From Pseudothauera rhizosphaerae (GTDB lineage: Bacteria > Pseudomonadota > Gammaproteobacteria > Burkholderiales > Rhodocyclaceae), in the NCBI RefSeq assembly GCF_004801305.1, contig NZ_SSOD01000003.1, positions 310,001 through 374,000 of the forward strand: a DNA stretch of 64,000 nucleotides. Reading direction: 5' to 3'. Position 1 is the first letter of the stretch. Each line of letters opens with the position of its first letter. Below, piece after piece: positions 1 to 64,000 of this stretch. The position numbers and the translations under genes are program-made. Under the pieces are notes generated by a model. The model saw only the letters and a list, made by a program, of their open reading frames with translations, was not told where the DNA came from and did no database searches.

Positions 1-438
1 GCGCGCTTCGAGCAGGTTGGTCTGCACCGTGATGTCCTGCGCCGCGGCGTCTAGGCATTCGTCCGGGGTGCGCACGCTGTGGCCGATCTCCAGGCCCACG
101 TCCCACAGGGCGCCGACCAGCGTGGACAGCCGCGCCTGCAGATCCGCACCGGCGGGCGCGGGCAGCAGCACCAGCAAATCCACGTCCGAACAGGGGAACA
201 GCTCGCCGCGCCCGTAGCCGCCCACGGCCACCAGCGCCGCCTGGGCGGGCAGGCCGCAGCTCTGCCACAGGCGGACGATGGCCTCGTCCACCATGCGCGC
301 GCGTCCCTTGAGCACGGTCGCGGTGCGCGGATGCGCTTCATACGCAGCGCGCAGGGCCTCGCCGCCATGCACGAGCTGCTCGCGCGTGGTGGCGATGGCG
401 TCGCGCAGGCCGTCGATGGAGATCGCCGGAGCGTTCAT
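1..438 (-). CDS. glnD: Bifunctional uridylyltransferase/uridylyl-removing enzyme GlnD (N-terminal part)
   Basis: Only the first 146 codons lie in the window; the gene runs off the left edge (the family is about 850-900 residues). GlnD senses glutamine and adds or removes UMP on PII proteins, controlling nitrogen assimilation. The visible part carries the nucleotidyltransferase signature GGYGRGELFPCSDVDLLVL at about residues 67-85, with the paired aspartates that bind metal, followed by the ECLDAAAQDITVQTNLLEAR block typical of GlnD. The HD and ACT domains are outside the window. The start is ATG at 438, 10 nt after the map stop, so map and glnD probably form one transcript. Confidence 0.9.
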   Translation of the reverse strand, partial: MNAPAISIDGLRDAIATTREQLVHGGEALRAAYEAHPRTATVLKGRARMVDEAIVRLWQSCGLPAQAALVAVGGYGRGELFPCSDVDLLVLLPAPAGADLQARLSTLVGALWDVGLEIGHSVRTPDECLDAAAQDITVQTNLLEAR

Positions 439-448
439 CGCGGCGGCC

Positions 449-1276
449 TCAGGCCGCCGGGGCGAGGAGATGGGCGGCGAAGGCGGGGGGCGGCGGGCAC
501 TCGGCGGACAGGGTGAGAATCTCGACGCCGGTCTCGGTGACCACCACGGTGTGCTCCCACTGCGCCGACAGGCTGCGGTCCTTGGTGACGATGGTCCAGC
601 CGTCCGGCAACTCGGAGATGGCCGCCTTGCCGGCGTTGATCATGGGCTCGATGGTGAAGATCATGCCGGGCAGCAGTTCCACGCCGGTGCCGGCCTTGCC
701 GTAGTGCAGCACCTGCGGCTCCTCGTGGAACTTGCGGCCGATGCCGTGGCCGCAGAATTCGCGCACCACCGAAAAGCCGTTGCCTTCCGCATGCTTCTGG
801 ATGACGGCGCCGATGTCGCCCAGGCGTGCGCCGGGCTTCACCACCGAGATGCCCAGCCACATGCATTCGAAGGTCACCTGGCACAGGCGCTTGGCGAGGA
901 TGCTGCCGTCGCCGCCGACGATGAACATGCGGCTGGTGTCGCCGTGGAAACCCTCCGGCGTGATGATGGTGATGTCCAGGTTGACGATGTCGCCCTTCTT
1001 GAGCGCCTTGTCGCCGGGGATGCCGTGGCAGACCTGGTGGTTGACCGAGGTGCAGATGGCCTTGGGGTAGGGCGTGTAGCCCGGCGGGGCATAGTTGAGC
1101 GGCGCCGGTACGGTGTTCTGCACCTGGACCATGTATTCGTGGCACAGGCGGTCGAGTTCGGCGGTGGTGACGCCGGGCTTGATGAAGGGTTCCACATAGT
1201 CGAGCACTTCCGCCGCCAGGCGGCAGGCGGTGCGCATTTGTTCCGTTTCTTCGGGGGTCTTGATGGTGATGCTCAT
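449..1276 (-). CDS. map: Type I methionine aminopeptidase
   Basis: Cytosolic metalloprotease that removes the initiator methionine from nascent proteins. The 275-residue protein has the pita-bread fold and all five metal ligands: D101 and D113 (in LDITIITPEGFHGDTSRMF), H177 (CGHGIG), E210 (FTIEPMI) and E241 (QWEHTVVV). Substrate-binding H84 sits in CHGIPGD. I chose the ATG at 1276 (MSITIKTPEE) over an upstream in-frame start that would add 19 residues unlike the family. It is divergent from rpsB, the usual arrangement in beta- and gammaproteobacteria, and lies directly upstream of glnD. The C-terminus has a short proline/alanine-rich tail after the conserved core. Confidence 0.97.
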   Translation of the reverse strand: MSITIKTPEETEQMRTACRLAAEVLDYVEPFIKPGVTTAELDRLCHEYMVQVQNTVPAPLNYAPPGYTPYPKAICTSVNHQVCHGIPGDKALKKGDIVNLDITIITPEGFHGDTSRMFIVGGDGSILAKRLCQVTFECMWLGISVVKPGARLGDIGAVIQKHAEGNGFSVVREFCGHGIGRKFHEEPQVLHYGKAGTGVELLPGMIFTIEPMINAGKAAISELPDGWTIVTKDRSLSAQWEHTVVVTETGVEILTLSAECPPPPAFAAHLLAPAA

Positions 1277-1352
1277 CTCGTCGGGGGTAACCGTAAAAGC
1301 GTGAAGGCTAGCGCATGCGCCCTTTCCGGGCAAATCCGGGCGGCCCTGCGCC

Positions 1353-1382
1353 TTGAGTGCGGCAATGAACAGGTGCTATCAT
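1353..1382 (+). promoter_or_regulatory. Probable sigma-70 promoter of rpsB-tsf
   Basis: TTGAGT at 1353-1358, an 18-nt spacer and TATCAT at 1377-1382 (five of six consensus bases). Transcription would start near 1389, giving an rpsB leader of about 170 nt. Assigned by eye. Confidence 0.5.
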
Positions 1383-1388
1383 CTCGCT

Positions 1389-1557
1389 CTTGTCTGCCGG
1401 CCTCGGCAGGCAAAATCCACACGCCCGGCAGAGCACCGACAGGGTCCGTCTGCAGGCGGGGGCCAGACCAGCTCCCGAGACGGTTCGGGCTGCGAGCACG
1501 CGAGTGTTCGGCAGCCATGCCGGGCGGAGGTTCAACCCTTTGATTCGGAGTTTCACC
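1389..1557 (+). promoter_or_regulatory. rpsB mRNA leader with hairpin
   Basis: Untranslated leader between the predicted start site and the rpsB ATG. It holds a perfect 6-bp hairpin, CTGCCG at 1394-1399 and CGGCAG at 1404-1409 with a 4-nt loop, followed by further GC-rich repeats. In E. coli and other bacteria ribosomal protein S2 represses rpsB-tsf through its leader, so autoregulation here is plausible but unproven from sequence alone. Confidence 0.35.
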
Positions 1558-2316
1558 ATGACTGTCACGATGCGCCAGATGCTCGAAGCGGGCGTCCACT
1601 TCGGCCACCAGACCCGTTTCTGGAACCCGCGCATGGCCCCCTACATCTTCGGCCAGCGCAACAAGATCCACATCGTCAACCTCGAAAAGACCATGGCCAA
1701 GTACCTGGAAGCCATGGGCTACGTGCGCAAGCTCGCCGCCAACCGCGGCACCATCCTGTTCGTCGGCACCAAGCGCCAGGCGCGCGAGATCGTTGCCGAG
1801 GAAGCCCGCCGTGCCGGCATGCCCTACGTGGATGAGCGCTGGCTGGGCGGCATGCTGACCAACTTCAAGACGGTCAAGCAGTCCATCAAGCGCCTGAAGG
1901 AAATGGAAGCCATGATCGAGGACGGCTCCATCGAGCGCCTGTCCAAGAAGGAAGCCCTGCTGGCCTCCCGCGAGCTGGAAAAGCTGCAGAAGTCCATCGG
2001 CGGCATCAAGGACATGGGCGGCCTGCCGGACGCCCTGTTCGTGATCGACGTGGGCTACCACAAGATCGCCGTGACCGAAGCCCAGAAGCTGGGTATCCCG
2101 GTGGTGGCCGTGGTGGACACCAACCACTCGCCGGAAGGCATCGATTACCTGATCCCGGGCAACGACGACTCGTCCCGTGCCATCCGCCTGTACGCCCGCG
2201 GCGTGGCCGACGCGGTGCTGGAAGGCCGCAGCCAGTCGCTGCAGGAAGTCGTGGCCGCCGGCGGCGACGAATTCGTCGAAGTCGAGGAAGAGGCGGGCGC
2301 AGGCGAGGAAGCCTGA
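1558..2316 (+). CDS. rpsB: 30S ribosomal protein S2
   Basis: Small-subunit protein S2, 252 residues, needed for recruitment of S1 and mRNA binding. It starts [20 protein letters not shown], the family's N-terminal signature, and contains the second signature around [19 protein letters not shown]. The ATG at 1558 follows a GGAG ribosome-binding site; an earlier in-frame start at 1390 lies in the leader and gives non-homologous residues. The C-terminus is acidic ([12 protein letters not shown]), common in betaproteobacteria. It is first in the long plus-strand superoperon. Confidence 0.98.
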
Positions 2317-2339
2317 GCGCCGCCCTGCGCAGGAATCGA

Positions 2340-2365
2340 ACGCCCCGCCGCCCGCGGCGGGGCGT
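2340..2365 (+). terminator. rpsB-tsf intercistronic hairpin (attenuator-like)
   Basis: Perfect 11-bp inverted repeat, ACGCCCCGCCG at 2340-2350 and CGGCGGGGCGT at 2355-2365, with loop CCCG. No T-run follows, so it is more likely a partial attenuator or RNA-stability element than a full terminator. A stem-loop at the same place is known in E. coli rpsB-tsf. Confidence 0.5.
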
Positions 2366-2398
2366 CAGCAAGTCTTAAACGGAATCTCAGGAGTTAGC

Positions 2399-3289
2399 AT
2401 GGCGGAAATCACCGCAAGCATGGTCAAGGAACTGCGCGAGAAGACCGATGCGCCGATGATGGAATGCAAGAAGGCACTGACCGAAGCCGGCGGCGACATG
2501 GCCAAGGCCGAAGAAGTGCTGCGCATCAAGCTCGGCAACAAGGCCTCCAAGGCCGCCGCGCGCGTCACCGCCGAAGGCATCGTCGGCACCTACCTGTCGG
2601 CCGACGGCAAGCTGGCTGCGCTGGTCGAACTGAACTGCGAGACCGACTTCGTCGCCAAGAACGACGACTTCATCGCGCTCGCCGCCTCGCTCGCCGCGCT
2701 GGTCGCCGCCAAGAACCCGGCCGATGTCGAGGCGCTGTCCGCGCTCGAACTCGAAGGCCAGTCCGTCGAAGCCTTCCGCACCGCGCTGGTGGGCAAGATC
2801 GGCGAGAACATCACCATCCGCCGCTTCACCCGTATCGAAGCCAAGGGCCGCGTGGCGAGCTACGTGCATGCCGGCGCCAAGATCGGCGTGCTGGTGGATC
2901 TGGTCGGCGGCGACGAACAGCTCGCCAAGGATCTGGCCATGCACATCGCCGCTTCCAAGCCGAAGAGCCTGGACGCTTCCGGCGTGTCCCAGGACCTGAT
3001 CGACGCCGAGCGCCGCATCGCCATCGAGAAGGCCCGCGAAGCCGGCAAGCCGGACGCGATGCTGGACAAGATCGCCGAAGGCACGGTGCAGAAGTTCCTC
3101 AAGGAAGTGACCCTGCTCGGCCAGCCCTTCGTCAAGGACGACAAGCAGACCGTGGAAGCCCTGCTGAAGGCGCGTGGCGCCTCGGTGGCGGCCTTCGTGC
3201 TGTACGTGGTCGGCGAAGGCATCGAGAAGAAGGTCACCGACTTCGCCGCCGAAGTGGCCGAACAGGCCGCCGCTGCCGCCAAGAAGTAA
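2399..3289 (+). CDS. tsf: Elongation factor Ts
   Basis: Guanine-nucleotide exchange factor for EF-Tu, 296 residues. The N-terminal UBA-like domain (about residues 1-50) contains [16 protein letters not shown], and the exchange-critical core has [15 protein letters not shown]. The rest forms the two-subdomain core and coiled-coil region. The ATG at 2399 follows CAGGAG. The gene sits between rpsB and pyrH, the standard order. Confidence 0.98.
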
Positions 3290-3299
3290 GAGGCCGTCC

Positions 3300-4016
3300 A
3301 TGAGTGCCGCCGCCTACAAGCGCATCCTGCTCAAGCTCTCCGGCGAAGCCCTGATGGGCGACGACGCCTACGGCATCAACGAGGACGTCGTCAGCCGCAT
3401 CGTCGCCGAGATCGGCGACGTGGTCCGCCTGGGCGTACAGGTGGGGGTGGTGATCGGCGGTGGCAACATCTTCCGCGGCATGAGCGGCGCGGCCCGCGGC
3501 ATGGACCGCGCCACCGCGGACTACATGGGCATGCTGGCCACGGTGATGAACGCCATGGCCCTGGCCGACGCCATGCGCCGAGCCGATCTGGAGGCGCGCG
3601 TGCAGTCCGCGCTGCGCATCGACCAGGTGGTCGAGCCCTACATCCGCGGGCGCGCCATCCGCCATCTGGAAGAGGGGCGGGTGGTGATCTTCGCCGCCGG
3701 CACCGGCAACCCCTTCTTCACCACCGATACCGCCGCCGCGCTGCGCGGCTCGGAGATCGGCGCACAGATCGTGCTGAAGGCCACCAAGGTGGATGGCGTG
3801 TATACCGCCGATCCCAAGAAGGACCCGGACGCCCAGCGCTACCACCGCATCAGCTTCGACGAGGCCATCGGCCGCAATCTGGCGGTGATGGACGCCACTG
3901 CCTTCGCCCTGTGCCGCGACCAGAAGCTGCCGATCAACGTGTTCTCGATCTTCAAGCCCGGCGCGCTGCGGCGCGTGGTGATGGGCGAGGACGAGGGCAC
4001 CCTGGTTCATTCCTGA
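3300..4016 (+). CDS. pyrH: UMP kinase
   Basis: Bacterial hexameric UMP kinase of the amino-acid-kinase fold, 238 residues, converting UMP to UDP in pyrimidine nucleotide synthesis. Visible motifs: the phosphate-binding start [57 protein letters not shown] and the nucleotide region [13 protein letters not shown]. The ATG lies 10 nt after the tsf stop. Confidence 0.98.
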
Positions 4017-4026
4017 GGATTCGAGC

Positions 4027-4584
4027 ATGATCCCCGAACTCAAGAAAACGACCGAACACAAGATGCACAAGTCGATCGAGGCGCTCAAGGCCGATCTGGC
4101 CAAGGTGCGTACCGGCCGTGCCCACACCGGCCTGCTCGATCACGTGACGGTGGAGTACTACGGCTCCCCGGTGCCGATCAACCAGGTGGCCAACGTCACC
4201 CTGATCGACGCGCGCACCATCGGCGTGCAGCCGTGGGAAAAGAACATGGTCTCCAAGGTGGAGAAGGCCATCCGCGACTGCGACCTGGGCCTCAACCCGG
4301 CCGCCCAGGGCGAGCTGATCCGCGTGCCGATGCCGGCGCTCACCGAGGAGCGCCGCCGCGACCTGACCAAGGTGGTGCGCCACGAGGGCGAGACCGCCAA
4401 GGTCGCCGTGCGCAACCTGCGCCGCGATGCCAACCAGCAGCTCAAGGACGCGGTCAAGGACAAGCTGATCAGCGAGGACGAGGAGCGCCGCGCCGAGGAC
4501 GAGATCCAGAAGCTCACCGACCGCTCCGTGGCCGAGATCGACAAGCTGCTCGCGCAGAAGGAACAGGAGCTGATGCAGATCTGA
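4027..4584 (+). CDS. frr: Ribosome recycling factor
   Basis: tRNA-shaped factor that splits post-termination ribosomes with EF-G. Its 185 residues match the family length. The N- and C-terminal helices of the three-helix bundle ([33 protein letters not shown]-like [19 protein letters not shown]) and the beta domain ([15 protein letters not shown]) are clear. ATG follows GAGGATTCGAGC. It is 10 nt downstream of pyrH. Confidence 0.98.
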
Positions 4585-4639
4585 TCCGCCAGGATCGTTC
4601 TGCAACGGCTCCTTCCTTTCTCCAGGGCGCGCGGCTTAC

Positions 4640-5420
4640 ATGGCGGATTCCTCCTTCACCAGCTCCACCCGGGCGATTCCCGAGGTGTCCGCCGTGCCGC
4701 GCCACATCGCCATCATCATGGATGGCAACGGCCGCTGGGCGCGCAAGCGCATGATGCCGCGGGTGGCCGGCCATACGCGGGGGGTCGAGGCGGTGCGCGG
4801 AGTGATCCGCGCCTGCATGGAACGCGGCGTCGCCTACCTGACCCTGTTCGCCTTCAGTTCCGAGAACTGGCGCCGCCCCCCGGACGAAGTGTCCTTCCTG
4901 ATGCAGCTCTTCATGCGCTCGCTGCAGAAAGAGGTGGACCGCCTGCACAAGAACGGCATCCGCTTCCGCGTCATCGGCGATCTGTCGCGCTTCGATGCCA
5001 AGCTGGTGGACATGATCCGCCGCGCCGAAGAACTCACCGCCGCCAACGACCGCCTGACCCTCACCGTCGCCGCCAACTATGGCGGACGCTGGGAAATCCT
5101 GCAGGCCGTCAACCGCATGCTGGAGCTCCATCCGGAGCGGAGCGGCGAGTTCACCGAGGACGAGCTCGCCGCCGAACTGGCGATGAACTACGCGCCGGAG
5201 CCGGATCTCTTCATCCGCACCGGCGGCGAGCAGCGCATCAGCAATTTCCTGCTCTGGCAACTGGCCTACGCCGAGCTGTACTTCACCGACACGCTGTGGC
5301 CGGATTTCGACGCCCAGGCGCTCGATACGGCGATCGCCTCCTATCAGCGCCGGGAACGGCGCTTCGGCCGCACCAGCGAACAACTGCAGAAATCCCCGTC
5401 GGCGGCCGAATCGGGTGGCC

Positions 5421-5428
<8 letters not shown>
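4640..5428 (+). CDS. uppS: Undecaprenyl (polyprenyl) diphosphate synthase
   Basis: Cis-prenyltransferase making the C55 lipid carrier for peptidoglycan and O-antigen, 262 residues. It has [16 protein letters not shown] with the catalytic Asp, [34 protein letters not shown], and [19 protein letters not shown] near the C-terminus. A 22-residue leader precedes the conserved core, slightly longer than E. coli. The stop overlaps the start of cdsA. Confidence 0.97.
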
Positions 5429-6248
<820 letters not shown>

Positions 6249-6251
6249 TTC

Positions 6252-7442
6252 ATGACCCGCAGCCCACAGCGCATCACCATCCTCGGTGCCACCGGCTCCA
6301 TCGGCATGTCCACGCTGGACGTGGTCGGCCGCCACCCCGAGCGTTTCCAGGTCTTCGCGCTCACCGCCCAGCGCCAGGCCGACCGCCTGTTCGAGCAATG
6401 CCTGCGCTTCACGCCGCGCATCGCCGTGCTGGGCGACGAGGCTGCGGCGGCCGGACTACGCACCCGCCTCGCCGGAGCCGGCAGCCGTACCGAGGTGCTC
6501 GCCGGAGAGCGGGCACTGACGGAAGTCGCGGCTCACCCGGACGTGGATGCGGTGATGGCGGCCATCGTCGGTGCCGCCGGTCTGCAGCCCACGCTGGCCG
6601 CCGCGCGCGCCGGCAAGAAGGTGCTGCTCGCCAACAAGGAGGCGCTGGTGCTTTCCGGGCGCCTGTTCATGGACGCGGTGGCCGCCAGCGGCGCCGTGCT
6701 CCTGCCCATCGACAGCGAACACAATGCGGTCTTCCAGGCCCTGCCGGCGGATTTCGGGCGCGACCCGGACGTCCGCGGCGTGCGCCGCATCCTGCTCACC
6801 GCCTCGGGCGGACCCTTCCGCACCGCGGCGGCGGCCGATCTGGAAGCGGTCACTCCCGAACAGGCCTGCGCCCACCCCAACTGGGTCATGGGGCGCAAGA
6901 TTTCGGTGGATTCCGCCACCATGATGAACAAGGGCCTGGAGGTCATCGAGGCGCACTGGCTGTTCGGCGCGCCTGCCGAACGGATCGACGTCGTCGTCCA
7001 TCCCCAGAGCGTGATCCACTCCATGGTGGAATATGTGGACGGCTCGGTGCTCGCCCAGCTCGGCAACCCGGACATGCGCACGCCCATCGCCCACGCGCTG
7101 GCCTGGCCGGAGCGTATCGAGGCCGGCGTGCGCCCGCTGGATCTTTTCGAGATCGCACAACTGAGCTTCGAACGTCCGGACTTCGAGCGCTTCCCCTGCC
7201 TGGCGCTGGCCTACCAGGCCCTGCGCGCCGAGGGCGCTGCGCCGGCCGTGCTCAATGCAGCCAACGAAGAGGCGGTAGCGGCCTTCCTCGACAGGAAGCT
7301 GGGCTTCCGCCGCATTCCGGAAATCATTGCCGCCGCGCTGGAACGTGCATCCGGGCTGTCGGTCGACTCGCTGGAGGCCGTCCTCGCCACCGATGCGCGG
7401 GCGCGTGAGATTGCCCGCCAAGAGATACGCAACCGCCAATGA
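6252..7442 (+). CDS. dxr: 1-deoxy-D-xylulose 5-phosphate reductoisomerase
   Basis: Second enzyme of the MEP isoprenoid pathway, 396 residues, NADPH- and metal-dependent. N-terminal NADPH loop is [16 protein letters not shown]. The catalytic region contains [23 protein letters not shown] and [26 protein letters not shown] split over positions of about 150-240. Later MEP genes ispD and ispF lie in this window at 36129-37333. It starts 3 nt after the cdsA stop and overlaps rseP (ATGA). Confidence 0.97.
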
Positions 7443-8803
7443 ATCTGTTCAGCTACCTGATCCCCTTTGCTGCCGCGCTCGGCCTGCTGATCCTGATCCA
7501 CGAGCTGGGCCACTACCTGGTGGCGCGCTGGTGCGGGGTCAAGGTGCTGCGCTTCTCCATCGGCTTCGGCAAGCCCCTGGTAGCCTGGCGCGCCGGCCGG
7601 GACGGCACCGAATGGGCGCTGGCCGCGTTTCCGCTCGGCGGCTACGTCAAGATGCTCGACGAGCGCGAGGGCGAGGTGGCGGCCCATGAGCTCCGCCGCG
7701 CCTTCAACTGCCAGTCGGTGTATCGCCGCTTCGCCATCGTGGCGGCTGGTCCGCTGGCCAATCTACTGCTCGCCATCGTGCTCTACTGGGGGCTGTTCGC
7801 CACCGGCGTGGAGGAGTTGCGCCCACGCCTGGCGGTCGTGGAGAGCGCCAGCGTGGCTGCGGCGGCCGGCGTGCGCGACGGCGACCTGGTGACGGCGGTG
7901 GACGGCGAGGCCGTGCATAGCTGGCAGGAACTGCGCTGGGTGCTGCTGCGCCATGCGCTGGACGAACGCCGGGTCACCCTGCAGGTGCGCACGCTGGAAG
8001 GCGTGGAAGTCCACCGCCCGCTGGATCTTTCCGGCTTCGCCATAGACGATGGCGAAGATCTCATCGTGCGCATCGGCCTGCGTCCGTGGCGCCCGCTGAT
8101 CGAGCCGGTGATCGGTGAACTCGTCGCCGACGGTCCGGCCGCTCGCGTTGGCCTGCGCGCCGGCGACCGCTTCGTCGAACTGGGCGGTGCGCCGCTGGAT
8201 TCGTGGAGCGACCTGGTGGACCGCGTGCGCGCCGCAGCGGGCACGGAACTGCCGGCGGTGGTGGAGCGCGGCGGCGAGCGCATCGCGGTGATCCTGGTGC
8301 CGGACGTGGCGGAGGAGGGCGGAGAGCGCATCGGCCGCATCGGCGTCGCGGTGGCGCGTCCGTCCATCGGCGAGCACGACGCACTGTTCGCGGTGGTGCG
8401 CTACGGGCCGGTGGACAGCCTGGTCAAGGCCATGCGCCAGACCTGGGAAACCAGCGTGGTATCGGTGCGCATGATCGGACGCATGCTCACCGGCGACGTG
8501 TCGTGGAAGAATCTCTCCGGGCCGGTGACCATCGCCGACTATGCGGGGCAGACCGCGCAGCTCGGCTGGGGCCAGTACCTCAAGTTCGTGGCCCTGATCA
8601 GCATCAGTCTGGGCGTGCTCAACCTGCTGCCCATTCCGGTGCTGGATGGCGGGCATTTGATGTACTATACGATCGAAATTTTCAAAGGCGGCCCCGTTCC
8701 CGAGCGCGTCATGGAGATCGGTCAGCAAATTGGTCTCGTCATCCTCGCAATGCTCATGGCTTTCGCCTTCTACAACGACATATCCCGTCTCGTTTCCGGC
8801 TGA
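7439..8803 (+). CDS. rseP: RIP metalloprotease RseP (site-2 protease)
   Basis: Inner-membrane zinc protease that cuts RseA to release sigma-E and also clears signal peptides. It has 454 residues. The HELGH zinc motif is at residues 21-25 in the first transmembrane helix, two periplasmic PDZ domains fill about 115-300, and the third zinc ligand lies in [13 protein letters not shown] near 397. Its position before bamA ties envelope-stress sensing to outer-membrane assembly. Start ATG overlaps the dxr stop. Confidence 0.97.
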
Positions 8804-8809
8804 TACCCG

Positions 8810-11158
8810 ATGAATCGCAAGCTCCTTTCCGGGCTGATGGTGGCCCTTTTTGCGTCCGCGCCGGCCCTCGCGTTCGATCCATTCGTCGTCAGGGACATCC
8901 GCGTCGAGGGCATCCAGCGCACCGAAGCCGGCACCGTATTCAACTATCTTCCGGTACGGGTCGGCGACACCTTCAGCGAGGACAAGGCCGCCGAGGCGAT
9001 CCGGGCGCTGTTCGCCACCGGTTTCTTCCGTGACGTGCGCATCGAAGTCGAGAACGACGTGCTGGTGGTTCTGCTCGACGAACGCCCGGCGATCGCGCAG
9101 ATCGATTTCGTCGGCGTCAAGGAATTCGACAAGGACGCGCTGAAGAAGGGGCTGGCCGAGGTGGGCCTGGCCGAAGCGCGCATCTTCGACCGTTCGCTGG
9201 TCGAACGCGCCGAACAGGAGCTCAAGCGCCAGTACCTGTCCCGCGGCAAGTATTCCGCGGTGATCACCACCACGGTCACCCCGCTCGAGCGCAACCGGGT
9301 CGCGGTCAATTTCACCGTGGACGAGGGCGAGGTCGCCAAGATCCGCCAGATCGGCATCATCGGCGCCAAGGCCTTCGACGAGGACGATCTGCTCGACCTG
9401 TTCCAGTTGCGCACGCCCGGCTGGCTCACCTGGTACACGAAGAACGACCAGTATTCGCGCCAGAAGCTGTCCGCTGACCTGGAAACCCTGCGTTCGTTCT
9501 ACCTGGACCGCGGCTACCTGGATTTCAACATCGATTCCACCCAGGTCTCGATCACGCCGGACAAGCGGGACATCTACATCACCGTGAGCATCACCGAAGG
9601 CGAGCGCTACACGGTGTCCGGCGTGCGCTACACGGGCGATCTGGTGCTCGACGAGGCCAAGTACCAGGAGGTGACGCAACTGCGTCCCGGCGACGTGTTC
9701 TCCCGCGAGAAGCTCACCGAGACCACCAAGGCCATCACCGACCTGCTTGGCAACGAGGGCTACGCCTTCGCCAACGTGAACGCGGCGCCGGAGGTGGACA
9801 AGGACAAGCGCGAAGTCGCGTTCATGATCATCGTCGACCCGGGCCGCCGGGTGTATGTGCGCCGCATCAACGTGGGCGGCAACACCAAGACCCGCGACGA
9901 GGTCGTGCGCCGCGAGATGCGCCAGATGGAAGGCGGCTGGTACGACGCCGCGGCCATCAACCGCTCGCGCACCCGCGTCGAGCGCCTGGGCTTCTTCGAC
10001 GAAGTCAACGTGGAGACGCCGGCGGTGCCGGCCACCACCGACCAGGTGGACGTCAATTTCACCGTCAAGGAACGCCCCACCGGCAACCTGATGCTGGGCG
10101 CGGGCTTCTCCAGTTCGGAAAAGGTTACCTTCCAGGCTTCGATCTCGCAGCAGAACCTGTTCGGCAGCGGCAATGCGCTGACCCTGGGGCTGAACACCAG
10201 CAAGACCAGCCGGACCTACGCCCTGTCGTTCACCAATCCGTACTACACGGTGGACGGCGTGAGTCTGGGCTGGGACCTCTACCACCGCACCTACGATCCG
10301 TCCGAATCGTATTCGATCTCCCCCTACAAGACGGTGTCCACCGGCGCCGGGCTACGCATCGGCTATCCGATCAGCGAGGATGACCAGATCAATTTCGGCA
10401 TCGCCGCCGACCGCACCGAGATCGAGACCTACCAGGAAAGCACCTTCCGCTACCGCGACTTCTGCGTCGACTTCGGCTGCAGTTCCAATGTCACCGATCG
10501 CAACGACCCGCAGTACGGCGTCGGCAAGGTCACCGTGAACAGCCTGATGCTCACCGCCGGCTGGTCGCGGGACGGGCGCGACAGCTTCCTTTTTCCGCGC
10601 AGGGGCGTGTACCAGAGCCTGTACGCGGAACTGGCCACGCCGCCCGGCAAGCTGCAATACATCAAGGCCGGCTACCAGTACCAGCACTGGTTCCCGATCG
10701 GGCGCGACTACGCCCTCATGCTCAACGGCGAGGCCGGCTGGGCCAAGGGCCTGCACGGCAAGCCCATGCCGTTCTACAAGAACTACTACGTCGGCGGCCT
10801 GGGTTCGGTGCGCGGCTTCGAACAAAGCTCCATCGGCCCGAAGGACGACGAAGGCGACGCGCTGGGCGGCACCCGCAAGCTGGTCGCCAACGCCGAGTTC
10901 TATTTCCCCTTGCCAGGCTCGGGCATGGACCGCTCCTTCCGCGTATCGGCCTTCCTCGATGCCGGCTACGTCTGGGGCGAGGACGCCAACGGCCGTCAGC
11001 AGAAGCTGAAGGTCGGCGATCTGCGCTACAGTACCGGTTTGGCTTTCTCGTGGAGCTCACCCATCGGCCCGCTCAAGTTCAGCCTCGGCTTCCCGCTCAA
11101 GAAGGAGGACGACGACGAGGTGCAGCGCTTCCAGTTCCAGATGGGCTCGGTATTCTGA
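8810..11158 (+). CDS. bamA: Outer membrane protein assembly factor BamA
   Basis: Central Omp85-family barrel that inserts outer-membrane proteins, 782 residues. A Sec signal peptide (about residues 1-21, ending ALA before [13 protein letters not shown]) is followed by five POTRA domains (to about 420) and a 16-stranded barrel. Conserved barrel features include [10 protein letters not shown] and the terminal aromatic residue (QFQMGSVF). It lies 6 nt downstream of rseP and upstream of its chaperone skp. Confidence 0.98.
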
Positions 11159-11193
11159 TCCGGCCGCATGGCCCGGTTTTGTTGGAGGCATAA

Positions 11194-11697
11194 GTGAAAG
11201 TCCGTACCGTTTCCGTTCTCGCCGCCGCGCTGCTCGGTCTGGCGGCGCAGAGCGCGATGGCCGAATCCAAGATCGGCTTCGTGAACTCCGATCGCGTGAT
11301 GCGCGAGGCGGCCCCCGCGGTGCGCGCGCAGCAGCGCCTGGAGAAGGAGTTCGAGCGTCGTGACCAGGAGCTGCAGCGCATGGCCGCCGACCTGCAGGCG
11401 ATGCAGGAGGAGCTCGAACGCAGCGGCCTGACCATGGCCGAGTCCGACCGGCGCAACAAGGAGCGCGCGTTCAACGACCTGAACCGCGACTTCCAGCGCA
11501 AGCAGCGCGAATTCCGCGAGGACCTCAACCAGCGCCGCAACGAGGAACTCGCCACCGTGCTCGACAAGGCCAATGCGGCGGTCAAGCGCATCGCCGAGAA
11601 CGAGAACTTCGACATCATTTTCCAGGAAGCGGTGTACGCCAGCCCGCGCATCGACATCACCGACAAGGTGATCAAGGCGCTTGCCGAAGGCAAGTAA
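11194..11697 (+). CDS. skp: Periplasmic chaperone Skp/OmpH
   Basis: Periplasmic holdase for unfolded outer-membrane proteins, 167 residues. It starts at GTG 11194 with GGAGG upstream. Signal peptide residues 1-23 end AMA before [13 protein letters not shown], the conserved mature start. The centre (about 40-125) is a charged coiled-coil that forms the tentacles of the trimer, and the end [18 protein letters not shown] is typical. It follows bamA in the usual order. Confidence 0.95.
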
Positions 11698-11713
11698 GCG
11701 GGCAGGCGCGGGG

Positions 11714-12745
11714 ATGTTCCGACTCGACGAACTGGTGGCCCACCTGGGCGGCGAGCTGGTGGGCGACCCCGCCGTCGCCGTGCGTCGCGTGGCCACGCTG
11801 GACCAGGCCGGGGAGGGGGATCTCGCCTTCCTGGCCAACCGCAAGTACGCCGCGCGGCTCGCCGACTGCCGTGCCTCGGCGGTGATCGTGGCGCCCGAGG
11901 CGCGCGAACTCACCGCCCTGCCGCGCATCGTCACCGCCGATCCCTACGTCTATTTCGCCCGCGTCGCGCAACTGTTCAACCCGCCCGCGGCCGTGCCCGC
12001 CGGCGTGCATGCCACGGCCGCGGTGGAGGCCGACCTGCCCGCCTCGGCCAGTGTCGGTGCCGGCGCCTCGGTGGAAGCCGGCGCCCGCATCGGCGAGGAC
12101 GTGGTGATCGGCCCCGGCTGCCACATCGGGCGCGGCGTGACGATAGGCGCCGGCTCCCGTCTGCATGCCAACGTCACCGTTTACCACGGCTGCGTGATCG
12201 GCGCGCGCTGCATCCTGCACGCCGGTGCGGTCATTGGCGCGGACGGCTTCGGCTTCGCCCGCGACCGCGACGGCTCGTGGATCAAGATTCCGCAGGTCGG
12301 GCGCGTGGTCATCGGCGACGACGTGGAGGTGGGCGCCAACACCACCATAGACCGGGGTGCGCTGGACGACACGGTGATCGGCAACGGCGTCAAGCTCGAC
12401 AACCAGATCCAGATCGCCCATAACGTGCGCATCGGCGAGAAAACCGCCGTCGCCGGCTGCGTGGGCATCGCCGGCAGCACGGTGATCGGCGCGCGCTGCA
12501 TGATAGGCGGGCAGGCGGGCATCATCGGCCACCTGTCCATCGCCGACGACGTGGTGGTGTCCGCCGGCACGCTGGTGACCAAGTCCATCCATCGGGCCGG
12601 CGTGTATACCGCCAATCTCCCCGTGCAGCCTCACCCCGAGTGGGTGAAAAACTTCGCGCATCTGCGCCACCTGGACAGCTTGGTGGATAGAATACGCGCC
12701 CTCGAACAGGGCCTGGACAAGGCCGATCCGACTGAATCCGACTGA
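11714..12745 (+). CDS. lpxD: UDP-3-O-(3-hydroxyacyl)glucosamine N-acyltransferase
   Basis: Third lipid A enzyme, adding a second hydroxyacyl chain to UDP-GlcN. 343 residues from ATG 11714 ([15 protein letters not shown]). The N-terminal uridine-binding domain (1-100) precedes a left-handed beta-helix of hexapeptide repeats (about 105-300), including [19 protein letters not shown] and the catalytic His in [11 protein letters not shown]. An in-frame TTG at 11681 inside skp is less likely. The gene is 16 nt after skp. Confidence 0.96.
12688..12700 (+). promoter_or_regulatory. Promoter -10-like element upstream of fabZ
   Basis: TAGAAT at 12688-12693 followed by the GC-rich ACGCGCC, inside the 3' end of lpxD and about 50 nt before fabZ. 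It resembles the elements before ispD, relA and ppx. No good -35 was seen, and coding constraint could explain it. Confidence 0.25.
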
Positions 12746-12751
12746 GCTCCC

Positions 12752-13189
12752 ATGGACATCAACGAAATCCTGCAGTACCTGCCCCACCGCTATCCCTTCC
12801 TGCTCGTGGACCGGGTGCTGGAGATCGAGGAGGGCAAGCGCATCGTCGCGCTGAAGAACGTCACCATCAACGAGCCCTTCTTCCCCGGCCATTTCCCCAC
12901 CCACCCGGTGATGCCGGGCGTGCTGATCGTCGAGGCCATGGCCCAGGTCGCGGCGCTGCTGTCGTTCAAGACCATGGGCGTGAAGCCGGACGAGAATTCG
13001 GTGGTGCTGTTCGCCGGCATCGACAACGTGCGCTTCAAGCGCCAGGTGGTGCCGGGTGACCAGCTCGTGTTCGAGGTGGAAATCCTGCAGGCCAAGCGCA
13101 ACATCTACAAGTACAAGGGGGTCGCCCGCGTCGGCGACCAGATCGCCACCGAAGCCGAACTGATGTGCGCGCTCAAGGCCAAGTCATGA
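12752..13189 (+). CDS. fabZ: 3-hydroxyacyl-ACP dehydratase FabZ
   Basis: Hot-dog-fold dehydratase of type II fatty-acid synthesis, 145 residues. The active-site His lies in [20 protein letters not shown], with the catalytic Glu in the same motif, and the N-terminus shows [18 protein letters not shown]. It competes with LpxA for hydroxyacyl-ACP, which explains its place between lpxD and lpxA. Its stop overlaps the lpxA start. Confidence 0.98.
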
Positions 13190-13956
13190 TTCACCCGACC
13201 GCCATCGTCCATCCCGGCGCGAGACTCGGCGCCAACGTGGAAATCGGCCCGTATTCCGTCGTCGGCGAGCACGTGGAGATCGGCGACGGCACGCGCATCG
13301 GCCCGCACGTGGTGATCGAGGGCCGCACCCGCATCGGGCGCGACAACGAGATCTTCCAGTTCTGCTCCATCGGCGCCCAGCCCCAGGACAAGAAGTACGA
13401 CGACGAACCGACCCGCCTGGAGATCGGCGACCGCAACACCATCCGCGAATTCTGCACCTTCAACGTGGGCACCAGCCAGGATGCGGGCGTGACGCGCATC
13501 GGCAACGACAACTGGGTCATGGCCTACGTGCATGTGGCCCACGACTGCCAGGTGGGCGACCACACCATCTTCGCCAACAACGCCACGCTGGCCGGCCACG
13601 TGCATGTGGGCGACTGGGCCATCCTGGGCGGCTTCACCGGCGTGCACCAGTTCGTGCGCGTGGGCGCCCACAGCTTCTGCGGCGTGGGCACCGTGCTGCT
13701 GCAGGACCTGCCGCCCTTCGTCACCGTGTCGGGCAACCCGGCCCAGCCCCACGGCATCAACAGCGAAGGCCTGAAGCGGCGCGGCTATTCGTCCGACGCC
13801 ATCATGGCCATCAAGCGCGCCTACCGGGCGCTGTACCGCAGCGGGCTGAAGCTGGAAGAGGCGCGCGGGAAGGTGGCCGAAATCGTCGCCGAACACGCGG
13901 AAGTCGAGCCCTTCGCCGCCTTCATCGCCCACAGCTCCCGCGGCATCGTCCGCTGA
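13186..13956 (+). CDS. lpxA: UDP-N-acetylglucosamine O-acyltransferase
   Basis: First lipid A enzyme, transferring 3-hydroxyacyl from ACP to UDP-GlcNAc. 256 residues: beta-helix hexapeptide repeats (1-185) and a helical C-terminus. The catalytic His is in [12 protein letters not shown]; substrate contacts include [13 protein letters not shown]. It starts at ATG 13186, overlapping the fabZ stop by 4 nt. Confidence 0.98.
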
Positions 13957-13961
13957 CCGAC

Positions 13962-15134
13962 GTGCCGCCCAGAATCGCCATGGTCGCCGGGGAAGCCTCC
14001 GGCGACCTGCTTGCCAGCCACCTGATCCGCGCCATCCGCCGGCATCTGCCGGATGCGGAATTCTTCGGCATCGGCGGCCCCAAGATGCAGGCCGAAGGTT
14101 TCGATGCCCTGTGGCCGTGCGAACTGCTCGCCGTGCACGGCTACGTGGATGCGCTCAAGCGTTACCGCGAGCTGTCCGGCATCCGCAAGGCGCTGCTCGC
14201 GCGCATCCGCCGCGAACGGCCGGACGCCTTCATCGGCGTCGATGCGCCGGACTTCAACCTGTGGCTGGAAGGCCGGGTGAAGGCGGCGGGCATGCCGGCC
14301 ATCCACTTCGTCAGCCCGTCGATCTGGGCCTGGCGCGGCGGGCGCATCCGCAGGATCGCGCGCTCGGTGTCCCACATGCTGTGCCTGTTCCCCTTCGAGC
14401 CGGCGCTGTACGAGAAGGCCGGCGTGCCGGTGAGCTACGTCGGCCATCCGCTGGCGGACGTGTTTCCGCTCTTTCCCAACCGCGACGAGGCGCGCGAACT
14501 GCTCGACGTGCCCAGGGCGAGCAGGGCAGTGGCGCTGCTGCCCGGCAGCCGGCAGTCCGAGGTGCGCAATCTGGCCGACATCTTCATCGGCACGGCGCGC
14601 CTGCTGCACGAGCGGCGGCCGGATCTGCTCTTCCTGGTCCCGCTCGCCACGCGCGAGACCCGCCAGCTCTTCGACGAAGCCATCCACCGCAACGAGGCGA
14701 CGGACCTGCCGATCCGCATGCTGTTCGGCCACGCGGTGGACGCCATGACCGCCGCCGACGCGGTGCTGGTGGCCAGCGGCACCGCCAGTCTGGAGGCGGC
14801 CCTGCTCAAGCGTCCGATGGTGATCAGCTACCGCATGGGCAAGTGGCAGTACCGGCTGATGAAGCGCATGGCCTATCTGCCCTGGGTGGGGCTGCCCAAC
14901 ATCCTGTGCCACGACAGCCTGGTGCCGGAGCTGCTGCAGGACGACGCCACCCCGGAAAAACTCGCCGACGCGCTGGAAGGCTGGCTGGCCGATCCGGCCG
15001 CCTGCCAGGCGCTGGCCGAACGCTTCACCGACCTGCACCGCGACCTGCGCCAGGGCACCGCGGACAAGGCGGCCGCCGCCATCCTGCCCTACATCATCGG
15101 AGCCGAGGAATGCCGCCTGCGCGCGCTCATCTGA
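13962..15134 (+). CDS. lpxB: Lipid-A-disaccharide synthase
   Basis: GT-B glycosyltransferase joining two acylated glucosamines, 390 residues. Family motifs: [61 protein letters not shown], and [17 protein letters not shown]. It starts at GTG 13962 five nt after lpxA. Its 3' end overlaps rnhB by 25 nt. Confidence 0.97.
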
Positions 15135-15721
15135 TCTGCGGCGTGGACGAGGCCGGCCGCGGCCCCCTGTGCGGCCCGGTGGTCGCCGCCGCGGTCATCC
15201 TCGACCCCGCGCGCCCCATCGCCGGCCTGGCGGATTCCAAGAAACTCAGCGAGAAGGCGCGTGAACGGCTTGCGCCGCTGATCCGCGAACGGGCGCTGGC
15301 CTGGGCGGTGGCGGAGGCCACGGTGGAGGAGATCGACCGCCTGAACATCCTGCACGCCACCATGCTGGCGATGAAGCGCGCGGTCGAAGCCCTCACGCAT
15401 ACCCCGCACGAGGTGCTGGTGGACGGCAACCGCTGCCCGCCGCTGGCCGTGCCGGCACGCGCCATCGTCAAGGGCGACGCGCTGGAGCCGGCCATCTCCG
15501 CGGCCTCCATTCTCGCCAAGACCGTGCGCGACGCCGCCATGGTGGCGCTGGACGCCGAGTTCCCGCACTATGGCCTGGCCGGCCACAAGGGCTACCCCAC
15601 CGCGGCCCACCTGGCGGCGATCCGCCGCCACGGCGTGGCGCCGTTCTACCGCCGCAGTTTCGCGCCGGTGCGGGACATCCTGGCGAATCCGCCGCTGTGG
15701 TCCCCGGAGGACGAAGCATGA
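15110..15721 (+). CDS. rnhB: Ribonuclease HII
   Basis: Removes ribonucleotides and RNA from RNA-DNA hybrids, 203 residues. The catalytic acids are visible in [16 protein letters not shown], in LVDGNR and in the helix [23 protein letters not shown]-like [14 protein letters not shown] is also conserved. The start is ATG 15110 inside the lpxB 3' end, a common overlap; the stop overlaps the next gene (ATGA). Confidence 0.96.
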
Positions 15722-16173
15722 GCGTTCATCACCTGATGCTGTTCCTGCACGTGCTCGGCGTTGCCGTGTGGGTGGGCGGCATGGCCTTCGCCTGGGGCTG
15801 TCTGCGCCCGGCCGCCGCCCAGCTCGCGCCCGCGCAGCGCCTGCCGCTGTGGGCGGCGACCTTTGCGCGCTTCTTCCCGCTGGTGTGGGCGGCGGTCGCG
15901 CTGATCGGGCTGTCCGGCCTGTTCATGCTGATCGAGAGGGGCTTCGCGGGCGCGCCGCGGGCGTGGCACGTCATGCTGCTGACCGGGCTGGTGATGATCG
16001 CCGTGTTCGCCGGCATCTGGCTCGGCCCCTGGCAGCGCCTGCAGCGCGCGGTACGGGTGGAGGACTGGGCCAGCGGAGCAGTGGCGCTCAACACCATCCG
16101 CCAGCGCGTCGGCTTCAACCTCGCGCTGGGCGTCGCGACCATCGCCATCGCCACCCTCGGGCTGGGGCTTTGA
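15718..16173 (+). CDS. CopD-like small integral membrane protein
   Basis: 151 residues with four predicted transmembrane helices (about 5-27, 47-70, 80-103 and 130-150). The conserved His near the N-terminus ([16 protein letters not shown]) resembles the CopD/DUF2269 membrane family, whose members are linked to copper or haem but are mostly uncharacterised. It overlaps rnhB by 4 nt and ends 7 nt before the TrmH-family gene, so it is cotranscribed. The precise role is not known. Confidence 0.75.
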
Positions 16174-16180
16174 ACCATCC

Positions 16181-16984
16181 GTGAAGGCGATCACCTCGCG
16201 CGAAAACCCCGCGGTACGGCGTCTGCACGCGCTGGCCGATTCCGCGCGCGAGCGGCGCAAATACGGTGAAACCCTGCTCGACGGTGCGCATCTCGTGGCC
16301 GCCGCCCTCGACGCCCACTGGCCGCTGAAGGAACTGGTGGTCAGCGACCACGGCCTGGCCCAGGACGAAATCCAGGCGCTGTTCACGCGCGCCGATGCTG
16401 CGGTGCCGGTGCTGCATCTGCCGGACCGCCTGTTCGCCCACGTCAGCCCGGTCGATACGCCGTCCGGGGTGCTGGCCGTCATCGACCTTCCGCCGCCACC
16501 GGCGCCCGCGCCGTTCACCGGCACGGTGGTCGTACTCGACGGCGTGCAGGATGCCGGCAACCTCGGCACCATCCTGCGCACCGCGGCGGCGGCCGGCGTC
16601 GCCGACGTGCTGCTCACTCCCGGCTGCGCGCAGGCCTGGGCGCCGCGTGTGCTGCGGGCGGGCATGGGTGCGCACTTCGCGCTGCGCATCCACGAACAGG
16701 CGGACGCGGCGGCCCGCCTGGAGGGTTTTCCGGGGCCGGTGATCGCCGCTGCGCTCGGGGTCGATGCGCGTCCGTTGTACGACGTGGATCTCGCGCGCCC
16801 GGTGGCCTGGCTGTTCGGCGCGGAAGGGCAGGGGCTGTCGCCCGGCGTGGCGGCGCTGGCCTCGGAAACCATCGTCATCCCGATGAACGCAGCGGTGGAA
16901 TCCCTCAACGTGGGTGCCGCGGCCGCCGTGTGCCTGTTCGAGCAGGTCCGCCAGGCTCGAAAAACCGAAGGGCATCGGGGATGA
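16181..16984 (+). CDS. SpoU/TrmH-family RNA 2'-O-methyltransferase
   Basis: SPOUT-class RNA ribose methyltransferase, 267 residues. An N-terminal substrate-binding domain (about 1-95, MKAITSRENPAVRRL) precedes the knotted SAM-binding domain with motif 1 NLGTILRTAAAAGV, motif 2 WLFGAEGQGLSP and motif 3 IPMNAAVESLNVGAAAAV. The Arg in motif 1 and Asn/Ser in motif 3 are the catalytic positions. The target (rRNA or tRNA) cannot be read from sequence. It starts at GTG 16181. Confidence 0.9.
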   Translation: MKAITSRENPAVRRLHALADSARERRKYGETLLDGAHLVAAALDAHWPLKELVVSDHGLAQDEIQALFTRADAAVPVLHLPDRLFAHVSPVDTPSGVLAVIDLPPPPAPAPFTGTVVVLDGVQDAGNLGTILRTAAAAGVADVLLTPGCAQAWAPRVLRAGMGAHFALRIHEQADAAARLEGFPGPVIAAALGVDARPLYDVDLARPVAWLFGAEGQGLSPGVAALASETIVIPMNAAVESLNVGAAAAVCLFEQVRQARKTEGHRG

Positions 16985-16989
16985 CCCTA

Positions 16990-17017
16990 TTGACATCGTC
17001 CTCCAAGCGTTCAGAAT
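16990..17017 (+). promoter_or_regulatory. Possible promoter of the 17093 gene
   Basis: Perfect -35 TTGACA at 16990-16995, 16-nt spacer, and CAGAAT at 17012-17017 (four of six). It lies just after the methyltransferase stop, so the next gene probably has its own transcript with a leader of about 70 nt. Confidence 0.4.
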
Positions 17018-17092
17018 CCTGAACGTTTTCTTACAAATGCCGCACAGGAGTTTCTGCTGCCAGCGAAACACGGGCTGTACGGAGGAGACGAG

Positions 17093-17563
17093 ATGAACGC
17101 GATTCTGGCCAAGACCCGCAAAGGGCAGGAAGAAATCGAACAACGGGGCGGCGGCCTGGGTCCCCGGGAGAGGAGGCTGCTGATCCTGATCGACGGCAAG
17201 CGCCCGTTGGACGAGGTGCGTGCGCTGATGCCCGATCCCAGGCTGGACGAAACCCTGGAACTGCTGCAGCGGGACGGCTACGTGGAGCAGACCGCCCCCG
17301 CGCCTGCGGCCAGGCCCGCTCCGGCGGACGGGGACGCAGGCGATCCGAAGCAGTTGGAAAAGGCGCGCAACTTCATGATGAATTCCCTGCGCACCTTCAA
17401 CGGCCCCTATGGCGCCCTCGACCTGATGACCCGCATCAACGACAGCCGCAGCGCGGCCGATCTGCAGGCGCTCGTCGAGGACTGGTTCCATGCCATTTCC
17501 CTGACCAAGATGGGCAAGCTGCGCGCCATCGAGCTGAAGGGGCAACTCCTCGGCGTGCTGTAG
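17093..17563 (+). CDS. Conserved hypothetical protein, 156 aa
   Basis: No known function recognised. The protein is soluble with no signal peptide. An N-terminal domain (about 1-65) with GPRERRLLILIDGKRPLDEV and LELLQRDGYVE looks like a small winged-helix or regulatory module. A proline/alanine linker (about 66-85) leads to a helical C-terminal part (90-156). A strong GGAGGAG site precedes ATG 17093. It has its own likely promoter and ends 1 nt from the convergent bioD stop, so it appears monocistronic. Related domains appear in betaproteobacterial regulatory proteins, but this is a weak impression. Confidence 0.75.
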   Translation: MNAILAKTRKGQEEIEQRGGGLGPRERRLLILIDGKRPLDEVRALMPDPRLDETLELLQRDGYVEQTAPAPAARPAPADGDAGDPKQLEKARNFMMNSLRTFNGPYGALDLMTRINDSRSAADLQALVEDWFHAISLTKMGKLRAIELKGQLLGVL

Positions 17564-17564
17564 T

Positions 17565-18245
17565 TCAGCCGCGCTCCGGCAGCGTCAACCCGGCTGCGGC
17601 GGCGGCCGCGTCGCCGTCCGCCCGGTAGGGCAGCACGCCGAGCAGGGGGGCTGCCAGGCGTTCGCGCAGCGCGTCCAGATTGTCCTCGAAGTGCAGCATG
17701 TGCGGATCGATGCGGTTGGCGATCCAGCCGGCCAGTACGAGTCCGCGTGCGGCGATGGCCTCCGCCGTGAGCAGGGCGTGGTTGATGCAGCCCAGGCGCA
17801 TGCCCACCACCAGGATGACCGGCAGGCCGAGATCGCGCGCCAGCATCGCCATGTCGTAATCCGCCGCCAGCGGCACGCGAAAGCCGCCCGCGCCCTCCAC
17901 GAACACGCAGTCGGCTTTCGAGCGCAGATCCGCCAGGCGGGCGGCGATCAGCGCCGGGTCGATGCGCACACCTTCCTCCCGTGCCGCGATGTGCGGCGCG
18001 ACCGGGCTGGCGAGGCAATAGGGGTTGAGCAGGTCGAGGCCGGGGTCGAAGCTGCCTGCGGCCCGCAGCCGCAGCGCGTCCTCGTTGGCCAGCCGCCCGT
18101 CCACCAATTCCGCACCGGCCGCCACCGGTTTCATCGCCACTGCCCGCAAGCCCGCATGGCGCGCGGCGTGCAGCAGGGCGCAGGTGGCGAAGGTCTTGCC
18201 GACTCCGGTGTCGGTGCCGGTCACGAACCACGCGGCGGCGTTCAT
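17565..18245 (-). CDS. bioD: Dethiobiotin synthetase
   Basis: ATP-dependent enzyme closing the ureido ring of dethiobiotin, 226 residues. P-loop FVTGTDTGVGKTFATCALL at about residues 7-25, then MKPVAAGAE, and VEGAGGFRVPLAADYDMAML for the carboxylation site. ATG 18245 overlaps the bioC stop by 4 nt. It is the last gene of the operon and converges on the 17093 gene with 1 nt between stops. Confidence 0.96.
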   Translation of the reverse strand: MNAAAWFVTGTDTGVGKTFATCALLHAARHAGLRAVAMKPVAAGAELVDGRLANEDALRLRAAGSFDPGLDLLNPYCLASPVAPHIAAREEGVRIDPALIAARLADLRSKADCVFVEGAGGFRVPLAADYDMAMLARDLGLPVILVVGMRLGCINHALLTAEAIAARGLVLAGWIANRIDPHMLHFEDNLDALRERLAAPLLGVLPYRADGDAAAAAAGLTLPERG

Positions 18246-19024
18246 TGCGGTCTTTCCACGGCCAGCAGGATCACGTCGTAGGTTGCGGGCAGCAGGCCGT
18301 CGGGCCGGCGCCAGCCTTCGTACTGCGCCGCCAGCGTGCGCCAGGCCGCCCGGCCGAGCGGCTTGCGCGGAGCGCTGCCCACGCTGTGGGCGCCGATGGC
18401 CTTGATGCCGGCGAGCAGGCTGCGCAGGTCGGGCGCCAGTGCCCAGGCCGGTGCGCACTCCAGCGCGCGCACGGCCAGCCCGGCCGTCTCCGCCGCCGTC
18501 TGCCAGGTCTCGAGAGGATGGAAGTCGATGACGTGCGCGGCTCCGTCCACTGCACGGAAAGCCGCCCGCAATTCATGCAGGGTCTGCGGACCCAGCGTGG
18601 CGAGCCAGGCGGTTCCGCCCGGGGCGAGCACACGGGCGATCTCGCCCAGTGCCCGATCCGGCGCGCACCACTGCAGCGCCAGGCTGGACCACAGGGCGTC
18701 GAGGCAGCCGCCGGCCAGGGGCAGGTGTTCCAGGTCGCCGCAGATGCGCCCATGGCCGCTTATCCGCGCCAGCATGCCGGGGGCGAAGTCCAGGGCCAGC
18801 AACTGCGCACCCGGATGGGTGGCGGCCAGCCGGTCCAGGGCGTGGCCGGTGCCGCAGCCGGCATCCAGCACGCGCTTCACCGGCCGCCGGCAGGCATGGG
18901 CGGCGGCCAGGGCCGCCAGCCGTGCGCAGACCTCGCGCTGGACCTGCGCGGCTCGGTCGTAGGTGGGTGCGGCGCGGTGAAAGGCGCGGCGCACCTGCGC
19001 CTTGGCGGCGCGAGTGTCAAGCAC
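18242..19024 (-). CDS. bioC: Malonyl-ACP O-methyltransferase BioC
   Basis: SAM-dependent methyltransferase that caps malonyl-ACP to start pimelate synthesis, 260 residues. N-terminal RRAFHRAAPTYDRAAQVQRE is typical of BioC; SAM motif I is VLDAGCGTGHALDRL, followed by LALDFAPGML and LWSSLALQW. It begins at GTG 19024, overlapping bioH by 8 nt. Together with bioH it supplies pimeloyl-ACP to BioF. Confidence 0.94.
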   Translation of the reverse strand: MLDTRAAKAQVRRAFHRAAPTYDRAAQVQREVCARLAALAAAHACRRPVKRVLDAGCGTGHALDRLAATHPGAQLLALDFAPGMLARISGHGRICGDLEHLPLAGGCLDALWSSLALQWCAPDRALGEIARVLAPGGTAWLATLGPQTLHELRAAFRAVDGAAHVIDFHPLETWQTAAETAGLAVRALECAPAWALAPDLRSLLAGIKAIGAHSVGSAPRKPLGRAAWRTLAAQYEGWRRPDGLLPATYDVILLAVERPQ

Positions 19025-19757
19025 GGTGGAAGTTTTCCAACAGCGCGGCGCAGTCCGCCGGGCGGGAGAGAAAGGGGGCGTGGCCGCAATGCGCCATGAT
19101 CTCCAATCGGGCTCCCGGCAATCGTGGGGCCAGCCAGCGCGCCGCGTCCGCCGGCATCAGCGCGTCGTGCTCGCCGTGGAGCAGCAGCGCCGGCTGGGCG
19201 ATCCCCGGCAGCGTGCCGCGCAGGTCGGTGCCGGCCAGTATCGCCAGGCCATCGGCCAGTGCCGTGATGCGGGCGGGATCGGGTTCCATCGTGCTCAGGG
19301 CGGCGGTGAGCGCGGCGCCCACGTCGCGGCGGCGGGCGTCACCCATGACCTGCAACGCCACGAAGCGGCGCAGTACGGCGGCCGGATCGGTGGCGAAGGC
19401 GCTGCGGAAGGCGGTGACCGTCGCCGCGTCCAGGGCGTGGGGCCAGTCGTCCGCGGCGACGAAGCGCGGTGTGGCGCCGATCAGCGCCAGGCGGGCGACC
19501 TTGCGGGGATGGCGGGCGGCAAGGTCGAGGGCGAGCAGCGCGCCGAGCGACCAGCCGCACACGGTGGCGCCATCCGGCAGGCCGGCGGCGAGGCGGTCGG
19601 TCCACGCCGCCAGGTTGGCACTGCCGACCGCCGGCGCGTCGCCGTGGCCGGGCAGGTCCGGGGCGTAGACGGGCACATCGGCCATTGGCGCGCGCAGCGC
19701 TTCCCACACGCGGGCGGTGAGGCCCCAGCCGTGCAGCAGCACCAGCGGCCGGCTCAC
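19017..19757 (-). CDS. bioH: Pimeloyl-ACP methyl ester carboxylesterase BioH
   Basis: Alpha/beta hydrolase that removes the methyl cap from pimeloyl-ACP methyl ester, 246 residues. [15 protein letters not shown] gives the oxyanion region, nucleophile Ser in [11 protein letters not shown], Asp in [11 protein letters not shown] and His in [12 protein letters not shown]. The start is GTG 19757, whose GTGA overlaps the bioF stop; an upstream extension to 19796 would lie inside bioF. Having bioH inside the bio operon, unlike E. coli, supports the BioC-BioH route. Confidence 0.94.
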
Positions 19758-20914
19758 AGGGTCGCCTCCAGGCGGTTCAGCGCGGCGGCGAGGCACCGGA
19801 CGTCATCCTCGCCGTGGGCGGCGGTCAGCGAAATGCGCAGCCGGGCCGTGCCCTGGGGCACGGTGGGCGGGCGGATGGCCGGCACCCACAGGCCCGCGTC
19901 CCACAAGGCGCGGGCGAGCCGCAGCACCTCGGCGTTGTCGCCCACCAGTACCGGCTGGATGGCGGTGCGCGAGGGCAGCAGGCGCCAGCGGGTCAGATGC
20001 AGTTCCTCGCGCAGCAGGCCGATCAGCCCGCCGAGCCGCGCGCGCCGCGCGTCGCCCCCTTCGATCAGGTCCAGGCTGGCGAGGAGGGCATGGGCCAGCG
20101 CCGGCGGGGCGCCGGTGGTGAAGATGTAGGTGCGCATCTTCTGCATCAGCCAGGCCACCACGTCCTTGTGCCCGGCGACGAAGGCGCCGGACACGCCGGC
20201 GGCCTTGCCCAGCGTGCCCACGTAGATCAGCCGCCAACTCTCCAGCCCCGCGGCGGCCAGCGCGCCGCGCCCCTGCGGTCCAAGCACCCCGAAGCCGTGG
20301 GCGTCATCCACGATCAGCCAGCAATCGTGCCGTTCGGCCAGCGCCAGCAGTTCCGCCAGTGGGGCAACATCCCCGTCCATGCTGAACACGCTGTCGGTGA
20401 CGATGGCCTTGTGCTTCGCCGTGCTGGCTTCCAGCATGCGCGCCAGCGCGGCGGTGTCGGCATGGGGGTAGCGGTGCAGGTCGGCGCGGGACAGCAGGGC
20501 GCCGTCCACCAGCGAGGCGTGGTTCAGGCGGTCGGCGAAGATGGCGTCGCCACGCCCCAGCAGCGCCGGCGCCACGCCCGTGTTGGCCATGTAGCCGGTG
20601 GAGAGGTAGAGCGCCGCCTCCATGCGGACGAAAGCGGCCAGGCGTGCTTCCAGTTCGTCGTGCACGCGGTAGTGGCCGCTCACCAGATGCGACGCGCCGG
20701 AGCCCGCACCCCAGCGTGCGGCGCCCTCGGCCAGGGCCTGGGCCAGTTGCGGTTCGCCGGCCAGCCCCAGGTAGTCGTTGCTGCAGAAGGCCAGCATCTC
20801 GCGCCCGTCCACCACGGCATGGGGGCCGCAGGGGCTCTCCAGGCTGCGCCGGGTGCGGCGCAGGGCCTGGGCGTCGAGGGCGGCCAGATCGGCCTGCAGG
20901 CGGTCGATCAGCAT
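19754..20914 (-). CDS. bioF: 8-amino-7-oxononanoate synthase
   Basis: PLP enzyme condensing pimeloyl-ACP with L-alanine, 386 residues. Motifs: [49 protein letters not shown], and the PLP-binding Lys in [18 protein letters not shown] at 20914 lies 2 nt after the bioA stop. The longer in-frame reading through bioA is rejected because it gives no homologous residues. Confidence 0.97.
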
Positions 20915-20916
20915 GG

Positions 20917-22236
20917 TCAGGCGAGCGCCGCGTCGAGCGCCGCCCGGGCACCGCGCATGAGGTGGGCGATCTCGGCTTCGTCCACCACATAGGGCGGCAT
21001 GAAGTACACCGTGTTGCCGATGGGGCGCAGCAGCACGCCGTGCTCCAGCGCGGCGGCGAAGAAGCGGCGGCCGAAGTCGGCGCCGGCGCCCGCCACGTCG
21101 AAGGCGAGGATCATGCCGCGGCTGCGCAGATGGCGCACTGCCGGGTGGCCGCCGAAACCTTCTTCCATCGCCTCGCCTAGGCGCGCAGCGCGGCTCCGGT
21201 TGGCGGCAAGCACGCCGTCCTCGGCGAAGATGTCCAGCGTGGCCAGCGCGGCGCGGCAGGCGAGCGGGTTGCCGGTGTAGGAGTGGGAATGCAGGAAGCC
21301 GCGTGCGGTGTCGTCGGCGTAGAAGGCGGCGTAGATGTCGTCCGTCGAGAGCACCAGGGACAGGGGCAGGTAGCCGCCGGAGATGCCCTTGGACAGGCAC
21401 AGGAAGTCCGGCCACACGTGGGCCTGCTCGCAGGCGAAGAAAGTGCCGGTGCGCCCGCAGCCCACGGCGATCTCGTCGGCCACCAGATGCACGCGGTAGC
21501 GGTCGCACAGGGCGCGCGCCAGGCGCAGGTATTCCGGGTCGTACATGACCATGCCGGCCGCGCCCTGCACCAGGGGTTCGACGATCAGCGCCGCGGTCTC
21601 GGCGTGGTGTTCGGCCAGATGGGCTTCCAGTGCGGCGGCCGCCCGGCGGGCCACGTCGGCCGGCGTCTCGCCGGGCTCGGCCAGGCGGGCATCGGGGCAG
21701 GGCACCGTGGTGCCGGGTTTGACGAGATCGGCGTAGGCATCGCGGAAGATCGCCACGTCGGTGACCGCCAGCGCGCCCACGGTCTCGCCGTGGTAGCCGC
21801 CGGCCAAACTCAGGAAGCGGTGCTTGCCCGGCTGGCCGTGGTTGCGCCAGTAGTGGGCGCTCATTTTCAGGGCGATCTCGGTGGCCGAGGCGCCGTCCGA
21901 AGCGTAGAAGGCGTGGCCCAGGCGGTGGCCGGTCAACGCGGCCAGACGTTCCGAGAGCGCCACGACCGGTTCGTGGGTGAAGCCGGCCAGCAGCACGTGC
22001 TCCAGCGTGTCCAGTTGTTCGCGCAGCGCCGCGTTGATGCGCGGGTTGCAGTGGCCGAAGAGATTGACCCACCAGGAGCTGATGCCGTCCAGCAGGCGAC
22101 GGCTGTCCGCATCGATGAGCCAGGCGCCTTCGCCGCGCACGATGGCGATCGGCGGCAGGGTCTCGTGGCGCTTCATCTGGGTGCATGGGTGCCAGACGGA
22201 GGCGAGCGAGCGGCGGAGCAGGTCGGGTTGCGGCAT
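20917..22236 (-). CDS. bioA: Adenosylmethionine-8-amino-7-oxononanoate aminotransferase
   Basis: Class III PLP aminotransferase that uses SAM as amino donor to make DAPA, 439 residues. Motifs include [66 protein letters not shown], and the PLP Lys in [19 protein letters not shown] 22236 is chosen over a TTG at 22254. It is the first gene of bioAFHCD. Confidence 0.97.
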
Positions 22237-22263
22237 GGAGGCGGGCGTGGGCAAAACCGGACA

Positions 22264-22292
22264 ATGGTGCGCAATCGCCCCGGCAGTGTCAA
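22264..22292 (-). promoter_or_regulatory. Possible bio operon promoter
   Basis: On the minus strand a perfect TTGACA (22292-22287), a 17-nt spacer and CACCAT (22269-22264, three of six). It lies 27 nt upstream of the bioA ATG. No clear BirA-type operator palindrome (TTGTAAACC/GGTTTACAA) was seen. Confidence 0.4.
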
Positions 22293-22342
22293 ACCCCGTC
22301 GGCCGGGCCGGGAGCGCGGAGGCGGTGCAGCCGCCGCGCTTT

Positions 22343-22351
22343 TGCTACCAT
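22343..22351 (+). promoter_or_regulatory. Possible extended -10 element for yaaA
   Basis: TG, one base, then TACCAT at 22346-22351, about 30 nt before the yaaA ATG and divergent from the bio promoter. Weak evidence. Confidence 0.25.
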
Positions 22352-22381
22352 CCCGCCATCCCCCAACCGGTGCACAACGCC

Positions 22382-23167
22382 ATGCTTTTCGTCATTTCCC
22401 CCGCCAAGGCGCTGGACTACGAGACCCCTCCCTCCACCGCCCGCCATACCCAGCCGGATTTCCTCGACCAGTCCGAACAGCTGATCCGCATCCTGCGCGA
22501 ACTCGCACCCCAGGACGTGGCGAAGCTGATGGACCTCTCCGACCAGCTCGCCACCCTCAATGCGGCGCGTTACACGGCCTGGTCGCGACCCTTCGACACC
22601 GGCAACGCCAAGCAGGCGGTGCTGGCCTTCAACGGCGACGTCTACGGAGGGCTGGACGCCGCCAGCCTGGGCGAGGACGAGCTGGCCTGGGCGCAGGACC
22701 ACCTGCGCATCCTCTCCGGCCTCTACGGCGTGCTGAGGCCGCTGGACCTGATGCAGGCCTACCGGCTGGAGATGGGCACCCGGCTCGCCAATCCGCGCGG
22801 GCGCAATCTCTACGCCTGGTGGGGCGACATCATCACCGACGCCCTGCGCCGCGTGCTGGCCGACCAGCGTGAGGAGGGCGAAACCCCGGTGCTGGTGAAC
22901 CTGGCCTCCGAGGAGTACTTCAAGTCGGTCAAGGCCGACAGGCTCGGGGCGCGCATCGTCACCCCGGTATTCGAGGACTGGAAGGGCGGGCGTTACAAGA
23001 TCATCAGCTTCTACGCCAAGCGCGCGCGGGGGTTGATGAGCCGCTACGCGATCACGCGGCGGGCGGCGGACGTGGAGGCGCTGAAGGATTTCGACAGCGA
23101 GGGCTACGCCTTCGCCTCCGGGGCGTCGGATGAGGACACGCTGGTGTTCCGCCGCCGGCTGGACTGA
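22382..23167 (+). CDS. yaaA: Peroxide stress protein YaaA (DUF328/UPF0246)
   Basis: 261-residue cytosolic protein of the YaaA family. In E. coli YaaA lowers free iron and protects from peroxide; its biochemistry is still debated, though a DNA-binding fold has been described. Conserved landmarks: [51 protein letters not shown] and [11 protein letters not shown] (in pieces). ATG 22382 is preferred; an in-frame GTG lies four codons upstream. It is divergent from bioA and 7 nt upstream of the carboxypeptidase. Confidence 0.93.
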
Positions 23168-23174
23168 GGCAGCC

Positions 23175-24299
23175 ATGAAGATCAGCCACAACTTCGACGC
23201 CGGCGCCATCGAGGTGGTGGACCTCGCCGACCCGCAGAACATCCGCCTGCGCCTGCGTCCGGACAACGCCGCGGACTTCGCCCAGTGGTTCCATTTCCGC
23301 CTGCTCGATGCAGGCGGCCGGGCCGTGCGCCTGGTGTTCGAGAACGCGGCCGAAGCCGCCTACCCGAACTGGGAAGGCTACCGTTGCGTGGCCTCCTACG
23401 ACCGTCGCAACTGGTTCCGCATCGCCACCACGCGCTACGAGGACGGCAAGCTGATCGTCGAACACACGCCCGAGCGCGACAGCATCTACTACGCCTATTT
23501 CGAGCCGTACTCCTTCGAGCGCCACCTGGATCTGCTCGGCTGGGCGGAGCTGTCGCCCTTCGCCCAGGTGCGCCACCTGGGCAGCACGGTGGAAGGGCGC
23601 GACCTTGACGCGGTCGTGGTCGGCCGGCCCGGCCCGAGCCGCCGCCCGGTGTGGGTCATCGCCCGCCAGCATCCGGGCGAAACCATGGCCGAATGGTTTG
23701 TCGAAGGCCTGCTGGAGCGCCTGCTGGATGCCGCCGACCCGGTAGCGCGCAAGGTGCGCGAGCACGCGGTGCTCTACGTGGTGCCCAACATGAACCCGGA
23801 CGGCGCGGTGCGCGGCAACCTGCGCACCAACGCCGCCGGGCGCAACCTCAACCGCGAGTGGCGCGATCCCGACCCCCAGGCCTCGCCCGAAGTGGCACTG
23901 GTGCGCCAGGCGATGATGGACACCGGCTGCGAACTCTTCCTCGACATCCACGGCGACGAGGAACTGCCCTACGTGTTCTTTTCCACTGCCGAGGAAGTGC
24001 CGGCCTTCACGCCGGAACTGGCGCAGCGCCAGGCGCGCTTCGTCGAGTCTTTCCGCGCGGCCAGCCCCGACTTCCAGACCGAGCATGGCTACAAGCCGGG
24101 GCGCTTCGGCGAAGAACTGCTGACCCTGGCGAGCAAGTGGGTCGCCAACCATTTCGCCTGCGTATCGCTGACGCTGGAGATGCCGTTCAAGGACAACGCC
24201 AACCTGCCGGACGGCCAGACCGGCTGGAGCGGCCTGCGCAGCAAGCGCCTGGGCGCGGCCATGCTCAATGCCGTGCTGGCGCACGTCGGTGATGCCTGA
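23175..24299 (+). CDS. M14-family zinc carboxypeptidase
   Basis: 374-residue protein with an N-terminal beta-sandwich (about 1-130) and a zinc peptidase domain (about 135-374), as in cytosolic-carboxypeptidase-like bacterial M14 enzymes. Zinc ligands: His and Glu in ARQHPGETMAEW and the later His in FLDIHGDEELPY. Substrate-binding residues appear in NMNPDGAVRGNLRTNAAG and RNLNREW. The catalytic Glu is in SLTLEMPFKD. No signal peptide, so cytosolic. The substrate is unknown. It is 7 nt after yaaA, probably in one operon. Confidence 0.9.
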   Translation: MKISHNFDAGAIEVVDLADPQNIRLRLRPDNAADFAQWFHFRLLDAGGRAVRLVFENAAEAAYPNWEGYRCVASYDRRNWFRIATTRYEDGKLIVEHTPERDSIYYAYFEPYSFERHLDLLGWAELSPFAQVRHLGSTVEGRDLDAVVVGRPGPSRRPVWVIARQHPGETMAEWFVEGLLERLLDAADPVARKVREHAVLYVVPNMNPDGAVRGNLRTNAAGRNLNREWRDPDPQASPEVALVRQAMMDTGCELFLDIHGDEELPYVFFSTAEEVPAFTPELAQRQARFVESFRAASPDFQTEHGYKPGRFGEELLTLASKWVANHFACVSLTLEMPFKDNANLPDGQTGWSGLRSKRLGAAMLNAVLAHVGDA

Positions 24300-24399
24300 A
24301 CACCATTCCCCGCCACGCCGCTGAATCGGCGGCTCAGGTGCAATATCGGCGACGGTGCGCCGCGCGCGCCGGAATACTGCCTCAGCGTGATATCCGCAA

Positions 24400-24428
24400 T
24401 TGTACTAAGGTGATACTTGCGCTATAAA
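24400..24428 (+). promoter_or_regulatory. Possible promoter of the 24469 gene
   Basis: TTGTAC at 24400-24405, exact 17-nt spacer and TATAAA at 24423-24428 (five of six). The local sequence is AT-richer than its surroundings, and the ATG is about 40 nt downstream. Confidence 0.45.
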
Positions 24429-24468
24429 CGCAGGGACTGCCCGAAGTGGGTATCGAGAGATTCCGGAA

Positions 24469-24765
24469 ATGAACGCACCAATCCGCGAAAGTGTCACTGA
24501 AACCGACACGATGTCGCTCTACGCGCGCTTCCCGCATCTGCGCAAGATTGACCATATCTGGGGCAGCCGCGAATGTCGCAACTATATCCTTCAGCTTATG
24601 ACCGACACCCGCGGCGGCACCCGCCAGGGTTTTCCGCGCGAGCATGCGCTGACGATCATGAGCCTGCTGATGGAACACGACCGCCGCTTCCCGCAGTTCG
24701 AGGAGGCGCCGAGCGACGCCCATTGGGGAGACGGACCCCAGCGCCGCGCCAGCGGGCGCCTCTGA
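24469..24765 (+). CDS. Conserved hypothetical protein, 98 aa
   Basis: Not assigned to a known function. Small soluble protein with no signal peptide or membrane segment. Central segment YARFPHLRKIDHIWGSRECR and the stretch QLMTDTRGGTRQGFPREHAL look like a conserved fold, followed by a helix (TIMSLLMEHDRRFPQFEE) and a disordered tail. It has its own promoter-like sequence and is followed by two hairpins, so it is likely a monocistronic, independently regulated gene. Confidence 0.75.
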   Translation: MNAPIRESVTETDTMSLYARFPHLRKIDHIWGSRECRNYILQLMTDTRGGTRQGFPREHALTIMSLLMEHDRRFPQFEEAPSDAHWGDGPQRRASGRL

Positions 24766-24772
24766 ATCTTCC

Positions 24773-24835
24773 GCAGCGGGCGCCGCGCCCGCTGCCTGGC
24801 AGATGGCAAAACGCCGGCCTCGCGCCGGCGTTTTT
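24773..24835. terminator. Bidirectional terminator between the 24469 gene and deaD
   Basis: Two hairpins. The first is GCAGCGGGC (24773-24781) with GCCCGCTGC (24787-24795). The second is AAAACGCCGGC with GCCGGCGTTTT spanning 24808-24835, followed by a T-run on the plus strand and the equivalent on the minus strand. It serves two convergent genes. Confidence 0.85.
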
Positions 24836-24852
24836 CATTGGCAGGGGGGCGT

Positions 24853-26712
24853 TCAGTCCTTGCGGAAGCGCTTCACCGGCTTGCCGGCGTGCGGCTTCGG
24901 CGCGCCGTGCCGCTCGCCGGACGGCTTGGCCCGCGGGCGCTCCTGTCCGCCTTCCCACTTGCGCGGGGGGCGTTCGCCGCCCGCGGCGCGTTCCTTGAAG
25001 CCGCCGGTCGGGCGGCGGCGTTCCGGCAGGGCTTCGGCTTCGGCCGCACCCAGTTCGCGGATCGCCAGCGGGCGCTGGCGCACGCGCACGCGCTTGAGCA
25101 GGCCCAGCAGTTCGGCCGGCAGTGCCTTGGGCAGTTCAACCGTGCTGTAGTCGTCGAAGAGGTGGATCTGGCCGATGTAGCGGCCCTCGATGCCGCCTTC
25201 GTTGGCGATGGCGCCGACGATTTCCTTGGGGCTCACGCCGTGTTCGCGGCCCACCTCGATGCGGTAGCGGGTCAGTTGACCGTCGGAAAAGGCGTGCCGG
25301 CGGGCGGGGGCTTCGTCGCGGCGCTCCCGGGGCGGGCGCTCCGCCCTGCCGGCGGACTGCGGCGCGGTGGCGACGTCCCAGCCGCGGCCGGTCTCCTCGA
25401 TCTGCAGGGGACGGTCGCGGGTGGCCAGGAAGGCCAGCGCGGCGGCGATCTCGTGGGCCTTGAAACCTTCCTCCTCCTCGACGCCGTTGATCACGTCCAT
25501 GAAGAAGGCCAGATCTTCCTTTTCCAGCGTGTCCACGATCTGCTGGCGGAACTGGGCCACGCGCCGGCCGGCCACGGCCTCGCGGGTGGGGAGCGCGATG
25601 GCCTCGATGGGCTGCCGCGTGGCACGCTCGATGGACTTGAGCATGCGGGTCTCGCGCGGGGCGACGAACAGGATCGCCGTTCCCTGGCGCCCCGCGCGCC
25701 CGGTGCGACCGATGCGGTGCACGTAGGCTTCCGTGTCGTAGGGGATGTCGTAGTTGATGACGTGGCTCACGCGCGGCACGTCGATGCCGCGGGCGGCCAC
25801 GTCGGTGGCGACGACGATGTCCAGCGAGCCGTTCTTGAGCCGTTCGATGACCTGCTCGCGCAGGCCCTGGGTCATGTCGCCGTTCAACGCGGCGGCGGCG
25901 TAGCCGCGCGCTTCCAGGCGCTCGGCCAGTTCCACGGTGGCGGTCTTGGTGCGCACGAAGACGATGGCAGCGTCGAAATCGTCCTCCACTTCCAGGATGC
26001 GCGTGAGGGCGTCCAGTTTGTCAACGCCGCGCACCTGCCAGTAGCGCTGGCGGATGGCCGCCACGGTGGCGGTCGCAGCGCGGATCTTGACTTCCTGCGG
26101 CTCGCGCAGGTGGCGGTGGGCGACGCGGCGGATGGCTTCCGGCATGGTGGCGGAAAAGAGCGCGGTCTGGCGCTCCGCCGGGGTGTGCTCCAGGATCCAC
26201 TCCACGTCGTCGATGAAGCCCATGCGCAGCATCTCGTCGGCTTCGTCCAGCACCAGCGTGGAAAGGCCGTCCAGCACCAGGCTGCCGCGCTCCAGGTGGT
26301 CCATGATCCGCCCCGGCGTACCGACGATGACGTGGGCGCCGCGCTTCAACTGGCGCAACTGCACCACCATGCTCTGGCCGCCGTACAGGGGCAGCACGTG
26401 GAAGCCCGGCAGGTGATGGGCGTACTTCTGGAAGGCTTCGGCGACCTGGATGGCGAGCTCCCGCGTGGGCGTCAGCACCAGCACCTGGGGACGGAAATTG
26501 GCGAGATCGAGGCGGGCCAGCGCAGGCAGTGCGAAGGCGGCCGTCTTGCCGGTACCGGTCTGCGCCTCGCCGAGCAGGTCGCGCCCGGCCAGCAGGTGGG
26601 GGATGCAGGCGGCCTGGATGGGCGAAGGGGTTTCGTAGCCGACTTCGGCCAGCGCGCTCAGCAGGGGCGCGGGCAGTTCGAGGTCGCGGAAGCTCGTAAT
26701 GGGAGTGGTCAT
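24853..26712 (-). CDS. deaD: DEAD-box RNA helicase DeaD/CsdA
   Basis: ATP-dependent RNA helicase for ribosome assembly and mRNA unwinding in the cold, 619 residues. Q motif with FRDLELPAPLLSALAEVGYE; motif I AQTGTGKTAAF; Ia PTRELAIQV; II VLDEADEML; III LFSATMP; V VATDVAARGIDV; VI YVHRIGRTGRAG. After the helicase core (about 1-370) come a dimerisation region, a DbpA-like RNA-binding domain (about 470-545, YRIEVGREHGVSPKEIVGAI) and a basic, disordered Arg/Lys/Gly-rich tail. It lies beside a cold-shock protein gene. Confidence 0.95.
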   Translation of the reverse strand: MTTPITSFRDLELPAPLLSALAEVGYETPSPIQAACIPHLLAGRDLLGEAQTGTGKTAAFALPALARLDLANFRPQVLVLTPTRELAIQVAEAFQKYAHHLPGFHVLPLYGGQSMVVQLRQLKRGAHVIVGTPGRIMDHLERGSLVLDGLSTLVLDEADEMLRMGFIDDVEWILEHTPAERQTALFSATMPEAIRRVAHRHLREPQEVKIRAATATVAAIRQRYWQVRGVDKLDALTRILEVEDDFDAAIVFVRTKTATVELAERLEARGYAAAALNGDMTQGLREQVIERLKNGSLDIVVATDVAARGIDVPRVSHVINYDIPYDTEAYVHRIGRTGRAGRQGTAILFVAPRETRMLKSIERATRQPIEAIALPTREAVAGRRVAQFRQQIVDTLEKEDLAFFMDVINGVEEEEGFKAHEIAAALAFLATRDRPLQIEETGRGWDVATAPQSAGRAERPPRERRDEAPARRHAFSDGQLTRYRIEVGREHGVSPKEIVGAIANEGGIEGRYIGQIHLFDDYSTVELPKALPAELLGLLKRVRVRQRPLAIRELGAAEAEALPERRRPTGGFKERAAGGERPPRKWEGGQERPRAKPSGERHGAPKPHAGKPVKRFRKD

Positions 26713-26804
26713 CGGGGCGGTCGGAGAGGGGCTGTGGCGGGAAGGGCTGGCGGGGAAGGGCGGGAAAACGATTCAGTGTGGCAGGCGGACGACCACAAAA
26801 CAAA

Positions 26805-26826
26805 AAACGCGGCCGAAGCCGCGTTT
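26805..26826 (-). terminator. Terminator of the cold-shock protein gene
   Basis: On the minus strand AAACGCGGC, loop TTCG, GCCGCGTTT then a run of T: a textbook UUCG-tetraloop intrinsic terminator 20 nt after the csp stop. Confidence 0.9.
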
Positions 26827-26847
26827 CCGTGCGTCAAGCGCCTGGGC

Positions 26848-27057
26848 TCAGAGGGCGCGGATCTTCGCGGCCTGCAGACCCTTGGGGCCGTTCTTGACTT
26901 CGAACTCGACGCGCTGGTTCTCGGCCAGGGTCTTGAAGCCGTTGCCCTGAATTTCGCTGAAGTGGGCGAACAGGTCTTCGCCGCCGCCTTCGGGGGTGAT
27001 GAAGCCGAAGCCCTTGGCGTCGTTGAACCACTTGACGGTACCGGTTTGAGTGCTCAT
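26848..27057 (-). CDS. Cold-shock protein (CspA family)
   Basis: 69-residue single-stranded nucleic-acid-binding OB fold acting as an RNA chaperone. RNP1 is KGFGFITP and RNP2 is [24 protein letters not shown] is the standard start. ATG 27057 is used; the longer in-frame start at 27090 adds non-family residues. A leader-length gap (27058-27268) lies upstream, as is usual for regulated csp mRNAs, though I could not identify a cold box. Which paralogue it is cannot be said. Confidence 0.97.
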
Positions 27058-27268
27058 TTGTTTAGCGTTCCATATGAAGATTGTGGGCAAGACGCCCGGG
27101 CGCAGGAACGATCAAGAATCATGCGAGGGAATTCGAACCGAAACCGTTCCGGGAAGAACGTACTGCCAGAAAACCGCCAGGACATACCGCTTGAATCGAC
27201 TGCAACGCGCACGATACACGGTTTTACGCGGGCGTGGTGGCTTTTTTTCACCCCACGCCCGGCCGGAA
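27058..27268. other. csp upstream region and hairpin after the DUF4332 gene
   Basis: No gene is visible in this gap. It contains an inverted repeat, GGGCGTGG at 27230-27237 and CCACGCCC at 27253-27260, just past the stop of the DUF4332 gene on the minus strand. There is no T-run outside the stem, so it may be a weak terminator or a processing site. The remainder probably includes the csp promoter and 5' leader. Confidence 0.4.
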
Positions 27269-27679
27269 TCAATACTGCAGCACGCGGGGCAGGCTCTTGG
27301 CCTGCTCGATCCACTTGGCAACTTCGGTTTCGCTGGGTACGCGGCGGGTGAGTTTCTTCTCTTCATTGACCTTGAGCAGGGCCGCGGCCAGGTTGCCCGC
27401 ATTGCGCTGGGCCAGTTCCGGCACCGTGTCCACGCCGGCCGCTTCCAGCAGTTCGGAATACTCCGAGCCGATGCCGTTGATGCGGTAGAGATCGACCAGG
27501 TTGGCGAACTTCAGCACCTGCTTGTCGGTGAGGCCGGTCTTTTCGGCCAGTTGCTTGCGCTGCGCGGGGGTCGTGCTGGCGGCCAGCAGGGAATCCGTAT
27601 CCTTGATGCCGGCTTCGCGCAGCTTCGCGCCGATCGCCGGGCCAATGCCTTCCACATCCTCGATCTTCTTGTTTGCCAT
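27269..27679 (-). CDS. DUF4332-type helix-hairpin-helix protein
   Basis: 136-residue soluble protein with two helix-hairpin-helix-like units: IEDVEGIGPAIGAKLREAGI (about 5-24) and YRINGIGSEYSELLEAAGV (about 68-87). These resemble DUF4332 and the HhH region found in L21-like and DNA-binding proteins. Its cellular role is unknown; nucleic-acid binding is inferred from the fold. ATG 27679 is preceded by a clear GGAGG. An extension to 27805 lacks support. It lies between mfd and csp on the same strand. Confidence 0.8.
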   Translation of the reverse strand: MANKKIEDVEGIGPAIGAKLREAGIKDTDSLLAASTTPAQRKQLAEKTGLTDKQVLKFANLVDLYRINGIGSEYSELLEAAGVDTVPELAQRNAGNLAAALLKVNEEKKLTRRVPSETEVAKWIEQAKSLPRVLQY

Positions 27680-27813
27680 CGTGACCTCCTGGGGTGTTTG
27701 AAAACCGGCCGGCATGCCTGCGGCCGTGCCGACGCGCGCCGGCCGTTTCAATTTAGCCGATGCGGGGCATGACGTCTGCCTCGGGCGGAGGGCACTTCGT
27801 GACAAGTTGCGCG

Positions 27814-30800
27814 TCAGGCCGCGCGTACCGACTCCAGCAGTTCCCTCACCGCCTGCGCGCGCTGGCGCAGTTGCGGCACGGCCACCTTGCGGATCAGTCG
27901 GTCCGGGCCGGCCATGCGGGTGTTGCGGTCGCGCTGGATGAGCAGGATGACCTTGCCCGGGTCGATGGCCGGCGCGTGGCCGAACTGCACGCTGATCTGC
28001 GCCTCCGAGGCGTCCAGTTTGGCCACGCCGTAGGGCCGCACCAGCAGGCGCAGGCGGTGGGTTTCCAGCAGGGCCTGGGTCTGGGGCGGCAGTTCGCCGA
28101 AGCGGTCGATGAGTTCTTCCTGAAGGGCGCGCAGGTCCTCGTCGGTCTCGCAGTTGGCGAGGCGTTTGTAGAGCGTGAGGCGCTCCTGCACGTCCGGGCA
28201 GTAGTCGGAGGGCAGCAGGGCCGGGGTGTGCAGGTTGATCTCGGAGACCACCTCCAGGGGCTGGGAGAGGTCCGGTTCCCTGCCGGCCTGCAGATCGTGC
28301 ACCGCGCGCTTGAGCATTTCCGTGTACAGGCTGAAGCCCACCTGCTGGATCTCGCCAGACTGGTGCTCGCCCAGCACCTCGCCGGCGCCGCGGATTTCCA
28401 GGTCGTGCATGGCCAGATAGAAGCCGGAACCCAGCTCTTCCATCATCGTGATGGCCTCCAGGCGCTTCTGCGCTTGGGAGGTGGGCTTGGCTTCCGCATC
28501 GGTGAGCAGGTAGGCGTAGGCCTGGTGGTGGCTACGCCCGACGCGGCCGCGCAGTTGGTGGAGCTGGGCGAGGCCGAAGCGGTCGGCCCGGTTGATGACG
28601 ATGGTGTTGGCGGTGGGGATGTCGATGCCGGTCTCGATGATGGTCGTGCACAGCAGCAGGTTGGCGCGCTTCTGGGTGAAGTCGCGCATCACGCGCTCCA
28701 GTTCGCGCTCCGGCATCTGGCCGTGGCCGACGACGATGCGCGCCTCGGGCAGCATCTCGGCCAGGGCGTTGCGCATGTTCTCGATGGTGTCCACCTCGTT
28801 GTGCAGGAAGTACACCTGCCCGCCGCGCTTGAATTCGCGCAGCACCGCCTCGCGCACGATGCCCTTGCTCCAGCGCTGCACGAAGGTCTTGATGGCCAGC
28901 CGGCGGGAAGGGGCGGTGGCGATCACGGAGAACTCACGCATGCCTTCCAGCGCCAGGCCCAGGGTGCGGGGGATGGGGGTGGCGGTCAGGGTCAGGATGT
29001 CCACCTCGCTGCGCAGGGCCTTCAGCGCCTCCTTCTGGCGCACGCCGAAGCGGTGCTCCTCGTCGATGATGACCAGCCCCAGGCGCTTGAACTGCACGTC
29101 CTTCTGCAGCAGGCGGTGGGTGCCGATGATGATGTCCACCTTGCCTTCGGCGAGTTGGGCGAGGGCCTCATTCTGTTCCTTGGCACTCTTGAATCGGGAG
29201 AGTTCGGCGACTTTGATCGGCCAATCGGCGAAGCGGTCGGAGAAGGTCTGCCAGTGCTGCTCGGCGAGCAGCGTGGTGGGGCACAGCACCGCCACCTGCT
29301 TGCCGTCGGCCACCGCCACGAAGGCCGCGCGCAGGGCGACCTCGGTCTTGCCGAAGCCCACGTCGCCGCACACCAGGCGGTCCATGGGCCGGCCGGTCTT
29401 CATGTCGGCGACCACCGCGTCGATGGCGGCCTGCTGGTCGGGCGTGGTCTCGAAGCCGAAGCCTTCTGCGAAGGCGTCCAGGTCGTGCTGTTTGAAGTCG
29501 AAGCGGTGGCCGGGGCGCGCGGCGCGTTGGGCGTAGAGGGCGAGGAGTTCCGCCGCGGTGTCGCGCACCTGCATGGCGGCCTTCTTCTTCGCTTTCTCCC
29601 ACTGGCCGGAACCCAGGCGGTGCAGGTCCACGGCCTCCGGGTCGGCGCCGGCGTAGCGGGTGATCACGTGCAGTTGCGACACCGGCACGTAGAGCTTGTC
29701 GCCGCCGCTGTATTCCAGGTGCAGGAACTCGGTGTCGCCCTCGCCCAGGTTCATGTGCACGAGGCCGATGTAGCGGCCGACGCCGTGGGAGACGTGCACC
29801 ACCGGGTCGCCCGGCTTCAGCTCGGAGAGATCCCGCAGCCAGCCCTCCATGGTGGTAGCGCGACGCTGGTCGCGGCGCCCGCGGGTGCGGGCGGTGGCGG
29901 CGTAGAGTTCGGCTTCGGTGACCACCGCCAGGCGCGCCTGGGGCAGGATGAAGCCCGCCGCCAGCGGGCCAACGCCCAGCGCCAGCGGCGCGCCTGCGGC
30001 CACGAAGCCGGCGAAGTCCGCACTGGGGGCGAAGGCGAGGCCGTACTCGCCGAAGTACTCGGCCATGGTCTCGCGCCGGCCCGGCGAATCGGCCAGCACC
30101 AGCACGCGGCCGCCCGTGTTGCCAAACCCGGCGCAGAACGCCTTGAGCCGGTGCAGCGGGTCGGTGGCCTTGCCTTCCACGGCCACGGGCGGCAGCGGGA
30201 CGGCGGGGCCCGCCTCGCTCTGGGCCGGGAGCTGGTAGCGCGCCCGGTCCTTGAGGGCGACGAAGAAGGCCTCCTCGGTGAGGAACAGTTCCTCCGGCGC
30301 CAGCACCGGGCGGCTGCGGTCACCCTTCAGCAGGTCGTGGCGCGAGCGGGTGTCGCGCCAGAATTCGGCGATCGCCCCCGGCACGTCCCGGTGCAGCAGC
30401 ACCGGCGCCTCGGCCGGCAGGTAGTCGAAGAGGGTGGCCGTGTCGTCGAAGAAGAGCGGCAGGTAGTACTCGATGCCGGCGGGCGCAATGCCGTTGGAGA
30501 CGTCCTTGTACACCGGGCTGCGGGTCGGGTCGCCCTCGAAGGTCTCGCGGAAGCGGCTGCGGAAGCGGCTGCGCCCGGCGTCGTCGAGGGGGAACTCCCG
30601 CGCCGGCAGCAGGCGGATTTCCTGCACCGGGTAGACGGTACGCTGGGTGTCCGGGTCGAAGGTCTTGATGCTTTCGACCTCGTCGTCGAAGAGGTCGATG
30701 CGGTAGGGCAGTGGCGAGCCCATGGGATAGAGGTCGATCAGCCCGCCGCGCACGGAGAATTCCCCCGGGCTCACCACCTGGGTGACGTGGGCGTAGCCCG

Positions 30801-31278
30801 CCAGCGCCATCTGGGCGCGTAACTGCTCCACGTCCAGCCGTTCGCCCTGCTTGAGGAAGAAGGTGTAGGCCGCCAGGAAGGCGGGCGGCGCCATGCGGTA
30901 CAGCGCGGTGGAGGCCGGCACCAGCACCACGTCGGCCTCGCCGCGGCCGATGGCGTAGAGGGTGGACAGGCGCTCGGAGATCAGGTCCTGGTGGGGCGAG
31001 AAGCTGTCGTAGGGCAGGGTTTCCCAGTCCGGCAGCAGGTGCAGGCGTAGCTGCGGCGCGAGCCAGGCGATTTCCTCCTGCAGGCGCTGGGCGTCCAGCG
31101 GATCGGCAGTGACCACCAGCAGCATGCGTCCGCGCGCGCCCAGTTGCGCGACCGCCAGCGCATCCGCCGAACCGGCCAGTGATGGCAGATCCAGGCGCTG
31201 GCCGGCACCTGCCTGGGGCAGTTCGGGCAGCGGAAGGGCGGGACGGGCGGCGGGCTGGGACGAAGATTCGGTGGACAT
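27814..31278 (-). CDS. mfd: Transcription-repair coupling factor Mfd
   Basis: SF2 DNA translocase that removes stalled RNA polymerase and recruits UvrA, 1154 residues. UvrB-like N-terminus (about 20-350, with LPDWETLPYDSFSPHQDLIS), RNA-polymerase-interacting domain (about 475-545, GDPVVHVSHGVGRYIGL), and translocase motifs: RLVCGDVGFGKTEVALRA (Walker A), IIDEEHRFGV (DEEH box), TLTATPIPRTL, LLCTTIIETGIDIP, QLRGRVGRS. The TRCF C-terminal domain follows. ATG 31278 (MSTESSSQ) gives the family length; 53 more in-frame codons upstream look unrelated. Confidence 0.97.
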   Translation of the reverse strand: MSTESSSQPAARPALPLPELPQAGAGQRLDLPSLAGSADALAVAQLGARGRMLLVVTADPLDAQRLQEEIAWLAPQLRLHLLPDWETLPYDSFSPHQDLISERLSTLYAIGRGEADVVLVPASTALYRMAPPAFLAAYTFFLKQGERLDVEQLRAQMALAGYAHVTQVVSPGEFSVRGGLIDLYPMGSPLPYRIDLFDDEVESIKTFDPDTQRTVYPVQEIRLLPAREFPLDDAGRSRFRSRFRETFEGDPTRSPVYKDVSNGIAPAGIEYYLPLFFDDTATLFDYLPAEAPVLLHRDVPGAIAEFWRDTRSRHDLLKGDRSRPVLAPEELFLTEEAFFVALKDRARYQLPAQSEAGPAVPLPPVAVEGKATDPLHRLKAFCAGFGNTGGRVLVLADSPGRRETMAEYFGEYGLAFAPSADFAGFVAAGAPLALGVGPLAAGFILPQARLAVVTEAELYAATARTRGRRDQRRATTMEGWLRDLSELKPGDPVVHVSHGVGRYIGLVHMNLGEGDTEFLHLEYSGGDKLYVPVSQLHVITRYAGADPEAVDLHRLGSGQWEKAKKKAAMQVRDTAAELLALYAQRAARPGHRFDFKQHDLDAFAEGFGFETTPDQQAAIDAVVADMKTGRPMDRLVCGDVGFGKTEVALRAAFVAVADGKQVAVLCPTTLLAEQHWQTFSDRFADWPIKVAELSRFKSAKEQNEALAQLAEGKVDIIIGTHRLLQKDVQFKRLGLVIIDEEHRFGVRQKEALKALRSEVDILTLTATPIPRTLGLALEGMREFSVIATAPSRRLAIKTFVQRWSKGIVREAVLREFKRGGQVYFLHNEVDTIENMRNALAEMLPEARIVVGHGQMPERELERVMRDFTQKRANLLLCTTIIETGIDIPTANTIVINRADRFGLAQLHQLRGRVGRSHHQAYAYLLTDAEAKPTSQAQKRLEAITMMEELGSGFYLAMHDLEIRGAGEVLGEHQSGEIQQVGFSLYTEMLKRAVHDLQAGREPDLSQPLEVVSEINLHTPALLPSDYCPDVQERLTLYKRLANCETDEDLRALQEELIDRFGELPPQTQALLETHRLRLLVRPYGVAKLDASEAQISVQFGHAPAIDPGKVILLIQRDRNTRMAGPDRLIRKVAVPQLRQRAQAVRELLESVRAA

Positions 31279-31387
31279 GGCGGTGCACGGCAGGGCCGCG
31301 CCGGATGGAGCGTGGAGGGGGCGAATTATAGGGGAAGGAAGAGAGTGGCGCGGCCGTTCCCGGGCGAACCCGCCGACCGGCTTGCGG

Positions 31388-32074
31388 CTACTGCCCGGCG
31401 GCGTCGGGCACGGCGTCCGGCACCGGCTGCGGCGCATGCGGGTGGCGCAGCAGCCACTCGGTGGCCAGGCGGGCGTAGGCGGCGAGCGCGCCGGGGACGG
31501 CGAAGCCGTCGTCGCAGTCGCTCACCGCCTGCCAGTCGCGTTCGCCGGTGAGGTGTTCGTAGGACTGGCGCAGCATGGCCAGCCCCGGATCGCGCCCGCC
31601 GACCACGAAGCGCACTGGCGTCGCCAGTACGCGGAGCGGCTTGGCGCCGGCGAGGTCCGGCCGCCCGCCGCGGCAGGCCAGCGCCGCGTATTGTTCGGGG
31701 GCGCGGCCAGCGGCGCGGATCGTGGCGCCGCTGGCAGTGCCCGAGGCCAGCAGGCCGACTTCGAGCATGCGCAGCATGGGCTGGTGGGCGATCCAGTCGC
31801 GCACGCCTTCGATGCGCAGCGCCAGTTGGGGCACGTTGTAGCGGGCGTCCGGGTCGCGCGCTTCCTCGTAGGCGGTCAGCAGATCCACGGTGAGCGTGGC
31901 GAAGCCCGCCGCCTGCAACTGGCGCGTGACCTCGTCCTCGCGCTCGGCATCGGGCGGGGTGGAGAAGGGCTGCAGGATGACCGCCAGCGCGCGCACGTCG
32001 GGCGCATGGCAGAGCAGGGCTTCCAGCCAGACCTGGGCAGAGGGGATGCCGATGAGCGAGTGGCGCAGCTTCAC
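31388..32074 (-). CDS. Alpha/beta-hydrolase-like protein without the catalytic triad
   Basis: 228-residue protein resembling dienelactone-hydrolase-type alpha/beta hydrolases in order of elements: strand ALAVILQPFS, FATLTVDLLT, central LEVGLLASGTASGAT, RPDLAG, and VRFVVGGRDPGLAML. The nucleophile elbow expected as G-x-S-x-G reads A-S-G-T-A, and the usual catalytic His region reads SDCDDGFAVPGAL with no His. The Asp position (GGRD) is kept. It may be an inactive structural or binding protein. Start is GTG 32074. It follows amrS by 89 nt on the same strand. Confidence 0.75.
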   Translation of the reverse strand: MKLRHSLIGIPSAQVWLEALLCHAPDVRALAVILQPFSTPPDAEREDEVTRQLQAAGFATLTVDLLTAYEEARDPDARYNVPQLALRIEGVRDWIAHQPMLRMLEVGLLASGTASGATIRAAGRAPEQYAALACRGGRPDLAGAKPLRVLATPVRFVVGGRDPGLAMLRQSYEHLTGERDWQAVSDCDDGFAVPGALAAYARLATEWLLRHPHAPQPVPDAVPDAAGQ

Positions 32075-32163
32075 GATGGGATGCCGCCGTGGCGATGGGA
32101 AACGCGTTCCAGCATTGCACGCCTCCCAGCGGTCGGCAAGGCGCGCATTTCACGCTGACATGC

Positions 32164-33234
32164 TCAGTGGCGGTGGATGGCCACCGGGATGCGGCGCGAA
32201 CCGAAGGGGGCGGCGTACTCGCCGAAACGGCCGGCGAGCCGGGTGCCGCATTCCGTACAGCAGCCGTCCGGCGTGAGCCGGTAGTCGAGGATTTCGTACC
32301 AGTCGCGCACGATGAGCGCCTCGCCGCAGCCGGTGCAGCGCGTCGTGCCGCCTTCCCGGTCGTGCACGTTGCCGGTGTAGACGTGGCGCAGGCCGGCTTC
32401 GAGGGCGATGTTGCGCGCGCGGGTCAGCGTCGCGGGCGGGGTGGCGGGGAGGTCGGTGAGCTTGAAGTCGGGGTGGAAGGCTGTGAAGTGCAGCGGCACC
32501 GTGGTGCCGAGTTCGCGGGCGATCCAGGCGGTCATGGCCTTCAGCTCGGCGTCGGAGTCGTTCTTGCCGGGAATCAGCAGGGTGGTGATCTCCACCCATA
32601 CCTCGGTTTCATGGGCCAGCCAGGTCAGGGTGTCGAGCACGGGCTGCAGATGGGCGCCGCACAACTGGACGTAGAAGTCGTCGGTGAAGCCCTTCAGGTC
32701 CACGTTGGCGGCGTCCATGGGGGCGAAGAAGTCGCCGCGCGCCAGTTCGGTGATGTAGCCGGCGGTCACGGCGATGTTCTTGATCCCGAGCGCGTGGCAG
32801 GCTTCAGCGGTGTCGATGGCGTACTCGGCGAAGATCACCGGGTCGTTGTAGGTGTAGGCGACGCTGCGGCAGCCCCAGTGCGCCGCGGTGCGGGCGATTT
32901 CCTCGGGCGAGGCGGCGTCCATCAGGCGGTCCATGTCGCGGGACTTGGAGATGTCCCAGTTCTGGCAGAACTTGCACGCCAGGTTGCAGCCAGCGGTGCC
33001 GAAAGAGAACACCGAGGTGCCGGGGTAGAAGTGGTTGAGGGGCTTCTTCTCCACCGGGTCGATGCAGAAGCCCGAACTGCGCCCGTAGGTGGTGAGCACG
33101 ATGGCATCGCCTTCGCGCTGGCGCACGAAACACGCGCCGCGCTGGTCGGCGTGCAGCTTGCAGTAGCGCGGACAGAGGTCGCACTGGATGCGGCCGTCGT
33201 CGAGCGGATGCCAGTAGCGGACGGGGTGGTTCAC
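32164..33234 (-). CDS. amrS: AmmeMemoRadiSam system radical SAM enzyme
   Basis: 356-residue radical SAM protein of the AmmeMemoRadiSam set. The cluster motif is CNLACKFC at about residues 81-88. An N-terminal Cys-rich part (CDLCPRYCKLHADQRGACF) and a C-terminal ribbon with two Cys pairs (CTGC and CTEC) may bind extra metal. The core has VAYTYNDPVIFAEYA, NVDLKGF, and a TIM-barrel pattern. Substrate is unknown; the family resembles pyruvate-formate-lyase activators. Start is GTG 33234. Neighbouring AMMECR1 and MEMO genes support the assignment. Confidence 0.92.
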   Translation of the reverse strand: MNHPVRYWHPLDDGRIQCDLCPRYCKLHADQRGACFVRQREGDAIVLTTYGRSSGFCIDPVEKKPLNHFYPGTSVFSFGTAGCNLACKFCQNWDISKSRDMDRLMDAASPEEIARTAAHWGCRSVAYTYNDPVIFAEYAIDTAEACHALGIKNIAVTAGYITELARGDFFAPMDAANVDLKGFTDDFYVQLCGAHLQPVLDTLTWLAHETEVWVEITTLLIPGKNDSDAELKAMTAWIARELGTTVPLHFTAFHPDFKLTDLPATPPATLTRARNIALEAGLRHVYTGNVHDREGGTTRCTGCGEALIVRDWYEILDYRLTPDGCCTECGTRLAGRFGEYAAPFGSRRIPVAIHRH

Positions 33235-33310
33235 GGCGGGACTCCGAAGACGGATGTGCTGGCGACATCCTTGATTCAGCTTAGCCCTTCCCGCGTGCGC
33301 CTGCCGTCCG

Positions 33311-33880
33311 CTAACGGTTCTTTTCGTGCCACTTGCGCACGTGGTAGCGCGCGGCCATGAGCTGGGAGACGGGATAGTCGGGCGGCAGTCCGCCCTTCTG
33401 CTTGAGCGCGGCGAGGAAGCGGCGCGGCTCCGGCAGTTGTTCCCACACCTGGGGCAGGAAGGTGGCGCTGCGGCAGCCGGCGAAGAGGATCAGGCCGTCC
33501 TCGAAGGGACGCAGTTGCGCGAGCAGGTCGTCCTCGTCGGCGAAGTCGAGGAACTCGGGCTCGGAGAGCAGGGAGACTTCGATGTCCACCTCGGCGAGTT
33601 CCTTCGCCATGAGCGGCGGGAAGCGCGGGTCGCGGGTCGCGGCAGCCACTGCGTTGGCCGCCACGTCTTCCCCCAGCGGACGCTGGGCGCGCAGGCTGCC
33701 GATGCAGCCGCGCAGCTCGCCGTGCTTTTTCAGCGTTACGAAGGTTGCACCCCGTTGCTCCAGCGCCGGATCGTCGGGCAGCGCCGGGGCAGCCGCGCCC
33801 AGCTCGCGCGCGATGGCCGTCCGGGCGCGCGCCAGCAGCACGGCACCCAGGGCGTCGTCAGTGTCGGGGGGCTGCGGCAT
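33311..33880 (-). CDS. amrA: AmmeMemoRadiSam system protein A (AMMECR1 domain)
   Basis: AMMECR1-domain protein, about 189 residues from ATG 33880. The domain signature LRGCIGSLRAQRPLGEDV is at about residues 57-74, with AATRDPRFPPL following. The C-terminal region has VWEQLPEPRRFLAALKQKGG, as usual. The biochemical function is not established. An alternative ATG at 33913 would add 11 residues. It overlaps the MEMO gene by 23 nt, so the two are translationally coupled. Confidence 0.9.
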   Translation of the reverse strand: MPQPPDTDDALGAVLLARARTAIARELGAAAPALPDDPALEQRGATFVTLKKHGELRGCIGSLRAQRPLGEDVAANAVAAATRDPRFPPLMAKELAEVDIEVSLLSEPEFLDFADEDDLLAQLRPFEDGLILFAGCRSATFLPQVWEQLPEPRRFLAALKQKGGLPPDYPVSQLMAARYHVRKWHEKNR

Positions 33881-34685
33881 GGGCGGGGGACTCGCAGAAG
33901 GCGACGCTGGCATAGCCCACGACCCGGCCGCGGTCGCCGGCGGTGTCGCCGGAGTTGCGCAGATCCAGCAGGTGGGGCTCCAGGCCGTGGCGCTGGGCCA
34001 CGCGCAGCAGGCCGTTGATGGGCGTGGCGCCGCACGCCTGCTCGTGGTTCAGGCCGACCTGCAGGCGGATCACCTGTTCGATGGTGGCCCGGTCGCAATG
34101 GCGCGCCTGCTCGTAGCTCAGGTAGTGGGACAGGTCGGAACTGATCAGGATCAGCGTCTCCGGGCCGCCCCAGACACTCTCGATCAGGTCCGCGACCGCC
34201 TCGGCGTTCGCCCTGCCCACCAGCACCGGGACGAGTTCGAAACGCCCCAGCACGGTCTGCAGGAAGGGCAGTTGCACTTCCAGGCAGTGTTCGAAGGCGT
34301 GCGGGCGGTCATCCACGCTGACGTCGGCGCGGGCCTGCAGCGCCAGCCAGTCGGCCCGCGCCAGCGGCACCTCGCCCAAGGGGGTGGCGAAGGCCTGGGT
34401 GGCGGGTAGGGAGAAGCCGTCCACCGCCACGCGGTGGGTCGGACCCAGCATGACCACCTTGCGCACCACGTCGCGCAGGGGGGCGAGCACTGCGTAGGCA
34501 GTGGCGGCAATGGGGCCGGAGTAGATGTAGCCGGCGTGGGGCACGATCACCGCCTTGGGGGGCGGCACGTTCTCCAGGGGCACGGCGGTGGTCAGCAGTT
34601 CGCTCAGTTGCGCGCTGAGCACGAGGGGGTCGCCGGGGTAGAACTGGCCGGCGACCGCGGGAGGTCTGACGGATGCGATGGCCAT
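33858..34685 (-). CDS. amrB: AmmeMemoRadiSam system protein B (MEMO family)
   Basis: 275-residue MEMO-family protein, related to class III extradiol dioxygenases. Metal-site histidines are visible in VPHAGYIYSGPIAATAY and LGPTHRVAVDGF; further conserved blocks are FEHCLEVQLPFLQ and ISSDLSHYLSYEQA. The human homologue MEMO1 binds metal and has been linked to redox or iron handling; the bacterial role is not known. It begins with AVAGQFYPGDP, typical of the family. It sits between the DUF4010 gene and amrA. Confidence 0.92.
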   Translation of the reverse strand: MAIASVRPPAVAGQFYPGDPLVLSAQLSELLTTAVPLENVPPPKAVIVPHAGYIYSGPIAATAYAVLAPLRDVVRKVVMLGPTHRVAVDGFSLPATQAFATPLGEVPLARADWLALQARADVSVDDRPHAFEHCLEVQLPFLQTVLGRFELVPVLVGRANAEAVADLIESVWGGPETLILISSDLSHYLSYEQARHCDRATIEQVIRLQVGLNHEQACGATPINGLLRVAQRHGLEPHLLDLRNSGDTAGDRGRVVGYASVAFCESPAHAAAPRH

Positions 34686-34737
34686 GGGAGGAATCCGCGT
34701 CGAGGTGGCAGACTGAACGCCGCCACTACACGAAAAA

Positions 34738-36012
34738 TTATAGGCCCTGCGCCCCCAGCGCGCTCCAGGCGATGCCGCCGAGCACGCCGATGCCCACCGC
34801 GCCCATACCGCCCAGCACCTTGAGGCCCAGTTCGCGGCCGCCGATCACCATCGCGAGACCGGTCTTGAAGCCCAGGTTGGCCAGCATCCCCAGGCCGATG
34901 GCGATGACCGTGGGCCCCAGCGCGAGCTTGTCGAGTGCAAACAGGCGCAGGCTGGAGAGCGCGATGGCGTCGATGTCGGTGAGGCCGGAGACCAGCGCCA
35001 GCGCGTACAGGCCGCGATTGCCGGCGATGTCCGAGAGCCATGCGGCGATCAGCAGCACCACCGCGTAGAGGGCGCCGAAGCCCAGCGCGGTGCGCAGTTC
35101 GGTGGGGTTGGTGGTCTCGGGCAGCACCGCCTCTCCCCGTTCGGTGAGCCGGCGCCAGTTCCACAGCAGCGCGAACAGGCCGAGCAGCAGCGCCGGCACG
35201 ACGACGGTCAGCAACTGGGAGATCACCCCCGGCGCAACCACTAGCGCGACGATGCCCACGCGCACGACCATGACCAGGTTGGCGAGCACGATCACCAGCG
35301 CGGCCATCGTCGCCATGGCCGGTGTTTCCCGCGCGTAGCGCGCATACACCATGGTCGTCGCCGTGCTCGACGCGAGCCCGCCGAAGATGCCGACGAAGGC
35401 GGCGCCGTAGCGTGCGCCCGCCAGTTGCAGCGCGGCGTAGCCGGCGAGGCTGACGCCCGAGATCAGCACCACCATCCACCAGATCTGGTACGGATTGAGC
35501 GCCGCGTAGGGGCCGAATTCCCGGTCCGGCAGGATGGGCAGGATGACCAGCGACAGCACGCCGAACTGCAGGATGGAAATCCAGTCGCGCGGCTGCAGCC
35601 GGGTGGCGATGCCGCGCAACTGGGCCTTGAAGTACAGCAGCACGGTGGTGCCGACGGCGAGCATGACCGCGAGCTGCGCATGGCCGTACCACACCGCGGC
35701 CCCCAGGCAGTAGCACACCAGCAGCGCCGCCACCGAGGTGGTGCCCGGATCGCTGGGGTCCGGGTGGCGCAGGTAGGCGGCGATGATCATCGCCCCGATC
35801 ACCGCCATGCCCACCGCCAGCGGCAGGATGCTCGAAAGCTGCTGGCCGAGCAGTCCGGTCAGCGCGCCCAGCATGCCCACCAGGCCGAAGGTGCGCAGGC
35901 CGGCGCGGGCGGAGGCGACGCGCTCGCGTTCCAGGCCGATCAGCAGGCCGATGCCGATGGCGATCAGGAAGGCCTGGCCCTGGTCGGTATCGAAGGGGAT
36001 GGAAAAGGGCAT
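34738..36012 (-). CDS. MgtC/SapB and DUF4010 family membrane protein
   Basis: 424-residue polytopic inner-membrane protein with about 11-12 hydrophobic helices. The N-terminal third is MgtC/SapB-like (GIGLLIGLERERVASARAGLR, FGLVGMLGALTGLL); the rest matches DUF4010 (GLASSTATTMVYARYARET, ALALVSGLTDIDAIALSSL). MgtC proteins modulate Mg2+ and phosphate homeostasis; the substrate of this longer form is unknown. ATG 36012 (MPFSIPFDTDQG) is chosen over a start at 36051. It is upstream of the amr trio on the same strand. Confidence 0.85.
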   Translation of the reverse strand: MPFSIPFDTDQGQAFLIAIGIGLLIGLERERVASARAGLRTFGLVGMLGALTGLLGQQLSSILPLAVGMAVIGAMIIAAYLRHPDPSDPGTTSVAALLVCYCLGAAVWYGHAQLAVMLAVGTTVLLYFKAQLRGIATRLQPRDWISILQFGVLSLVILPILPDREFGPYAALNPYQIWWMVVLISGVSLAGYAALQLAGARYGAAFVGIFGGLASSTATTMVYARYARETPAMATMAALVIVLANLVMVVRVGIVALVVAPGVISQLLTVVVPALLLGLFALLWNWRRLTERGEAVLPETTNPTELRTALGFGALYAVVLLIAAWLSDIAGNRGLYALALVSGLTDIDAIALSSLRLFALDKLALGPTVIAIGLGMLANLGFKTGLAMVIGGRELGLKVLGGMGAVGIGVLGGIAWSALGAQGL

Positions 36013-36113
36013 GGGAGGCCGGGCGCCACATGTATTCGTTACGGCGCACAACTTTAATGCATGGTGCGTGGGCAGTCGATGCCGCAGGCTGCTGCGCCGG
36101 GTTGAATCCGGGC

Positions 36114-36128
36114 TAGAATTCGCGCGCC
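36114..36128 (+). promoter_or_regulatory. -10-like element before ispD
   Basis: TAGAAT at 36114-36119 followed by TCGCGCGCC and then directly the ispD ATG at 36129. This would give an almost leaderless mRNA. No clear -35. Confidence 0.35.
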
Positions 36129-36830
36129 ATGCAGACCTTTCACCCCCGCCATTTCGCCATCGTGCCCGCCGCCGGCAGCGGCAGCCGCATGGGTGCCGAC
36201 AAGCCCAAGCAGTATCTGCCCCTGCTGGGCCGGCCCCTCATCCATCATGCCCTCGCCGTGCTGTGTGCGACGCCGGAGATCGACAAGGTGTTCGTCGTGC
36301 TCTCGGTGGGCGATGCCGAATGGGCGCGCCACGACTGGTCGGCGCTGGGGCCGAAGCTGGTGCCGCTGTTCTGCGGCGGCGCGACGCGGGCGGACAGCGT
36401 GCTCGCCGGTTTGCGCGCGATCTCGGGCGAGGCGGCGCAATCCGACTGGGTGCTGGTGCATGATGCCGCGCGCCCCTGCCTGGCGTCCTGGCACATCGAC
36501 AAGCTGATCCGCGAATTGGCCCACGACGAGGTCGGCGGCCTGCTGGCCGTGCCCGTGGCCGACACGCTGAAGCAGGCCGATGCCCAGCGCCACGTCCAGC
36601 GCACCGTGCCGCGGGACAGCCTGTGGCAGGCGCAGACGCCGCAGATGTTCCGCTACGTGATGCTGCGCCGCGCGCTGGAATCGGCCCACGACGTCACCGA
36701 CGAGGCCAGCGCCGTCGAGGCCGCCGGCCTGCGTCCGCGGCTCATCGAGGGCGACACCACCAACCTCAAGGTGACCTATCCGCTGGACCTGCACCTGGCG
36801 GAGTGGATCCTGCAGAACCGCGACAAGTGA
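36129..36830 (+). CDS. ispD: 2-C-methyl-D-erythritol 4-phosphate cytidylyltransferase
   Basis: MEP-pathway enzyme making CDP-methylerythritol, 233 residues. CTP-binding loop [20 protein letters not shown] at the N-terminus, then [26 protein letters not shown] and [12 protein letters not shown] with conserved TDEASAVE. It heads a two-gene operon with ispF, 14 nt downstream, and is divergent from the DUF4010 gene. Confidence 0.97.
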
Positions 36831-36844
36831 GCGGAGTGCCCGTC

Positions 36845-37333
36845 ATGAGTTTCCCCTTCCGCATCGGCCAGGGCTTCGACGTCCACGCCCTGGTGCCCGG
36901 CCGCCCGCTGATCGTCGGCGGCGTCACCATCCCCTTCGAGCGCGGCCTGCTCGGCCATTCCGACGCCGACGTGCTGCTGCATGCGCTCACCGACGCGCTG
37001 CTGGGCGCGGCCGGCCTGGGCGACATCGGGCGGCTCTTTCCGGACACCGATCCGGCCCATGCCGGCGCCGACAGCCGCGTGCTGCTGCGCGAGGCCTGGG
37101 CGCGCGTGCGCGGTGAAGGCTGGCAGGTGGTGAACATCGACGCCACGGTGATCTGCCGCGCGCCGAAGATCCTGCCGCACGCGCCGGCGATGGCCGCCCA
37201 CATCGCCGCCGACCTGGGCTGCGCGGCGGAGGCGGTGAACATCAAGGGCAAGACCACGGAGAAGCTCGGCTTCACCGGGCGGGGCGAGGGCATCGCCGCG
37301 CAGGTGGTGGCGTTGCTCGCCCGCAGCGCCTGA
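36845..37333 (+). CDS. ispF: 2-C-methyl-D-erythritol 2,4-cyclodiphosphate synthase
   Basis: Zinc-dependent trimeric enzyme forming MEcPP, 162 residues. Zn ligands in GQGFDVHAL (Asp and His) and later [20 protein letters not shown] with the conserved His; [13 protein letters not shown] and [15 protein letters not shown] complete the active site. ATG 36845 follows a GGAG site (GCGGAGTGCCCGTC). It is the third MEP gene in the window. Confidence 0.97.
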
Positions 37334-37360
37334 AGGCGGTACCGTTCTCCCGACGAAAAG

Positions 37361-37412
37361 CGGGGCGCCCAAGCGCCCCGCGGCTCTTCGGGGCTGCCGT
37401 TGCAGCAGCCCC
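37361..37412. terminator. Tandem hairpins between convergent ispF and the 37436 gene
   Basis: CGGGGCGC (37361-37368) pairs with GCGCCCCG (37373-37380), and GGGGCTGC (37390-37397) pairs with GCAGCCCC (37405-37412). The GC-rich stems lie between two converging stops. No long T-run, so efficiency is uncertain. Confidence 0.6.
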
Positions 37413-37435
37413 ATCGTCTCCGGAAGAGAGACGGC

Positions 37436-37876
37436 TCAGAGATAGATGCATCCCGCCAGCCGTTCGGCCAGCAGCGGTTCGGGTGTCTTCGTATAGTCCT
37501 TTTCGAAACGGTCGGAGACCAGTTGCGCCGTGGGTCCGTCCATGACCGAGTTCAGCATGCCCATGAAGGCCGGCGGCGCGACCAGGATGGCCCGCCGGAA
37601 GGCGTTCTTGGAGCGGCCCAGGTACAGCTCCTGGGCGATTTCCTGGGCGAATACCTTGGCTTCGTGCTGTTTCGGGAGGGTCTGCGGCTGCTTGGCGCCG
37701 CCGCCGGAGCCGGTGACGGTCATGGCGCCGGGGCGGTCGGTGACGAGTTCGGCGTTTTTCTGCCTGCTTTCGGGATGGATCAGTTCCTTGACCAGCTTCA
37801 TGCCCTTGTTGGGGCCCAGGTTTTCGTACAATTTGCACAGGCTGGCGTTGGCAACCAGAATCCAGGTGATGGTCAT
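37436..37876 (-). CDS. Host attachment protein-like (PF10116/AtsE family)
   Basis: 146-residue protein of the family first annotated as host-attachment proteins in Agrobacterium (AtsE). It starts MTITWILVANASLCKLYE and contains RHEAKVFAQEIAQ-like KQHEAKVFAQEIAQEL and ILVAPPAFMGML. The fold is RNase-H/eRF1-like in related families, and the name likely does not reflect function here. No signal peptide. A strong GGAGGG site precedes ATG 37876. Confidence 0.8.
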   Translation of the reverse strand: MTITWILVANASLCKLYENLGPNKGMKLVKELIHPESRQKNAELVTDRPGAMTVTGSGGGAKQPQTLPKQHEAKVFAQEIAQELYLGRSKNAFRRAILVAPPAFMGMLNSVMDGPTAQLVSDRFEKDYTKTPEPLLAERLAGCIYL

Positions 37877-38074
37877 GAGACACCCTCCGCGTGTTGGCTG
37901 AACCGGGTTCGCCTGAAATGGCGGGTTTACCTGTAGAGGCACTTCAAGCTTAGTCAGGGGGTTTCATGGCTGACAAGCGCGGGATGTTTCGGTGGGCGAA
38001 ACGGCGTTTCAGTTATGCCCGCAACCCACTGCGGAACCCGCGCCCCTGCATGATTGCATTGGCCGCAACATTCT

Positions 38075-38539
38075 TCAGAATATGCCCAAGGCAATACCCG
38101 TGGCCATCGCGGCGCCCAGTTCCTCGCAGCGCGTGAGGTCGTCGGCGGTGATCTCATTGCGTATCACCAGCGGCGCGGCCGCCGGCTTCCAGCCATAGCC
38201 GTTGGCGATCCGCCCGACCTCGCGCACCGCGCCGCTGCCGTCGTTGCCGGCGCTGACGAAGAGCCCGTAGGGCAGGGCGGTGAGCCTGCCCTCGCAGGGA
38301 TAGTAGGTACGGTCGAAGAAGTCCTTGAGCGCGCCGGACATGTAGCCGAAGTTCTCCGGCGTGCCCAGCAGCAGCCCATCGCAGGCGAGCAGATCGTCGC
38401 TGCCCGCATCGAAGGCGCGCTTGATGACGGTCTCGGTCTCGTCCACCGTCAGCGCGCCGCGCAACACCGCCTCCGCCAGCCGGCCGGTGTTGCCCGACTG
38501 GGTGTGGTAGACGATCAGCAGGCGCTTGCGCTCCAGCAT
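38075..38539 (-). CDS. Flavodoxin-like protein / NAD(P)H-dependent FMN reductase family
   Basis: 154-residue flavodoxin fold. FMN-phosphate loop HTQSGNTGRLAEAV at about residues 12-25, GLLLGTPENFGYMSGALKDFFDR around 56-78 (read in two parts), and GLFVSAGNDGSGAV for the isoalloxazine site. Likely a soluble redox protein; the partner is unknown. It is 20 nt downstream of mtfA on the same strand, probably in one operon with mtfA and the EamA gene. Confidence 0.85.
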   Translation of the reverse strand: MLERKRLLIVYHTQSGNTGRLAEAVLRGALTVDETETVIKRAFDAGSDDLLACDGLLLGTPENFGYMSGALKDFFDRTYYPCEGRLTALPYGLFVSAGNDGSGAVREVGRIANGYGWKPAAAPLVIRNEITADDLTRCEELGAAMATGIALGIF

Positions 38540-38559
38540 CGGCGGTCCTCCGCGGAACC

Positions 38560-39336
38560 TTAGCGGTTCGACGCGGCGGCGCGTCCGGCGTTCGCCGGGT
38601 CGAGGCGGAAGTAGGCGGCGAGCTGATCGTAGACGGCGGGGAACTCAGCACGCAGGCCGTGCGGGTCGAGGAAGAAGGTCTCCGCCGCCACGGCGAAGAA
38701 TTCGCCCGGCTCTTCGGCGCCGTAGGGGTCGAGCACCGTGTCCTCGCCCTTGTCCACCTGGGCGCAGAAGCGTTCGTAGGCTTCGTTGAAGGCCCGTGCC
38801 CAGGCCTTGCGCGACATGGTCGCCGGCAACGGCGGAAAGCCGTCCACACCGCCGTTCTCCATGTCCAGCTTGTGGGCGAACTCGTGGATGACCACGTTCA
38901 CGCCTTCCGGCGCGTCGTCCCCGTCGAACCAGGACACCAGCACCGGCCCGCCTTCCCAGGCCTCGCCCAGCACCTCGTCGTCGTACTCGTGCACCACGCC
39001 GTCCTCGTCCTGGATGCTGCGCGGTATCACGAAATCCCCCGGATAGACGATGATGCCCACCCAGCCGCGATAGGCGGCGAGGCCGATGTTGAGCACCGGC
39101 AGGCAGGCCTGCAGCGCGATCGCCAGCATCATCTCGTCGGTCACCTGCAGCCCGTGGGCGCCGTGAAACTGCTTGTCGCGCAGGAAGTCGAGCGCCATCC
39201 CGCGCAGGCGGCGGCGCTCGGCCGCCGGCAGGAAATCCAGGAAGGGCAGGTAGCGCTCCACGTGCCGCCACTGGGCTTCGGGCACGTCGGGACGCTGCGG
39301 CCCGCGCCCGAACAGGCGGCGCAGCCAGCCCAGCAT
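38560..39336 (-). CDS. mtfA: MtfA-type M90 zinc peptidase
   Basis: 258-residue M90-family metallopeptidase. Zinc motif HEFAH in NVVIHEFAHKLDMENG at about residue 150, with the downstream Glu in AVAAETFFLDP. In E. coli MtfA is activated by binding the repressor Mlc and affects glucose PTS expression; in this lineage the partner is unknown. The N-terminus MLGWLRRLFGRG is short and basic. ATG 39336 overlaps the stop of the upstream EamA gene (ATGA). Confidence 0.9.
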   Translation of the reverse strand: MLGWLRRLFGRGPQRPDVPEAQWRHVERYLPFLDFLPAAERRRLRGMALDFLRDKQFHGAHGLQVTDEMMLAIALQACLPVLNIGLAAYRGWVGIIVYPGDFVIPRSIQDEDGVVHEYDDEVLGEAWEGGPVLVSWFDGDDAPEGVNVVIHEFAHKLDMENGGVDGFPPLPATMSRKAWARAFNEAYERFCAQVDKGEDTVLDPYGAEEPGEFFAVAAETFFLDPHGLRAEFPAVYDQLAAYFRLDPANAGRAAASNR

Positions 39337-40229
39337 CAGGCCGGCCTCCGCCGTGTGGTCAGGAAGATACCGGCGAACACCAGCGCGATGCCGACGAAGT
39401 GGTACCACTGCGGCCGTTCGCCGAGGAAGACCGCCGCCAGGATGGTGCCGAACACCGGCATCAGATGGATGAAGAGCGATCCGCGGCTGGGCCCGACCGC
39501 CGCCACCCCGGCGTTGTAGAACACGTAGCCGAGAAAGCCCGGGAAGATGGCGACGTAAAGGATGCCGAGGAGGGAGGCCGCGTTCAGTTCGGTGCTGCGC
39601 CCGGAAGCCATCTCCCAGCCATAGACCGGCACCAGGGCCGCCAGCCCGACCACGGTGAAGGCGAACAGCATCACCATCGGGTCCAAGCCCTGGGGGCGCC
39701 ACTGCAGGCCCACGGTGTACAGGCCCCACACCAGCACCGCGCCCAGCATCCACAGGTCGCCGGTGTTCAGGCTGAAGGCGAGCAGGGTGTGGACGTCGCC
39801 GCGCCCCACGATGGCCATGACCCCGGCCAGGGACACCAGCACGCCGACCGCCTCCAGTACGGTGAGGCGCTTGCCGAGCAGCACGAAGGCCAGCGCGATG
39901 GTGGCGATGGGGATACAGGAATTGAGCAGCGTGGCGTTGGTGGCCGTAGTGTATTGCAGCGCGATGTAGGCCAGGGTGTTGAAGCCGCCCACGCCCAGCA
40001 GACCCAGCACCACCATGGGCCGCCAGTGGCGGCGCAGCGTCGGCCACTGCTCGCGCAGCTTCGGCAGGGCGAAGGGCAGTACGAGCACGAGCGCGATCGC
40101 CCAGCGCCAGAAGGCCAGCGAGATCGGCGGCACGGCTTCGCGCAGGCCGCGGCCGACGACCATGTTGCCGGACCAGAACAGGGCGGTGAGGGTGAGCAGC
40201 AGGTAGGGGTTGGCGGAAAGACGCTTCAT
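39336..40229 (-). CDS. EamA/DMT-family transporter
   Basis: 297-residue inner-membrane protein with ten predicted helices in two EamA repeats (about 8-140 and 155-290). Family landmarks: TALFWSGNMVVGRGL, AYIALQYTTATNATLLNSCIP (in pieces), and the repeat-two end PVFGTILAAVFLGE. Such carriers export amino acids, nucleosides or other small metabolites; the substrate is unknown. It heads the mtfA-flavodoxin operon and is divergent from relA. Confidence 0.88.
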   Translation of the reverse strand: MKRLSANPYLLLTLTALFWSGNMVVGRGLREAVPPISLAFWRWAIALVLVLPFALPKLREQWPTLRRHWRPMVVLGLLGVGGFNTLAYIALQYTTATNATLLNSCIPIATIALAFVLLGKRLTVLEAVGVLVSLAGVMAIVGRGDVHTLLAFSLNTGDLWMLGAVLVWGLYTVGLQWRPQGLDPMVMLFAFTVVGLAALVPVYGWEMASGRSTELNAASLLGILYVAIFPGFLGYVFYNAGVAAVGPSRGSLFIHLMPVFGTILAAVFLGERPQWYHFVGIALVFAGIFLTTRRRPA

Positions 40230-40332
40230 GGCGCTCGTCTTGTCGTTCTTTTGCGAGCGGCGATGATGGCACAGCGCGCCGCGTTTGGGAGTTGGGGAAA
40301 ACGCGCCCGCGCCCGCGCCGGGGGCGATATGG

Positions 40333-40345
40333 GATAATCCGCGCC
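40333..40345 (+). promoter_or_regulatory. -10-like element before relA
   Basis: GATAAT at 40333-40338 (five of six) followed by CCGCGCC, then the relA ATG at 40346. Transcription would begin at or beside the start codon. No convincing -35. Confidence 0.4.
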
Positions 40346-42547
40346 ATGGTTTCCGTGACGCATTCCATCCCCAAGGAAGACGCGCCGCTGCCGCTGGATC
40401 TGCTCGCAGCCGGCCTGTGCGCCAACGAGCGCGCCCTCGTCGAGGCGGCGGTGGAACTCGCCACCGAACTGTACGAGGACCACGTTCTCGGCACCGGTGA
40501 AGTGATCTGGCCTCATGCGCTCGGCATGGGGTTGATCTGCGCTTCCTTGAAGCTCGACGCCGAAACGCGCATCGCCGCGCTGCTGTTCTCCGCCTGCGAC
40601 TACCTGGAGGAGGGCGAGGAGAAGATCGCCGCCCGCTTCGGCCGCCCGGTGGCGCGCCTGGTGGACGGCCTGCGCAAGCTCAACGGCCTGCGCCTCATCA
40701 CCCGCATGACGGCCACCGCCACGGCGCCCGAGATCCGCACCCAGGCCGAGGTGCTGCGCAAGATGCTGCTCGCCATGGTGGAGGACATCCGCGTGGTGCT
40801 GCTGCGCCTGGCGTCGCGCACGCAGACGCTGCGCTTCTTCACCGAACACCCGGTGGACGCGCGCCTGGACGTGGCGCGGGAGAGCCTGGACATCTACGCC
40901 CCGCTTGCCAACCGGCTGGGGGTGTGGCAGCTCAAGTGGGAGCTGGAGGACCTCTCCTTCCGCTTCCTCGAACCCGACACCTACAAGCGCATCGCCAAAA
41001 TGCTCGACGAGCGCCGCGTCGAGCGCGAGAACTTCATCCGGGAATCCATCGAAAAGCTCTCTTCCGAGATCGCCGCGGTGGGCATCAAGGCCGAGGTGCA
41101 CGGCCGGCCCAAGCACATCTACAGCATTTACAACAAGATGCGGAAGAAGAACCTGGATTTCTCCCAGGTCTACGACATCCGCGCGCTGCGCGTGCTGGTG
41201 GACGAGGTGCGCGACTGCTACACGGTGCTGGGCATCGTGCACCAGATGTGGCAGCCGATCAGCAAGGAATACGACGACTACATCACCAAGCCCAAGGGCA
41301 ACAACTACCAGTCCCTGCACACCGCGGTGCTGGCCGGCGACGGACGCGCGCTGGAGGTGCAGATCCGCACCCACGAGATGCACCGCCACGCCGAACTGGG
41401 CGTGGCCGCGCACTGGCGCTACAAGGAAGGCAGCGGCCACGGCGGCGACTACGACGAGAAGATCGCGCTGCTGCGCAGCCTGCTGTCGTGGCGCGACGAG
41501 GTGGCCGATTCCGCCGACTGGGTGGAGCGCTTCAAGCGCGCTTCGTTGGACGACACGCTTTACGTGCTGACCCCCCAGGGCCGGGTGGTGGACCTGCCGC
41601 ACGGCGCCACGCCGGTGGATTTCGCCTACCGCCTGCACACCGATCTCGGCCACCGCTGCCGCGGCGCCAAGGTGGATGGCCACCTGGTGCCGCTGAATAC
41701 GCCGCTGGAGAACGGCCAGACGGTCGAGATCAGCGCCGCCAAGGAAGGCGGCCCTTCCCGCGACTGGCTGGACGCGCGCCAGGGTTACGTGGCTACCGGC
41801 CGGGCACGCCACAAGATCAAGCAGTACTTCAGCCAGCAGGAAGAGGAGGAACTGCTCGTCCGCGGGCGCAGTTTCGTGACCCGCGAGATGCAGCGCGACG
41901 GCCACGGCCAGGCCAACATCGAGGAACTGGCCGGCAAGCTCGGCTTCAAGAACGCCGATGCGCTCTACCTTGCCGCCGGACGCGGCGAGGTCGGCCCACG
42001 TTCGGTGCAGGTGGCGTTGCGGGAGGCCGGTACGGTCAGCGAGGCGCCCGCCGAACCGGAGATCGTCGTCAGCCGCAGCCGTTCCGGGGATACCAGCGAC
42101 AAGGTGCTCATCGTCGGCGTGGGCAAGCTGCTCACCTCGCTCTCCCGCTGCTGCCGGCCGGCGCCGCCGGACGCCATCGAAGGTTTCGTCACCCGCGGGC
42201 GCGGTATCTCCATCCACCGCGTGGATTGCCACGATTTCCAGCAACTCGCCAAACGCCATCCGGAACGGGTGATTTCCGCCGAATGGGGCGAGCAGGCCTA
42301 CAACAACCGCCAAGCGGTGTTCCCGGTGGACATCGCGGTGCAGGCGAGCGACCGCCAGGGCCTGTTGCGCGACATCTCCGAAGTGCTGTCGCGGGAGAAG
42401 CTCAACGTGATCGCGGTGAACACGCTGAGCAAGAAGGGCACCGCTTTCATGCGCTTCACCATGGAGGTGGGCGGCGTCACCCAGTTGCAGCGCGCGATCA
42501 CGCTGATCCGCGAAGTGCCTGGCGTCATCGACGCGCAGCGGAAGTGA
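40346..42547 (+). CDS. relA: GTP pyrophosphokinase RelA
   Basis: Ribosome-associated (p)ppGpp synthetase, 733 residues. The N-terminal hydrolase domain is degenerate: the HD pair is replaced (LFSACDYLEEGEEKI). The synthetase domain has YDIRALRVLVDEVRDCYTVLG and the EYDDYI form of the EXDD motif that marks monofunctional RelA, then GNNYQSLHTAVL and VQIRTHEMH. TGS (LYVLTPQGRVVDLP), a zinc-finger-like CCRP region and a C-terminal ACT domain follow. The ATG at 40346 gives the family length. A separate SpoT is expected elsewhere in the genome. Confidence 0.96.
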   Translation: MVSVTHSIPKEDAPLPLDLLAAGLCANERALVEAAVELATELYEDHVLGTGEVIWPHALGMGLICASLKLDAETRIAALLFSACDYLEEGEEKIAARFGRPVARLVDGLRKLNGLRLITRMTATATAPEIRTQAEVLRKMLLAMVEDIRVVLLRLASRTQTLRFFTEHPVDARLDVARESLDIYAPLANRLGVWQLKWELEDLSFRFLEPDTYKRIAKMLDERRVERENFIRESIEKLSSEIAAVGIKAEVHGRPKHIYSIYNKMRKKNLDFSQVYDIRALRVLVDEVRDCYTVLGIVHQMWQPISKEYDDYITKPKGNNYQSLHTAVLAGDGRALEVQIRTHEMHRHAELGVAAHWRYKEGSGHGGDYDEKIALLRSLLSWRDEVADSADWVERFKRASLDDTLYVLTPQGRVVDLPHGATPVDFAYRLHTDLGHRCRGAKVDGHLVPLNTPLENGQTVEISAAKEGGPSRDWLDARQGYVATGRARHKIKQYFSQQEEEELLVRGRSFVTREMQRDGHGQANIEELAGKLGFKNADALYLAAGRGEVGPRSVQVALREAGTVSEAPAEPEIVVSRSRSGDTSDKVLIVGVGKLLTSLSRCCRPAPPDAIEGFVTRGRGISIHRVDCHDFQQLAKRHPERVISAEWGEQAYNNRQAVFPVDIAVQASDRQGLLRDISEVLSREKLNVIAVNTLSKKGTAFMRFTMEVGGVTQLQRAITLIREVPGVIDAQRK

Positions 42548-42612
42548 CATGCAGCGAGCGTGACGTTTCGTGCAGCGGCAGCGCGGAATTTATTACGGGT
42601 CGAATTAGCAAG

Positions 42613-42636
42613 TCCCTTCCCCTTGAAGGGGAGGGA
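42613..42636. terminator. Hairpin between convergent relA and ppk
   Basis: Near-perfect inverted repeat TCCCTTCCCCTT / GAAGGGGAGGGA lying in the 97-nt gap between the relA and ppk stops. It can work in both directions; there is no strong T-run, and it could also be a dispersed extragenic repeat. Confidence 0.5.
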
Positions 42637-42644
42637 GCAAACAT

Positions 42645-44726
42645 TCAAGTCCGCCCGGCCAGTTCGCCCATCAGGATCATCTGCGCCGTACGCCGTACGC
42701 CGCGCGGATGCTTGCGCCGGTAGCTGCCGTCGGGCTGCATCTCCCAGGCCTGGCAGTTGTCCAGCAGGTAGGGGCGCAGGCCTTCCTTCATCACCCGGCG
42801 CTTCAGGCGCGGGTCCAGCACGGGGAAGGCGATCTCGATGCGGCGGAAGAAGTTGCGCTCCATCCAGTCCGCGCTGGACAGGTACATGCTGTCCTTGCCG
42901 TCGGCGTGGAAGTAGAAGATGCGGTGATGCTCCAGGAAGCGGCCGATCACCGAGCGCACGCGGATATTGTCGGAAAGCCCGGGCACGTGCGGGCGCAGCG
43001 CGCAGGGGCCGCGCACGATGAGGTCGATCTCCACGCCCGCCTGCGAGGCCTCGTACAGGGTCTCGATGGTTTCCGGCTCCAGCAGCGCGTTCATCTTGGC
43101 GATGATGCGGCCCCGACGGCCGGCGCGGGCGATCTCGGCCTCGGCCCTGATCGCCGCCACCACGTTGGCCTGCAGCGCGAAGGGCGCCTGCCACAGATGC
43201 CTGAGGGCGCTGGCTTTGCCCAGGCCGGTGAGCTGCTTGAACACCTCGGCCACGTCCTCGCCGATCTCTTCGCTGCAGGTGAGCAGGCCGAAGTCGGTGT
43301 AGAAGCGGGTGGTGCGCGGATGGTAGTTGCCGGTGCCCATATGCACGTAGCGGCGCAGGCCCTGTTCTTCCCGCCGCACGATCATCAGCAGCTTGGCGTG
43401 GGTCTTGTAGCCGAACACCCCGTACACCACGTGGGCGCCGACTTCTTCCAGGCGGTTGGCGAGGGTGATGTTGGCCTCTTCGTCGAAGCGCGCCATCAGT
43501 TCCAGCACCACGGTGACTTCCTTGCCCTTCTGCGCGGCGCGGGCCAGGTGCTCCATCAGCACGGAGTCGGTGCCGGTGCGGTACACGGTCATCTTGATCG
43601 CCACCACCTGCGGGTCGTCGGCCGCCGAACGCAGCAGGTCGATCACCGGGTCGAAGCTCTGGAAGGGGTGGTGCAGCAGGATGTCGCTGCTGCGGATGGC
43701 GGCGAAGATGTCGCGCCGCTTGTCGAGCGCCTTGGGCACGCCGGGCAGGAAGGGGCCGTACTTCAGGTCCGGGCGGTCCACCCACTCGGGCACCTGCATC
43801 AGGCGCACCAGGTTTACGATGCCCGGCGTGCGGTAGAGGTCGTCGCGCCCCAGGCGGAACTGCTGCAGCAGGAAGTCGGCCATCGCTTCCGAGCAGTTGT
43901 CGGCCACCTCCAGGCGCACCGCGTCGCCGTAGTGGCGCTGCTGCAGTTCGCCCTTGAGGGAGGCGCGCAGATCCTTGACTTCCTCCTCGTCCACGAACAG
44001 GTCCGAGTTGCGCGTGACGCGGAACTGGTAGCAGCCCAGCACCTCCATGCCGGAAAACAGCTCGTCCACGTGGGCGTGCAGGATGGAGGAGAGGAAGACG
44101 AAGGTGTATTCGTGCTCGCAGATTTCCCGCGGCAGGCGGATCACCCGCGGCAGCGCACGCGGCGCCTGCACGATGGCCGCGCCGGAGTCGCGCCCGAAGG
44201 CGTCGCGCCCTTTCAGCTCGATGGCGAAGTTCAGGCTTTTGTTGAGCACGCGCGGGAAGGGGTGGGCGGGGTCCAGCCCGATGGGCGTGAGCACCGGCAT
44301 CACTTCGCGATGGAAGTAGTCGCGCACCCATTCGCGCTGCACGTCCGACCACAGGCGGCGGCGCAGGAAGACGATGCCTTCGGCCGCCAGCGTGGGCAGG
44401 ATGTCGTCGTTGAGCAGTTCGTACTGCCCGGAGATGATCTCATGCACCTCCTTGCTCACCCGGTCGAGCAGTTCGGTGGGCGCCAGGCCGTCGTTGCCGG
44501 AGGCGTGGCTGCGCAGGCGGATCTGCTCCTTGATGCCGGAGACGCGGATCTCGAAGAACTCGTCCAGGTTGCTCGACACGATGCACAGGAAGCGCAGGCG
44601 TTCCAGCAGTGGCACCTCCCGGTCGGCGGCCTGGGCGAGCACGCGGCGCTGGAACTGGAGCAGGGACAGCTCGCGGTTGATGAAGTGTTCCGTCGGGTAG
44701 CGTTTCTTGTTCGGCGGGGCGTACAT
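42645..44726 (-). CDS. ppk: Polyphosphate kinase 1
   Basis: Membrane-associated enzyme polymerising ATP gamma-phosphate into polyphosphate, 693 residues. N-terminal domain FINRELSLLQFQRRVL and SSNLDEFFEIRVSGIKEQ, head domain, and two PLD-like catalytic domains with histidine motifs KTHAKLLMI and LEHHRIFYF; VHMGTGNYHPRT and SSADWMERNFFRRIE are conserved. ATG 44726 (MYAPPNKKRYP) is used; the 73-codon upstream extension runs into the ppx promoter region. It is divergent from ppx, its degradative counterpart. Confidence 0.97.
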   Translation of the reverse strand: MYAPPNKKRYPTEHFINRELSLLQFQRRVLAQAADREVPLLERLRFLCIVSSNLDEFFEIRVSGIKEQIRLRSHASGNDGLAPTELLDRVSKEVHEIISGQYELLNDDILPTLAAEGIVFLRRRLWSDVQREWVRDYFHREVMPVLTPIGLDPAHPFPRVLNKSLNFAIELKGRDAFGRDSGAAIVQAPRALPRVIRLPREICEHEYTFVFLSSILHAHVDELFSGMEVLGCYQFRVTRNSDLFVDEEEVKDLRASLKGELQQRHYGDAVRLEVADNCSEAMADFLLQQFRLGRDDLYRTPGIVNLVRLMQVPEWVDRPDLKYGPFLPGVPKALDKRRDIFAAIRSSDILLHHPFQSFDPVIDLLRSAADDPQVVAIKMTVYRTGTDSVLMEHLARAAQKGKEVTVVLELMARFDEEANITLANRLEEVGAHVVYGVFGYKTHAKLLMIVRREEQGLRRYVHMGTGNYHPRTTRFYTDFGLLTCSEEIGEDVAEVFKQLTGLGKASALRHLWQAPFALQANVVAAIRAEAEIARAGRRGRIIAKMNALLEPETIETLYEASQAGVEIDLIVRGPCALRPHVPGLSDNIRVRSVIGRFLEHHRIFYFHADGKDSMYLSSADWMERNFFRRIEIAFPVLDPRLKRRVMKEGLRPYLLDNCQAWEMQPDGSYRRKHPRGVRRTAQMILMGELAGRT

Positions 44727-44756
44727 ATGTCGTCTGGCTTTGGGGGTGGATGCGCC

Positions 44757-44846
44757 ATTATGTGACGAATACGTTGCAAAAGGATTACTGCACAGGAAGA
44801 GCAAAACGCCGAAACGGCGCGGCTGCCGCGTAAGGTAAAATGCGCC
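44757..44846. promoter_or_regulatory. Divergent ppk/ppx promoter region
   Basis: Minus strand: CATAAT (44762-44757) followed by GGCGC, 30 nt upstream of the ppk ATG. Plus strand: TAAAAT (44836-44841) followed by GCGCC, about 35 nt before ppx. No Pho box was recognised. Assigned by eye; -35 elements are weak. Confidence 0.35.
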
Positions 44847-44877
44847 GGATTCCGATTGCCGCGGGCAAGACCTCCCA

Positions 44878-46377
44878 ATGATGCAAGAACTGATCGCCGC
44901 GATCGACCTCGGCTCCAACAGCTTCCGCCTGCAGGTCGGACGCATCGTGAACGACCAGATCTACCCGCTGGACGGCCTCAAGGAGTCGGTGCGCCTGGCC
45001 GCGGGCCTCGGGCGCGACAAGCTGCTCGACACCGGCGCGCAGTTGCGCGGGCTCAACGCGCTGCGCCGCTTCAACGAACGCCTGAGCGGCTTCTCCGCCG
45101 ATTCGGTGCGCGCGGTGGCCACCAACACCCTGCGCGTGGCCAAGAACGCTCCCGAGTTCCTGCTGCACGCCGAAGAGGCGCTGGGCTTTCCCATCGAGGT
45201 CATCGCCGGGCGCGAGGAAGCGCGGCTGATCTACGTGGGCGTGGCGCACACACTGCCGGACCCGCACAAGCGCCAACTGGTGGTGGACATCGGCGGCGGC
45301 TCCACCGAATTCATCATCGGCAGGAGCTTCGAGCCGGTGCTGCTGGAATCCCTCTACATGGGCTGTGTGGGCTACAGCCTGAACTTCTTCCCCGACGGCC
45401 GCATCGACAAGCGCAGCCTGAAGGAGGCCGAACTGGCCGCCCGCCGCGAGCTGCAGGCCATCGCCCATCCCTACCGGGAGGCGGGCTGGGAGGAGGCGGT
45501 GGGGTCCAGCGGCTCCGCCAAGGCGCTGGTGGAAATCCTGGAACAGAACGGTTTTGCCGACGGCGGCATCACCCTCGACGGCCTGGAGCGCCTGCGCGCG
45601 GCGCTGCTGCGCGCGGGCAGCCTGGACAGGCTGGATCTGGCCGGCCTGCGCGCGGACCGCCTGCCGGTGCTGCTGGGTGGCTTTTCCATCATGAGCGCGG
45701 TATTCAAGGAATTCGGCCTGGAACAGATGGTGTTCTCGGAAGGCGCCCTGCGTCTGGGCGTGCTCTACGATCTGTTCGGCCGCTACCACCATCACGACCT
45801 GCGCGACGCCACCGTGGAAGCCTTCATGGCGCGCTACGGCGTGGATCGGCACCACGCCCAGGAAGTGGCCGACACCGCCTGCCACCTGCTCGCCCAGCTC
45901 GAACCGGCGCGCGCCGCCGAAGGCCACCCGGACCGGCGCTTCCTGCGCTGGGCGGCGATGCTGCACGAGATCGGCATCTCGGTGGCCCATTCCAGCTACC
46001 ACAAGCACAGCGCCTACATCCTCGCCAACGCCGACATGCCCGGCTTCTCGCGCATGGACCAGGGGCGGCTGGCGCGCGTGGTGCTGGCCCATCGCGGCAA
46101 GCTGGAACGCGTGGCCGCGCTCGATCCGGCCAGCCCCGACTGGCTGCTGATCGCCTGCCTGCGCCTCGCGGTGGTGGTGCACCGGGCCCGCGACGGGCGC
46201 GGCATCCCGCCGCTCACGGTGGGGCGCGAGGGGCGCAGCTTCGTGGTCACCGCGGCCCAGGGCTGGCTCAAGCAACTTCCGCTGACCGCCGCGGCGCTGG
46301 AGGAGGAGCAGCGCCAGTGGTTGTCCGTGGGGCGTGGGCTGGCGGTGCGCACCGGGTTGGGACCTGTCGCCGCCTGA
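44878..46377 (+). CDS. ppx: Exopolyphosphatase / GppA-type phosphatase
   Basis: ASKHA-fold phosphatase that removes terminal phosphate from polyphosphate and may hydrolyse pppGpp, 499 residues. Phosphate loop IDLGSNSFRLQVGRI at the N-terminus and VVDIGGGSTEFIIGRSF around 138-154, followed by GCVGYSLNFFPDGR. The C-terminal HD-like domain (about 320-499) carries RWAAMLHEIGISVAHSSYHK. The Met pair at the start makes the exact first codon uncertain by one. The mlaE gene starts 2 nt downstream. Confidence 0.95.
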   Translation: MMQELIAAIDLGSNSFRLQVGRIVNDQIYPLDGLKESVRLAAGLGRDKLLDTGAQLRGLNALRRFNERLSGFSADSVRAVATNTLRVAKNAPEFLLHAEEALGFPIEVIAGREEARLIYVGVAHTLPDPHKRQLVVDIGGGSTEFIIGRSFEPVLLESLYMGCVGYSLNFFPDGRIDKRSLKEAELAARRELQAIAHPYREAGWEEAVGSSGSAKALVEILEQNGFADGGITLDGLERLRAALLRAGSLDRLDLAGLRADRLPVLLGGFSIMSAVFKEFGLEQMVFSEGALRLGVLYDLFGRYHHHDLRDATVEAFMARYGVDRHHAQEVADTACHLLAQLEPARAAEGHPDRRFLRWAAMLHEIGISVAHSSYHKHSAYILANADMPGFSRMDQGRLARVVLAHRGKLERVAALDPASPDWLLIACLRLAVVVHRARDGRGIPPLTVGREGRSFVVTAAQGWLKQLPLTAAALEEEQRQWLSVGRGLAVRTGLGPVAA

Positions 46378-46378
46378 C

Positions 46379-47539
46379 ATGGCCTCCGCCGCGCCCGACC
46401 ACGATCACGAGCCCGGCGCGGACCCCGGCTTCCAGGCCGGCGAGTTGCACTTCGAAGCCCCTGACGGCGTGGCGAGCCTGCGCGGCGACTGGACCCTGCG
46501 TGCGCTGACCCCCGGCATCGCCGCACTGCGCCGCCGCCTGGCCACGGTGCCGTCCACGGCGCGCTGGCAACTGGGCGGGGCAGGGCGGCTGGACAGCTTC
46601 GGTGCCACGCTGCTGTGGCAGGCCTGGGGCCGGCGCTGGCCCGAGCACATCGAGCTGTCCGACGAACGGCGCCAGTTCATCGAGGAGGTGGCCGCCGCTG
46701 CCGCCCATCCGCTGCCGATGCCGCCACGCTTCACGGTCATCGATGCGGTCGTGCTGCTCGGCGCAGCCCTGCTGAATCTGTTCTCGCACGCGGGCGATTT
46801 CGTCCGCCTGCTCGGTCAGTTGCTCCTCGACCTGCTGCGCCTCGCAAGCCGCCCGCGGGAATGGCCGCTGCTGGAGATTTCGGCCAACCTGCACAAGGTC
46901 GGCGTCAAGGCCATGCCGGTCACCGCCCTGGTGGGCTTCCTGATCGGCGTGGTGCTGTCCTACCTTTCCGCGCTGCAGTTGAAGGCCTTCGGCGCGGACA
47001 TCTTCATCGTCAACATCCTCGGCCTGGGGATCATCCGCGAGCTCGGGCCGGTGCTGGTCTCGGTGCTGGTGGCCGGGCGCTCCGGTTCGGCCATGACCGC
47101 CCAGCTCGGCGTGATGCGGGTCACCGAGGAGGTGGACGCGCTCGCCGCAATGGGCATCTCCCGCACCATCCGCCTGGTGCTGCCCAAGGTGGTCGCGCTC
47201 ACGCTCGCCATGCCGCTGCTGGTGCTGTGGACCTCCGCCGTGGCGCTGGCCGGCGGCATGCTGTCGGCCTGGGTGCAGCTCGACCTGTCCTTCGCCTTCT
47301 TCATCGAGACGCTGCCGCGCGTGGTGCCGCTCGCCAACGTCTACATCGGGCTGGTCAAGGGCGCGGTGTTCGGCCTGTTGATCGCACTGGTGGCCTGCCA
47401 CTTCGGCCTGCGCGTCGCGCCCAACACGGAAAGCCTGTCCACCAACACCACCGCCTCGGTGGTTTCCGCGATCACGCTGGTGATCCTGGTGGATGCGGTG
47501 TTCGCCATCGCCACGCGCAACATCGGGGTGCCCATATGA
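46379..47539 (+). CDS. mlaE: MlaE-type lipid ABC transporter permease with N-terminal STAS-like domain
   Basis: 386-residue permease of an MCE lipid transporter. The membrane domain (about 125-386) shows MlaE motifs PVTALVGFLIGVVLSYLSA, LGLGIIRELGPVLVSVLVAG, GSAMTAQLGVMRVTEEVDAL and PLLVLWTSAVALAGG. The first 120 residues (LRGDWTLRALTPGIAALRR, RLDSFGATLLWQAW) resemble the STAS protein MlaB, apparently fused. E. coli MlaE has about 260 residues. It probably moves phospholipid between membranes with the next three products. Confidence 0.92.
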   Translation: MASAAPDHDHEPGADPGFQAGELHFEAPDGVASLRGDWTLRALTPGIAALRRRLATVPSTARWQLGGAGRLDSFGATLLWQAWGRRWPEHIELSDERRQFIEEVAAAAAHPLPMPPRFTVIDAVVLLGAALLNLFSHAGDFVRLLGQLLLDLLRLASRPREWPLLEISANLHKVGVKAMPVTALVGFLIGVVLSYLSALQLKAFGADIFIVNILGLGIIRELGPVLVSVLVAGRSGSAMTAQLGVMRVTEEVDALAAMGISRTIRLVLPKVVALTLAMPLLVLWTSAVALAGGMLSAWVQLDLSFAFFIETLPRVVPLANVYIGLVKGAVFGLLIALVACHFGLRVAPNTESLSTNTTASVVSAITLVILVDAVFAIATRNIGVPI

Positions 47540-48315
47540 GCGCGGCGCCGGTGATCGAACTCACCGGGGTCGTCACCCGCTTCGGCGACAACCTAGTGCA
47601 TGACGGCATAGACATGGCGATCGCGCCCGGCGAGGTGGTGGCCCTGGTCGGCGGTTCGGGCAGCGGCAAGACCACGCTGCTGCGCCACATCATCGGCCTG
47701 ACCCGCCCGGCCGCCGGCGAGGTGCGCCTGTTCGGCGAATCGCTGCTGTCCGCTTCGGCCGGGGCCGTGCGCGCGCTGCAGCGCCGCTTCGGCATGCTGT
47801 TCCAGCAGGGAGCCCTGTTCTCCGCCTTCAACGTGGCGGAAAACATCGGCTTTCCGCTGCGGGAATCGGGGGTGGCGAGCGAGGCGGAGATCCGCGACCT
47901 GGTCGCGCTCAAGCTCGCCATGGTGGAACTGGAACCGGCCCACGCCCTGCTGATGCCGGCGGAACTGTCGGGGGGCATGATCAAGCGTGTGGCGCTCGCC
48001 CGCGCCCTGGCGCTGGAGCCGGAACTGCTGCTGCTCGACGAGCCCACCGCCGGCCTGGACCCGGACCGCAGCGCCGCTTTCGTGGCGCTGATCCGCAGCC
48101 TGCAGCGCCGGCTGGGCCTGACCGTGGTGCTCGTCACCCACGACGTGGATACGCTCGCCGCGCTCGCCACCCGGGTCGCGGTACTCGGCGAGCGCAGGAT
48201 ATTAAGTTATGCCCCGCTGGAAGACACGCTGAAGGTCGACCATCCTTTCATCCAGCGCTTTTTCCACGGTGAACACGGGCGCTGGGCGCTGGCCCGCTCC
48301 AACGCAGGAGATTGA
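47536..48315 (+). CDS. mlaF: MlaF-type ABC transporter ATP-binding protein
   Basis: 259-residue ABC ATPase. Walker A LVGGSGSGKTTLLRHI, Q-loop FGMLFQQGALFSAFNV, signature ELSGGMIKRVALARAL, Walker B LLLLDEPTAGLDP, and H-loop LVTHDVDTL. The LSGGM variant is typical of the Mla/Ttg2 group. ATG 47536 overlaps the mlaE stop (ATGA). Confidence 0.95.
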   Translation: MSAAPVIELTGVVTRFGDNLVHDGIDMAIAPGEVVALVGGSGSGKTTLLRHIIGLTRPAAGEVRLFGESLLSASAGAVRALQRRFGMLFQQGALFSAFNVAENIGFPLRESGVASEAEIRDLVALKLAMVELEPAHALLMPAELSGGMIKRVALARALALEPELLLLDEPTAGLDPDRSAAFVALIRSLQRRLGLTVVLVTHDVDTLAALATRVAVLGERRILSYAPLEDTLKVDHPFIQRFFHGEHGRWALARSNAGD

Positions 48316-48316
48316 C

Positions 48317-49267
48317 ATGGAAAACCGCGCTCACGCGCTCGCGGCGGGCATCTTCGCGCTGATCCTCGGCGCTGCGCTGGGCGCCACGCTGTGGTGGTTC
48401 TCCGACGAGCGCGAGCCCATGCGCGACTATCTCCTCGTCTCCAACGGCAAGGTCACCGGGCTCAACGTGCAGGCCCAGGTGCGATACCGCGGCATCGCCG
48501 CCGGCAAGGTGAACGACATCCGCGTCGATCCCACCGACCCGCGCCACATCCTGGTGACCATCAGCATCCGCGAGGAACTGCCGGTGACGCGCGGCACGCG
48601 CGCGAGCCTGGGCTACCAGGGGGTGACCGGGCTCGCCTACGTGGAACTCGACGACGCCGGCGAGGACCCGGCACCGCTGCAGGCCGAAGACGGCAGGCTG
48701 CCGCGCATCGCGCTCCAGCCCGGGCTGATGGACGAACTCACGGACGCCGCCATGTACACCATGCAGCGCATGCGCGAGGTGGCCGACCGCACGTCCGCCT
48801 TCTTCGACGAGAAGAACGTGCAGCGCTTCACCCTCACGCTGGAACGCCTGGAATCGGCGGCCGGCGGCGTGGATCGCACCTTCAAGGTGGCGCCCCAGGC
48901 GCTCGCCGCCGTGCGCGACATGCTGAACCCCGAGAACATGCGCCGCCTCGCCGCCACGCTGGAGAACCTGGAACGCACCACCGGCGAGGCCGGCCCCGCG
49001 GTGGTGGAAATGCGCCAGTTGATGGCCCGCATCTCCGGCATGGCCGAACGCCTCGACCAGGCCGCCGCCGCGGCCAGCGACGGCGTGCTGGACGACACCC
49101 TGCCGCAGCTCAACGAACTGCTCGCCGAACTGACCAGTACCTCGCGCCGCATGGGGCGGCTCATCGACGAGGTGGAGGCCTCGCCGCAGATGCTCCTGAT
49201 CGGCCGCGGGGAGCGCGAGCCGGGGCCCGGCGAAAAGGGCTTCGAGGCCGCGCCGGCCGCCCGTTGA
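48317..49267 (+). CDS. mlaD: MCE-domain lipid transport protein (MlaD-like)
   Basis: 316 residues with one N-terminal transmembrane anchor (about 6-27, AAGIFALILGAALGATLWWF) and a periplasmic MCE domain (about 35-120, GLNVQAQVRYRGIAAGKVNDI). A long helical C-terminus (125-300) may form a channel or coiled coil, as in longer MCE proteins. E. coli MlaD is about 183 residues. It is 1 nt after mlaF. Confidence 0.92.
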   Translation: MENRAHALAAGIFALILGAALGATLWWFSDEREPMRDYLLVSNGKVTGLNVQAQVRYRGIAAGKVNDIRVDPTDPRHILVTISIREELPVTRGTRASLGYQGVTGLAYVELDDAGEDPAPLQAEDGRLPRIALQPGLMDELTDAAMYTMQRMREVADRTSAFFDEKNVQRFTLTLERLESAAGGVDRTFKVAPQALAAVRDMLNPENMRRLAATLENLERTTGEAGPAVVEMRQLMARISGMAERLDQAAAAASDGVLDDTLPQLNELLAELTSTSRRMGRLIDEVEASPQMLLIGRGEREPGPGEKGFEAAPAAR

Positions 49268-49289
49268 ACGCAGGCCGCAATCGAAGAGG

Positions 49290-49925
49290 ATGCCGATGAC
49301 CCGCCGATTCTCCACCCTTGCCGCCACCGCACTGCTCGCCGCCGGACTGGCCGGATGCACCGGCCTGGGCGAGCCGCCGCCGGACATGGCGCTGTTCGAC
49401 CTGGGTTCCAGCGCGCCGCTCGCTCTGGACAACGCCCATCGCCCGGCCTCCGTGGACGTGCGCGCACCGTCCTGGCTGACCACCAGCGCCATGCAGTACC
49501 GCCTCGCCTACGCCGACCCGCAGCGCCGCCTGGCCTACGGCGAGAGCCGCTGGGCGGCGACGCCGGCCGAGATGCTCATGGTCGCCCTCGACCGGGCATT
49601 GCGCGTACCGGGGGCGGGCGACAGCGGCTGCAGGCTGCGCGTGGAGCTGGACGAATTCGCCCAGGTGTTCTCCGCGGCCGATGCGAGCGAGCTGCGGATC
49701 GCCGTACGCGCCACGCTGCTGCCCAGCCGTGGCGAAACCCCGGTGGCGGGACGGGACCTCGCGGTCGGCGTCGCCACGCGCAGTGCCGATGCGCACGGCG
49801 GGGTCGCCGCGGCGCAGGGGGCCGTGCGCGAGCTGGCTGCCGAACTGGGCAACTGGCTTGCCGCCCTTGACCCGTCCGCTGCACAGGGTTTGAATGGCGG
49901 GGCGGGGTGCCGGGCCTCGAAGTGA
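49290..49925 (+). CDS. ABC-type transport auxiliary lipoprotein
   Basis: 211-residue lipoprotein. Signal peptide with lipobox LAGC, lipidated Cys about residue 23, followed by GLGEPPPDMALFDLGSS. The rest resembles the PqiC/ABC auxiliary lipoprotein family, whose members link MCE systems to the outer membrane. The second ATG at 49296 fits the AGAGG spacing slightly better. The operon has no visible mlaC, so this protein may provide the outer-membrane link. Confidence 0.85.
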   Translation: MPMTRRFSTLAATALLAAGLAGCTGLGEPPPDMALFDLGSSAPLALDNAHRPASVDVRAPSWLTTSAMQYRLAYADPQRRLAYGESRWAATPAEMLMVALDRALRVPGAGDSGCRLRVELDEFAQVFSAADASELRIAVRATLLPSRGETPVAGRDLAVGVATRSADAHGGVAAAQGAVRELAAELGNWLAALDPSAAQGLNGGAGCRASK

Positions 49926-49985
49926 GGCCGGCCGGAGCCGTTCTTTTCATCACGCCCGTTTAACGACAACTACCTCGGAGACACC

Positions 49986-51638
49986 ATGACGGAGCGCACG
50001 AGTTCGCCCTACGAACAGGGCCTGGACCGCAACGCCGCCAACTACGTACCGCTGACGCCGCTCACCTTCCTGGAGCGCAGCGCCTACATCTACCCGGAGC
50101 GTACCGCCGTGATTCACGGCAAGCGGCGCTACACCTGGCTGGAGGCCTACACCCGCGCCCGCCGTCTCGCATCCGCCCTCAAGCAGCTCGGCGTCGAGCG
50201 CAACGACACGGTGGCCGTGGTGCTGAACAACACCCCGGAAATGTTCGAATGCCACTTCGGCGTGCCCGCCAGCGGTGCCGTGCTCAACACCATCAACACC
50301 CGCCTGGACGCCGAAACCATCGCTTTCACGCTCAACCACGGCGAGGCCAAGGTGCTGATCACCGACCGCGAGTACGCCCGCGCCGTGGGCCAGGCGCTGG
50401 AGCTGGCGAACCGTCCCGACCTGATCGTCATCGACGTGGACGACCCGGAATACACCGGCCCGGGCGAGCGCCTCGGGCGCCTGGACTACGAAGCCCTGCT
50501 GGAGACCGGCAGCCCGGACTTCGTCTTCGAGTACCCGGCCGACGAGTGGGATGCCATCTCCCTCAACTACACCTCCGGCACCACCGGCAACCCCAAGGGC
50601 GTGGTCTACCACCACCGCGGCGCCTACCTCAACGCCATGAGCAACATCGTCTCCTGGGGCATGCCGCCGCATTCGGTGTATCTGTGGACACTGCCCATGT
50701 TCCACTGCAACGGCTGGTGCTTCGCGTGGACCATGGCGGCCAACGCGGGCGTCAACGTCTGCCTGCGCCGCGTGGACCCGCGCCTCATCTTCGACGCCAT
50801 CCGCGAGCACGGCGTGACCCACTACTGCGGCGCGCCCATCGTCCATTCCCTGCTCGCCAACGCGCCCGCCGAATGGCGCAAGGGCATCGCCCACAAGGTG
50901 TCCGGCCTGGTCGCCGCCGCGCCTCCCCCGGCCGCGGTCATCGAGGGCATGGCGAAGATCGGCTTCGACATCACCCACGTCTATGGCCTCACCGAGACCT
51001 ACGGCCCGGCTTCCGTGTGCGCCAAGCACGACGAATGGGCCGCGCTGCCGCTGGCCGAGCAGGTCGCCAGGAACGGCCGCCAGGGCGTGCGCTACCACGC
51101 CCAGGAAGCGATCACCGTGCTCGATCCGCAGACCCTGCAGCCCGTGCCCCGGGACGGCGAGACCATGGGCGAGATCATGTTCCGCGGCAACCTGGTCATG
51201 AAGGGCTATCTGAAGAACGAGAAGGCCAGCGCCGAGGCCTTTGCCGGCGGCTGGTACCACACCGGCGACCTGGCCGTGATGCAGCCCGACGGCTACGTCA
51301 AGATCAAGGACCGCTCCAAGGACATCATTATCTCCGGCGGCGAGAACATCTCCTCCATCGAGGTCGAGGACGCCCTCTACAAGCACCCCGCGGTGATGGC
51401 CGCCGCTGTCGTGGCCGCGCCCGACGAGAAGTGGGGCGAGGTGCCCTGCGCCTTCGTCGAACTGAGGGACGGCGCCAGCGTCACCGCCGAAGAGATCGTC
51501 GCCCACTGCCGCGAGCACCTGGCCGGCTTCAAGGTCCCCAAGAAGATCGTGTTCACCGAACTGCCCAAGACCTCGACCGGCAAGATCCAGAAGTTCGTGC
51601 TGCGCGAGCAGGCGCGTTCCACGTCCGCCATCGAGTGA
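49986..51638 (+). CDS. Acyl-CoA synthetase (AMP-binding, AlkK/medium-chain type)
   Basis: 550-residue adenylate-forming enzyme activating a carboxylic acid to its CoA thioester. P-loop YTSGTTGNPKGVVYHHRGA, A5 VYGLTETYGPASVC, A7 WYHTGDLAVMQPDGY, A8 KDRSKDIIISGGENISSIEV, and C-terminal Lys in LPKTSTGKIQKFVLR. LPMFHCNGWCFAW is typical of medium-chain or methylmercaptopropionate-CoA ligases; the substrate is not settled. An enoyl-CoA-hydratase-like gene follows by 25 nt. Confidence 0.92.
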   Translation: MTERTSSPYEQGLDRNAANYVPLTPLTFLERSAYIYPERTAVIHGKRRYTWLEAYTRARRLASALKQLGVERNDTVAVVLNNTPEMFECHFGVPASGAVLNTINTRLDAETIAFTLNHGEAKVLITDREYARAVGQALELANRPDLIVIDVDDPEYTGPGERLGRLDYEALLETGSPDFVFEYPADEWDAISLNYTSGTTGNPKGVVYHHRGAYLNAMSNIVSWGMPPHSVYLWTLPMFHCNGWCFAWTMAANAGVNVCLRRVDPRLIFDAIREHGVTHYCGAPIVHSLLANAPAEWRKGIAHKVSGLVAAAPPPAAVIEGMAKIGFDITHVYGLTETYGPASVCAKHDEWAALPLAEQVARNGRQGVRYHAQEAITVLDPQTLQPVPRDGETMGEIMFRGNLVMKGYLKNEKASAEAFAGGWYHTGDLAVMQPDGYVKIKDRSKDIIISGGENISSIEVEDALYKHPAVMAAAVVAAPDEKWGEVPCAFVELRDGASVTAEEIVAHCREHLAGFKVPKKIVFTELPKTSTGKIQKFVLREQARSTSAIE

Positions 51639-51663
51639 CGGCTGCCAACCCATAGGAGAACCC

Positions 51664-52464
51664 ATGAGCGCTCTACCCACGTCCGCCGACCAACCCATGC
51701 TGCTGCGCCGCGACCAGGACGGCGTCGCCTGGCTCACGCTGAACCGCCCCGCCCAGTTCAACTCCCTGTCCAGGGCGATGCTGGAGAACCTGATCGCCGC
51801 GCTCGACGAGATCGCCGCCGACCACAGCGTGCGCGTGGTGGTGCTGGCCGGCGAGGGCAAGGCTTTCTGCGCCGGGCACGACCTCAAGGAGATGCGCGGC
51901 AACCACACCCTGGCCTTCCAGCAGGAGCTTTTCCGCCTGTGCGGGAAGTTCATGATGAAGATCACCGAACTGCCCCAGCCGGTCATCGCCCGCATCCACG
52001 GCATCGCCACCGCCGCCGGCTGCCAGCTCGTGTCCATGTGCGACCTGGCGGTGGCGGCGGACGTGGCCCGCTTCGCCGTATCCGGCATCAACGTGGGCCT
52101 CTTCTGCGCCACGCCCAGCGTCGGGCTGTCGCGCAACCTGGGGCGCAAGCAGGCCTTCGAGATGCTGGTCACGGGCGACTTCATCGACGCCCACGAGGCG
52201 CAGCAGCGCGGGCTGGTCAATCGCGTGGTGCCGCTGGAACAGCTCGACGAGGAGGTGAGCAGGCTCGCCGCGTCCATCGTCGCCAAGTCCCCCGTGGCGG
52301 TCCGCATGGGCAAGCAGATGTTCTACAAGCAGCTCGAAATGGGCCTGGACGCCGCCTACCAGCTCGCTGCCGAGACCATGGCCTGCAACATGATGACCGA
52401 GGACGCCGCCGAGGGCATCGATGCCTTCATCGCCAAGCGCAAGCCGGAGTGGCGCGGCAAGTGA
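51664..52464 (+). CDS. Crotonase-fold protein (enoyl-CoA hydratase/isomerase family, ECHDC3-like)
   Basis: 266-residue crotonase fold. CoA and oxyanion elements are AFCAGHDLKEMRG and GIATAAGCQLVSMCD. Compared with rat enoyl-CoA hydratase, the first catalytic Glu position (GCE) reads Gln, and the second (PE) reads Gly in FAVSGINVGLF. A plain hydratase activity is therefore doubtful. GHDLKEM is shared with the ECHDC3 group. It pairs with the acyl-CoA synthetase upstream. ATG follows AGGAG. Confidence 0.88.
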   Translation: MSALPTSADQPMLLRRDQDGVAWLTLNRPAQFNSLSRAMLENLIAALDEIAADHSVRVVVLAGEGKAFCAGHDLKEMRGNHTLAFQQELFRLCGKFMMKITELPQPVIARIHGIATAAGCQLVSMCDLAVAADVARFAVSGINVGLFCATPSVGLSRNLGRKQAFEMLVTGDFIDAHEAQQRGLVNRVVPLEQLDEEVSRLAASIVAKSPVAVRMGKQMFYKQLEMGLDAAYQLAAETMACNMMTEDAAEGIDAFIAKRKPEWRGK

Positions 52465-52477
52465 CGCCGCGAGCGGC

Positions 52478-53257
52478 GTGCTGATCGACACCCATTGCCA
52501 CCTGGACGCCGCCGAGTTCGACGCCGACCAGGATGCGGTGCTGGCGGCCGCCCGCACGGCCGGCGTGGGCATCTTCGTGCTGCCCGCGGTCGATGCGAAG
52601 AGCTTCGACCGCGTGGCGGCGCTCGCCGCCGCCCACGGGGACGTCCGCCCCGCCTACGGCATCCATCCACTCTACGTGGACCAGGCCGCACCGGCCGACC
52701 TGGAAACGCTTGCCGCCCGCTTGGCCGCGGGCGACGCGGTGGCGGTGGGGGAGATCGGCCTGGACAACTACGTGCCGGATGCGGACGTGGCGCGCCAGAC
52801 CTTCTACTTCACCGAACAGCTCAAGCTCGCGCGTCGCTTCGAGTTGCCGGTGATCCTGCACATCCGCCGCGCCCAGGACGCCATCCTGCGGGAACTGCGC
52901 CGCATCCGCGTGCCGGGCGGCATCGCCCATGCCTTCAACGGCAGCCGGCAGCAGGCCGAGGCCTTCATCGCGCTGGGATTCAAGCTCGGTTTCGGTGGCG
53001 CCATGAGCTACGAAGGCTCGCGCCGCATCCGCGAACTGGCGGCCACGCTGCCGCTGGAAGCCATCGTGCTGGAGACCGACGCCCCCGACATGCCGCCCGC
53101 CTGGGCGGCCGGCCGGCGCAACGAGCCGGCCAACCTGGCACGCTATGCGCAGATCCTGGCGGACCTGCGCGGCATCGGCGTGGACGAGGTGCGGCGCGCC
53201 GCCGCGGACAACGCGCGCGCCGCGTTGCCGGGGCTCATCGGCCCGGCGAACAGATAA
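52478..53257 (+). CDS. TatD-family metal-dependent hydrolase
   Basis: 259-residue TIM-barrel metallohydrolase, probably a DNase. Metal ligands: His pair in LIDTHCHLDAAEFD, Glu in VGEIGLDNY, His in LPVILHIRRAQD, His in GIAHAFNGSRQQ, and Asp in LETDAPDMPP. It starts at GTG 52478, 13 nt after the crotonase-fold gene. Which TatD paralogue (TatD, YcfH or YjjV-like) it is remains unclear; IHPLYVDQ fits YjjV-like forms. Confidence 0.88.
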   Translation: MLIDTHCHLDAAEFDADQDAVLAAARTAGVGIFVLPAVDAKSFDRVAALAAAHGDVRPAYGIHPLYVDQAAPADLETLAARLAAGDAVAVGEIGLDNYVPDADVARQTFYFTEQLKLARRFELPVILHIRRAQDAILRELRRIRVPGGIAHAFNGSRQQAEAFIALGFKLGFGGAMSYEGSRRIRELAATLPLEAIVLETDAPDMPPAWAAGRRNEPANLARYAQILADLRGIGVDEVRRAAADNARAALPGLIGPANR

Positions 53258-53288
53258 AGAAAAAGGCGCCCGCAGGCGCCTTTTTCTT
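53257..53288. terminator. Bidirectional intrinsic terminator tatD / sodB
   Basis: A perfect 14-bp inverted repeat: AAGAAAAAGGCGCC (53257-53270), loop CGCA, GGCGCCTTTTTCTT (53275-53288). It has T-runs on both strands and lies between convergent genes, overlapping the last base of the upstream stop. Confidence 0.93.
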
Positions 53289-53306
53289 CGATGCCGGATT
53301 CCCGCT

Positions 53307-53891
53307 TCAGGCGAAGTTCTTCGCCGCGAAATCCCAGTTGGCCAGCTTGTCGAGCACGGTGGCAACGAAGTCCGGACGGCGGTTGCGGTAGTCGATGTAG
53401 TAGGCGTGTTCCCACACGTCGATACAGAGCAGGGCCTTGTCGCCGGTGGTCAGCGGGGTGCCGGCCGCGCCCATGTTGACGATGTCCACGCCGCCGTCGG
53501 CCTTCTTCACCAGCCAGGTCCAGCCGGAGCCGAAGTTGCCCACGGCGGAGGCCTGGAAGGCCTTCCTGAAGTCGTCGAAGGAACCCCACTTGGCCTTGAT
53601 CGCATCGGCCAGTGCGCCGCTGGGCTCGCCGCCGCCGTTGGGCTTCAGGCTGTTCCAGAAGAAGGTGTGGTTCCACACCTGGGCGGAGTTGTTGTAGATG
53701 CCGCCGGCCGGCGCCTTCTTGATGATGGCTTCGAGGTCGAGGTTCTCGTACTCGGTGCCCTTGATCAGATTGTTCAGGTTGGTGACGTAGGCCTGGTGGT
53801 GCTTGCCGTAGTGGAACTCCAGGGTCTCCGCGGAAATGTGCGGGGCCAGGGCGTCCTTGGCGTAGGGCAGGGGGGGCAGTACGTGTTCCAT
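53307..53891 (-). CDS. sodB: Superoxide dismutase (Fe type)
   Basis: 194-residue cytosolic Fe/Mn-family SOD. Metal ligands: His27 in [13 protein letters not shown], His in [10 protein letters not shown], and Asp and His in [17 protein letters not shown]. The Gln in SAQVWNHTF is the FeSOD position for the active-site glutamine, so iron is the likely metal. ATG 53891 follows AGGAGAG. A TTGCGC ... TAGACT pair 18 nt apart upstream could be the promoter, with low confidence. Confidence 0.97.
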
Positions 53892-54041
53892 AGGTCTCTC
53901 CTGTTCAGGTTCGGAAGGGGTGGGATCCCCGGTGTTGGTGTTTTGAGCCCGGTAAGTCTAGTCGGGTCTGCGTGCGGGGCGCAAATCACTACTGATGTTA
54001 AGCGCATCTGTTGCGCTGCAAAACAGGCCGCAGGCGACGTT

Positions 54042-55400
54042 TCAGTCGATGGTGGTGCGCACTTCGGCGGCTATCCGCCCCTCGCCCAGCTCGATGGCGA
54101 GCGCGTCGCCGGGCGCCACGGCCTTGCTGCGGCGCACGACCTGGCCTTGCCCGTCGCGCACGATGGCGTAGCCGCGCGCGAGCACGGCGCGCGGGTCGAG
54201 ATGCTGCAGATGGCTGGCGAGCGCGCCCAGGCGCTGCCGCCGCCCGTCGAGGAGGTGGGCCAGGCTGCGCGCCAGATCCGTGCCGAGGCGGTCGATCCGG
54301 CCTTGCCGGGCCTGCAGCTCGGGCCGGTGCGCCCGCAGGCGCAGTGCCAATTGCGCGAGACGCTGCCGGTCGCGGGCAATCTGCTGGCGGGCCGCGCCGC
54401 GCAGCTTCTCGCGCAGGCCGTCGATTTCGCGCGTGGCGCGGTGCAGGCGCTCGCGCGGATGCACGAGCTGCAGTGCGGCCCGGTCCAGGCGCTGGGCAGC
54501 CTGCTCGACACGGCGCCGCAGGCCGTGCTGCAGGTGGTGCGCCAGCGTGGCCAGTTCCGCCTGCGCGGCATGGAAGCCCGCGCTTGCCAGTTCGGCGGCC
54601 ATGGTCGGCGTGGTGGCGCGCAGGTCGGCGGCGAAGTCGGCGATGGTGAAATCGGTCTCGTGGCCGACGCCGCTCACCACCGGCACCGGGCAGGTGCGGA
54701 TGGCGCGCGCCAAGGTCTCGTCGTTGAAGGCCCACAGGTCTTCCATGCTGCCGCCGCCACGCACCAGCAGCAGCACGTCCACGCCGTCCTCGGCCGCGCG
54801 GGCGCCGGCGGTGGCGAGCATGGCGGCCAGCGCGGGGCCGGCATCGAGGCCCTGGACCGGCGCAGGGTAGATCACCACCGGCAGATGCGGCGCGCGCCGC
54901 GCCAGCGCGGCCAGTACGTCCCGCAGCGCGGCGGCCGCCGGCGAGGTGACGACACCCACCGCGCGTGGGAAGCGGGGCAGGGGACGCTTGGCGGCCGGAT
55001 CGAACAGACCTTCGGCCTCCAGGCGCTCCTTCAGGCGGGTGAAGGCCTCGAACAGGTTGCCCAGGCCCGCGCGGCGCAGGTTCTCCACGTTGAGCTGGAA
55101 GTCGCCGCGCATTTCGTACAGCGTAACCAGCGCACGCGCTTCGACCTTCATGCCATTTTCCAGGCGGAAGGGCAGCAACTGGGCGCGGTTGCGCCACATG
55201 GTGCAGCGCACCTGGGCCTGGGCGTCCTTGAGGGTGAAGTAGAGGTGGCCGGACGGGGCCCGGGTCAGGTTGGAGACCTCGCCCCCCACCCACAGCAGCG
55301 GAAAGCTGCGCTCCAGGGTCTCGCGCACCAGCCGGTTGAGCGTGGAGACGGGCACCGCCTGGCCGGTGGGTGCTCCCGGCACGAATTCTGGTTCGGACAT
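54042..55400 (-). CDS. xseA: Exodeoxyribonuclease VII large subunit
   Basis: 452-residue large subunit of ExoVII, a single-strand nuclease. N-terminal OB fold (about 10-105, LNRLVRETLERSFPLLWVGGEVSN, HLYFTLKD) and catalytic region with VVTSPAAAALRDVL, LLVRGGGSMEDLWAFNDE and SGVGHETDFTIADFAADLRA (in pieces). A long coiled-coil (about 280-400) follows, then the end LARGYAIVRDGQG. ATG 55400 is used. xseB is not in this window. Confidence 0.95.
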   Translation of the reverse strand: MSEPEFVPGAPTGQAVPVSTLNRLVRETLERSFPLLWVGGEVSNLTRAPSGHLYFTLKDAQAQVRCTMWRNRAQLLPFRLENGMKVEARALVTLYEMRGDFQLNVENLRRAGLGNLFEAFTRLKERLEAEGLFDPAAKRPLPRFPRAVGVVTSPAAAALRDVLAALARRAPHLPVVIYPAPVQGLDAGPALAAMLATAGARAAEDGVDVLLLVRGGGSMEDLWAFNDETLARAIRTCPVPVVSGVGHETDFTIADFAADLRATTPTMAAELASAGFHAAQAELATLAHHLQHGLRRRVEQAAQRLDRAALQLVHPRERLHRATREIDGLREKLRGAARQQIARDRQRLAQLALRLRAHRPELQARQGRIDRLGTDLARSLAHLLDGRRQRLGALASHLQHLDPRAVLARGYAIVRDGQGQVVRRSKAVAPGDALAIELGEGRIAAEVRTTID

Positions 55401-55727
55401 GGTGCGGATTGTAACGGATTTCCACAGGCGCCGATTCTTGTCAAGCACTTTTGCGGGAAACTAAGAGCGCAATAAGTGAATTCTTAAGTTATTGTTTTAA
55501 CGAAAATTTTTGTCTGCCTAATTTTTAATCGGAGCAAATCGAAGCCCACAACGGCGCCGCTTTGGGCGCCTTTGGACGAGTCATCCACAAAGTTATCCAC
55601 AGATTTTGTGGACGAGTTGCGGAAGCCCTTGTTGCAACAGGATTTTGCGGTTGCAGCATGACTGCGGCTTGCTCTGCGGGGGTCCGGGCGATACAGTTCC
55701 GCCTTTCCAAACGGGGAGTCTCGGGGC
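55401..55727. promoter_or_regulatory. AT-rich intergenic region with DnaA-box sequences
   Basis: A 327-nt gap with no gene between divergent xseA and exbB. 55459-55535 is strikingly AT-rich for this chromosome. Downstream lie a perfect DnaA box TTATCCACA at 55593-55601, a one-mismatch copy TCATCCACA at 55581-55589, and an inverted two-mismatch copy TGTGGACGA at 55607-55615. Spacing is tight, within 35 nt. No dnaA, dnaN or gidA is near, so this is not obviously oriC. It should also contain the promoters for xseA and exbB. Confidence 0.5.
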
Positions 55728-56336
55728 GTGATCGCGATCATCCAGGCAGTGGGTTGGCCGATCTGGCCGTTGTTGCTGGCATCCATCATTGCCGTGGCGC
55801 TGATCATCGAACGCTCGATCACGCTGCGCCGCTCGCGCGTGGTGCCACCCGACCTGCTCGGCAAGGTCCTGGCGGACCTGCGCAAGCACGGCGCTTCCAC
55901 CGAGATGATCGCGCGCGTCGCCAACCATTCGCCGCTGGGCCGGGTGCTGGCCGCCGGGCTGCGCAACGTGAACAGCTCGCGCGAGGTGATGAAGGAGTCC
56001 ATCGAGGACGCCGGACGCGCGGTGCTGCACGACCTGGAACGCTTCCTCACCACCCTGGGCACGGTTGCCACCATCAGCCCGCTGCTGGGCCTGTTCGGCA
56101 CCATCGTGGGCATGATCGACATCTTCGCCTCCCAGGGCGTGGCCGGCGCCAATCCGCAGCAACTCGCGCAGGGCATTGCCATCGCGCTCTACACCACCGG
56201 CCTGGGCCTGATCATCGCCATTCCGGCCACCATCTTCTGGCGCCACTTCCGCGCGCTGGTGGACAGCTTCGTGATCGACATGGAACAGAAGGCGATCGCG
56301 ATGGTGGAAGTGGTACACGGCGAACGCAGGGGCTGA
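55728..56336 (+). CDS. exbB: MotA/TolQ/ExbB proton channel family protein
   Basis: 202-residue inner-membrane protein that, with an ExbD-type partner, converts proton-motive force into work on a TonB- or Tol-like system. Three membrane helices (about 10-28, 100-125 and 145-170). The signature FLTTLGTVATISPLLGLFGT and GMIDIF, then IAIALYTTGLGLIIAIPA, are typical. It starts at GTG 55728 after a GGGGAG site. exbD is 6 nt downstream. Lying before lpxK is a common arrangement. Confidence 0.92.
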   Translation: MIAIIQAVGWPIWPLLLASIIAVALIIERSITLRRSRVVPPDLLGKVLADLRKHGASTEMIARVANHSPLGRVLAAGLRNVNSSREVMKESIEDAGRAVLHDLERFLTTLGTVATISPLLGLFGTIVGMIDIFASQGVAGANPQQLAQGIAIALYTTGLGLIIAIPATIFWRHFRALVDSFVIDMEQKAIAMVEVVHGERRG

Positions 56337-56342
56337 CCGGCG

Positions 56343-56765
56343 ATGGATTTCCGCCGCAACACCCACCACCTCGAACCGGACATCAACCTGATTCCGCTGA
56401 TCGACGTGGTGCTGGTGATCATCATCTTCCTGATGCTCACCACCACCTTCTCCAAGATTTCCGGCCTGGAGATCAACCTGCCCACCGCCGAAGCGCCGGA
56501 GCAGGCCGAAACCCAGCCCAACGAGATCGTCGTCGCCATCACCGCCGCGGGCGACGTGCTGGTGAACGGTCTGCCGGTGGGCAGCCATGAGGTGGAAGCC
56601 ATCGCCGCCGCGCTGGGCAAGGCCACCCCCCAGGGCAAGGAGCCGGTGGTGATCGTCAACGCGGACGCCAAGACCGCGCACCAGCGCGTCATCGACGTCA
56701 TGCAGGCGGCCCAGCGCACGGGCCTCGCCCACATCACCTTCGCCATCCAGTCGCAGGGCGAGTGA
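56343..56765 (+). CDS. exbD: ExbD/TolR family biopolymer transport protein
   Basis: 140 residues with one N-terminal helix (about 17-37). The channel Asp lies in NLIPLIDVVLVIIIFLML, and the periplasmic domain follows (about 45-140). It forms the proton channel with the upstream ExbB-like protein. Confidence 0.93.
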   Translation: MDFRRNTHHLEPDINLIPLIDVVLVIIIFLMLTTTFSKISGLEINLPTAEAPEQAETQPNEIVVAITAAGDVLVNGLPVGSHEVEAIAAALGKATPQGKEPVVIVNADAKTAHQRVIDVMQAAQRTGLAHITFAIQSQGE

Positions 56766-56798
56766 TGACCGGCGCCGGTCGCGCTGGGAGACGCTGAC

Positions 56799-57812
56799 AT
56801 GACAGGCAGGGCGCCCGCGTTCTGGGCGCAGCGCGGCCCTCTGGCCCGGCTGCTGCTGCCGCTTTCGCTGGTTTTCATCGTCCTCGCCGCGCTGCGCCGC
56901 GGCCTCTATCGCCTCGGCGTGCTGCGCGTCGAGCGCCTGCCGGTGCCGGTGATCGTGGTCGGCAACATTGCCGTGGGCGGCAGCGGCAAGACGCCGGTGG
57001 CGCACTGGCTGGTAGAGCGCCTGCGCACGGCCGGCCGCCGGCCGGGGATCGTCAGCCGCGGCTACGGCGGGCGGATCGAAGGCACGGCCCTGGTGCCGCC
57101 GGACGGCGATCCCGCCGTGTATGGCGACGAGCCGGTACTGCTTGCCCGCCTCACCGGTTGCCCGGTGGCGGTCGGCGCCGACCGCCCGGCCGCGGCCCAC
57201 GCGCTGCTCGCCGAGCACCCGGAATGCGACCTCATCGTCTGCGACGACGGCCTGCAGCACTACCGCCTGGCGCGCGACGTGGAACTCGCGGTGGTAGACG
57301 AGGCCACGCTGGGCAACCGCTGGCGCCTGCCCGCGGGGCCGTTGCGCGAGGGCTTGGGCCGGTTGCGGGAAGTGGACCTGGTGCTCGCCCACGGCGAACT
57401 CTCGCCCGCGCTGCAGGAGCGGCTCCCCGGCCGGGCCGTGTTCCCGATGCAGCTCAGCGGACAGGTCTTCCGCGCCCTGGATGGCTCCGGCCGCGAGGTT
57501 GGCGCCGAACATTTCCACGGTCGCACGGTGCACGCTTACGCCGGCATCGGCCGCCCGGAACGCTTCTTCGCCCACCTGCGGGCGCTGGGTCTGGCCGTCG
57601 TCGGCCACGCCTTCCCTGACCACCACCGCTACCGGCCGGAGGATCTGGCCGCAGAGGAAGGCAGTGCGCGGGTCATGACCAGCAAGGATGCGGTAAAATG
57701 CGCCGCTTTCGCGCCCGCGGACTGCTGGGAACTGCCGGTGGTCGCCGACATCCCACCGGGCGCGGCCGAACGTATCCTGGAGACACTGTCGCATGGACGC
57801 CAGACTGCTTGA
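56799..57812 (+). CDS. lpxK: Tetraacyldisaccharide 4'-kinase
   Basis: Inner-membrane lipid A kinase, 337 residues, adding the 4' phosphate. N-terminal membrane helix (about 13-33), P-loop [43 protein letters not shown], and [15 protein letters not shown] (Walker B-like) with the C-terminal TSKDAVKC motif. It overlaps the next small gene by 20 nt. Confidence 0.96.
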
Positions 57813-57981
57813 CATCCTCGTCTGCCCGCTTTGCAAGGGGCCGCTCGACTACCGCAAGGACAAGCAGGATCTGGTCTGCAAGGCCGACCGCCTGGCCTTC
57901 CCCATTCGCGACGGCATCCCGGTGATGCTGGAAGACGAGGCGCTGCAGCTTTCCGCCGAGGAAGTGGACGCGCTGCGCTGA
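57793..57981 (+). CDS. ycaR: Trm112-family (YcaR) small protein
   Basis: 62 residues of the Trm112/UPF0434 family: [39 protein letters not shown]. Two Cys in CPLC remain, and the second pair is reduced to a single Cys (VCKAD), as is common in bacterial members that do not bind zinc. Function in bacteria is unclear; it regularly sits between lpxK and kdsB. Confidence 0.93.
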
Positions 57982-58012
57982 GCGGGCTCCCGTCTTCCCC
58001 CACGGCTCAGCC

Positions 58013-58789
58013 ATGTCCGAATTCCGCGTCGTCATCCCCGCCCGCTTCAGTTCCACCCGTCTGCCGGGCAAGCCGCTCGCCGACGTTGCCGGCAAGCCCA
58101 TGGTGCTGCGCGTGGTCGAACGCGCTCGGCAGGCCGGTGCGCAGGAAGTGTGGGTGGCCACCGACCATCAGGGCGTGTTCGATGCCGTCGAGGCCGCCGG
58201 CCACAAGGTGCTGATGACTCGCGCCGACCACCCCAGCGGTACCGACCGTCTGGCCGAAGTGGTCGAACGGCTGGGCTGGGCGGACGAGGACATCGTGGTC
58301 AACGTGCAGGGCGACGAGCCGCTGATAGACCCCGCACTGATCGGTGCGGTGGCCGGGGCGCTGGGGGCCGACCTGGACGCCGCCATCGCCACCGCCGCGC
58401 ATCCCATCCGTGACGCGGCCGAAGCCTTCAATCCCAACGTGGTCAAGGTGGTGTGCAACGCCGCTGGCCAGGCCATGTACTTCTCGCGCGCGCCGATCCC
58501 GTGGGCGCGCGATGCCTTCGCTGCCGACCGCGGCCGCCTGCCCGAAGGGCTGCCAGTGCTGCGCCACGTGGGCCTCTACGCCTACCGCGCGGCTTTCCTG
58601 CGCCGCTACGCGGGGCTTGCCGCCTCGCCGCTGGAGCAGTGGGAGGCGCTGGAACAACTGCGCGCCATGTGGCACGGCTACCGCATCCAGGTGCTGCAGA
58701 TGGCCGAAGCGCCGCCGGCCGGCGTGGATACCGTGGAAGACCTGGAACGGGTGCGCCGCGCGTTTGACCGGGCCGGGCCAGTCGAGTAA
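58013..58789 (+). CDS. kdsB: 3-deoxy-manno-octulosonate cytidylyltransferase
   Basis: CMP-Kdo synthetase, 258 residues, activating Kdo for transfer to lipid A. N-terminal [58 protein letters not shown], and [12 protein letters not shown] mark the CTP and sugar sites. It is 31 nt after ycaR. Confidence 0.97.
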
Positions 58790-58807
58790 GTTTCCGTCTC
58801 TTCATAA

Positions 58808-59500
<693 letters not shown>

Positions 59501-59520
59501 CGCGCCCGGCGCAACATTCC

Positions 59521-59564
59521 ACGGCCGGTGACGGGCGGCTCGCCCGTACCGGCCGTGCGTTTTT
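59521..59564 (+). terminator. Intrinsic terminator after adk
   Basis: ACGGCCGGT (59521-59529) pairs with ACCGGCCGT (59548-59556), with an inner hairpin ACGGGC/GCCCGT, followed by a five-T run at 59560-59564. It separates adk from pfp, whose ATG is 35 nt on. Confidence 0.88.
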
Positions 59565-59598
59565 GAGCCCTGTTCCACTCATTACCCGACGAGCCCGC

Positions 59599-60855
59599 AT
59601 GACCCGGCGCAACCTGCTCTACGCACAATCCGGTGGCGTCACCGCAGTCATCAACGCCACCGCCGCCGCGGCGATCGAAACCGCCCGCCGCCATCCGCAG
59701 GCCATCGGCGCCATCTACGGCGCACGCCACGGCATCCTCGGCGCATTGGCCGAAGACCTCGTGGACACCGCCGCGCTGGACGATGCGGCCCTGCAGGCGC
59801 TCGCGCTCACGCCCGGCGGCGCCTTCGGCTCGTGCCGCTTCGATCTCGACCCGCCGGCCGACAACCCCGCCCAGTACGAGCGCCTGTTCGCCGTGCTCGC
59901 CGCTCACGACATCGGCTATTTCCTCTACAACGGCGGCAACGGTTCCATGGACACCGTTGCCAAGATTTCCGCCGCGGCCCGCGACCGGGGCTACCCGCTG
60001 GTCGCCATCGGCGTGCCCAAGACGGTGGACAACGACATCGAAGGCAGCGACTGCTCGCCCGGCTTCGGTTCCGCGGCCAAGTACGCCGCCACTGGCATGC
60101 TGGAGGCGGGGATGGATCTCGCATCCATGTCCACGCGCAAGGGCAGGGTGTTCGTCCTGGAAGTCATGGGGCGCAACGCCGGCTGGCTGGCCGCCGCCAC
60201 CGCGCTTGCCGCGCGCGGGCAGGAAGACGCCCCGCCGCACATCATCCTGCTGCCGGAAGTGCCTTTCGACGACGAGGCCTTCCTCGCCCGCGTGCAACAG
60301 GTCGTCGAACGCCTGGGCTACTGCACCGTCACCGTCTCCGAAGGCATCCGCCGCGCCGACGGCAGCCTGGTCATGGAGCAGGACCACGACGCCAAGGGCC
60401 ACGTGCAACTGGGCGGCGCCGGCCAGTGTGTCGCCCGGCTGATCCACGCCCGCCTGGGCTACAAGCACCATTGGGCCATCCCCGACTACCTGCAGCGCGC
60501 CGCGGGCCACCTCGTGTCGGCCACGGACCTGGCTCACGCGCGGGCCGTCGGCGCCGCTGCAGTCGAATACGCCGTCGCCGGCCGCGACGCCGTCATGCCG
60601 GCCATCGTGCGCGAATCGGACGAACCCTACCGCTGGACGGTCGAGCCGGTGGACGTGCGCGCCATCGCCAACCTGGAACGCCTCGTACCGCCGCACTTCA
60701 TTCGAGAGGACGGCCTGCACGTCACCGGCGCCGCGCTGCGCTACCTGCGCCCCCTGGTGGAAGGGGAGGTGGTCCGCCCCTGGCGGGGCGGCCTGCCGGA
60801 CTACCCGGCGCCGGGGCTGCCCGCCGTCCCCCGCCGGCTGCCCCCCCAGCCCTAG
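59599..60855 (+). CDS. pfp: Phosphofructokinase, likely PPi-dependent
   Basis: 418-residue PFK of the PPi-type branch, phosphorylating fructose 6-phosphate reversibly. Motifs: YAQSGGVTAVINATAAA, YNGGNGSMDTVAKIS, GVPKTVDNDIEGSDCSPGFG, and EVMGRNAGWLAAATALA. The Lys in PKTVDND takes the place of the Gly of ATP enzymes and favours PPi; the other specificity position is Gly (GGNGS) rather than Asp, and Asn replaces the usual preceding Asp. ATG 59599 is chosen over 59563, which lies in the terminator. Confidence 0.92.
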   Translation: MTRRNLLYAQSGGVTAVINATAAAAIETARRHPQAIGAIYGARHGILGALAEDLVDTAALDDAALQALALTPGGAFGSCRFDLDPPADNPAQYERLFAVLAAHDIGYFLYNGGNGSMDTVAKISAAARDRGYPLVAIGVPKTVDNDIEGSDCSPGFGSAAKYAATGMLEAGMDLASMSTRKGRVFVLEVMGRNAGWLAAATALAARGQEDAPPHIILLPEVPFDDEAFLARVQQVVERLGYCTVTVSEGIRRADGSLVMEQDHDAKGHVQLGGAGQCVARLIHARLGYKHHWAIPDYLQRAAGHLVSATDLAHARAVGAAAVEYAVAGRDAVMPAIVRESDEPYRWTVEPVDVRAIANLERLVPPHFIREDGLHVTGAALRYLRPLVEGEVVRPWRGGLPDYPAPGLPAVPRRLPPQP

Positions 60856-60881
60856 CCCGCGCCCGGCCCCCTCGGCAGACC

Positions 60882-61421
60882 ATGGAGCCGACCGCGATCA
60901 TCGTGCTGGGCGCCCTCGCGGGCGGCTTCGTCACCGGCCTCGCGGGCTTCGGCACCGGCCTGACCGCCCTCGGCTTCTGGCTCCATGCCGTCGAACCGGT
61001 GGTGGCCGCCGCCCTGGTGGTGATCTGCTCCGTCGCCGGGCAGCTCCAGTCCCTGCGCACCGCCCGGGTGCGCCGCACCCTCAACTGGCCGCGCACCTGG
61101 CCCTTCCTGCTGGGCGGGCTGGCGGGCATGCCCCTGGGGGTCGCCGCCCTGCGGGCCGTGGATCCGGGGGCCCTGAAGATCCTGCTCGGCCTCCTGCTGG
61201 TGGGCTATGGGAGCATCACCCTGGGATTGCGGCGCATGCCCACCGTGGCCTGGGGCGGAAAGGCGGCCGACGCCCTCGTCTGCCTTCCCGCCACCCTGCT
61301 CGGCGCTTACGGCGGCATCCGCCTGTACGGCCGGGTCAACGATCGCCAGTTCCGCCGTTACCTTGTCCTGTGGCTGCTGCTGGCCTCGGGCATCGTGCTC
61401 GTCATCTCCAATCTCCGCTAG
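60882..61421 (+). CDS. TauE/SafE-like membrane protein, internally shortened
   Basis: 179 residues, all hydrophobic, where the sulfite-exporter TauE/SafE family is about 240-260. The N-terminal repeat (GGFVTGLAGFGTGLTALGFW, SLRTARVRRTLNWPR, LLGGLAGMPLGVAALRAVDP) and the C-terminal end (LGAYGGIRLYGRVNDRQFRR, LLLASGIVLVI) are intact. The middle, with the second GGxxGxxxGxxG repeat, is missing after GGKAADALVC. The reading frame stays open. Probably an in-frame deletion, so transport ability is doubtful. It lies 26 nt after pfp. Confidence 0.8.
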   Translation: MEPTAIIVLGALAGGFVTGLAGFGTGLTALGFWLHAVEPVVAAALVVICSVAGQLQSLRTARVRRTLNWPRTWPFLLGGLAGMPLGVAALRAVDPGALKILLGLLLVGYGSITLGLRRMPTVAWGGKAADALVCLPATLLGAYGGIRLYGRVNDRQFRRYLVLWLLLASGIVLVISNLR

Positions 61422-61546
61422 CACTGGTGGGGGTGCCGCAAGGCATGACGGCGACCGTACCATGGCTGTTACCGCCAACCCGCATGCCGCCGGGGTCGCC
61501 GTACAGGCCCTGCGCGCCGGTAGGATGCTGCGGGGTTTTCATGAAA

Positions 61547-62245
61547 CTAATTGAACTCGATCACTACCCGCCGGTTGTGCCGGCTCTTCTTCTCAATCTT
61601 CGCACAGCGCACTACACCGATCTCTCCGGTGTGGGCGACATGGGTTCCGCCGCAGGCTTGGAGGTCCACCCCGACGATGTCGACGACCCGCACTTGGCCG
61701 TCGTACATAGGAGGCACCACCGAACGGCTGCGGACCAACTCCGGCACGCTGTGCAGCTCCTCGGCAATCACCGTTCGCGTGGTCACGGGGATGCACCGTC
61801 CGATCAACTGAGTGAGCCGCTCGGTCACCCCGTCGCGGTCAATGGTGGGCTCGGGCAGATCGAAATCCAATCGCCCCCTGTCGGTGCCGATGGAGCAACC
61901 GGTCACCGGCGCGTCGACTACCGCGCACAGCAGGTGCAAGCAGGTATGCATACGCATGTGCAGGTGGCGTCGCTGCCAGTCGATCTCCGCGATGACATCG
62001 GCGCCCATCTCGATGTCCACCGGAGCCTCAGGTACGTGCAGGATCATCCGTGGATCCCAGGGGGCACGCCGGGAGTCGACGATGCGGATGCGACGCCCGT
62101 CGGCCAGTTCTAGCACACCGGTGTCTCCCGGTTGACCGCCGCCGACGGGATAGAACACAGTGTCATCCAGGACGACCATGCCCTCCGGGTTCGCGACCGC
62201 CTTTGCGACAATCCGCCGGGCATACGCATCTGTCTCGTATTGCAT
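61547..62245 (-). CDS. AlaX-type trans-editing (alanyl-tRNA editing) protein
   Basis: 232-residue free-standing editing domain that hydrolyses mischarged tRNA. Gly-rich DTVFYPVGGGQPGDTG at about residues 28-43, zinc motif HTCLHLLCAVV, and the second motif CGGTHVAHTGEIG near the C-terminus. I chose ATG 62245 because it follows AAGGAG with a 6-nt gap; the ORF extends in frame to 62272. It is the third gene of a low-GC operon with acetyltransferase and PLP-enzyme genes. Precise substrate (Ser, Gly or an unusual amino acid) is unknown. Confidence 0.9.
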   Translation of the reverse strand: MQYETDAYARRIVAKAVANPEGMVVLDDTVFYPVGGGQPGDTGVLELADGRRIRIVDSRRAPWDPRMILHVPEAPVDIEMGADVIAEIDWQRRHLHMRMHTCLHLLCAVVDAPVTGCSIGTDRGRLDFDLPEPTIDRDGVTERLTQLIGRCIPVTTRTVIAEELHSVPELVRSRSVVPPMYDGQVRVVDIVGVDLQACGGTHVAHTGEIGVVRCAKIEKKSRHNRRVVIEFN

Positions 62246-62255
62246 CAAGTACTCC

Positions 62256-63290
62256 TTATTCGCATTCGACATGATGAAACGCAAATAGGGCTATCCGTTT
62301 CCTTTCGACCAGCGCAGCCAATCCTTGCGGCGCCATAACGATGATTTCTTCTCCGTGGTCTGAGATTTTCACGTGATGCGGAAGGCATTGCGGAGCAGGC
62401 CCTGGCACGACGCCAATGACCTCGATACCGAGCACATGCGGCGCTTCGAGTGCCGTTTCAACGATCACCGATTGGCAAGGCAGGAAGTGTTCGTCGAGCA
62501 TTTCGACGCTCGGCGCCCCGAAGCCATTCCCGAGAACCATGATTTTCTTTCCGATGACTCCCGCGCCGACGATGCGCATCTGCGCCTCCGCCTTTGTGCC
62601 GTTCGGCCTGCCGATCTGCAACTGGCTCATGACGTTGACCTGGGTATTGCTCGGGACGTCTAGGGTAATCACGCTGTGAGGGGCGATGAACACGTGGTCA
62701 CCGACCGTGACAGGTCCCAGGATTCTGGCAAATCCGCCAATCTGAACATTGTCGCCGATCGTCGGATGCCTTTTGCCAATCGAGTTGGCCGAGATGCCTC
62801 TGGCTCCTAGAATGACGCCGCCCAGCATATAGCAATCGTCTCCGACCTCGGCAGTCTCACCAACCACAGTCCCGACCGCGTGGTCCAAAACGACTCGGCG
62901 GCCGATCCTTGCGGCCGGGTGAATGTCGGCACCCGAAATCACCTTGCCCTGATCCGCCAGCCAGCGGGCGGCCCGTTGCCGCAGATCGGTGCGATCGGGA
63001 AAGCTGAGCAAGGCATGGGCAAGCCGATAATGCAGGACGCAAACGAAAGAAGAATAGCTATCCAAGATGATGCGCGCGTCGCCATGCGCCGCGGGGTCCA
63101 CCGAAGCAAAGTGCAGAAGATCTTCTTCGAGTTCATCAGCGACGCTGTGGAGGATCGCCTCCGGTCGCACCGAGGAGCCCATCAGGGACTCCCCGTCCGT
63201 CGCGCTGACCGCATCGAGATAGAGGCGCCAGAGCTTGACCATAAGCCGTTCGCGCAGCATGTTCAGATATGGGGAGGGGAACGAATTCAT
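62256..63290 (-). CDS. cysE: Serine O-acetyltransferase-like protein with C-terminal extension
   Basis: 344 residues. The N-terminal helical SAT domain (about 1-140) and left-handed beta-helix (about 140-245) match CysE, including catalytic Asp and His in VVLDHAVGTVVGETAEVG and KRHPTIGDNVQIGG. CysE is usually 260-280 residues and ends in an Ile tail that docks in CysK. Here an extra 95 residues follow the beta-helix (from about AQMRIVGAGVIGKKIMVLG), ending HHVECE, and match nothing I recognise. ATG 63290 overlaps the PLP-enzyme stop (ATGA). GC is lower than in the flanking core genes. Confidence 0.88.
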   Translation of the reverse strand: MNSFPSPYLNMLRERLMVKLWRLYLDAVSATDGESLMGSSVRPEAILHSVADELEEDLLHFASVDPAAHGDARIILDSYSSFVCVLHYRLAHALLSFPDRTDLRQRAARWLADQGKVISGADIHPAARIGRRVVLDHAVGTVVGETAEVGDDCYMLGGVILGARGISANSIGKRHPTIGDNVQIGGFARILGPVTVGDHVFIAPHSVITLDVPSNTQVNVMSQLQIGRPNGTKAEAQMRIVGAGVIGKKIMVLGNGFGAPSVEMLDEHFLPCQSVIVETALEAPHVLGIEVIGVVPGPAPQCLPHHVKISDHGEEIIVMAPQGLAALVERKRIALFAFHHVECE

Positions 63291-64000
63291 CGTGCGGCTC
63301 CCTCTTTGTCGGTGGCGCCAAAGTATTGAAGGTACGACTCCGCGCCGTCATAGATCATTGTCAGTACCCGCGCGCCACGGTCGATATGGTTTCCGGCGCC
63401 TTGCTCGATCGCGACCAGATTCGCGGCAGAAGATATTCCCAGGCTGATCCCCTCGGTTCGCATGATTCTGCGGATCATGCTTAGGCAGTCGCCCAGGGAA
63501 ACACTTTCCATCCGGTCGATGATCCCGGTGTTCAGCACTTGGGGAATCAACCCGACCGATAGACCCTGAATGTCGTGTGGCACATGCCGATTGCCGAACA
63601 GGTCGCACCCCTCCGGTTGAACGCCGACCACCTCGAGGGTAGGCCAGGCTTTTTTCAATTCCTCACCTACGCCGGTGATGTGCCCGCCCGTGCCGATGCC
63701 GGCCACAAAGACATCGATTTCCGTATCGCCAAAATCACGCAGAATCTCTTGCGCGGTAGTGGCCCGGTGAATCGCCGGGTTGGCCGGGTTGCGCTGCTGG
63801 TTGAGCATGACGTAGTGCGGATTTTCAAGCAGAATCTCCATCGCCTTTTCGCCATGGGAATTGTTGCCCAGCCTGCTGTCCGACGGAATGGTCTCTGCTC
63901 CATACAGCCGCAGGATCGCCTGTTTCTCCGGGCTGTAGTTGTCCGGAATGACCAGTATCACCCGGTAACCATAAAGCGCACCGACCATGGCCAAGCCGAT
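63287..64000 (-). CDS. Cysteine-synthase-family PLP enzyme (partial)
   Basis: The N-terminus, including the PLP-binding Lys, lies beyond the window; 237 residues remain. Fold-type II features: VILVIPDNYSPEKQAILRLYGAE, RNPANPAIHRATTAQEIL, the PLP-phosphate loop GIGTGGHITGVGEELK, GVQPEG, and the end ISLGISSAANLVAIE. Family changes: the QQF substrate-pocket motif reads QQR after NQ shift, and GISSG reads GISSA. It could be O-acetylserine sulfhydrylase, cystathionine synthase-like or a beta-substituted alanine synthase. It is upstream of cysE in the operon. Confidence 0.85.
   Translation of the reverse strand: MGLAMVGALYGYRVILVIPDNYSPEKQAILRLYGAETIPSDSRLGNNSHGEKAMEILLENPHYVMLNQQRNPANPAIHRATTAQEILRDFGDTEIDVFVAGIGTGGHITGVGEELKKAWPTLEVVGVQPEGCDLFGNRHVPHDIQGLSVGLIPQVLNTGIIDRMESVSLGDCLSMIRRIMRTEGISLGISSAANLVAIEQGAGNHIDRGARVLTMIYDGAESYLQYFGATDKEGAAR

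What the first reader, a model, noticed from the sequence alone, without database searches (positions are those of the whole stretch)
61547..64000. Edge of a possible acquired cluster: PLP enzyme, serine acetyltransferase and tRNA-editing protein in one operon
Three genes on the minus strand overlap or nearly touch: the PLP enzyme and acetyltransferase share ATGA, and the editing gene's ribosome-binding site spans the acetyltransferase stop. Four hand-counted 60-base lines (62281, 62401, 63421, 63841) run 57-62% G+C, while line 60541 is 80%. SAT plus a CysK-like enzyme is the standard way to make beta-substituted alanines from O-acetylserine (as in D-cycloserine biosynthesis), and a tRNA-editing protein beside them is not needed for ordinary cysteine synthesis. 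Inference: the operon makes or handles a non-protein amino acid. The upstream genes lie outside the window.
Basis: partly seen in the sequence, partly recalled or inferred. Interest (0 to 1): 0.75.

Follow-up and report, generated by a model that had tools for sequence, protein, structure and literature searches.

The report
Acquired ubiquitin-like cysteine synthesis cluster
The three genes at the window's edge are the tail of a seven-gene cluster, apparently acquired from elsewhere, that seems to make and export cysteine (or a close relative) using a ubiquitin-like sulfur carrier, and that also carries its own tRNA-proofreading enzyme, whose purpose there is not understood.

Summary
In detail: AlaX-type tRNA editor, serine acetyltransferase (SAT) and CysK-like enzyme form one tight, GC-poor operon (60.1% against 68.9%). 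Past the window edge it continues with a ubiquitin-like domain fused to a MoeB-type E1, a JAMM protease, an EamA exporter and a divergent MocR regulator. It looks acquired: 5 of 5 genus mates have only ordinary SATs and lack it at this site, two having almost nothing there; a gamma-glutamyltransferase remnant marks its edge. The same seven genes, in order, lie in all 16 fetched loci of another genus; paper annotations point to PA2100-PA2106 of Pseudomonas aeruginosa. Best reading: a variant of the CysO/CysM/Mec+ sulfur-carrier route to cysteine with its own SAT, exporter and tRNA proofreader. This copy is odd: its E1 lacks the rhodanese domain and the cysteine that the 17 relatives read keep.

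The parts
61547..62245 (-). AlaX-M-like stand-alone alanyl-tRNA editing protein (ATG start; the longer ORF begins with TTG at 62284). Zinc ligands HxxxH and CxxxH are intact.
   Evidence: Pfam tRNA_SAD 45.5 bits and tRNA-synt_2c 42.2 bits; NCBIfam AlaXM 187 bits, below its cut-off of 300; solved AlaX/AlaRS relatives; alignment
62256..63290 (-). Serine O-acetyltransferase (CysE/EpsC-type left-handed beta-helix) with an extra C-terminal region of about 115 residues that matches no Pfam family
   Evidence: TIGR01172 cysE 137.5 bits over residues 55-218, below its cut-off of 210.65; extension found in cluster relatives
63287..64000 (-). CysK/CysM-like PLP enzyme (318 aa); the gene continues to 64243 on the contig. 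BEYOND THE WINDOW EDGE, in window numbering continued on G000:C3, follow: Ubl-E1 64279-65328 (-), a ThiS/MoaD-like ubiquitin fold ending in SGG fused by a short linker to a MoeB/ThiF-type E1, without rhodanese and with NANNKGV in place of the NC(S/N)A(G/N)GV of relatives; JAMM/Prok-JAB protease 65316-65795 (-), motif EECCG...HSHPDVGAYFSDED intact; EamA exporter 65850-66800 (-), start chosen by comparison with relatives, the longest ORF begins at 66899; divergent MocR regulator 66899-68311 (+).
   Evidence: PALP 251 bits; cysKM 299 bits, below its cut-off of 344; PLP lysine motif GGSHK and SGGNTG. Beyond the edge: ThiF 263 bits, ThiS 22.1 bits just under its cut-off of 22.5, Prok-JAB 57.1, EamA 123.9, GntR 55 and Aminotran_1_2 101 bits; MoeB subfamily 290 bits over its cut-off, EhuR-like 449.6 bits below its cut-off of 480; sequences compared
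61462..61521 (+). 20-codon remnant of a gamma-glutamyltransferase gene that is present at this site in two genus mates: left edge of the insertion
   Evidence: tblastn 75% identity over 20 aa, E 2e-4 with the G302 protein, 60% and E 0.027 with the G300 protein; G_glu_transpept 490 bits for the G302 gene

Best explanation
A laterally acquired seven-gene module for carrier-protein-dependent cysteine synthesis and export. SAT makes O-acetylserine from serine. The JAMM protease cleaves after the internal Gly-Gly of the Ubl-E1 protein to free the Ubl tail. The E1 domain adenylates that tail and it is converted to a thiocarboxylate: by the E1's own cysteine and rhodanese in relatives, by an outside sulfur donor in this copy. 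The CysK-like enzyme turns O-acetylserine into aminoacrylate, which takes the sulfur from the carrier. JAMM then releases cysteine from the carrier, as Mec+ does in mycobacteria. EamA exports the product, MocR controls the operon, and AlaX removes mischarged amino acids (serine, or the product) from tRNA-Ala while the pathway runs. Shown here: gene content, motifs, conserved order, acquisition. Inferred: every chemical step, the cleavage, the exported compound and the role of AlaX.
For: Domain calls and motifs. SGG at the Ubl/E1 junction in the window-genome copy, 16 of 16 loci of genus g29 and L141. Same seven genes in the same order in 16 of 16 fetched g29 loci, all chosen by a cluster-type SAT or AlaX match. 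JAMM and Ubl-E1 are one polypeptide of 628-636 residues in 14 of those 16; the C-terminal ends are alike in all 16, and Pfam confirms rhodanese in the two scanned, L018 and L040, and in L141. Published: Iyer 2006 lists ThiS/MoaD + E1-rhodanese + JAB + cysteine synthase operons, including P. aeruginosa (PMC1779556, passages). N-acetylcysteine raises PA2100-PA2103 (PMC9431628, passages). In a PAO1 strain lacking cysM on thiosulfate, and in the late growth of the cysK cysM double mutant, authors see a hint of a further cysteine synthase, PA2104 and/or PA1061 (PMC12800425, passages). The host keeps other SATs and CysK-like genes, so the module is accessory.
Against: In this copy the E1 has neither the rhodanese domain nor the cysteine seen in all 17 relatives read, so the sulfur-loading step is unexplained here. 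The Ubl has no free C-terminus without cleavage, which is only predicted. The 60 solved relatives of the CysK-like enzyme that are listed are cysteine synthases, cystathionine synthases, O-ureidoserine synthase and the like, some called cysteine synthase A. AlaX is not needed for any cysteine route I know. SAT, CysK-like and AlaX score below the curated cut-offs of their named models. The role of PA2104 is only suggested by its authors, and equivalence with PA2100-PA2106 rests on annotation, not on a sequence comparison. The five genes may not have travelled as one unit everywhere: in the AlaX tree L141 falls in a fork with three unlinked copies (L082-L084) rather than firmly with the cluster copies.
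Confidence: 0.6

Rival explanations
1. Non-protein amino acid module: SAT and the CysK-like enzyme make a beta-substituted alanine (with a thio group delivered by the Ubl, or another nucleophile); EamA exports it and AlaX strips it from tRNA-Ala, as self-protection.
For: A second operon type in 6 of 6 g29 loci examined (L041-L046): MocR <> SAT > AlaX-like > MFS > CysK-like PLP gene, with no JAMM or Ubl-E1 match at E up to 1e-3 (families). Editing proteins beside genes for odd amino acids are known: CtdA for canavanine (PMC10018355, passages); FthB with the exporter FthC for fluorothreonine (PMC7408626, passages).
Against: No further tailoring enzyme in the cluster. The AlaX-like protein of the second type is only 25-29% identical to the window's and does not reach a Pfam cut-off in the two scanned. 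FthB is ProXp-ST1-related, not AlaX (PMC11295145, passage). AlaX also lies near CysK-like genes with no match to the cluster's exporter or SAT. No product known.
Confidence: 0.22
2. Serine or thiol stress module: the operon drains excess serine or thiols through SAT, cysteine and export, and AlaX mops up Ser-tRNA-Ala formed when serine is high.
For: AlaX acts on Ser- and Gly-tRNA-Ala (PMC11295145, passage). PA2101-PA2104 and PA2106 are listed with 2.2- to 4.3-fold change on a sudden rise of RpoH (PMC9866376, passages; that the change is upward is my inference from the rest of that table and the paper's upregulated clusters). N-acetylcysteine raises PA2100-PA2103.
Against: A Ubl carrier and JAMM are an elaborate way to drain serine; no serine dehydratase among the cluster genes.
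Confidence: 0.13
3. Decaying import: the window copy is a partly eroded cluster whose E1 no longer loads sulfur.
For: Missing rhodanese and missing E1 cysteine; no other genome of the 300 searched in the order has the JAMM gene.
Against: All seven frames are open; zinc, PLP, JAMM and Gly-Gly motifs are intact; E. coli MoeB also works without a rhodanese domain (recalled).
Confidence: 0.05

Closest known systems
CysO-CysM-Mec+ cysteine pathway of Mycobacterium (sulfur carrier, cysteine synthase, JAMM protease, MoeZ as E1; details recalled)
   Same: JAMM protease, ThiS/MoaD-like carrier domain ending in Gly-Gly, E1 and a CysK/CysM-family enzyme; here all in one operon
   Different: Carrier fused to the E1 instead of free; own SAT, so O-acetylserine rather than the O-phosphoserine of CysM (recalled) is the likely substrate; adds AlaX, EamA and MocR; this copy has no rhodanese
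Row 4c operons of Iyer, Burroughs and Aravind 2006 (ThiS/MoaD, E1-rhodanese, JAB, cysteine synthase)
   Same: Same four activities, and P. aeruginosa is listed as an owner (PMC1779556, passages)
   Different: A search of that paper's main text gave 0 for 'alanyl', 'serine acetyl' and 'EamA': the SAT, AlaX and exporter partners and the JAMM-Ubl-E1 fusion are not in the passages seen
PA2100-PA2106 of P. aeruginosa PAO1
   Same: MdrR2 regulator, EamA transporter, JAB protease, MoeB, cysteine synthase, SAT candidate and AlaS-domain hydrolase under consecutive locus tags
   Different: Matched by annotation only; JAMM and MoeB carry separate locus tags there. The passages seen treat the genes singly or as rows of a table.
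PDTC and quinolobactin siderophore sulfur relays
   Same: Ubl carrier, E1-rhodanese and JAB protease set (Table 1 row 4a of PMC1779556)
   Different: No siderophore genes among the cluster genes; the acceptor enzyme is CysK-like

Membership tests
CysO/CysM/Mec+ pathway | JAMM protease with intact metal motif in the operon | tested here: met
   PF14464 57.1 bits; EECCG and HSHPDVGAYFSDED
CysO/CysM/Mec+ pathway | Ubl sulfur carrier with a free C-terminal Gly-Gly | tested here: inconclusive
   Gly-Gly present but internal, followed by a short linker and the E1; needs cleavage
CysO/CysM/Mec+ pathway | MoeZ-like E1 with rhodanese domain | tested here: not met
   Absent in this copy; present in L018 and L040 and L141
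CysO/CysM/Mec+ pathway | PLP enzyme that accepts the Ubl thiocarboxylate, giving a Ubl-cysteine adduct | not testable with these tools
   Needs biochemistry
D-cycloserine-type beta-substituted alanine biosynthesis | Racemase, ATP-grasp ligase and hydroxyurea-forming genes beside the SAT-like and CysK-like genes (gene list recalled) | tested here: not met
   None in the operon or among the scanned neighbours TauE, PEBP, MurJ and PFK; the rest of the window was not scanned for them
2,3-diaminopropionate (SbnA/SbnB) biosynthesis | SbnA-level match and SbnB partner | tested here: not met
   TIGR03945 200.9 bits against cut-off 349.95; no SbnB-like gene among those scanned
AlaX-M editing proteins | AlaRS editing fold with two-part zinc motif | tested here: met
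   but below the NCBIfam AlaXM cut-off
Vertically conserved core cysteine genes | Present at the same place in genus mates | tested here: not met
   Best SAT match in the 5 mates E 7.6e-32 against 4e-231 for itself (one mate is 86% complete); other content or almost nothing at the site in 5 of 5

The most novel reading that the evidence does not exclude
SAT, a CysK-like enzyme, AlaX, an exporter and a MocR regulator form the common core of a family of mobile modules that make, export and guard translation against small beta-substituted alanines. The Ubl-E1-JAMM cassette is one interchangeable nucleophile-delivery unit, self-processing from a JAMM-Ubl-E1-rhodanese polyprotein in relatives, and AlaX has been recruited to clear the product from tRNA-Ala.
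Probability: 0.25. Interest if true: 0.8.

Novelty: new variant of a known kind. Interest (0 to 1): 0.5.

Why it matters
It joins three things usually treated apart: ubiquitin-like sulfur carriers, cysteine export and tRNA proofreading. In the listings and passages seen, no paper treats the SAT-AlaX-exporter-Ubl set as one system (searches; passages 24, 30-32, 58), although the genes seem to be present in a well-studied species. The recurrent closeness of AlaX to CysK-like genes in Pseudomonadota is a directly testable puzzle: which amino acid on tRNA-Ala needs clearing when these enzymes run?

Tried and rejected
D-cycloserine-like cluster: rejected; none of the other expected genes in the operon or among the neighbours scanned.

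SAT C-terminal extension as a second ubiquitin-like carrier (its tail is V-G-G or I-G-G in all 16 g29 copies): rejected for now. The window copy and L141 do not end in GG, and profile comparison with the Ubl gave a probability of 0.2% (the window's own Ubl row was empty there through a slicing fault of mine, so the Ubl profile held the 16 g29 rows only). No Pfam match for the extension.

Structure of the SAT: one AlphaFold job on the window SAT alone gave mean pLDDT 38.8, useless; no fold search was made with it.

Plasmid collection: no record where one place covers 80% of the SAT query; for the Ubl-E1 protein one such record, not followed up.

Conserved operator between MocR and EamA: GTTCAAT occurs in 16 of the 17 intergenic stretches compared, not in the window copy, which shares only one 7-mer (AATATAG) with more than two of the stretches.

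TauE/SafE gene (60882-61421) as part of the import: left open. No TauE match at the site in the mates, but its G+C is 72%, like the host.
Full report
WHAT IS THERE. The window is bases 310001-374000 of contig 3 of a 4.6 Mb genome. The contig runs 7.56 kb past the window edge, and I read it. The three genes reported are the last three of a minus-strand operon of six, with a seventh gene divergent: MocR <> EamA > JAMM > Ubl-E1 > CysK-like > SAT > AlaX. Spacings are tight: EamA-JAMM 54 bp, JAMM/Ubl-E1 overlap 13 bp, Ubl-E1/CysK-like 35 bp, CysK-like/SAT overlap ATGA, and the AlaX ribosome-binding site overlaps the SAT stop. Coordinates of the four genes beyond the edge, in window numbering continued: Ubl-E1 64279-65328, JAMM 65316-65795, EamA 65850-66800, MocR 66899-68311.

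IT LOOKS ACQUIRED. G+C of 61547-64000 is 60.1% against 68.9% for the rest of the window, lower than all 1231 same-length windows compared. By codon usage six of seven cluster genes score below all 41 background genes and three background genes score below AlaX; by third-position G+C alone AlaX, EamA and MocR are not unusual. In the genus, the SAT has only ordinary SAT relatives in 5 of 5 other genomes, one of them 86% complete. The JAMM gene is found at E up to 1e-12 in 1 of 300 genomes of the order (its own) and 2 of 369 of the class. In two mates (G301, G299) the homologies on the two sides lie about 105 and 220 bp apart, against 7.6 kb in the window's genome. In G302 a gamma-glutamyltransferase gene lies between them, in G300 a gene like it plus a chemotaxis receptor, and in G303 other sequence. 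The flanking genes are a phosphofructokinase and a PEBP-family gene. A 20-codon piece like the gamma-glutamyltransferase survives next to AlaX, marking the left edge. The donor is not the g29 genus itself: protein identities to it are 38-69%, and in the AlaX tree the window's copy is a long-branched sister of the g29 copies (support 99/91).

THE CLUSTER ELSEWHERE. In an unnamed genus of the same class (g29) 40 of 199 genomes have a SAT match at E up to 1e-50: 34 matching into the C-terminal extension, 6 without it. I fetched 15 of the 34, plus one more found by AlaX: all 16 have all seven genes in the same order. In 14 of the 16, JAMM, Ubl and E1 are in one protein of 628-636 residues. Pfam finds JAB, ThiS (below cut-off), ThiF and rhodanese in L018, and ThiF plus rhodanese in the split form L040; the other 14 were judged by length and by their alike C-termini. 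A third lineage, L141 (G595, about 41% G+C), has JAMM, Ubl-E1-rhodanese, CysK-like, SAT with extension and AlaX. Its Ubl-E1 and CysK-like genes each lie in two frames; no EamA was matched, and the one weak MocR match, 7 kb away, is an aminotransferase without the GntR domain. Papers on P. aeruginosa name the same series of annotations at PA2100-PA2106 (passages seen in PMC9431628, PMC9866376, PMC13256707); I could not compare those sequences.

WHAT IS UNUSUAL IN THIS COPY. All 16 g29 proteins and L141 have N-C-(S/N)-A-(G/N)-G-V in the E1 domain where this copy has N-A-N-N-K-G-V. That cysteine corresponds, as I recall, to the acyl-transfer cysteine of Uba4/MOCS3. Together with the missing rhodanese domain this makes the E1 look able to adenylate but not to load sulfur by itself. 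The S-G-G at the Ubl end is kept in all 18 proteins. Residues of MoeB that I recall as catalytic or zinc-binding line up in the alignment with the solved MoeB.

MECHANISM. See Best explanation. The JAMM protease would act twice: to free the Ubl tail (in the fused relatives, from its own chain) and to release cysteine from the carrier. Shown: presence and motifs. Inferred: all chemistry.

THE tRNA EDITOR. AlaX is not a chance neighbour of CysK-like genes. 65 of 398 genomes of the phylum have an AlaX match at E up to 1e-22, 68 places in all. I fetched 40 of these places, the first ones mostly by rank and the rest by hand. One (L116) is a g29 cluster. Of the other 39, 20 have a CysK/CysM-like gene on the same strand: 8 adjacent or overlapping as ORFs, 12 at 0.9-2.7 kb; two further weak matches on the other strand (L088, L115) were not counted, and 17 loci have none. 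The 20 come from 8 families, 10 of them from one family (f48), so they are not independent. None of 20 shifted control regions, from 20 of the same genomes, had a CysK-like match; one had a SAT and one a MocR-like match. In two loci read more closely (L080, L095) a rhodanese-family gene follows AlaX. In the AlaX tree the CysK-linked copies lie on several branches, mixed with unlinked ones; counted against the cluster rows they need only one change, so a single old origin of the link is not excluded. The same tree does not firmly join L141's AlaX to the other cluster copies: it shares an unstarred fork (93/94) with them and with three unlinked copies, L082-L084. All this weakens the argument that an editor beside SAT and CysK must mean an exotic amino acid, and sharpens the question of what AlaX does in cysteine metabolism.

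SECOND ARCHITECTURE. The six g29 loci whose SAT lacks the extension (L041-L046; SAT 46-52% identical to the window's) all have one and the same other operon: MocR <> SAT > AlaX-like > MFS > CysK-like PLP gene (6 of 6, genes 65-88% identical to those of L044). No JAMM or Ubl-E1 match at E up to 1e-3 in any of the six. Families: MFS_1 in L044, PALP and GntR plus aminotransferase in L041, all over cut-off. The AlaX-like protein is divergent: 25-29% identical to the window's, NCBIfam AlaXM 103 bits in L044, below Pfam's cut-off in L041 and L044, with the HxxxH and CGGTH motifs kept in those two.

NOVELTY. The sulfur-carrier plus cysteine-synthase operon is known (PMC1779556, passages). The full seven-gene set, the JAMM-Ubl-E1-rhodanese polyprotein, the SAT with a C-terminal region unknown to Pfam, the AlaX link and this reduced E1 were not found described in the searches made; the library holds open-licence papers only, and I saw listings and passages, not whole texts.

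Noticed in passing
L041-L046 (unnamed genus g29): A second operon type with MocR, SAT, AlaX-like, MFS transporter and CysK-like PLP gene, lacking the ubiquitin-like cassette; product unknown.
   Followed up: partly
L079-L118: AlaX lies on the same strand near a CysK/CysM-like gene in 20 of 39 non-cluster loci; in L080 and L095 a rhodanese-family gene follows AlaX.
   Followed up: partly
L002:1463-1522 (window 61462-61521); L154-L158: The site between the phosphofructokinase and PEBP genes is variable in the genus: almost empty, gamma-glutamyltransferase, that plus a chemotaxis receptor, other sequence, or the cluster.
   Followed up: yes
window 60882-61421: TauE/SafE-family gene of 179 codons between the phosphofructokinase and the cluster, 72% G+C, not found at this site in the genus mates; possibly a sulfur exporter linked to the cluster.
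   Followed up: partly
L017-L019, L029-L040, L116 (SAT C-termini): The SATs of all 16 g29 clusters end in V-G-G or I-G-G, like a ubiquitin-like tail, while the window copy and L141 do not.
   Followed up: partly
L141:9134-11523: Ubl-E1 and CysK-like genes each lie in two reading frames in a draft genome of about 270 contigs: decay or assembly error.
   Followed up: no
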